A program made the position numbers and the translations under genes. Under the pieces are notes generated by a model. The model did no database searches, had not been told where the DNA came from, and saw nothing but the letters and a program-made list of their open reading frames with translations. A DNA stretch of 33,819 nucleotides from positions 489-34,307 of the forward strand of contig JACZRI010000003.1 in assembly GCA_022574775.1 (NCBI GenBank). Direction: 5' to 3'. This stretch comes from Patescibacteria group bacterium. GTDB lineage: Bacteria > Patescibacteriota > Minisyncoccia > Minisyncoccales > RBG-13-36-15. Below, in pieces: positions 1 to 33,819 of the stretch (positions within the stretch are counted from its first letter, which is position 1; each line of letters starts with the position of its first letter).

Positions 1-53
1 TGATTTTTTGAAATTTTTATGGTACATAGAAAATAGAAGAATAAAATGAATTT

Positions 54-128
54 ATCCTTCGAACAAGCTCAGGACACTTCGATTACTTGCACTGAGCGAA
101 GACTGAGCGAAGCGAAGGATGTCGAAGT
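54..128. repeat. REP-like element with interleaved inverted repeats and a tandem 11-mer, directly abutting the clpB start
   Basis: ATCCTTCG (54-61)/CGAAGGAT (113-120); ACTTCGA (76-82)/TCGAAGT (122-128); ACTGAGCGAAG x2 at 91-101 and 102-112. Confidence 0.7.
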
Positions 129-2840
129 ATGAACGGCGCTAATTTTACGCATAAGTCACAGGAAGCGATTTTGCAGGCTCAATCTTTGGCTTCAGAAAGA
201 GGTCAGCAGCAAATTGATGCCTTGCATTTAACTTTCGCTCTTTTGAATCAGGAAGGGAGTGTTGTTTTGACTTTGCTGCAAAAGATAGGGATTGATATTG
301 AGAGCTTGAAAAGAAAAACAAAGTCAGCCGTAGACAAGGTTCCCGTGATAATTGCTTCCCAGACTACTTTTGGCCAATTTTATCTTACGCAAGACTTGGC
401 AAAAGTTTTAGACAGAGCCCGCCAAGAATCAATGAAAATGGGAGATGAGTTCGTTTCGGTTGAACATCTGTTTTTAGCCTTGCTTGATACTGCCACCAGG
501 GCGGGGGAAATTTTAAAACAAGCTTCTTTTTTCCGGGGAGGGGGAACTTCAACTTTGGAGTTTTCCAAATTAAACTATGAGACAGCATTGAAGGTTTTGG
601 CTCAAATTAGAGGAGGCCAGAGAATTACTGATCCAGAGCCAGAATCTAAATATCAAGTTGTGGAAAAATATGCGAGAAATTTAACGCATTTGGCAAAAGC
701 TGGGAAATTAGATCCTGTTATTGGCAGGGAATCAGAAATACGAAGACTAATGCAGATTCTTTCTCGGAGAACAAAGAATAACCCGGTCTTGATTGGAGAA
801 GCAGGCGTTGGAAAAACAGCAATCGTAGAGGGCTTGGCGCAAAAAATAGTTAAGGGAGACGTGCCAGAGAGCTTAAAAGAAAAAGAAATTATTGCTTTGG
901 ATTTAGGAGCTCTTGTTGCTGGAACTAAATACCGAGGAGAATTTGAAGACAGAGTAAAAGCCTTGTTGAAAGAAATTAATCGGGTAGCTGGCAGATATGT
1001 GTTGTTTATTGATGAACTTCATACACTCGTCGGAGCTGGAGCTGCTGAAGGAGCAATTGACGCTTCAAATCTTTTAAAACCAGCTCTTGCCAGAGGAGAA
1101 CTTAAAGCAGTTGGCGCTACCACTTTAAAAGAATATCAAAAATATATTGAAAGAGATGCTGCGCTTGAGAGAAGATTTCAGCCAATTTACGTTTCAGAGC
1201 CATCAATCGAGGATACCGTCGCTATTTTAAGGGGGATTAAAGAGAGATACGAGCTTCATCATGGGGTAAAAATTACGGATTCTGCCCTGGTTTCGGCTGC
1301 TGAATTGTCAGCAAGATACATTGCAGACAGATTCTTGCCGGATAAAGCGGTGGACCTTATGGATGAAGCAATGTCAGCGAGAAGGTTAGAGATTGAAACC
1401 GAACCAGATGAGTTGGAGCAGTTGAAAAGAGATATTCAAAAATTGGAAGTTAAGAAAGAATCCTTAAAAAATGTAAAATTGCATGATAATAGGAAAACAA
1501 GGGCAATTGCAAGGCAGTTGGCAGACTTGAAAGAGAAGATGGTTGCGATTGAGAGCCGTTGGAAAATAGAGAAAGAATTGGTGACAAAGATAAAGAATCT
1601 CAAAAAAGAAATAGAGGTGTTAAAATTTGATGTGGAAAAATATCAGCAAGAAGCAAATTTACAAAAAGTGGCCGAACTTAAATATGGGAAATTACCAGAT
1701 CTTTTAAAAACATTGAAAGCAGTTGAAAAGAAATTAATAAATTTTCAAAAAAATCAGCCTTTGATTAGAGAGGAAGTAACAACCGAAGACTTGACTGGAG
1801 TGGTTGCAAGGTGGACAGGGATTCCTGTCACACGTCTTTTGGAAGAGGAGGTTAAAAAACTTGAGAATATGGAAGATATTATATCAAAGCGGTTAATCGG
1901 CCAGAGAGAAGCTATTGAAGCGGTATCAGCTGCCATTCGTAGATCAAGAGCTGGAATTTCAGAGGAACAAAGACCTCTTGGATCTTTTATGTTTTTGGGG
2001 CCAACTGGAGTAGGCAAGACAGAACTCGTACGCGCTTTAGCTGAATTTTTATTCAACGACGAGAATGCATTAGTAAGATTAGATATGTCAGAATATATGG
2101 AGAAACATACTGTTTCAAGGATTATTGGTTCTCCTCCAGGTTATGTTGGATATGAAGAAGGAGGCCAATTAACAGAGAAAATTCGCAGGAGACCCTATGC
2201 GGTTATTTTGCTTGACGAGATTGAAAAAGCCCATCCTGAAGTTTTCAATCTCTTGCTGCAGATTTTAGAAGACGGCAGGCTCACTGATGCTAAAGGAAGA
2301 GTGGTTTCTTTCAAGAACACACTCTTGATTATGACTTCAAACATTGGATCTGACCATATTATTAAAATGGGAAAGCTTGGTTTTGATACAATTAAGGCAG
2401 AACTTTCCCAGAAAGAAAACTTGAAAGAAAAAGTGATGGATGCTTTAAAGGAAAACTTCCGTCCAGAATTTTTGAATAGAGTAGATGACATCATTATCTT
2501 TAACTATTTGGGAAAACCAGAGATTAAAAAGATTGTTGAGCTGGAATTGGATAAGGTAGCCGTCAGGTTAGAAGTGAAAGGAGTTATGCTAAATTATTCA
2601 GATAAGGCTAAGGAGATTTTAGCTGAGCAGGGTTTTGATCCTAATTTAGGCGCGAGGCCTTTAAAAAGAGTTATTCAGAAAAAGATTTTAGATCCTCTTT
2701 CTTTGAAGATTGTTTCTGGGGAAATTAGAGAAGGGGCAAGGATTTTAGTTGACGTCGTAGATGGCGAGATGGTGTTTAAGGGACCAAGAGAGTTAATTCC
2801 AGGTAGGGCGAAAAAATTAAAGCATATTTTAGTTAAGTAA
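129..2840 (+). CDS. clpB: ATP-dependent chaperone ClpB (Hsp100, two AAA+ modules with a coiled-coil middle domain)
   Basis: Clp N-domain-like start, Walker A GEAGVGKT and [25 protein letters not shown], long coiled middle region. Confidence 0.93.
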
Positions 2841-2870
2841 TTTTTTGAACCACCTTACAGAGTTGACTCA

Positions 2871-3605
2871 TTGTTTGTGTCAAGGATTTTTCTTAAAATT
2901 TTTTTGGTTTTAATCATAGGAGCCTTGGGGGGAATAATCTTCCAGGCTTTTATTTTACCCTATCTGGCTACAAAACCTTATTTCCAGAGATTTCAGTTTA
3001 TAAAGATTCTGACAGAAAGGGAGGTAAACGTATATCCTACAGAAACAGTTGTTGTTCAGGAAAATATTGCTCTTCAAAGAATCATAGAGAAAGTAGAGAA
3101 AACAGTAATTGGGGTTCAAACAAGAACGAAAGCAGGAAAGATTTTGGAGGGTTCAGGTTTAATTTTAACTTCAGACGGCTTGGTGGTTACCCTGGCTGAT
3201 ATTGTACCCTACGGATCTGATTTTAAATTTTTTTGGGAAAAAAAACAGCTGCCCTTCCAGGTTTTAAAGAGGGATTTAAAGAACAATTTGGTCTTGATAA
3301 AAGCTGAAAAAGATGATTTTCATACAACTGGTTTTGCTGACTTAGAAAAAATAAAGCTGGGGCAAAGAGTTTTTCTTTTAGGGATAATTTTTGAGGACGG
3401 AAATCCTACAAAAATAGTTAATACAGGTGTTATTAAGGCGTTTAATGAAAACGCTATCCGAACTAATATTTTTGAAAAAAGTATACTCAAAGGAAGTCCT
3501 TTATTTGACATTGAGGGAAACGTATTGGGATTGAATACAATTGATTTTGAAGGAAAAGTCATCGCCATTCCCATTAATAAAATCCGAGAATTCGCAGGTT
3601 TTTAA
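2871..3605 (+). CDS. Membrane-anchored trypsin/HtrA-like fold protein, probably catalytically inactive
   Basis: N-terminal TM; GSGLILTSDGLVVTLADIV, NNLVLIKAE and GSPLFDIEGNVLGLNT resemble HtrA motifs but triad residues are not conserved; TTG start. Confidence 0.7.
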   Translation: MFVSRIFLKIFLVLIIGALGGIIFQAFILPYLATKPYFQRFQFIKILTEREVNVYPTETVVVQENIALQRIIEKVEKTVIGVQTRTKAGKILEGSGLILTSDGLVVTLADIVPYGSDFKFFWEKKQLPFQVLKRDLKNNLVLIKAEKDDFHTTGFADLEKIKLGQRVFLLGIIFEDGNPTKIVNTGVIKAFNENAIRTNIFEKSILKGSPLFDIEGNVLGLNTIDFEGKVIAIPINKIREFAGF

Positions 3606-3624
3606 AACCAACTCAAAATTTTTT

Positions 3625-3651
3625 CAAAAAAGAGGATTTACTCCTTTTTTT
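3625..3651 (+). terminator. Probable intrinsic terminator of the HtrA-like gene
   Basis: AAAAAAGAG gattta CTCCTTTTTT: A-rich/U-rich stem with a bulge followed by a T tract. Confidence 0.45.
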
Positions 3652-3685
3652 CTTTTTGCTAAAATTAAATAATTTTAGCAAAAAG
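3652..3685. promoter_or_regulatory. Perfect 15-bp palindrome carrying an extended -10-like TGCTAAAAT on each strand
   Basis: CTTTTTGCTAAAATT aaat AATTTTAGCAAAAAG. Confidence 0.55.
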
Positions 3686-3842
3686 ACACAAGAGGGGTCG
3701 GGAGGATTGAGTATCCTCCCGTGTAGGAAAACAGGCTTTCAGGTGAGTGAAGCCAAATCAGACTTGGCGAAGCGAAGCTCAAAACGTTAGAAACCGTGGG
3801 TGTCTAAAGAGCGACTCGTCTTCGACGAGTGCGCGATTTTTT
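3672..3842 (+). ncRNA. Candidate structured non-coding RNA of unknown family
   Basis: Extended -10-like TGCTAAAAT upstream; long-range pairing AGACAC (3684-3689)/GTGTCT (3800-3805); 9-bp hairpin CGGGAGGAT/ATCCTCCCG (3699-3721); terminator-like hairpin 3811-3834 followed by T6. Confidence 0.45.
3811..3842 (+). terminator. Terminator-like hairpin plus T6 immediately before the HTH gene promoter
   Basis: GCGACTCGTC TTC GACGAGT(g)CGC ga TTTTTT. Confidence 0.55.
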
Positions 3843-3856
3843 GCTAAGATTATATT
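3843..3856 (+). promoter_or_regulatory. Extended -10-like promoter for a leaderless mRNA
   Basis: TGCTAAGAT followed by exactly 6 nt (TATATT) and then ATG. Confidence 0.5.
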
Positions 3857-4444
3857 ATGGACAAAAAATTTTTAATCCAGCTAACATCCAGTCTTTATCG
3901 TTTAACCCTGCTTTTTCCTAAAAAGGAACCATTACGGTATAAGATGAGAGAATTGACTGTGGAGATTTTAGAAGATTTTGTTGAGTTAGAAAACAGTAAT
4001 CAATCTGCGAAAATATCCCATGAGATTTTGAAAAATATAAAGGTTTTAGATAATTTTTTTGAGGTGGCGAAGAATCAAAATTGGGTTGGTTTTTCTGAAC
4101 TCTTCCAAATTCAAAAAGAATATAGTAATATACAAGGCACATTGGAGGATCTTTATAAGGTGGGAAAAATCCAACAGTCAGAAGATAATGTTTTTCCAGC
4201 CGCGGAACGGCTGAAAAATCAAGTAAGTGTTCGAAGAGAATTAAATGGGCGTCAGGAAAAAATTTTAGAGATTTTAAAAGAAAAAGGAAGAGCTCAAGTC
4301 TGGGAGTTGAATAAAATTTTTCCAGAATTATCAAAGAGGACCTTAAGAAGAGATGTTGAGCAATTATACAAAGAGGGTTTAATTGAGAGAAAAGGAGAAA
4401 AAAATACCACCTTTTATGAGTTAAGGATAGAACTTGTTGTATGA
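3857..4444 (+). CDS. HTH (DeoR-like) transcriptional regulator
   Basis: C-terminal winged HTH: RQEKILEILKEKGRAQVWELNKIFPELSKRTLRRDVEQLYKEGLIERKGEKNTTFYEL. Confidence 0.65.
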   Translation: MDKKFLIQLTSSLYRLTLLFPKKEPLRYKMRELTVEILEDFVELENSNQSAKISHEILKNIKVLDNFFEVAKNQNWVGFSELFQIQKEYSNIQGTLEDLYKVGKIQQSEDNVFPAAERLKNQVSVRRELNGRQEKILEILKEKGRAQVWELNKIFPELSKRTLRRDVEQLYKEGLIERKGEKNTTFYELRIELVV

Positions 4445-4452
4445 GGTGGAGT

Positions 4453-4506
4453 CATGTTTGACGCGATAAAATCACGTTTGAATTAGTGAAACCACGTTTA
4501 ACGTGG
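4453..4506. repeat. Three iteron-like repeats at exact 20-bp spacing, the last within a 15-nt palindrome
   Basis: CATGTTTG at 4453, CACGTTTG at 4473, CACGTTTA at 4493; CCACGTT-T-AACGTGG at 4492-4506. Confidence 0.65.
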
Positions 4507-4512
4507 GGATTA

Positions 4513-4549
4513 TGATAGGACAAGGTAGGTAATATGGTATGTCCTATCA
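4513..4549. repeat. 10-bp inverted repeat upstream of the sigma factor gene
   Basis: TGATAGGACA (4513-4522) / TGTCCTATCA (4540-4549). Confidence 0.7.
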
Positions 4550-4586
4550 CGCCAAATGTGGTTTTATTTCTTGACCGACTTATTTT

Positions 4587-5081
4587 ATGCCAAATCCTAA
4601 AAAAGAATTCAGTAAAATTTACGATCAAAATATAGATAAAATTTACCGTTTTATCTTTGTAAAGGTTAGTTCCCAGGAAATTGCTGAAGATTTAACTTCA
4701 GAAACCTTTTTAAAAGGTTGGAGATCGTTTCAAAATCCACGGGATATTGAAAACCCTTCAGCTTTTTTATACAAAATCGCTCGGAATTTAGTCATTGATC
4801 ATTATCGCCAAAAAGCCCAGAAAAACACTGTTCAAGTTGAAGATTTTAACATAATTGATACTAGGTCAAATTTAGAGGAAAATGCTATTTTAACTTCAGA
4901 TCTGAACGTAGTTATGAGAGCTATGGAGAATTTAAAAGACAATTATCAAACAGTTATTGTTTATCGTTATTTAGATGACCTATCAATTTCAGAGATGGCC
5001 GAAATGCTCCAGAAGTCAAAAGAAGCCACAAGGGTGATGATTCACAGAGCTCTAAAAGAATTAAAGAAGCAGCTTGCTTAA
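4587..5081 (+). CDS. RNA polymerase sigma factor, sigma-70 family / ECF type
   Basis: Region 2 YDQNIDKIYRFIFVKVSSQEIAEDLTSETFLKGW and region 4 HTH YRYLDDLSISEMAEMLQKSKEATRVMIHRALKELKK. Confidence 0.88.
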   Translation: MPNPKKEFSKIYDQNIDKIYRFIFVKVSSQEIAEDLTSETFLKGWRSFQNPRDIENPSAFLYKIARNLVIDHYRQKAQKNTVQVEDFNIIDTRSNLEENAILTSDLNVVMRAMENLKDNYQTVIVYRYLDDLSISEMAEMLQKSKEATRVMIHRALKELKKQLA

Positions 5082-5114
5082 GAGTACAGGATTCTGGTTC
5101 GAATCCTGTACTCT
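5081..5114 (+). repeat. Perfect 14-bp hairpin with T-arm-like GGTTCGAATCC at the sigma gene stop codon
   Basis: AGAGTACAGGATTC tggttc GAATCCTGTACTCT; no T tract follows. Confidence 0.75.
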
Positions 5115-5126
5115 AATGACCGAGAA

Positions 5127-5192
5127 AATGGCTGAATGATTATTAATGGTTCTATGGCTAAACTATGGTTAAATTCGGAGCCATTTAGCCAT
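5127..5192. repeat. Nested inverted repeats between sigma factor and DUF5667-like gene
   Basis: AATGGCT (5127-5133)/AGCCATT (5179-5185) and ATGGCTAAA (5154-5162)/TTTAGCCAT (5184-5192). Confidence 0.6.
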
Positions 5193-5229
5193 GTAACAAT
5201 ATCGTGTCTTTTTCGTCATAAATAAAGAG

Positions 5230-5970
5230 ATGACTGAAACAGATCTTATTAAAAAGATCCGACTTTTGAAGCAAATTAGGCCCAGCAAAGACTGGGTTCT
5301 TTTAACTAAAAGAGAGCTTTTTAAAGAAGAAACCCCTGTTTTTAAAGCTTACAGAAACCCTGCTTCTGTCATTTTAAGGATTTTTCCACGGCTATTTCTC
5401 AATTACAGATTTGCCGTAGCTACATTTGTAGTCCTGGGTATTTTAGCTTCAGGGGCTGTTAATCTTGCCCAAAATTCTTTGCCTGGTGATTTTCTCTATC
5501 CTGTAAAAAGGATTTCAGAGAAAGGCCGGGCTGTTTTTGTTTCTGAAAAAGAAAAGCCAAAAGCGCAGTTAGAATTGGCAAATAAGAGGCTTGATGAATT
5601 GACAAAGATTGCTGAAGAAAACCAGGTGCGGAAGTTGGCTCCAGCCATTAGTGAATTTCAGGCAAGTTTATACCAGGCAGCAAAAGACTTGAAAAAGCCC
5701 AGTAAATTGACCCAAGAGATTGTGGATCAAACCCAAAGATTAAAGGAAAAAAGAGAAAAAATTAAGGTTTCTTATGGTATAAATATTGGAGAAAGTGAAG
5801 AATATAAGAATACTTTAAGAGAAATTGTCCAAAGAAATATTGAGGTCTTAGAAGAAAGTTCTTTGACTGAGAATCAAGAAACGCTTTTAGTAGAAGCGAA
5901 AGAAGATTTTGATGCGGAAAATTTCACTGGAGCCTTAGTTAAAATTTTACTTTTAAGCCAATCCAAATAG
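5230..5970 (+). CDS. DUF5667-like single-pass membrane protein, candidate anti-sigma partner
   Basis: TM segment FAVATFVVLGILASGAVNLAQ followed by NSLPGDFLYPVKRISEKGR and a helical C-terminal domain. Confidence 0.65.
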   Translation: MTETDLIKKIRLLKQIRPSKDWVLLTKRELFKEETPVFKAYRNPASVILRIFPRLFLNYRFAVATFVVLGILASGAVNLAQNSLPGDFLYPVKRISEKGRAVFVSEKEKPKAQLELANKRLDELTKIAEENQVRKLAPAISEFQASLYQAAKDLKKPSKLTQEIVDQTQRLKEKREKIKVSYGINIGESEEYKNTLREIVQRNIEVLEESSLTENQETLLVEAKEDFDAENFTGALVKILLLSQSK

Positions 5971-6009
5971 TGTTTAAAGTGGCAGATTAAACATTGGAGT
6001 TCTCCACCT

Positions 6010-6045
6010 CATACCATCCCGACAGGTCGGGAGGTACGGGGTATG
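6010..6045. repeat. REP-like palindrome nested in an outer inverted repeat
   Basis: CATACC ... TCCCGACAGGTCGGGA ... GGTATG. Confidence 0.65.
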
Positions 6046-6293
6046 CAATTGACCCTGAAGATTTCCACAGCTTTGATTATTGATAAACAAATAAATATGG
6101 TAGAATTAAAAAATTGCAATAAGTTTAAACACGGATAGGTTGTTATACCTTAGCTTTCTGGATGTTTGCCTATCGGCCGAAGCTTTAGCGGAGGCTGAGG
6201 TTTCTAAAAAATTTTTTATATCCAAAAGGTCAAGGTCGGTCGATAACGATCGCAATAAATAAAAAACTAAAAACATAAAAAATATAGAATAAT

Positions 6294-8303
6294 ATGCCTA
6301 ATATAACAAAAAAGATTGTAGCGATTGCTATGGTTTTATCGGTTTCCGGTTTGCTTGTCGGTCCTGGTGTAGCTCAAGCTATAACAGCTGATGAATTGCA
6401 AGATCAAATTAATGCCTTAATGACTCAGTTATCTGGTCTGCAGGCTCAATTGGCCGCTATGGGTGGTGGAGGCGTTGCTGTTACCTGTACCTTTACTCGA
6501 GCCCTTTCTCCGGGTGTGAGTGGCGCAGATGTAATGTGTTTACAGGAGTATCTAAACTCAACTGGAAACACCTTAGCTGCTTCAGGCCCTGGATCCCCTG
6601 GAAATGAGACCCAATATTATGGTCCTTTGACTCAGGGTGCCGTCCAAAGCTGGCAGGATGCAAATGGTGTTGTCTATGGAGCATGGGGAGGTTATTTCGG
6701 CCCTATTTCACAGTCTAAATATGACCAGTTAGCCGTAATGCCACCCGCTGAAGAAGAAGAGGAGGAAGAGGAAGAGGAAGAACCAATCGCCTGTGTAGGA
6801 GAGGAAGGTTCATACTCATTAATCATTTCAGCTACTCCAGTAGGCAGAACAATAAATGCGGGTGATGGAATTGAGGCTTATGGTATAGATGTTACAGCTG
6901 TTAGCTCTGACATAACTATTGGCAGGGTAGACTTTCAAGCAGCGGTAGTCAATGCTGTTACAGCTGTGGCTGAAAACCCTGGAAACTTCATAAAAGAAAT
7001 TAGGGTTTATGACACATCTGTCTCAGATGACAATCTTCTAGCGACACTCGCAAATCCTGTTTTTGCTCAGGATGCAGCCGCGGTTTGGCACGTTTCGTTG
7101 GGTAGTTTAGGTTTTGTCGTTCTAAAAGACACAACCAAGAAGCTGTTAATAGTGATTGATACCAACACAACTATTGACCAGAACAGAACTGTAACTCTTC
7201 AGGTTTACGGCAATAATGGAGTAAGAGGAGTTGACTGTTCGGGTATTAACACATTTGTCGCTTTAGCAACAACCAGAATTCTTACTGTTCAACAGCCAGG
7301 TGTAGCTACCGTAGCCGTTACCTTAGCTGCTGACAATCCAAAAAGCAATAATATTGCAGCTAATGCTACAAACGGCGTGCAAACAAAAGAAATTCTTCTT
7401 TCCTTGAACGCAAAAGCTACAGCAGGTAATGCTGCTTTGCTGAGATTAGAAGTTACTTATGCTTCAGCAGCTAGCGCGTCAACTCTTCCAAACATACTTT
7501 ATCTGTATGATGGAGAAACATTAGTTTCGTCAGTTACTCCTCCTGTTAGCGGTGTTGCTGTATTTGAGAACTTTACTTTAACTCTTGTTCAAGACGTATC
7601 AAAGAACCTGAAAGTCAAGGCAGATTGGGCTGCAACTACTGCATTTGAAAGTGGCGGAGCTGCTTTCGTGTTAACTTATCCTGCAGGGACTGCGGCTGAC
7701 TTACTCGCTGGTGTGTACCAGAGAGTTAATGGCCAGCAGCTTGGAATAGTAAATGCAGCTGACATTGCAGGTAATACCTTCTGGATAACAGAATCTGGTT
7801 TGAAGCTAACATTCGTTAGTGGAACTGCCACCTATACTGTAGAAGGTATTGCAGGAGGCACTGGTATAGCAACAGGAACCATTGTATTTAAGGTACAACC
7901 GTTTGGTGGAACATTAGTTGAACCAGCTTATGCCTCAGGAGCCACGGATGCTACCGCAGGTGTAGTTACAAGCGGTATGCTCGTGAGAATAGAAGCCCCA
8001 TGGGCATCTGGAGGTGACGCTGCAGCCAGTGGTGCTGAACTGACTATTGCTCGTACTCTTCAAAGTAGCCTTGGTGCTGGACAGAATGTTGCCGAAGGAC
8101 AGGAAGCTACAGTCACTATGAAAATGGATTTTGGCAAAACAACTTCTACTGCTAATGGCAATATAAGCTTTAAGGTGGAAGATATTTGCTCTAACGTTGG
8201 CGGAACGCTTATATGTCAGGGTACAAGCTCAGGTATCGGTGGCGCTGGAACAGGAAACCTGTTAGACAATTGGATTACTAATTCGGTAAATATGACACCG
8301 TAA
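6294..8303 (+). CDS. Exported surface (S-layer-like) protein with coiled-coil, peptidoglycan-binding-like domain, poly-Glu linker and beta-rich domains
   Basis: Signal peptide ...GLLVGPGVAQA; ELQDQINALMTQLSGLQAQLAAM; VSGADVMCLQEYLN...YYGPLTQGAVQSWQ; EEEEEEEEEEE linker. Confidence 0.7.
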   Translation: MPNITKKIVAIAMVLSVSGLLVGPGVAQAITADELQDQINALMTQLSGLQAQLAAMGGGGVAVTCTFTRALSPGVSGADVMCLQEYLNSTGNTLAASGPGSPGNETQYYGPLTQGAVQSWQDANGVVYGAWGGYFGPISQSKYDQLAVMPPAEEEEEEEEEEEPIACVGEEGSYSLIISATPVGRTINAGDGIEAYGIDVTAVSSDITIGRVDFQAAVVNAVTAVAENPGNFIKEIRVYDTSVSDDNLLATLANPVFAQDAAAVWHVSLGSLGFVVLKDTTKKLLIVIDTNTTIDQNRTVTLQVYGNNGVRGVDCSGINTFVALATTRILTVQQPGVATVAVTLAADNPKSNNIAANATNGVQTKEILLSLNAKATAGNAALLRLEVTYASAASASTLPNILYLYDGETLVSSVTPPVSGVAVFENFTLTLVQDVSKNLKVKADWAATTAFESGGAAFVLTYPAGTAADLLAGVYQRVNGQQLGIVNAADIAGNTFWITESGLKLTFVSGTATYTVEGIAGGTGIATGTIVFKVQPFGGTLVEPAYASGATDATAGVVTSGMLVRIEAPWASGGDAAASGAELTIARTLQSSLGAGQNVAEGQEATVTMKMDFGKTTSTANGNISFKVEDICSNVGGTLICQGTSSGIGGAGTGNLLDNWITNSVNMTP

Positions 8304-8329
8304 AGCATTTCTTTTCCTTGTGAAAGAAT

Positions 8330-8359
8330 CTAAAAATCCCGCTCTAGCGGGATTTTTAG
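8330..8359 (+). terminator. Strong intrinsic terminator after the surface protein gene
   Basis: CTAAAAATCCCGC TCTA GCGGGATTTTTAG. Confidence 0.9.
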
Positions 8360-8432
8360 TTTACGTTGTATTTTATAAAAATATATAGTACAGTAAAAAT
8401 ATTAAATATCAAATACCAAAAATCAAAAAGAA

Positions 8433-9209
8433 ATGAATAAAAATATTTTAATAAAAATTATTATTGCTGCAGTTGTAATTTTAATCTTGGGAGGAGTATT
8501 TTATTATTGGATTTTGTTCCCAAACCAAAAAGACAGCCACAAGTGTCTTTTTAATCAAGGATATTCTTGGTGCGATTTTAAAAATAAATGTGTTAAAGAG
8601 GGAGAAGAAGATTGTAGTTTAACGCAGGATTGGATTTTGAGTGAAGCAAAAAAAATAATAGGTTTGGATTTGAATGTAATACCCAAAGAAACAGTTAAAT
8701 GGAATACAAGAGAGGAAGAAGTAGCTTTTTCGGCAAAAGGCATTTATTATCTTGATGTTTTAAGAGCCGAGAAAATTTTAAAAGGGTTTGAGGATTGGGA
8801 TAAGTTTTTAAATGAAACAGGCTTTGAAATAGATTTATATAATCCAGCGGTAACTGACGGAAAAGAAATGATACTGAATTATACCAAAGGAAAAATCGCT
8901 TGTGTCTTGAGTAAGGTTGATAATCCCAATGATACCTCTTCTTTAAGTTTGTTCTGCGGCAATCCGGATGATAGATTATATAATTTCAAATCAGATTTTG
9001 GAAAGGGGTGCAATGTTGATACAGATTGCGGTTTAATTCCTGATGGCTGCCGAAAAATAATCGTTTGTCGAAGTAAAAATTATGAATTTTATCAAGATTG
9101 CGCAAACCCAACGGTAAAGGTAAGCGAACTCGACGTAGATATTAACAGCTGTGAATGTTTTGATAATCAATGCGTTCCTAAAAACGAGAAATTTCGCTCG
9201 AAAAACTGA
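8433..9209 (+). CDS. Membrane-anchored exported cysteine-rich protein (eight-cysteine-cluster-like)
   Basis: N-terminal TM; HKCLFNQGYSWCDFKNKCVKEGEEDC and C-terminal GCNVDTDCGLIPDGCRKIIVC...DCANP...CECFDNQC. Confidence 0.5.
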   Translation: MNKNILIKIIIAAVVILILGGVFYYWILFPNQKDSHKCLFNQGYSWCDFKNKCVKEGEEDCSLTQDWILSEAKKIIGLDLNVIPKETVKWNTREEEVAFSAKGIYYLDVLRAEKILKGFEDWDKFLNETGFEIDLYNPAVTDGKEMILNYTKGKIACVLSKVDNPNDTSSLSLFCGNPDDRLYNFKSDFGKGCNVDTDCGLIPDGCRKIIVCRSKNYEFYQDCANPTVKVSELDVDINSCECFDNQCVPKNEKFRSKN

Positions 9210-9220
9210 TAAATAATTTA

Positions 9221-10942
9221 ATGAGCCAAAACATAAAAACAAAACTTTATTTTACTGCCATCGGCATGCTTGTAGTGGGGGGCTGTTTTTTTTCTTCGCC
9301 AGTCTACTCTGCAACCTTAGGAGAAAGTAAAAGTTTTTATATAGATTCTTCATATGATATTTCTGGCAGGGAAAAAACCACAGCTGTTTTACAGAGAATT
9401 AGCAATAGATTGTATTTTTATATTGATAACGCCTTTTGGGCTGGACTTTCTTTTGAAGAAAAAAATAAACTTAACAACTCCTTCATTATTTTGGCTGATG
9501 AGTTTGAAAGGAAAATTTATCCTACTCTAACCTCTACTTTTGGTTTTGAGTGGAAGCCAGGAATTGATAACGATGAACGTATTACTGTTTTGATTCATCC
9601 AATGAAAAAAAACCGGGGAGGATATTTTCGGACGGCAGATGAATATTCAAAACTTGTACTTCCTACCTCTAATGAAAGAGAAATGGTTTATTTAAACCAA
9701 GATTCTATTACGAGTCCTCGCGCCAAAAGCTTCCTTGCGCACGAGTTTATGCATTTAATTACTTTTAATCAAAAAGAAAGAATTTTAGGCATAGAAGAGG
9801 ATGTTTGGTTAAATGAAACAAGGGCTGAATACATCACCACGCTTTTAGGATATGATTCTGATTATCAAGGAAGCAATTTAGAACTAAGAGTTCAGAATTT
9901 TTTAGAAAATCCTTCAAATTCTCTTATTGATTGGGATAATTCTTCTGCAGATTACGCTGTGGCGAATCTCTTTGCCCAATATCTTGTTGATCATTATGGA
10001 GTGAAAGTTCTGACAGATTCTTTACGTTCATCAAAAAAAGGGATTGACAGCATAGACGAGGCCCTTTCAGGAAATGGCTTTCAAGAAAATTTCTCTCAAG
10101 TTTTTACCGATTGGACCATTGCCGTTTTAGTGAATGATTGTGCATTAGGGCCAAAATACTGCTACAAAAATTCAAATTTAAAAAATCTTAAGGTGGTTCC
10201 GGCAACCAATTTTTTACCCCTTAATTCGCAAAGTGTTTTATCTGTGAACTACATAACAAAGAATTGGGCAGGTAATTGGCAAAGAATAATTGGAGGCGGA
10301 GGACTCTTAACCCTTGATTTTAATGGAGGTCTTATTGGAAATATTAAAGTTCCCTATGTAGTTTGCAAAGTTTCAGGAAGCTGTTCTGTTGACTTTTTAG
10401 CTTTGGATGATAATCAAATTGGAAAAATTAAACTTCAGGATTTTAACACCAAATACGCTTCTTTAACCATTATTCCTTCAGCCCAGGAAAATTCTAATTC
10501 TAATTATTATTTTGTTTGGGAAGTAATAATGAATCCGCAGGCTCAAAATGAAACAGAATTAATTAATCAATTTTTAGCTCAAATTGAGTCCTTGAGAGCG
10601 GAAATTACAAAGGTGCAAGCCCAAATAGATGTCATATTAGGGAAATCCCGCACCAATAGTTTTTTGGGCGGGATTTGCCAAAGACTTGAAAATAATCTTT
10701 ATTTTGGATTAAATAATAATCCAGAGGTCCGCTGTCTTCAGGAATTTTTAAAAAATCAAGGACTAGGTATTTATCCTGAAGGGTTAGTTACTGGAAATTT
10801 TCTTTCTTTAACGAGAGCCGCTGTCATTCGCTTTCAGGAAAAATATGCAGTAGATATCTTAACTCCTTGGGAATTAATTGAAGGAACTGGTTTTGTAGGA
10901 AGAACGACACGAGTAAAGATTAATCAGCTGCTTGGACTATAA
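9221..10942 (+). CDS. Exported gluzincin-type zinc metallopeptidase with coiled-coil and C-terminal peptidoglycan-binding-like domain
   Basis: Signal peptide; LAHEFMHLITFNQ (HExxH), WLNETRAEY glutamate ligand candidate; EVRCLQEFLKNQGLGIYPEGLVTGNF...AVIRFQEKY. Confidence 0.75.
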   Translation: MSQNIKTKLYFTAIGMLVVGGCFFSSPVYSATLGESKSFYIDSSYDISGREKTTAVLQRISNRLYFYIDNAFWAGLSFEEKNKLNNSFIILADEFERKIYPTLTSTFGFEWKPGIDNDERITVLIHPMKKNRGGYFRTADEYSKLVLPTSNEREMVYLNQDSITSPRAKSFLAHEFMHLITFNQKERILGIEEDVWLNETRAEYITTLLGYDSDYQGSNLELRVQNFLENPSNSLIDWDNSSADYAVANLFAQYLVDHYGVKVLTDSLRSSKKGIDSIDEALSGNGFQENFSQVFTDWTIAVLVNDCALGPKYCYKNSNLKNLKVVPATNFLPLNSQSVLSVNYITKNWAGNWQRIIGGGGLLTLDFNGGLIGNIKVPYVVCKVSGSCSVDFLALDDNQIGKIKLQDFNTKYASLTIIPSAQENSNSNYYFVWEVIMNPQAQNETELINQFLAQIESLRAEITKVQAQIDVILGKSRTNSFLGGICQRLENNLYFGLNNNPEVRCLQEFLKNQGLGIYPEGLVTGNFLSLTRAAVIRFQEKYAVDILTPWELIEGTGFVGRTTRVKINQLLGL

Positions 10943-10945
10943 TTT

Positions 10946-10977
10946 AAAAAGCAAAAACCAATTGGTTTTTGCTTTTT
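10946..10977. terminator. Bidirectional terminator between convergent genes
   Basis: Perfect palindrome AAAAAGCAAAAACCAATTGGTTTTTGCTTTTT. Confidence 0.9.
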
Positions 10978-10999
10978 GTAATTTGAGTTTTTTTTCGAT

Positions 11000-13450
11000 T
11001 TATTCGGATAATATCTTCAAAAACTCCTCTACATCATTTCTTGCGGTTTCTTGGAGTTCTTTGGGGAGAAAGGGAATAACTTCTTTTATTTTTAGAACTT
11101 CTTCTCTCGCTTTTTTAATATCTCCTAATTCTTTATAAGTTGCAGCCAGTGACGCGTGCAATTGGGCCTTTTCCAGTGGGTCCAATGTTAGCGGTATTAA
11201 TGTGGGATAAACCTCAGCTAAACCATTATAATCATCATTTCTTATATACATATTTATCACTTCCCGAAGAGATTCTGGCAGTTCAACTCCGTAATTTTTT
11301 TCTTTGGCAATTTCTGAAAAACTTTTAAAACCTTCATAATCTTTTTGATACCCTTTATTTAATGCCATATACCAGTAACAGCGGGCATAAGAAGGATTAA
11401 GATCCATGCATTTTTGAAGGTTTTCTTCTGCTTTTTTATATTGGGCGCTTATTGTTTGTACGTCTGCCCAATCTTTTAATATCAATTGGCGTTTCGGGCT
11501 TAACAAAAGAGCATTTTCAAAATAGTAATCTACTTCATTTTTCAATCTTTCTGTTTCTTCATTTAATATAAAAACGTTTTCAGTTTGGCTATTTTTTTCC
11601 TTAATTAAAATACCGGTATATTCTCCTATTAAAATCCAATTAGTGACATACTGGGGGTTTTTTTCTATATTCTTTTTGAGTATTTTAATATTTTGTTTAA
11701 TAAGATCTTCCGGTTGTTTGCTTTTTATCTTGTCGTTGCATCTGAAAATTACGAATGTGCTTTTTTGTCCCAGATAGTTGTTTATAATACTGTTTGGCAC
11801 TGAAGGAGAGATATTATCTATAATGTTCAACCCTTTTTCACAGCTTTCTTCTGTTCTTATATCTGCGTAGAGCAAGGCTAAGTTCATTTCTCTATTAATA
11901 GAGAGCGGTATTATGTTGTAAACCCATATAAAATAACCAACAATTAAAAAAGTGATAATTATTAAAGGGTGTCTTAATCTGTAAAGCTTATGAGATATTC
12001 TTTCTAATTTTTCGTCTTCAAGATCTGCTCTGTTTTTTAAATTAGAGTTACTTATCAGATAAAGCGAATAGCCTATTAAGAAAAAAACAACCAAGTAAGT
12101 GCTGACGCTGTCAAACCCCGATGCAAGGGTTGTTAAATAGCCCAAAAAAGTTGCTTGAAGACCATGCGCCATTATAACATCTGAAGAGAGTAAATTAGAG
12201 ATATTTGTAGATTCGGATTTAATTCGTGTATTCGGATAATATTTCACTCTCTGTAATTGCCAGATTAAAGTGCCAAAAAGAGAAAGGTATATCAGTAAAG
12301 CTGGAATTCCACCGGTAATTGGTACGTCAAACATAAAACTATGCGCTCTGTCAAACCATTCTGTCGGTGTATCTCCCGGCGCAATATTTCCTATTTTAGG
12401 CAGAGAAGGATCATAGTATTTATCAAAAGCAACAACAAAGTTTTCTTGCCCCCAGCCTAAAATTGGTTTTTCTTTAAGGGCATCCAAAGAAACCTTCCAG
12501 ACAGACACCCTGGATTCTGCAATTTGTAATCCCTCAAATAGACCCAGCGTTCTATCAACCGTACTGCTTAAAAGGAGCGGCATTTTACCATAGACATAAA
12601 GATGGGAGTCCAGGTAAATTTTTGAGAAATACATCCCGGAAAACAACACTATAAGGAAAATCGCAGCGTAAATTTTTATTTTTTTAACTTTTAAGTTTAA
12701 ATTAGGATAAGCAAATAAAAACCATAAAAAACCGATAGCTAATCCTAAATAGGCGCCTCTTGTTTGAACTAAAAAGATATTAACAAAAAGGAATAAAAAT
12801 AACGAAAAAAAATAAAAAATCTTTTTTGTCCGATTTTTTTCATTTAAACCAAGAGCTAAAGCAAGGAAAGTTACCAAAACGAGATATAGCGCCAAGAGAA
12901 TCGGATTTCCCATCGTAGATACCGGCCTAACTACAAAAGGGATAAAATATTTCCCGAAAATACCGAATTGCTGTATGAGGGCAATAGCAGAAACAACAAC
13001 GCTAATTAATATTAAAAAATCCAGAATTTTCTGCCAGCTATTTTTTTTAATAATCAGAAAAGCCAGAATAGCCAAAAATATATAGAAAGAAAAATTAATA
13101 AATCCCCCATTTCTTAAAGGGTCCCCCCAGAGACTAAAATGTTGATTAATAGAGAAAATTGTTGCTAATAAATAAATTATAAATAAAGCAAGAAGAAGAC
13201 AAAAGGGAGCATACACAGACTTTATTTTTAATTTTATGTATGATAGTTTAATCTCTTTTGAAAATACTTGCCACAAGAAAAAAAATGCCATAACAGAAAG
13301 AATCACCCTAAAAGATATAGCTTTCCCCCAATCGTGCGGCAGAGTCCAGAAAAAGAAAACATTTATCATCTGCAACACAATTAAAAAAAATCCGGCCAGA
13401 TAAATCCAATAAAAATTAGATCGAGACAATTTTTCTCCCTTATTTTTCAT
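11000..13450 (-). CDS. Wzy_C / O-antigen ligase-like polytopic membrane protein with C-terminal TPR-like domain (possible polymerase, ligase or O-oligosaccharyltransferase)
   Basis: Many TM helices; QTRGAYLGLAIGF, ILGWGQENFVVAFDKYYDP, EWFDRAHSFMFDVPITGGIPALLIYL; C-terminal helical repeats. Start at MKNKGEKL (13450) preferred over 13486. Confidence 0.8.
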   Translation of the reverse strand: MKNKGEKLSRSNFYWIYLAGFFLIVLQMINVFFFWTLPHDWGKAISFRVILSVMAFFFLWQVFSKEIKLSYIKLKIKSVYAPFCLLLALFIIYLLATIFSINQHFSLWGDPLRNGGFINFSFYIFLAILAFLIIKKNSWQKILDFLILISVVVSAIALIQQFGIFGKYFIPFVVRPVSTMGNPILLALYLVLVTFLALALGLNEKNRTKKIFYFFSLFLFLFVNIFLVQTRGAYLGLAIGFLWFLFAYPNLNLKVKKIKIYAAIFLIVLFSGMYFSKIYLDSHLYVYGKMPLLLSSTVDRTLGLFEGLQIAESRVSVWKVSLDALKEKPILGWGQENFVVAFDKYYDPSLPKIGNIAPGDTPTEWFDRAHSFMFDVPITGGIPALLIYLSLFGTLIWQLQRVKYYPNTRIKSESTNISNLLSSDVIMAHGLQATFLGYLTTLASGFDSVSTYLVVFFLIGYSLYLISNSNLKNRADLEDEKLERISHKLYRLRHPLIIITFLIVGYFIWVYNIIPLSINREMNLALLYADIRTEESCEKGLNIIDNISPSVPNSIINNYLGQKSTFVIFRCNDKIKSKQPEDLIKQNIKILKKNIEKNPQYVTNWILIGEYTGILIKEKNSQTENVFILNEETERLKNEVDYYFENALLLSPKRQLILKDWADVQTISAQYKKAEENLQKCMDLNPSYARCYWYMALNKGYQKDYEGFKSFSEIAKEKNYGVELPESLREVINMYIRNDDYNGLAEVYPTLIPLTLDPLEKAQLHASLAATYKELGDIKKAREEVLKIKEVIPFLPKELQETARNDVEEFLKILSE

Positions 13451-13661
13451 ATATTCTAATAATATAGAAATAAAGCAAAAAATCAACTTTTTTTTGTTTT
13501 TAAATTGCCTGTTGATAACTTGGCTTGCAAAGGAGAATAGATAGTTTAAAATAAATTAAGAGCATAGAATAGCTCAATACTATATCATAGAGAAAAGTCG
13601 AGTTCTCTATTTTGGATATTAAAAATTAAAAGGCTATAAGTTGCAAATACATCAACTAAAT

Positions 13662-15092
13662 ATGAAAAAAATAATTTTTACTTTAATTATTCTGGTAGCA
13701 ATCTTTAGCTTAGTTCCAGTTTTTCCAGCTAAGGCTGTTGCTCCAGCAGGTACCCTCACGGGCTCTATTATTACGGCAGATATCGGAGAATTAATAGCCA
13801 TAACCGCAATTACTGTCACCGATGCCGGCGCTGAAATCTTAGACGCAACCGATCTTTGCATCAGGATTCCTGCTGCTGTTAACGCTAATTGGGATACAGA
13901 TGACACTACTGCGGCTGCTTATGGCGGGACCGGTTCCGCTAAAGCTAGCACAGCAGTTACATATCCTGTTAATGCAAAGATGCTGAAAATTGATATAACT
14001 GCCGATTTTACAGCTGGACAGACTCTTGTCATCACTGGCTTGAGTTATGTTGGCCACACTGCCGCCTCTGGAGCAGTCGCGCTTGATTGGTCAGTTGATA
14101 ACACTAATTGCACCGGCACTTTTTTAGCCGGCAATGCTAACACACAAATAACCGTTGCTGACGCTGCAGTAGATACGCTTACTGCTGTAACCACAGCTTT
14201 AAGTAATAGTATAGGAGGCGTATCCGCCAATCATACAGTTGCGTTTACTGTTCCCGCTACCGGTGTTATTACAGATGATGGAAATATAAAAGTCACTTTT
14301 CCAGCCGGCTTTGGTGTTGCAGGAGCAACAGCAGGCGCTTTGACAGGAATTGACGGAACAGTGGCTTTGACTGTAGCTGCACAAGTAGTTACTTTAGCCA
14401 GACAGGATGACGGTACTAATTCTTTAGCCGGAGCAAAATCAGTGGTTATAAACAATGTTATCAACCCAATTGCTGCCGGGACTTCTACCTTAACAGTAAG
14501 AACCGATACCACAGGAGATGAATTATTGGCTACAGCTGTTTCTGGTTCTTTCTTTATACACGGATCAGGTTCTGGCTCAGCCGGTGGTGATGTTGTTAGT
14601 GATTCTAGTTCCCCTATTTCTACAATTACAGTGCCACTGACAGGGATTAATATTACAGCGGGAAACCCTTATACCATAAAAGGTACAGCATTAGATTCTG
14701 GAGGCAGTTTAGTTGCAAAAGTAGAATTGAGTTTTGACGGGGGGGAAAGCTGGGAAGAAGCTAAACTAGAAGGTCCTATTGCCAATGTTTTTTCTTGGGA
14801 ATATATTTGGCAGAATCCAACAGAGGGAAACTATACAATCAAAAGCCGGGCAACCGATGATGTCGGAAATATTGAAATAGTAGGAGGGGAAGTGAAAATA
14901 ACAGTAGTTACCTTAACCTCGGAAGTTCCAACCCCGGAAGCTCCAATATTAGAAAAACCAATTATTGAGATGACTACTCAAGAGCTTGAAACTAAAATTG
15001 TTGAAATTCAACAGAAAATAATTGATCTTCTAGCGCAGCTTATTCAGCTTCTCCAGCAGGAAATCTTAGGACTTTCAGGTATATCTAGTTAA
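13662..15092 (+). CDS. Exported Ala/Thr/Gly-rich surface protein with C-terminal coiled coil
   Basis: Signal peptide MKKIIFTLIILVAIFSLVPVFPAKA; repetitive beta-rich regions; Ig-like VVAKVELSFDGGESWEEA...; C-terminal TTQELETKIVEIQQKIIDLLAQLIQLLQQEI. Start 13662 preferred over 13641. Confidence 0.6.
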   Translation: MKKIIFTLIILVAIFSLVPVFPAKAVAPAGTLTGSIITADIGELIAITAITVTDAGAEILDATDLCIRIPAAVNANWDTDDTTAAAYGGTGSAKASTAVTYPVNAKMLKIDITADFTAGQTLVITGLSYVGHTAASGAVALDWSVDNTNCTGTFLAGNANTQITVADAAVDTLTAVTTALSNSIGGVSANHTVAFTVPATGVITDDGNIKVTFPAGFGVAGATAGALTGIDGTVALTVAAQVVTLARQDDGTNSLAGAKSVVINNVINPIAAGTSTLTVRTDTTGDELLATAVSGSFFIHGSGSGSAGGDVVSDSSSPISTITVPLTGINITAGNPYTIKGTALDSGGSLVAKVELSFDGGESWEEAKLEGPIANVFSWEYIWQNPTEGNYTIKSRATDDVGNIEIVGGEVKITVVTLTSEVPTPEAPILEKPIIEMTTQELETKIVEIQQKIIDLLAQLIQLLQQEILGLSGISS

Positions 15093-15134
15093 TGATATAG
15101 GGCACTCTGCTGAAGACAGGTAGAATTTATCCTT

Positions 15135-15166
15135 AAAATCCGACCCATCATTAGGGTCGGATTTTT
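15135..15166 (+). terminator. Strong intrinsic terminator
   Basis: AAAATCCGACCC atcatta GGGTCGGATTTTT. Confidence 0.9.
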
Positions 15167-15212
15167 AAAATCCAAACATAAATCACTGAAAAATGACACT
15201 TGTTGACCCCAC

Positions 15213-15246
15213 TTGACACCTTTTCCTGGATTGTTATCATAATATT
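15213..15246 (+). promoter_or_regulatory. Sigma-70-like promoter placed to give a leaderless transcript at the head of the glycan locus
   Basis: TTGACA (15213-15218), 16-bp spacer with extended TG, TATCAT (15235-15240), 6 nt, ATG at 15247. Confidence 0.75.
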
Positions 15247-15492
15247 ATGAAAACAATAAAACCAAACGAGGTTTATACTACCAAAGAAGTTCAGGACTAT
15301 TTAAAGATAAGCAAGAGCACAATTAAACGTTTATTAAAAAGAGGGATAATTAAAGCTAATAAGATTGGCGGTCAATATAGGGTTTTGGGACGGGAGATTT
15401 TAAGCTTGATTTCTCCCCGGGTTGAAAAAAAAGCTTCGGATGTCTACCAACGAATCAAACAAAAGACTAAAGAGACTATCGAAAAATGGTAG
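15247..15492 (+). CDS. Small excisionase/MerR-type helix-turn-helix DNA-binding protein
   Basis: YTTKEVQDYLKISKSTIKRLLKRGIIKANKIGGQYRVLGREIL. Confidence 0.8.
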   Translation: MKTIKPNEVYTTKEVQDYLKISKSTIKRLLKRGIIKANKIGGQYRVLGREILSLISPRVEKKASDVYQRIKQKTKETIEKW

Positions 15493-15521
15493 TTTTTTTA
15501 AGTCTATTTTTATAAATATCT

Positions 15522-16838
15522 ATGAATTTAGATGAACTAATTAAAAACAGAAAAGCAAAGGTGGCTATTGTTGGTCTAGGTTATGTTGGATTACCAACAG
15601 CTGTGGCTTTGGCAAAAGCAGGATATCGGGTTTTCGGAATTGATATTAAAAAAGAAAGAGTCAATATGACGAATAGAGGTAAATCTTATATCTCTGATGT
15701 TTCTTCTGAAGATCTAAAAAAATCAATAAAATCAAAAAAATTAAGAGCCTTTCATAACCACCTTCCTTTAAAAAATTCTGATATTATTTTGATTTGTGTT
15801 CCTACTCCTCTAGATAAAAATAAAATCCCTGATATTTCTTATATTCTGAATACAGCAAAAGAAATCGGAAAATATCTTCATAAAAACCAACTTATTATTT
15901 TAGAAAGCAGTACCTACCCGGGAACAACAAAAGAGATAATTTTACCAATTCTTCAGAAATCAGGTTTCAGGGTCGGGAAAGATTTCTTTTTAGCTTATTC
16001 TCCAGAAAGAATAGATCCTGGGAACAAAGATTATGCCTTGGAAGATATTGCGAGAGTAGTTGGCGGGATAACAAAAAAATGCACCCAATTAACTGCTCAA
16101 TTTTATCAAAGCTTTATTCGAGCTGAAGTTTTTTCTGTGAGTTCTTCGGATGTGGCTGAGATGACAAAAAACTTGGAAAATACTTTTAGATTAGTAAATA
16201 TTTCAATGATAAATGAATTGGCGCTCTTGTGCGGAAAAATGGGAATTGATATCTGGGAAGTAATTACGGCTGCCAAAACAAAACCTTATGGTTTTACGCC
16301 GTTTTATCCTTCCCCAAAAGTGTCTGGCCACTGTATTCCACTTGACCCATTTTACTTAAGTTATAAGGCAAAGGAATATAATTTTGGGGTAAGATTTATT
16401 GAGTTAGCTGGCGAAATTAACGAGCAAATGCCTCACTATGTTATGGCTAAGGTTATTTGGGTATTAAATCTAAAAGCAAAACCGGTTCGTGACTCAAAAG
16501 TATTAATCTGGGGAGTAAGTTATAAAAAAGATATCGAAGATACTCGTGGATCAGCAGCTTATGATATTATTGCGGATTTGATTAGAAAAGGAGCAAAAGT
16601 AGATTATTTCGATCCTTATATCCCAAAATTTAAAGTAAAACACAGAATTTTAAAAAAATCCGCTGTTTTAAAATCAATCAAATATTCTCCAAAAATTCTA
16701 AAAAATTACGATTTAGTTTTAATCTTAACTGACCATTCGGGATTTGATTACGATAAGCTTGCCAAAAAGTCAAAATTAATTGTTGATACCAGAAACGCAA
16801 TAAAATCAAGAAAATATAAAAATATTTATCGGCTTTAA
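15522..16838 (+). CDS. wbpA: UDP-N-acetyl-glucosamine/mannosamine 6-dehydrogenase, WbpA-like
   Basis: VAIVGLGYVGLPTAVALAKAGYRVFGIDI; SSTYPGTT; SGHCIPLDPFYL; WGVSYKKDIEDTRGS. Confidence 0.88.
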   Translation: MNLDELIKNRKAKVAIVGLGYVGLPTAVALAKAGYRVFGIDIKKERVNMTNRGKSYISDVSSEDLKKSIKSKKLRAFHNHLPLKNSDIILICVPTPLDKNKIPDISYILNTAKEIGKYLHKNQLIILESSTYPGTTKEIILPILQKSGFRVGKDFFLAYSPERIDPGNKDYALEDIARVVGGITKKCTQLTAQFYQSFIRAEVFSVSSSDVAEMTKNLENTFRLVNISMINELALLCGKMGIDIWEVITAAKTKPYGFTPFYPSPKVSGHCIPLDPFYLSYKAKEYNFGVRFIELAGEINEQMPHYVMAKVIWVLNLKAKPVRDSKVLIWGVSYKKDIEDTRGSAAYDIIADLIRKGAKVDYFDPYIPKFKVKHRILKKSAVLKSIKYSPKILKNYDLVLILTDHSGFDYDKLAKKSKLIVDTRNAIKSRKYKNIYRL

Positions 16839-16849
16839 ATTTTATGAAC

Positions 16850-16928
16850 CCCGTTAGAAATTGTGAAGTTAATGGGTCTGTAAAAATACAGCTCTATGGT
16901 TAATAAAACAACAAAAATTTCTAACGGG
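16850..16928. repeat. 13-bp perfect inverted repeat bounding 79 nt between wbpA and wbpB
   Basis: CCCGTTAGAAATT (16850-16862) / AATTTCTAACGGG (16916-16928); right arm ends directly before ATG at 16929. Confidence 0.8.
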
Positions 16929-17729
16929 ATGAATAAGAGATTTGCCATTATTGGTAAAGGTTTTATATTTAAAGTTCATTCTCAAGCTATTGCGCAAATA
17001 GGAGGAGAAATCGTGGAAGTTGTAGATGAGTCTAATGGGCAAGATGCGTGGAGAGATATGATAAAAAATACTGATGCAGATTGTATTGTAATTTTGACGC
17101 CAAACGACCTTCATTTTGGTATGATCATGGCTGCAGTAGAACAAGGCAAGATAGTTCTTTGCGAAAAACCTTTAGTAGTTAATTCAGAACAAGCAAGAAT
17201 TTTAGTCAAAAAGCCAAACATTTTTACCGTATTACAATTAAGATATCACCCTTTAGTTAAAGACTTAAAATCTAAGATAAATAAAAGTGAGAACCATAAA
17301 ATCAATATGGATATTTCTGTTTATAGAGACGAAAAATATTATCAGGGTTGGAAAGGGCAAAAAGAAAAATCTGGCGGCCTTCTCTTTAATTTAGGGATAC
17401 ATTATTTTGATTTACTTCAATATTTATTTGGTGAAGAAAAAAGAGTTACCATTTTAACTCTTAACGAAAAAACAGGAAGAGGGATCATAGAAGGGGGTAA
17501 CTATATTTGTAATTGGAAAGTGAGTACCGGTGAAAAAAAAGATAATCAAAGACGAGTGTTTAAAATAAACGGTACTGATTATAATTTTTCATCAAAAGAT
17601 AACTTATCTTATGAGAATCTACATACATCCGTTTATCAAGATTTACTGAATAAAAAAGGAATTACTCCGGAAGAAGCCTTAAAGTCAATTATGTTAGTTG
17701 AAAAACTCTATGCATCCTCAAAAAAATAA
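16929..17729 (+). CDS. wbpB: Gfo/Idh/MocA family oxidoreductase, WbpB/WlbA-like
   Basis: FAIIGKGFIFKVHSQAI, CEKPLVV, GGLLFNLGIHYFDLLQYLFG; start at MNKRFAIIG preferred (ORF opens at 16896). Confidence 0.8.
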   Translation: MNKRFAIIGKGFIFKVHSQAIAQIGGEIVEVVDESNGQDAWRDMIKNTDADCIVILTPNDLHFGMIMAAVEQGKIVLCEKPLVVNSEQARILVKKPNIFTVLQLRYHPLVKDLKSKINKSENHKINMDISVYRDEKYYQGWKGQKEKSGGLLFNLGIHYFDLLQYLFGEEKRVTILTLNEKTGRGIIEGGNYICNWKVSTGEKKDNQRRVFKINGTDYNFSSKDNLSYENLHTSVYQDLLNKKGITPEEALKSIMLVEKLYASSKK

Positions 17730-18309
17730 ATTTTGGGTTCACAAAACAGCAGAAATTCAAGAAGGGGCTAAAATTGGCAAAGGGACAAAAATTTGGCAGA
17801 ACTGCCAGATTTTAAAAGGGGCAAAAATCGGGGAACATTGCAGCATTGGCCACAATTGCTTCGTTAGCTCCAAAGCAAAGTTGGGAAACGGAGTAAAGCT
17901 TGAATCAAACATCGATATCTGGGATTTAATTACTTTAGAAGATTATGTTTTTGTTGGACCTTCAGCTGTTTTTACCAACGATAAAAACCCAAGAGCGAAA
18001 TACCCAAAATCAAAATATCCAAAATATGGAAGATGGCTTCCAACTATAGTGAAAGAAGGAGCTACCATTGGAGCCAATGCTACTATAATTTGTGGCAATA
18101 CCATTGGGAAATGTGCAATGGTTGGAGCTGGCGCAGTTGTTTCAAAAAATATTCCAGATTATGCTATTGCAGTGGGAATACCGATGAAGATTGTTGGGTG
18201 GGTATGTGAGTGTGGCAATAAATTAAAATTTAGAAAAAATAAAGCCATTTGTAAAATCTGCAAGAGGAGCTATAAGCAAAAAGGAGATAAAACATGGCAA
18301 ATAAAATAA
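17710..18309 (+). CDS. wbpD: Left-handed beta-helix N-acetyltransferase, WbpD/WlbB-like
   Basis: Hexapeptide repeats AKIGKGTKIWQNCQILKGAKIGEHCSIGHNCFV..., GATIGANATIICGNTIGKCAMVGAGAVVSKNIPDYAIAVGIP. Confidence 0.85.
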   Translation: MHPQKNKFWVHKTAEIQEGAKIGKGTKIWQNCQILKGAKIGEHCSIGHNCFVSSKAKLGNGVKLESNIDIWDLITLEDYVFVGPSAVFTNDKNPRAKYPKSKYPKYGRWLPTIVKEGATIGANATIICGNTIGKCAMVGAGAVVSKNIPDYAIAVGIPMKIVGWVCECGNKLKFRKNKAICKICKRSYKQKGDKTWQIK

Positions 18310-19430
18310 AATTTATAGATCTAAAAAAACAGTATAGTTCAATTGGAATATACATAGACGCAGCAATTCAAAAAGTTTTAGATAGTGGAAATTTTATTGG
18401 AGGAGAAGAAGTAGAAAAATTTGAAAAAGAAGTTGCCAAATTTTGTGATGTTAAATATGCAATCGGTGTTAATTCTGGAACAGACGCTCTTTTTTTATCC
18501 CTTAAAGCCTTGGGGATTGGTTCTGGAGATGAAGTAATCACTTCTCCTTTTACCTTTATTGCTACAGCTGAAGTTATCGCCAATTTGGGAGCGAAACCGG
18601 TTTTTGCTGATATTGAAAGCGATACTTTCAATATCAGCCCCTCAAAAATTGAAGAATACCTAAAAACTAAAAACTATAAACTAAAAGCTAAAGTTATTAT
18701 TCCCGTTCATTTATTCGGTCAAATAGCGGATATGGAAGAAGTTATGAGAATTGCGAAGAAATATAGATTAAAAGTTATTGAAGATGCAGCTCAAGCAATC
18801 GGCGCTGAATATAAGAAAAAGAAAGCAGCGACAATTGGAGATCTTGGATGTTTTTCTTTTTTTCCTTCTAAGAATTTAGGAGCTTATGGGGATGGGGGAA
18901 TGGTAATAACGAATAATAAAAGATTGGCGGAAAAAATCCGCCTTTTAAGAAATCACGGCTCCTCGCAGAAAAATAAATATAAAAACCTTATTTTAGGAAC
19001 AAACTCAAGGTTAGATGTTTTTCAAGCATCAGTTTTAAGAGTGAAGTTAAAATATCTCAAAAAATGGAATCAAAAAAGACAAGAAATAGCCAATCTTTAT
19101 AATAAAGAATTAAAAGAAATAGGCGATATAATAACCCCTTTTGTTGTTTCTGGAAGAAACCATATTTTCCATCAGTATGTAATAACGACAAAATATAGAG
19201 ATAAATTAAAAGAATATTTGGCAAAACAAAAAATACAAACAATGATTTACTATTCAATACCTTTGCATTTACAACCTGTTTTTAAACATTTAGGTTACAA
19301 AAAAGGCGATTTCTCAAATTCAGAAAGACTAGCCAAAGAAGTTTTATCTTTGCCTATTTATCCAGAAATTAAAAAAGAAGAAATAGACTTTATTATCAAG
19401 AAGATTAAAAATTTTTATGATAAAAAATAA
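18294..19430 (+). CDS. wbpE: DegT/DnrJ/EryC1/StrS aminotransferase, WbpE-like
   Basis: IKFIDLKKQY, GVNSGTDALFLSLKALGIGSGDEVITSPFTFIATAE, VIEDAAQAIGAEYKKKKAATIGDLGCFSFFPSKNLGAYGDGG. Confidence 0.9.
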   Translation: MANKIKFIDLKKQYSSIGIYIDAAIQKVLDSGNFIGGEEVEKFEKEVAKFCDVKYAIGVNSGTDALFLSLKALGIGSGDEVITSPFTFIATAEVIANLGAKPVFADIESDTFNISPSKIEEYLKTKNYKLKAKVIIPVHLFGQIADMEEVMRIAKKYRLKVIEDAAQAIGAEYKKKKAATIGDLGCFSFFPSKNLGAYGDGGMVITNNKRLAEKIRLLRNHGSSQKNKYKNLILGTNSRLDVFQASVLRVKLKYLKKWNQKRQEIANLYNKELKEIGDIITPFVVSGRNHIFHQYVITTKYRDKLKEYLAKQKIQTMIYYSIPLHLQPVFKHLGYKKGDFSNSERLAKEVLSLPIYPEIKKEEIDFIIKKIKNFYDKK

Positions 19431-20520
19431 AATTTTAGTAATTGTCGGAACAAGGCCAAATTTCATAAAAATAGCTCCTCTTTTTTCCGAACTTAAAAAA
19501 TATCCAAAAATAAAACCAATTTTAGTTCATACCGGACAGCATTATGATTTTGAAATGTCTCAAATTTTTTTTCAGGATTTTAAAATTCCAAAACCAAATT
19601 ATAATCTAAGAGTAGGTTCTAACTCTCATGGGATCCAAACGGCAAAAATAATGATTAAATTAGAACCCGTTATTTTAAAAGAAAAACCAAATATTGTTAT
19701 TGTAGTTGGCGATGTTAACTCAACGTTAGCCGGCGCTCTAGTTGCTTCAAAATTAAATATCCCAGTTGCGCATATAGAAGCCGGGATGAGAAGTTATGAT
19801 AAAAGAATGCCGGAAGAAATAAATCGTGTTTTAACTGATCACATTTCTGATATTTTATTAGTTACATCTTATTTTGATAAAAGAAATCTCTTAAAAGAAG
19901 GCATTGATTCAAAAAAAATATTTATCGTCGGAAATATTATGACAGATTCACTTTTGAATATTAAAGATAAAGTCTCAGAAAAGGTTTTAAAAAAATTTAA
20001 AATAGGAACTAAAAAATATGGATTATTAACAGTTCATAGAGCCGAGAATACTAACAACAAAGATAGGCTTAAAAAAATATTAGAAGCTGTTTTAGAAATT
20101 TCAAAAATCACGCCTATTATTTTTCCAATTCATCCAAGAACCAAAAAAATGATTGAAAATTTTAAAATTAATTATTTATTAAAAGAATCACCAAGATTAA
20201 TAGTAACACGTCCTATATCTTATATTGATAATATTAGTTTAGTTAAAAATGCAAAATTTGTTTTAACTGATTCCGGCGGATTACAACACGAAACTACTAT
20301 TCTAGGGATCCCGTGTCTGACAATGAGAGAAAACACAGAATGGCAAATAACTATTCAGAACGGAACAAATTTACTTGTTGGAATATCAAAAAATAAAATA
20401 ATCAAAGAAGCGCTAGGAATAACTAATATGAGAAAAAAAATTAAAAAAATAAAATATTGGGACGGAAAAACAGCACAAAGAATAATAAAAATATTAAATT
20501 CTAAAATTAATGCAAAATAA
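19417..20520 (+). CDS. wbpI: Non-hydrolysing UDP-GlcNAc 2-epimerase family, WbpI-like
   Basis: VIVGTRPNFIKIAPL, HTGQHYDFEMS, HIEAGMRSYDKRMPEEINR, TDSGGLQHETTILGIPCLTMRENTEWQ. Confidence 0.88.
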   Translation: MIKNKILVIVGTRPNFIKIAPLFSELKKYPKIKPILVHTGQHYDFEMSQIFFQDFKIPKPNYNLRVGSNSHGIQTAKIMIKLEPVILKEKPNIVIVVGDVNSTLAGALVASKLNIPVAHIEAGMRSYDKRMPEEINRVLTDHISDILLVTSYFDKRNLLKEGIDSKKIFIVGNIMTDSLLNIKDKVSEKVLKKFKIGTKKYGLLTVHRAENTNNKDRLKKILEAVLEISKITPIIFPIHPRTKKMIENFKINYLLKESPRLIVTRPISYIDNISLVKNAKFVLTDSGGLQHETTILGIPCLTMRENTEWQITIQNGTNLLVGISKNKIIKEALGITNMRKKIKKIKYWDGKTAQRIIKILNSKINAK

Positions 20521-21841
20521 TAGTTTTTCTAAAAATAGTTTAATAACTTTACTAACCGAAATACTTCTTTTTATTTTCGGGCTTGTTTACTTAATTATTT
20601 TAACTAGGGTTTTAGGCCCTGCAGGGAAGGGTATTTATTCTTTAATTATTTTAGTACCTGCTTTAATGCTTTCTTTCGGAAGTTTGGGTTTGGAATCAGC
20701 CAATGTTTATTTTATAGGTAAAAGAAAATATAATATTAAAGATATTATTTCAAATTCTTTGGTTATGTCTGTTTTCTTAGGAGTTATTTTAATTTTTGCA
20801 TTTTTTATTCTTTCTAAATTTTATTTTTTTAAAAATTTTCTTGATTCAAGTCAAATTTCATTAATTTATCTTTGGTTAATAGTTTTAACTATTCCTTTAT
20901 CTTTATTTTTAAGTTTATTTCGTAATATTATAAAAGGAGCAGGGGAAATAACAAATTTTAATAAAACTAGGATATTGGAAAGTTTTATTGGCTTGGTTAG
21001 CGTTATTGTTTTATTATTAATTTTGAAACAAGGAATTTTCGGAGCTATTTTAGCATATATAATTGCTTTAATCGCTGGAATTATTTTTGTCATTTATTTA
21101 GTAAAAAAAATAGCGAATTTCAGCGCTTCTATTAATTTTAGTTTATTAAAGGATTCATTTATTTATGGAGGCAAGGTATATTTGGCTAACACGATTTCTT
21201 TTTTAAATTACAGGTTAGATATGCTTTTGATAGCAATTTTTTTAGCCCCGGCAGAAGTTGCGATTCAAGTGGGTTTTTATAGTATTGCTGTGGGTATGGC
21301 TGAAAAAATATTTATTATTCCTGGAGCGCTTTCAACTGTTTTATTCCCAAAAGTTTCTTCTATTGAAAATTATGAAGCAGACAATCTTACACCTAAAGTT
21401 GTTCGTCACACATTTTTTATTGTTCTGGTTGTTTCATTTTTACTTTTATTTCTAGCCAATCCATTGATTATAATTGCTTTTGGCAAAGAATTCTTGGCGT
21501 CTGTCCTCCCATTTATATTCCTATTACCAGGAATTATTGCTTTTAGCGTTGGTGGAGTAATAGCTGCTGATCTTTCCGGAAGAGGCAAACCGCAATATGC
21601 TATCTATTCTTCTATAACCGGTTTAATTTTAAATATAATTTTAAATATTATTTTAATCCCAAGATATGGTATTGCTGGAGCGGCTGTTGCTTCAAGTATT
21701 AGTTATTGGGCAGATACATTTATAGTTCTTCGGGCTTTCATTAAAATTTCAGGAAAATCATTATTCGAGGTTTTAATAATAAAAAAACAGGATTTCCGGG
21801 ATTATTATAATTTATTTTTAAAATTGAGAGAAGGAAAATAG
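20510..21841 (+). CDS. Wzx-type oligosaccharide flippase (MATE/MVF-like)
   Basis: Polytopic; LILTRVLGPAGKGIYSLIILVPALMLSFGSLGLESANVYFIGK. Confidence 0.85.
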   Translation: MQNNSFSKNSLITLLTEILLFIFGLVYLIILTRVLGPAGKGIYSLIILVPALMLSFGSLGLESANVYFIGKRKYNIKDIISNSLVMSVFLGVILIFAFFILSKFYFFKNFLDSSQISLIYLWLIVLTIPLSLFLSLFRNIIKGAGEITNFNKTRILESFIGLVSVIVLLLILKQGIFGAILAYIIALIAGIIFVIYLVKKIANFSASINFSLLKDSFIYGGKVYLANTISFLNYRLDMLLIAIFLAPAEVAIQVGFYSIAVGMAEKIFIIPGALSTVLFPKVSSIENYEADNLTPKVVRHTFFIVLVVSFLLLFLANPLIIIAFGKEFLASVLPFIFLLPGIIAFSVGGVIAADLSGRGKPQYAIYSSITGLILNIILNIILIPRYGIAGAAVASSISYWADTFIVLRAFIKISGKSLFEVLIIKKQDFRDYYNLFLKLREGK

Positions 21842-21851
21842 AAAATAGAAA

Positions 21852-22991
21852 ATGGAAAATAAAAATCTCACAATATGTTTTTTAGGAAGCGCAGCAACTA
21901 TTCATACTTTAAAATGGGCTGATTATTTTTCGAGAAAAGGGCATAATGTTCATTTATGTTCTTATGAACCGGTTTTAAAGGGATATGATTTGGGCAACAT
22001 AAAATTACATTCACTCAAAAAGAAAATACCGATAGATATTTGGCCATTTAGTAGTATTTTAAATCTGCCATTTTTAAGGAAAACCATTATAGAATTAGTT
22101 AAAGAAATAAAAACAGATATTGTTCATTCGCATTATGCTACTAGTTATGGAAGCTTGGGAGTTTTGTCTGATTTTCATCCATTTGTTTTAACCGTATGGG
22201 GTTCTGATATTTTAATTACACCGCAAAAATTTTTGCCTTCAAAACTATCTGTCAAATACTATCTTAAAAAAGCGGATTTAATTACTTGCGATGCAGGTCA
22301 TATAAAAGAAGCTATGATTAAGTTGGGGGCTAGTAAATCAAAAATAAAAATAATTAATTTTGGGATAGATACTGAGAAATTTAGACCAGGGATATTTAAT
22401 GAAAAATTAAAAGAAAAATTAAGAATAAAAAATAAAAAAGTTGTAATTAGTTTAAGAAGTTTAGATCCTATTTACGATATTGAAACTTTGATAAAAACAG
22501 CTTCTATCGTTGTTAAAAAATATTCCCGGGTAAAATTTATTATTGCTGGCAATGGTCCCCAGAAAGAAGAATTAGAAAATTTAGTTGAAAATCTTAATAT
22601 TTCAGATAAAATTATTTTTACGGGTTATATTTCTAACAATGAAATTCCTTTTTACCTTGGAGTTTCTGATATATATGTTTCAACATCTTTATCAGATGCT
22701 GGAATTTCATCCAGTACAGCAGAAGCTATGGCTTGTGGATTGCCGGTAGTGATTACTGATAACGGAGAAAATAGAACATGGGTCAAAGAAGGGAATGGAG
22801 GTTTTTTAATAAAAGAAAGGAACCCAAAAGTTTTAGCAGAAAAAATAATTTTTCTATTGAAAAATGAAGATAAAGGAAAAAATTTTGGTATAGAAAATAG
22901 GAAAACAATCATAAAAAGAAACGATTACCATAATGAAATGTCAAAAATGGAAGAGATTTATTATAAACTCGTTAATAAGAAAGAATTATAG
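21852..22991 (+). CDS. Glycosyltransferase family 4 (paralog of 25315-26451)
   Basis: GT4 motifs: LTVWGSDIL, VSTSLSDAGISSSTAEAMACGLPVVITDNGENRTWV. Confidence 0.87.
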   Translation: MENKNLTICFLGSAATIHTLKWADYFSRKGHNVHLCSYEPVLKGYDLGNIKLHSLKKKIPIDIWPFSSILNLPFLRKTIIELVKEIKTDIVHSHYATSYGSLGVLSDFHPFVLTVWGSDILITPQKFLPSKLSVKYYLKKADLITCDAGHIKEAMIKLGASKSKIKIINFGIDTEKFRPGIFNEKLKEKLRIKNKKVVISLRSLDPIYDIETLIKTASIVVKKYSRVKFIIAGNGPQKEELENLVENLNISDKIIFTGYISNNEIPFYLGVSDIYVSTSLSDAGISSSTAEAMACGLPVVITDNGENRTWVKEGNGGFLIKERNPKVLAEKIIFLLKNEDKGKNFGIENRKTIIKRNDYHNEMSKMEEIYYKLVNKKEL

Positions 22992-22997
22992 CTAATT

Positions 22998-23948
22998 ATG
23001 AATATGTTAAAATTATTTCTTTTCAATATTTTAGAGAAAAGCTTAAGTATTTTTGGTAAGTTTGGTATAAATAAAAAGACGCCGGGCGCCATCCCGATTT
23101 ATAATTTTTTATTTAAAAGTTTTTGGCCATATAAGAATGTTACAGAGATTCAGGGAAGTAAAATGATTCTAAATGTAAATGATGAGTCTTATGCTATGCG
23201 TAAAACCTTTAAAGCTTATGCCTCAAGAGATGTTCATGAGGAGGTAACAACAGAGCTATTTAAACAAATTGTAAAAAAAGGTAATACAGTAGTAGATTTG
23301 GGGGCTAATCTTGGATATTTTACACTCTTGGCAGCAAAGATTGTTGGAGATAAAGGGAAAATTTTTGCTTTTGAACCAGAACCTAAAAATTATAGCTACC
23401 TTAAAAAAAATATAGAAATTAATAATTATAAAAACGTGACGGCCTTTCAAAAGGCTGTTTCTGATAAAAATGATAAAACTAAACTATATATTTGCGATTA
23501 TGATAGTGGGCATCATACAATAAATAAATATGACGGAATTAAAGCTTATAGCCATGGCAGAAAAACTGAAGAAAAATCAATTGATATAGAAACTGTAACT
23601 CTTGATAGTTTTTTGTATGAAAAAGCAGATAGTGTCAATGTTATTAAAATGGATGTTGAGGGAGCAGAAATGCTGGCTTTATTGGGAATGGATAAAACGC
23701 TAAGAAACAATAAAAATATTCAGATGATCATTGAATTTTTTCCTCTTTTAATTGAAAAAATGGGAAATGATCCTAAAGAATTCATTAGAAAGTTAATTGA
23801 AGATTATGGTTTTTCAGTCTATATTATCCCTGATGATTATAATGCCCAAACTGAGAAAATGGAAAAATTGAATAATGTTCAGGAAGTTATGGCTTATCGT
23901 AGAGAGGAAGACGACCATGTTAATTTATTTTTAAAAAGAGAAAAATGA
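22998..23948 (+). CDS. FkbM-family SAM-dependent methyltransferase
   Basis: NTVVDLGANLGYFTLLAAKIVGDKGKIFAFEPEPKNYSYLKKNIEINNYKNVTAFQKAVSDK; VIKMDVEGAEMLAL. Confidence 0.87.
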   Translation: MNMLKLFLFNILEKSLSIFGKFGINKKTPGAIPIYNFLFKSFWPYKNVTEIQGSKMILNVNDESYAMRKTFKAYASRDVHEEVTTELFKQIVKKGNTVVDLGANLGYFTLLAAKIVGDKGKIFAFEPEPKNYSYLKKNIEINNYKNVTAFQKAVSDKNDKTKLYICDYDSGHHTINKYDGIKAYSHGRKTEEKSIDIETVTLDSFLYEKADSVNVIKMDVEGAEMLALLGMDKTLRNNKNIQMIIEFFPLLIEKMGNDPKEFIRKLIEDYGFSVYIIPDDYNAQTEKMEKLNNVQEVMAYRREEDDHVNLFLKREK

Positions 23949-24556
23949 TAGTGATTATTGATTATAAAATGGGGAATACTGGGTCAATCTTAAATATGTT
24001 AAAAAAGATTGGCGAAACCGCAGTAATTTCTTCAGATATTAAAGATATTAATAATGCAGATAAATTAATTCTTCCGGGAGTTGGTTCTTTTGATACTGGA
24101 ATGAATAATATTAATAATTCAGGATTGTTGGATATTCTTAACAAAAAAGTATTAAAGGAAAAAACCCCGATTTTAGGAATATGTCTTGGAATGCAATTGT
24201 TTGCAAATAAAAGCGAGGAAGGTATAAAGAGGGGTTTGGGTTGGATCGGTGGAAATGTAGTAAAATTTAAATTTAAGGATAATAATCTTAAAATACCGCA
24301 TATGGGTTGGAACGAAATAAAAATTAAAAAAAACGATGTTTTATTCAAAAATATAGCAGAAGAACCAAGATTTTATTTTGTGCATTCTTATTATTTTTTC
24401 TGTAATGATAATAATGACGTTTTAGCAACCACCAATTATGGTTATGATTTTGCGTCTGTTGTAAGAAAAGACAATATCAGGGGAGTTCAGTTTCATCCGG
24501 AAAAAAGCCATAAATACGGAATGAATTTATTAAAAAATTTCGCACAACTATGTTAA
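23945..24556 (+). CDS. hisH2: HisH-like glutamine amidotransferase of the sugar acetamidino pathway
   Basis: VIIDYKMGNTGSILNMLKKIG, GICLGMQLFA nucleophile Cys, GVQFHPEKSHKYG. Confidence 0.87.
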   Translation: MIVIIDYKMGNTGSILNMLKKIGETAVISSDIKDINNADKLILPGVGSFDTGMNNINNSGLLDILNKKVLKEKTPILGICLGMQLFANKSEEGIKRGLGWIGGNVVKFKFKDNNLKIPHMGWNEIKIKKNDVLFKNIAEEPRFYFVHSYYFFCNDNNDVLATTNYGYDFASVVRKDNIRGVQFHPEKSHKYGMNLLKNFAQLC

Positions 24557-25308
24557 AAATCAGGGTTATTCCTTGTTTGTTATTAAAAGATTTAGGATTG
24601 GTAAAAACTGTAAAATTTACTGATCCAAAATACGTTGGAGATCCAATAAACGCAGTAAAAATATTTAATGATAAAGAAGTAGATGAGTTAATCTTTTTAG
24701 ATATTATTTCTACTAATAAAAAAAGAAAGCCATCTTTTGAGCTATTGTCGCGCATTGCCAGCGAGGCTTTTATGCCATTTTCTTATGGCGGAGGGTTAAG
24801 ATCTATTGAAGATGTTAAAAGGATAATGGAGATAGGGGTTGAAAAAGTTGTAATCAATACGTATGCTTTTGAAAATCCAGAATTCATTAAGGAAATAGCT
24901 GATATGTTTGGCAGTCAAAGCGTTGTTGTTTCTATAGATGTTAAAAAAAATAAAGAAAATAATTACGAAGTTTTTGTTCATAGCGGTCAGCTTGGCACCA
25001 AAATAAATCCTGTAGATTTTGCAATTAAAATGGAGAAAATTGGAGCAGGGGAAATATTTTTAAATTCAATTGATAGGGATGGAACAATGGAAGGTTTTGA
25101 TCTCGAATTGATAAAAAATGTTTCTAGTTCTGTTAACATACCGGTAATTGTTTCCGGAGGGGCAGGGAAAATAGAGGATTTTGCAAAAGCGGTAGAATCT
25201 GGAGCTTCAGCTGTGGCCGCGGGCAGTTTTTTTGTATTTGTCGGTCCGTACAGAGCAGTTCTGATAAATTACCCTGACAAGAAGGAATTAAGGAAAGTTT
25301 TAAAATAA
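24550..25308 (+). CDS. hisF2: HisF2/AglZ-like acetamidino modification protein
   Basis: RVIPCLLLKDLGLVKTVKFTDPKYVGDPINAVKIFNDKEVDELIFLDI; IPVIVSGGAGKIEDFAKAVESGASAVAAGSFF. Confidence 0.87.
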   Translation: MLKIRVIPCLLLKDLGLVKTVKFTDPKYVGDPINAVKIFNDKEVDELIFLDIISTNKKRKPSFELLSRIASEAFMPFSYGGGLRSIEDVKRIMEIGVEKVVINTYAFENPEFIKEIADMFGSQSVVVSIDVKKNKENNYEVFVHSGQLGTKINPVDFAIKMEKIGAGEIFLNSIDRDGTMEGFDLELIKNVSSSVNIPVIVSGGAGKIEDFAKAVESGASAVAAGSFFVFVGPYRAVLINYPDKKELRKVLK

Positions 25309-25314
25309 TTTATT

Positions 25315-26451
25315 ATGAAAAACAAGAAATTAATAATATGTTTTTTGGGAAACGCATCTACTGTTCATATGATAAAATGGGCAGGTTTTTTATCTGGAAA
25401 TGGTCATGATGTTCATTTGTTTTCTTTTGAAAATCCAGAAACTCAAGATTTAAAAGGAATTAATATGCATATTATTGATAGGAAGAAATATTTAGGATTG
25501 AAACCAATAAATTTTTTAATGAATTTACCGTCTAACTTATCTCAGTTAAAAAAACTAATTAAAGAAATAAAGCCAGGCATTATCCATGCTCATTATGTGA
25601 GTAGCTATGGAATTATCGCTTCTTTATTAAAATTTAGGCCTTTTGTTGTTACCGTTTGGGGATCCGATGTTTTAGTAGCTCCTAAGAATTTTTTTCCTCT
25701 AAAATTAGCAATAAAATATGCATTTTCTAAAGCAGATTTAATTACCTGCGATGCCGAACATATGAAAGAAGCTATGATTAAATTAGGAGTCAATGAATCA
25801 AAAATAAAAATAATTAATTTTGGGGTAGATACAAAAAGATTTATGCCAGGTCCAAAAAGCGAAGAAATCAAAGAAAGATTAGGATTTTCTAATAACAAAT
25901 TGATAATAAGTCTAAAGTGGCCAGACCCTATTTCTGATTACGAAACATTGATTAAGGCGGCCATTTTAGTTTTAAAAAAAAATCCAGAATCTAGATTTAT
26001 TATATTGGGACCTACTTCTTTTCCTTCATATTTAAAGGAATTGAAAAATATAGTAAATAAACTCGGCATTAATAACGAATTTAAATTTTTAGGTAATGTT
26101 TCCTATGATAAAGTGCCAGAATATTTAAAAACATCTGATATTTATGTTTCAACTTCTTTGTCTGATGCTGGTCTTTCTTCAGCTACTGCCGAGGCAATGT
26201 CTTGCGGGTTGCCAGTGATAATAACTGATTTTGGCGATAATAAAAAATGGGTAGAAAATAATAAAAACGGTTTTCTATTCGAAACTAAAGATTACAAGAG
26301 ATTGGCTGAAAAAATAACATATTTACTTAATAATGAAAATATTGGAAAAGAATTTGGCGAAATTAGCCGGAGAATAATCAGAGAGAAAAATGATTATTAT
26401 AATGAAATGGCGAAAATGGAAAAGTTATATTTCGGCTTAATTAATAAATAG
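25315..26451 (+). CDS. Glycosyltransferase family 4 (paralog of 21852-22991)
   Basis: VTVWGSDVLVAPKNFFPLKLAIKYAFSKADLITCDAEHMKEAMIKLGV; VSTSLSDAGLSSATAEAMSCGLPVIITDFGDNKKWV. Confidence 0.87.
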   Translation: MKNKKLIICFLGNASTVHMIKWAGFLSGNGHDVHLFSFENPETQDLKGINMHIIDRKKYLGLKPINFLMNLPSNLSQLKKLIKEIKPGIIHAHYVSSYGIIASLLKFRPFVVTVWGSDVLVAPKNFFPLKLAIKYAFSKADLITCDAEHMKEAMIKLGVNESKIKIINFGVDTKRFMPGPKSEEIKERLGFSNNKLIISLKWPDPISDYETLIKAAILVLKKNPESRFIILGPTSFPSYLKELKNIVNKLGINNEFKFLGNVSYDKVPEYLKTSDIYVSTSLSDAGLSSATAEAMSCGLPVIITDFGDNKKWVENNKNGFLFETKDYKRLAEKITYLLNNENIGKEFGEISRRIIREKNDYYNEMAKMEKLYFGLINK

Positions 26452-26457
26452 CAATTT

Positions 26458-27573
26458 ATGAAAAGATCATACCAAATTTGCAAACAATGCATAATGGACA
26501 CGTCAGATTCAATGATAACTTTTAATAAGGACGGTATTTGTAATCATTGTAATCAATATAAAGAACAGGTCCAATATCTTTATTCCAGAGAAGAATTAAA
26601 AAGGGTTGCTGAAATAATTAAAAAAGAGGGGAAAGATAAAAAATATGATTGCGTTTTAGCTGTTTCTGGGGGTGTTGATAGTTGTATGGCAGCATATACG
26701 GCTAAGAAATATGGATTAAGACCATTGGCTATTCATGTTGATAATGGTTGGAATTCTGAAATATCACAATCTAATATAGAAAGAGTATTAAAACAATTAA
26801 ATATTAATCTTTACACTCATGTGATTGATTGGGAGGAATTTAAAGATTTGCAAGTATCATTTTTAAAATCTTCGGTTTCAAATATTGATTATCCTTATGA
26901 TCATGCGATATTGAGTTTGTTTTTTGAAATGGCAAAAAAAATGGGAGTAAGATATATTGTTCACGGCGGGAATGATAGGACTGAATTTATAATGCCAAGA
27001 GGGTGGGGTTATAATTCTTGGGATCAAAAGCATTTGAGGGCAATTCACAAAAAATTCGGAAAAATTAAAAATTTAAAAACTTATCCATCAGTTTCCATGT
27101 GGCAGCTATTTTATTATTCTTTTATAAAAAAAATACGCAATTTTAGAATATTAGATTATATTGATTACAATAAAAAAGAAGCCAAGGAGTTTCTTATAAA
27201 AGAATTTGGATGGAAGGATTACGGCGGCAAACATTGTGAATCAATATATACTCGTTTTTTTCTTGGATATGTTTTGCCAAAAAAATTCGGGTTTGACAGA
27301 AATAGAGCATGGCTTTCAAATCTTATTATATCTGGTCAAATGGCAAGGCGAGAGGCTTTGAAAGAATTAGAGACTGGCTTTTATTCTTCCGAAAAAGAAA
27401 TGGAAGAAAATAAAGGGTATATTATTAAAAAACTCGGTTTTACTACTGAGGAGTTTGAAAAAATAATGGCCTTGCCAATTAAAAATTACAGCGATTATCC
27501 GAATAATTCTTTTTTTCTTAATAGGTCTGGTTTTATCGTAAAATTAGCCAGAAAGGTACTTAGAAAAATTTAA
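26458..27573 (+). CDS. wbpG: N-acetyl sugar amidotransferase, WbpG/PseA-like
   Basis: CKQCIMDTSDSMITFNKDGICNHC zinc-ribbon-like start, PP-loop AVSGGVDSCMAAY, VHGGNDRTEFIMPRGW. Confidence 0.87.
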   Translation: MKRSYQICKQCIMDTSDSMITFNKDGICNHCNQYKEQVQYLYSREELKRVAEIIKKEGKDKKYDCVLAVSGGVDSCMAAYTAKKYGLRPLAIHVDNGWNSEISQSNIERVLKQLNINLYTHVIDWEEFKDLQVSFLKSSVSNIDYPYDHAILSLFFEMAKKMGVRYIVHGGNDRTEFIMPRGWGYNSWDQKHLRAIHKKFGKIKNLKTYPSVSMWQLFYYSFIKKIRNFRILDYIDYNKKEAKEFLIKEFGWKDYGGKHCESIYTRFFLGYVLPKKFGFDRNRAWLSNLIISGQMARREALKELETGFYSSEKEMEENKGYIIKKLGFTTEEFEKIMALPIKNYSDYPNNSFFLNRSGFIVKLARKVLRKI

Positions 27574-27581
27574 TAAATATA

Positions 27582-28271
27582 ATGAATCGTTTTGCAAAGA
27601 AAACGTTAAGAAGAATAAAAAGGATTATGGTCGGTGTTTTGGGTTCAAAAACAGATGAATTGTATTGGGAATTCCGTCATATCTTTGATAAATCTTGGGC
27701 AAAAAGTTATATATCAGATTCATCTGTAAATAATAGCCATAGGGATTTTTTAATTAATAGAATATCTAACTTTTATCCGTTTAATAGTATTTTAGAGTTT
27801 GGATGTGCTTCGGGGCCAAACCTTTATCTTTTAGCAAAAAAATTCCCAAATATTGAAATATATGGAATTGATATAAGCAGTAATGCGATTGAAGAGGGAA
27901 AAGAGTATTTCGAAAGTAAAAATATTAAAAATGTATTTTTGAGTGCTGGCAGAGGAATAGAAGTATTAAAAAATTTCAAAGATAAAAGTATTGATTTGGT
28001 TTTTACTGATGCTGTCTTGATTTATTCTGGAATTAATAAGATTGAGGATGTTATCAAAGAAATATTAAGAGTTGCGAATAAAGGAATAGTCTTTTTAGAA
28101 TTACATCATTCATTGCCATTGTCAGTTTATAAGGATAATTGGATTCATAATTACCAAATTTTATTGGAAAAATACATTAATAAAGAAAAAATAAAAATAA
28201 ATAGAATTCCAAAAGGTATTTGGAAGGGAAATTGGGCAGATTCTGGCCATATCATAGAAGTACGATTTTGA
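27582..28271 (+). CDS. Class I SAM-dependent methyltransferase
   Basis: SILEFGCASGPNLYLLAKKFPNIEIYGIDISSNAIEEGKEYF; DLVFTDAVLIYSG. Confidence 0.75.
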   Translation: MNRFAKKTLRRIKRIMVGVLGSKTDELYWEFRHIFDKSWAKSYISDSSVNNSHRDFLINRISNFYPFNSILEFGCASGPNLYLLAKKFPNIEIYGIDISSNAIEEGKEYFESKNIKNVFLSAGRGIEVLKNFKDKSIDLVFTDAVLIYSGINKIEDVIKEILRVANKGIVFLELHHSLPLSVYKDNWIHNYQILLEKYINKEKIKINRIPKGIWKGNWADSGHIIEVRF

Positions 28272-28314
28272 ATGTTAAAAAGTTTTGATTGGAAGAATAT
28301 TTAAAATAAAATTT

Positions 28315-29238
28315 ATGATAGTTTCAATAATTATTCCTTGCAGGAATGAAGAAAGATTTATCGCAAAATGCTTGGATTCTGTAATTAATCAGACATATCA
28401 AAAGGAGAAAATAGATGTTTTGGTTGTTGATGGTAATTCAGAAGACCGAACAAAGGAAATTGTTAATAGAAGTATTCAAAAATATAATTTTATAAAAATT
28501 TTAGATAATTCAAAAAAAATATTTTCTGCAGCTTGTAATATCGGTGTCAAAAATTCAAAAGGAGATTTGATAATAATACTTAGCGCGCATGCAGTTTATC
28601 CAGAAGATTATATAGAAAAGTGTGTTTATTATTCTGAAAAATATAATGCTGATAACGTTGGCGGCGATGTTCAACCTGTCAGTTTAAAAAATAATATTAT
28701 TTCCAGTGCAATTGTTTTGTCCTTCGGTGGATGGTTCGGAAAAATTAATAATAAAAAAAATGAATTACCGAAAGAAGCAGATACTGTTTTTGGAGGATGT
28801 TATAAAAAAGAAGTCTTTGAAAGAATCGGGTTTTTTAACGAAAATTTAGAACGAACATCGGATTTGGAATTTAATATCCGACTTAAGAGAAGTGGCGGAA
28901 AAATTATGTTTATACCAAGTATTATTTCTTATTATTACCCTAAAAATAATTTGAGAGATTTTTTTATACATAATATTCATGATGGTGTTTGGAATATTCT
29001 TCCTTTTAAATTTACGAAAAAACCGTTGAAGTTTAGGCATTATCTACCGCTAATTTTTATACTTACTCTCCCTATTAATATCTGGATTTATTTTCCAATT
29101 TCCATTTTCTTTTCGGCGAAAATATCCCTTTTTAAAAAAGATATAAGATATCTTTTCATTATGCCAACTGTATTTTTAAATAAGCATATTGGCCACGGCA
29201 TCGGTTCTTTTTTTGGATTATTGAGATTAATACTATGA
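28315..29238 (+). CDS. Glycosyltransferase family 2
   Basis: VSIIIPCRNEERFIAKCLDSVINQTYQKEKIDVLVVDGNSEDRTKEIV; C-terminal hydrophobic region; ORF opens with TTG at 28285 but ATG at 28315 preferred. Confidence 0.85.
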   Translation: MIVSIIIPCRNEERFIAKCLDSVINQTYQKEKIDVLVVDGNSEDRTKEIVNRSIQKYNFIKILDNSKKIFSAACNIGVKNSKGDLIIILSAHAVYPEDYIEKCVYYSEKYNADNVGGDVQPVSLKNNIISSAIVLSFGGWFGKINNKKNELPKEADTVFGGCYKKEVFERIGFFNENLERTSDLEFNIRLKRSGGKIMFIPSIISYYYPKNNLRDFFIHNIHDGVWNILPFKFTKKPLKFRHYLPLIFILTLPINIWIYFPISIFFSAKISLFKKDIRYLFIMPTVFLNKHIGHGIGSFFGLLRLIL

Positions 29239-30437
29239 AAAATATCTGGATTTTTAATCATTACGCTACAAAACCGGACGAACCTGCAACAAGAAGTTAT
29301 GACTTTGCTAAAGAATTAGTCAAAAAGGGTCATAAAGTAAAAATTTTTGCCTCGGCTTTTAGCCATTACAGGTTAAAAACAAAATACCTTGATTCTGGAG
29401 AGAAGTGTAGATCAGAAATAGTTGAGGGTGTAAGATTTATTTGGATAAGAACCTTTCCCTATAAAAGAAATGACTGGCGTAGAGCGTTAAATATGGCAAG
29501 CTACTCTTGGAGAGTTTTTTGGATTGCTCTAAAAATAAAAGAAAAGCCAGATGTAATCTTGGGAAGTTCAGTCCATCCTTTGGCTGTTATTTCTGCTTAT
29601 CTTGTTGCAAAGTTTAAAAAGAGCCGTTTCTTTTTTGAGGTAAGGGATCTTTGGCCTCAGACTCTTGTTGATACGGGATTTTTAGCTAATAGTAATCCTT
29701 TAGTTTGGTTTATGAGGCTCATTGAAAAGTTTCTTTATAAAAAGGCAGAGAAAATCATCACTCTTTTGCCATATGCTGACAATTATATTACAAGCCTTGG
29801 CATTTCTAAAGAAAAGATTGTTTGGATTCCCAACGGCATTGATATAGAAAGATACAAAAATATAAAAAAATATCAAGGAGGAAACCCGAAAAAATTTACT
29901 TTTATGTATACCGGTATCCACTCAAAATACGCCAATCTCGATAATATTTTAAAGGCAGCCCAGATACTTAAAGACGAGGGGAAAACTAATTTAAGATTTA
30001 TTTTAATCGGTGACGGTCTAGAAAAAAAGAATCTTTTGAAAATGGCAAAATCAATGAATCTTTTTAACGTGGAATTCAAGGATATGGTTCCCAAAAATGA
30101 AGTTTTTAAAATAATGAGCGAGGCAGATGCTTTTATTTCTATTATTAGGGATATGCCGGTTTTAAAATACGGAATCAGCTCAAATAAACTCAACGATTAT
30201 TTAATTTCCGGCCGGCCAATAATATTCTGCGTAAAGACAAAAAATAATCCAGTCAAAGAAGCAGGGGCTGGTATTAGTATTTTACCAGGCGATCCTTCTG
30301 CGCTTGCTAAAGCCTGTAAACAAATGGCTTCTTTTTCGCCAGAGCAAAGAATCAAGATGGGCGAAAAAGGAAAGGAATATATAAAGAAAAACTACAACAT
30401 AAGAATTCTTGCCGATAAATTAGAAAAAATGATATAA
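29235..30437 (+). CDS. Glycosyltransferase family 4, WbuB-like
   Basis: WIFNHYATKPDEPATRSYDFAKELVKKGHKVKIFAS; FFFEVRDLWPQTLVDTGFL; SNKLNDYLISGRPIIF. Confidence 0.87.
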   Translation: MKNIWIFNHYATKPDEPATRSYDFAKELVKKGHKVKIFASAFSHYRLKTKYLDSGEKCRSEIVEGVRFIWIRTFPYKRNDWRRALNMASYSWRVFWIALKIKEKPDVILGSSVHPLAVISAYLVAKFKKSRFFFEVRDLWPQTLVDTGFLANSNPLVWFMRLIEKFLYKKAEKIITLLPYADNYITSLGISKEKIVWIPNGIDIERYKNIKKYQGGNPKKFTFMYTGIHSKYANLDNILKAAQILKDEGKTNLRFILIGDGLEKKNLLKMAKSMNLFNVEFKDMVPKNEVFKIMSEADAFISIIRDMPVLKYGISSNKLNDYLISGRPIIFCVKTKNNPVKEAGAGISILPGDPSALAKACKQMASFSPEQRIKMGEKGKEYIKKNYNIRILADKLEKMI

Positions 30438-30447
30438 TTTAAAATAT

Positions 30448-31230
30448 ATGGACGGACGCAAACAAAAAGAAATTGAATTTCATAATCTTGTAAGAAGCGA
30501 GGAGGTGGCAAAAGACAAAAAGGAATACGATTATTACCACTCCAACAGGAAGTTTTATGATGTGGCCAGAACCGGTTACCGTTTTCAGGAAAATTGGTTA
30601 AAACAAAGGTGCAGAGGGAAAAAAGTTCTGGTTTTTGGTTGCGGAGAAGGAGCTGAATCTTTCTTTTTGGCAAAAAACGGTGCAGAAGTTACAGGTATAG
30701 ATATTGCCGATGGCGCGATACAAAGGGCAAAACAGAACGCCGTAAAACAAGGCGTTGATAATAAATGTTCTTTTTTGGTTATGGATGCAGAAAATCTTCA
30801 GTTTAAGGAAAGCACCTTTGACCTCATTACAGTTTCTGGGGTGATTCACCATATTGATTTTTCCAAGGCTTTACCCGAAATGCTAAGAGTTATAAAGCCA
30901 AAGGGAGAAATTATTTGTATTGAACCGTTAAAATATAATCCTATTTTCCAGCTTTATAGAAAATTAACCCCCCATTTAAGAACCGAATGGGAAGCAAAAC
31001 ATATCTTGGGTAGAAAAGAAGTATATATGCCCAAAAAATATTTTAAAAAAGTAAAGCCGCATTTTTTCTATTTGTTTGTTTTACTAACAGTTCCCTTTCG
31101 GAAAACTGGTATATTTTTTAATTCATCACTGTATTTTTTAGAAGTAATAGATTCTATCATCTTGAAACTACCTTTTATTAAATGGCTTGCCTGGCAGGTG
31201 GTTTTTACAATCTCAGAGCCTAAAAAATAA
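30448..31230 (+). CDS. Class I SAM-dependent methyltransferase
   Basis: KKVLVFGCGEGAESFFLAKNGAEVTGIDIADGAIQRAKQNA; FDLITVSGVIHHIDFSKALPEMLRVIKPKGEIICIEP. Confidence 0.83.
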   Translation: MDGRKQKEIEFHNLVRSEEVAKDKKEYDYYHSNRKFYDVARTGYRFQENWLKQRCRGKKVLVFGCGEGAESFFLAKNGAEVTGIDIADGAIQRAKQNAVKQGVDNKCSFLVMDAENLQFKESTFDLITVSGVIHHIDFSKALPEMLRVIKPKGEIICIEPLKYNPIFQLYRKLTPHLRTEWEAKHILGRKEVYMPKKYFKKVKPHFFYLFVLLTVPFRKTGIFFNSSLYFLEVIDSIILKLPFIKWLAWQVVFTISEPKK

Positions 31231-31246
31231 ATTAAACTATAATATA

Positions 31247-31861
31247 GTGTTAAAACGTCTGTTTGATATCACTTTTTCTTTTTTCGGGTTAATTTTCTTT
31301 TTACCGGTTATTTTAATTTCAGCTTTTTTAATCAAGATTGATTCCAAGGGGCCTGTTTTGTATAGACCCTTAAGGATTGGGAAGGATGAAAAGAAATTCA
31401 GGGTTTTTAAATTCAGAACAATGGTAGAAAACGCTGAGAAACTGGGCGGGCCTTCAACCGGTTTTGAGGATAAACGCCTAACGAAAATAGGAAAATTTTT
31501 AAGAAGATATAAAATTGACGAAACCCCACAGTTCATAAACGTATTAAGAGGGGAAATGAGCATTGTTGGACCGAGGCCCCAAGTGGAGGAATATACCAGC
31601 AAATATACAGGAGAACAGAAATTGATTCTTTCTATAAAACCAGGCTTGACAGATTACGCTTCAATAGAATTTATGAACTTAGACAAAATTCTGGGAGATG
31701 AAAATGTTGACGAGAAATATAGAACAAAAATAGAACCGCGAAAAAACGAACTGAGGTTGAAATATGCAAAAGAGCATTCTTTCTGGATTGATATAAAAAT
31801 AATTTTTCGGACACTTTTAAGACTTGCCCAACTTAGAAAATTATGGAATACAAAAGATTAG
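31247..31861 (+). CDS. Initiating bacterial sugar transferase (phosphoglycosyltransferase family)
   Basis: LKRLFDITFSFFGLIFFLPVILISAFLIKIDSKGPVLYRPLRIGKDEKKFRVFKFRTMVENAE; VLRGEMSIVGPRPQ; GTG at 31247 preferred over TTG ORF start at 31187. Confidence 0.87.
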   Translation: MLKRLFDITFSFFGLIFFLPVILISAFLIKIDSKGPVLYRPLRIGKDEKKFRVFKFRTMVENAEKLGGPSTGFEDKRLTKIGKFLRRYKIDETPQFINVLRGEMSIVGPRPQVEEYTSKYTGEQKLILSIKPGLTDYASIEFMNLDKILGDENVDEKYRTKIEPRKNELRLKYAKEHSFWIDIKIIFRTLLRLAQLRKLWNTKD

Positions 31862-32787
31862 GGAAAACTAACTTGTTTGTATCACGTATTGGGTTTGGAG
31901 GCTTGGCAATTGGCGGTTTTCATTACGGGAAAACCCAAGATAAAGAATCAATAACTGCCATAAAAAAAGCCATGAACTTGGGAGTAAATTTCTTTGACAC
32001 AGCCGATATTTATAGTTTTGGCAAATCAGAAAGAATTTTGTCCAAAGGTCTTGGGAAAAAACGAGAAAATATGATTGTTACCACAAAGGTTGGAATGAGA
32101 TGGAACAAGAAACGAAAGAAAAGTTATTATGATTTAAGCCCAGATTACATATTTGAGGCCATAGAGAAAAGCCTCTCTAATTTAAAGATTAAAAAGATCA
32201 CGCTCTATCAGATTCATTATCCCGATCTAAAAACAACAGCCCTTGATACAATGGAAGCTTTGAATGAACTTAAAAAAGGAAAAAAAATTAAATATATTGG
32301 TTGTTCTAATTTTACTCCAGCGGAAATCGCTAGATACCAGAGATACGGAAGAATAGAATCTATTCAGGTTCCTTATAATATTTTAGATCAAAAAGCGGAG
32401 AAAAATATTTTTCCAGCCTGCCACAGATGGCAAATGGGCGTAATTGCTTTTAGCCCAATTGCTCAGGGGTTTTTAAGCGGTAAATATAACGAGAAAACAA
32501 AATTCAACAAAAATGATCGGCGCAATAAAAGTAAATATTTTACTTTAAAATTCTTAAAGAGATCAAAGCCCTTATTAGAGAAAATTAAAGAAATCAGTTT
32601 ACGTTATAAAAAAACAGCGACTCAGGTAGCTATTCGATGGGTTCTTGATAACCCTAATGTTACGTGTATAATAATTGGAGTTAAAACTCCAAAAGAAATT
32701 AAAGAAGCAGTGGGAGCTGCTGGCTGGAGATTGTCTAAAAAAGAAAGAAACGAGTTGACAAGAATAGGTAAAAAAATAATATCTTGA
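31843..32787 (+). CDS. Aldo/keto reductase
   Basis: YKRLGKTNLFVSRIGFGGLAIGG, GVNFFDTADIYSFGKSE, YIGCSNFTPAEIA, AIRWVLDNPNVTCIIIGVKTPKEI. Confidence 0.88.
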   Translation: MEYKRLGKTNLFVSRIGFGGLAIGGFHYGKTQDKESITAIKKAMNLGVNFFDTADIYSFGKSERILSKGLGKKRENMIVTTKVGMRWNKKRKKSYYDLSPDYIFEAIEKSLSNLKIKKITLYQIHYPDLKTTALDTMEALNELKKGKKIKYIGCSNFTPAEIARYQRYGRIESIQVPYNILDQKAEKNIFPACHRWQMGVIAFSPIAQGFLSGKYNEKTKFNKNDRRNKSKYFTLKFLKRSKPLLEKIKEISLRYKKTATQVAIRWVLDNPNVTCIIIGVKTPKEIKEAVGAAGWRLSKKERNELTRIGKKIIS

Positions 32788-32880
32788 AATAAAATATGTA
32801 AAAAAAGGTAATTTTTGTTAGACTTAAAGATAATCATTAAAACGATAATAAAATTATTTTTCGGTTATAAATATTAAAAA

Positions 32881-33690
32881 ATGGATAACTTTGCAAACTA
32901 TAAAAACCTTGCTCAAAAAACAAGAAAAACCGTTCTTCGTTTAATTTATCAGGCCCAAGTTTCGCATATTGGTCCAAATTTTTCTTGCATAGATATTCTT
33001 ACCGTACTTTATAGTATCGCCAACATAGATAAAGACTTAAAAGAAGACAGGGATAGAATAGTTATTTCTAAGGGTTGGGTTGCCGCAACAATCTATACCC
33101 TTTTGGCTGAAAAAGGAATTATTCCAAAAGAGGATTTAGAAACTTACTGTAGAGATGGAAGTAAATATATCGGGCTTGTGGAACCTTCTGTGCGGGGCAT
33201 AGAAGCTGCTGGTGGTTCAATGGGTTTTGGCCTGCCTTTTGGGGTTGGATTTGCTCTTGCAAAAAAACTAAAAAAAGAAAAAGGGAAAGCCTTTGTTTTA
33301 ATGTCAGATGGAGAGATGCAAATAGGAACTACCTGGGAATCAGCTTTAATAGCGGCTCATCATAAACTGGATAACTTATTTGTTATTGTGGATGCGAACG
33401 AATTACAAGCAATGGGCAAAGTTGAAGAGATTTTGAATATTGAACCGCTAAAAGACAAATGGAAGGCATTTGGCTGGGAAGTCCGAGAAATTAATGGACA
33501 TAATTTTGAAGAGATAGAAAAATCACTTATCAGTTCTCCATCTCACAAAGAAAAACCGATAGTTATTATTGCCAAAACAATTAAAGGCAAGGGAGTTAGC
33601 TTTATGGAAGGGAAAAATTTATACCATTATAAGGCTCCTTCTGAGGAAGAATATCAAAGAGCATTAAAAGAATTAGAATCAAATGGCTGA
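32881..33690 (+). CDS. Transketolase, N-terminal (TPP-binding) subunit
   Basis: GSMGFGLPFGVGFALAKKLKKEKGKAFVLMSDGEMQIGTTWESALIAAHHKLDNLFVIVDANELQAMG. Confidence 0.87.
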   Translation: MDNFANYKNLAQKTRKTVLRLIYQAQVSHIGPNFSCIDILTVLYSIANIDKDLKEDRDRIVISKGWVAATIYTLLAEKGIIPKEDLETYCRDGSKYIGLVEPSVRGIEAAGGSMGFGLPFGVGFALAKKLKKEKGKAFVLMSDGEMQIGTTWESALIAAHHKLDNLFVIVDANELQAMGKVEEILNIEPLKDKWKAFGWEVREINGHNFEEIEKSLISSPSHKEKPIVIIAKTIKGKGVSFMEGKNLYHYKAPSEEEYQRALKELESNG

Positions 33691-33819
33691 AGTAATCAAA
33701 CAACGAGATACAAGAAGGGAATTTATTGATGTCCTCATAGAGTTGGCTGAAAAAGACGATAAGATTGTTTTAATTATTCCTGATGTCGGTTTTAATTATA
33801 TTGAAGAATTCCAGAAAAG
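33683..33819 (+). CDS. Transketolase C-terminal subunit, truncated by window end
   Basis: ATG at 33683 opens MAEVIKQRDTRREFIDVLIELAEKDDKIVLIIPDVGF..., overlapping the N-terminal subunit gene. Confidence 0.7.
   Translation, partial: MAEVIKQRDTRREFIDVLIELAEKDDKIVLIIPDVGFNYIEEFQK

Follow-up and report, generated by a model that had tools for sequence, protein, structure and literature searches.

We conclude that positions 3653-3853 of the window, the 33,819-nucleotide stretch of DNA that was analysed, probably represent an inserted mobile element, short and gene-less, of an undescribed family that has spread through Patescibacteria. Inspection of the sequence confirmed the G/C-rich island at 3672-3842 to which the earlier note had drawn attention. 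In copies of the family that are clear insertions, the parts follow the order X-L-A'-core-tail-R, in which the target edge (a promoter -10, a CDS end or a tRNA 3' end) appears in two versions, L and R; X-L restores the gene or promoter, and the displaced version is R. The window copy lies on the + strand, as do all of its parts, and interrupts the promoter of a gene for a DeoR-type HTH protein with a weakly bAvd-like N-terminus (3857-4444, +). Flank X carries a -35-like hexamer, TTTACT (3637-3642), that aligns to the TTGACC of an empty site in genome G002, and L (3653-3669) includes the -10, TAAAAT (3660-3665), X-L making up an intact promoter. A' (3671-3685), the reverse complement of L with a fold-back score of 20, abuts the element. 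It is followed by the core (3690-3807, as bounded by aligned flanks), a lineage-specific tail (3808-3836) with a hairpin at 3814-3830, and R (TTTTTTGCTAAGATTAT, 3837-3853), a displaced native promoter segment with a -10 of its own, TAAGAT (3845-3850). A' is able to pair with either L or R, and the energy model predicts the A':R pairing with a summed probability of 12.3 of 14.

The conserved fold of the core is a three-way junction that passes through P1, the strand UGUAGGAAAACA, a variable P2, P3 and the strand AAGAGGGGU back to P1. In the window, the joining strand AAGAGGGGU occupies 3690-3698, its GGGGU part being nearly invariant across the family in the A1 alignment of 32 copies. The P1 hairpin (CGGGAGGAU/AUCCUCCCG) spans 3699-3721 with arms at 3699-3707 and 3713-3721, and is the 9-bp hairpin picked out by the earlier note. 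The joining strand UGUAGGAAAACA (3722-3733), strongly conserved in the same alignment, leads into the P2 region (3734-3785), which varies in sequence and length, is enlarged in the window copy by a hairpin at 3752-3768, and is absent from compact 73-nt copies. The P3 hairpin (UUAGAAACC-gug-GGUGUCUAA) spans 3787-3807, with arms at 3787-3795 and 3799-3807 and one A.G mismatch. Both P1 and P3 are supported by compensatory changes, and the joining strands between them are nearly invariant.

The window strand folds better than 200 of 200 shuffles (z -3.3), and the value reaches z -5.1 when both flanks, A' and R, are included. The check for covariation among homologs that the earlier note had suggested was strongly positive for P1 and P3, with scores well clear of both controls in each of three separate alignments. 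For A1, the score is 0.286 versus 0.149 in shuffled alignments (sd 0.010); a second set of mostly compact copies gives 0.396 versus 0.159, and a set drawn mostly from other classes gives 0.389 versus 0.148 with both sides changed in 13 pairs, the latter two sets having been aligned to the model, a procedure that favours the structure. Departures from Watson-Crick pairing in P1 and P3 comprise 30 G.U versus 8 A.C; hence, the + strand is the folding strand, and its fold would suit either RNA or single-stranded DNA. Some cores are circularly permuted, with the strand GGGGUCGGGG placed after P3 (L028:2466-2547, L040:2102-2191, L045:2399-2512, L046:2422-2488, L054:2518-2585 and L055:3700-3840). In these copies P1 is the closing helix, and promoter-like sequence lies directly upstream of some of them.

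A DNA search of 40 relatives returned multi-copy matches in the source genome and several others, with the left and right halves conserved and the middle variable. The covariance model finds 12 copies at E<1e-4 in the source genome (0.7 Mb), and places the family in 94 of the 247 genomes of the order and in 63 of its 148 genera, at 1 to at least 16 copies; in a sample of the phylum it occurs in 32 of 380 genomes, other classes included. An exact pattern run over 84,980 species matched 46 stretches, 45 of which are Patescibacteria by title or give a full model match under titles saying only 'bacterium'. The remaining stretch, on a rumen Bacillota MAG contig (L169:4780-4879), matches in the 5' half only: its left half of the core, made up of P1 and both joining strands, is perfect, it scores 21 bits, and it was left out of the family count because P3 is missing. 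Viral contigs gave no exact pattern match, and viral carriage is unsupported. No description of the family was found in the literature searched, for which coverage of subscription journals and preprints was incomplete. At one locus (L107, G023:C2), three cores, separated by fragments of tRNA 3' ends, are arrayed in some 730 bp.

As judged from the aligned sequences, these copies are insertions at many unrelated loci, with empty sites in related genomes. At the CDS end encoding ..MGFWVTEKVRK*, for example, five genomes hold the element, whereas G194 and a G208 paralogue have the gene end uninterrupted; where the site is occupied, L supplies the rest of the gene, stop codon included. A' repeats the beginning of L in reverse complement and runs as far as the core. 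An anchored fold-back A' (score of at least 11) is present in 70 of 148 copies versus 0.7% of random sites, which makes it about 70 times commoner, and around half of the copies are without a clear fold-back arm. A' is nearer to L in 42 of 46 copies and nearer to R in none of the 46. At CDS ends, L and R differ by 76 synonymous and 39 non-synonymous codons, a crude count that takes in a few doubtful alignments, and the R copies stay in frame; in several copies, such as L197, L and R are trailed by different terminator-like hairpins. On the simplest reading, L and R were both coding before the insertion, and thus L would have arrived together with the core and R would be the native version. Copies with identical L and R may instead have had the edge duplicated in place.

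Of the 43 copies in the set taken chiefly from other classes, about 33 (some three quarters, on a rough reading) stand directly after a tRNA gene. These have a complete tRNA gene on the left and a partial tRNA 3' end (R) on the right, and their A' typically ends in ..GGATTCGAACC, the complement of the T-arm. Promoters also serve as targets, as do gene starts in antisense. Wherever R was found, its distance to the core is at most about 250 nt. A large integrative island with the core as one end was also considered and rejected: the copies tested that have no near R showed neither a distant R nor a larger island. At L074 (G049:C37), the element sits between two perfect 112-nt direct repeats of the target, and this copy is probably a very recent insertion.

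The HtrA-like and HTH genes adjoin in G002 too, where the HTH promoter is uninterrupted (TTGACC-17-TATAAT) and the window site is empty; the same promoter site is occupied in G000, G001 and G020. In the window, X-L reads TTTACT-17-TAAAAT (3637-3665), with TG before the -10 and 9 of 12 matches, and a pattern scan found two promoter-like sites versus 0.2 expected. With about 95% identity, the window core comes closest to a G001 copy sited at another gene (L031); it resembles the same-promoter copy of G001 less, and that copy in turn is most similar to a G002 copy next to a tRNA. Given that the window core is nearest to copies at other sites in other genera and not to same-promoter copies, the family moves; the relationships among the cores further imply that this promoter was struck more than once or that cores were exchanged. 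The interrupted gene encodes an HTH_DeoR protein with orthologs in many genera of the order, its N-terminal bAvd-like match (PF22296) scoring 20.7 bits, below the cut-off of 40.

Downstream, the intergenic stretch at 4440-4580 contains repeated CACGTTT-like motifs and an inverted repeat around TAGGACA..TGTCCTA. It precedes genes for an ECF-type sigma factor and then a DUF5667 protein (4587-5970), possibly a sigma/anti-sigma pair. Right after the sigma-factor gene, at 5082-5115, lies a palindrome, GAGTACAGGATTC-TG-GTTCGAATCCTGTACTC, that resembles a tRNA T-arm with its fold-back copy. Its right arm has four exact copies in the genome, none beside a detectable tRNA, and it appears to be a second dispersed repeat family.

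The earlier note had read the island as a candidate independent RNA with its own promoter-like element and terminator-like hairpin. The extended -10-like element does exist; it is not the island's own promoter, since what the insertion has split is the promoter of the HTH gene. The T6 of the supposed terminator opens R, the duplicated promoter segment, and a pattern scan for intrinsic terminators (a G/C stem with a T-run within 2 nt) finds none in 3600-3900. With the promoter belonging to the HTH gene and the T-run to the repeated target, an independent transcription unit is not supported. The long-range closing helix AGACAC/GTGTCT is favoured by the energy model in the window copy alone (p about 0.97, some 3 kcal/mol over P3), and its GTGTCT is the 3' arm of the covarying P3; across the family the pairing is available in 43 of 148 copies versus about 34 in shuffles, with no clear excess. 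The competing helices GGCTT/AAGCC and GCCAA/TTGGC, proposed as a switch, fall in the variable P2, and comparison lends the switch no support: the source genome has the GCCAA..TTGGC hairpin at four places only, and this hairpin is missing from P2 of the other aligned copies. The island does remain, as the note had it, structured and outside any recognised RNA family, given that Rfam scans at gathering and permissive settings gave no match and that no tRNA or tmRNA was found in the window. A match to scattered degenerate repeats, which the note had named as grounds for refutation, is borne out as far as the scattering goes, but the repeats keep a covarying fold and are therefore not degenerate junk.

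The comparisons establish the core fold, the insertion, the doubled edge, the fold-back copy and the near-identical cores at unrelated sites; how the element moves can be proposed as follows. The folded core, as RNA or single-stranded DNA, would be recognised by an enzyme or protein supplied in trans. A staggered opening of the target would leave a 3' strand that folds back on itself and is copied into A'. Copying would halt at the nick, where the core would be joined, and this would account for A' and R starting at nearly the same base. Units of L-A'-core, once formed, might also spread between species to the same gene. In the window, the target is the HTH promoter, with X-L keeping a -35 and a -10 and R being the old -10. 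Transcription from X-L would begin in or near A', and the core would form part of the HTH leader, where A':R pairing would close it just upstream of the start codon. Placed in this way, the core could possibly affect the HTH gene, and such an effect is probably secondary.

Neither a reverse transcriptase nor a Y1 transposase was retained as the mover, their domains being absent from several genomes that are rich in copies. Some hosts, the source genome included, do have Y1 transposases, and no Y1_Tnp domain was found in copy-rich G001, G020, G052, G049 and G023; RVT_1 was absent from G000, G001, G002, G006, G020, G052, G049, G023 and G196, with loss or assembly gaps possible in both cases. The element might alternatively be RNA-directed and free of any protein gene, with a folded RNA core that picks the site together with its target-complementary 5' arm, and host polymerases that copy it in. 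Such copying would create both the fold-back arm and the doubled edge. We regard this as rather unlikely; were it true, it would be a form of transposition so far undescribed.

That the copies are instead a regulon of cis-regulatory leader RNAs (attenuators, antiterminators or riboswitch-like elements), each controlling its downstream gene, seems to us unlikely. The main support for this account is a group of at least 14 copies, here called type B, that stand directly before housekeeping start codons and share a TACCACTATG-like right end. Their genes, named from translations, are rplN, rpsN, rpsR, rpmA, atpE, nusA, recR and a holA-like gene; the loci include L053, L055, L057, L058, L059, L076, L098, L103 and L110, and one copy lies before 16S rRNA. 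The nearly invariant joining strands, as in RNAs that bind a ligand or protein, and the predicted place of the window copy in the HTH leader would also fit. Nevertheless, most copies are found behind a tRNA gene, behind a CDS 3' end or antisense to a gene start, orthologous genes in relatives are without the element, Rfam gives no match, and the window copy has no terminator. The type-B copies show little sign of L, A' or R; they may be ancient insertions since recruited as leaders.

A plain palindromic DNA repeat of REP or MITE type, whose hairpins matter only as DNA and have no function as RNA or as a folded strand, would be dispersed, short, gene-less, intergenic and rich in hairpins, as these copies are, and some hosts do have Y1 transposases. 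We consider this very doubtful: few parts of the element are as conserved as the joining strands, a three-way junction is kept and some copies are circularly permuted, the G.U and A.C departures are far from equal, and the Y1 domain is absent where copies abound (G001, G020 and G052). RNA splicing was raised by the coding-looking R: a tiny self-removing intron, with A' as internal guide, would join X to R, and in its favour are the ability of A' to pair with both L and R, the in-frame R copies and the excess of synonymous codon differences. However, X-L already makes up a full tRNA, CDS or promoter by itself and splicing is therefore unneeded; the promoter copy is not transcribed across L and cannot be spliced; the tRNA cases have L intact and R truncated; and no Rfam intron model matches. 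Splicing is thus highly improbable, and we retain the insertion of a mobile element as the preferred reading.

Patescibacteria genomes are very small, yet the family tops a dozen copies in some of them. It enters tRNA, ribosomal-protein, ATP-synthase and promoter regions, and the restored side is left unbroken. If our reading is true, this would be a new way for a gene-less element to insert harmlessly, possibly by a new RNA- or single-stranded-DNA-dependent route of transposition, and the family could serve as a marker of gene transfer among mostly uncultured cells. It also calls for caution, as an RNA-like fold adjoining a gene may be a mobile insertion and not a switch.

The known kinds tested were Rfam RNA families, riboswitches and other cis-regulators, intrinsic terminators, self-splicing introns, IS200/IS605 or REP elements, retroelements (retrons, group II elements and DGRs, for which a host reverse transcriptase was the defining feature) and integrative elements of tRNA or gene ends; each has at least one tested defining feature that this gene-less, edge-restoring, fold-back, covarying and permutable arrangement lacks. 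The apparent newness of the family is a matter of anatomy and not of a demonstrated mechanism; more cautiously, it could be a variant of non-autonomous mobile element. With the structured bacterial RNAs of Rfam 15 it shares covarying helices and invariant joining strands, although the covariance models, applied to the window copy and copies at six other loci, returned only tRNAs and sub-threshold matches and no family at threshold. Riboswitches and other cis-regulators hold a constant leader position before functionally linked genes, whereas the present copies are found at promoters, CDS ends, tRNA 3' ends, antisense gene starts and some leaders. Group I and II introns likewise have an internal arm that pairs, in the manner of a guide, with sequence to either side, and permuted forms of group II introns exist (PMC8637638). 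In contrast, the core of this family measures about 73-126 nt and matches no Rfam group I or II catalytic core, and the interrupted gene, complete in X-L, is intact without splicing, so that no removal of the element is needed.

REP/BIME sequences and derivatives of IS200/IS605 (Y1) elements are likewise short, hairpin-rich, extragenic, multi-copy and gene-less. Unlike them, the family has a target duplication of about 15-110 nt with a fold-back copy, a multi-helix core and invariant joining strands, and copy-rich hosts that are without Y1. The MITEs of DDE transposases resemble it as small non-autonomous insertions with target duplication; in the family, however, no element-specific terminal inverted repeats were seen, its inverted repeat being a copy of each target. 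Similar in their treatment of the target edge are the tyrosine-integrase elements of tRNA and gene 3' ends, in which an incoming edge copy restores one side and a displaced partial copy remains on the other, just as is observed here. No integrase or other gene lies between the edge copies of the present family, which differs from those elements in being a unit of only about 150-350 bp, in entering promoters and gene starts as well, and in carrying an inverted edge copy together with a folded core.
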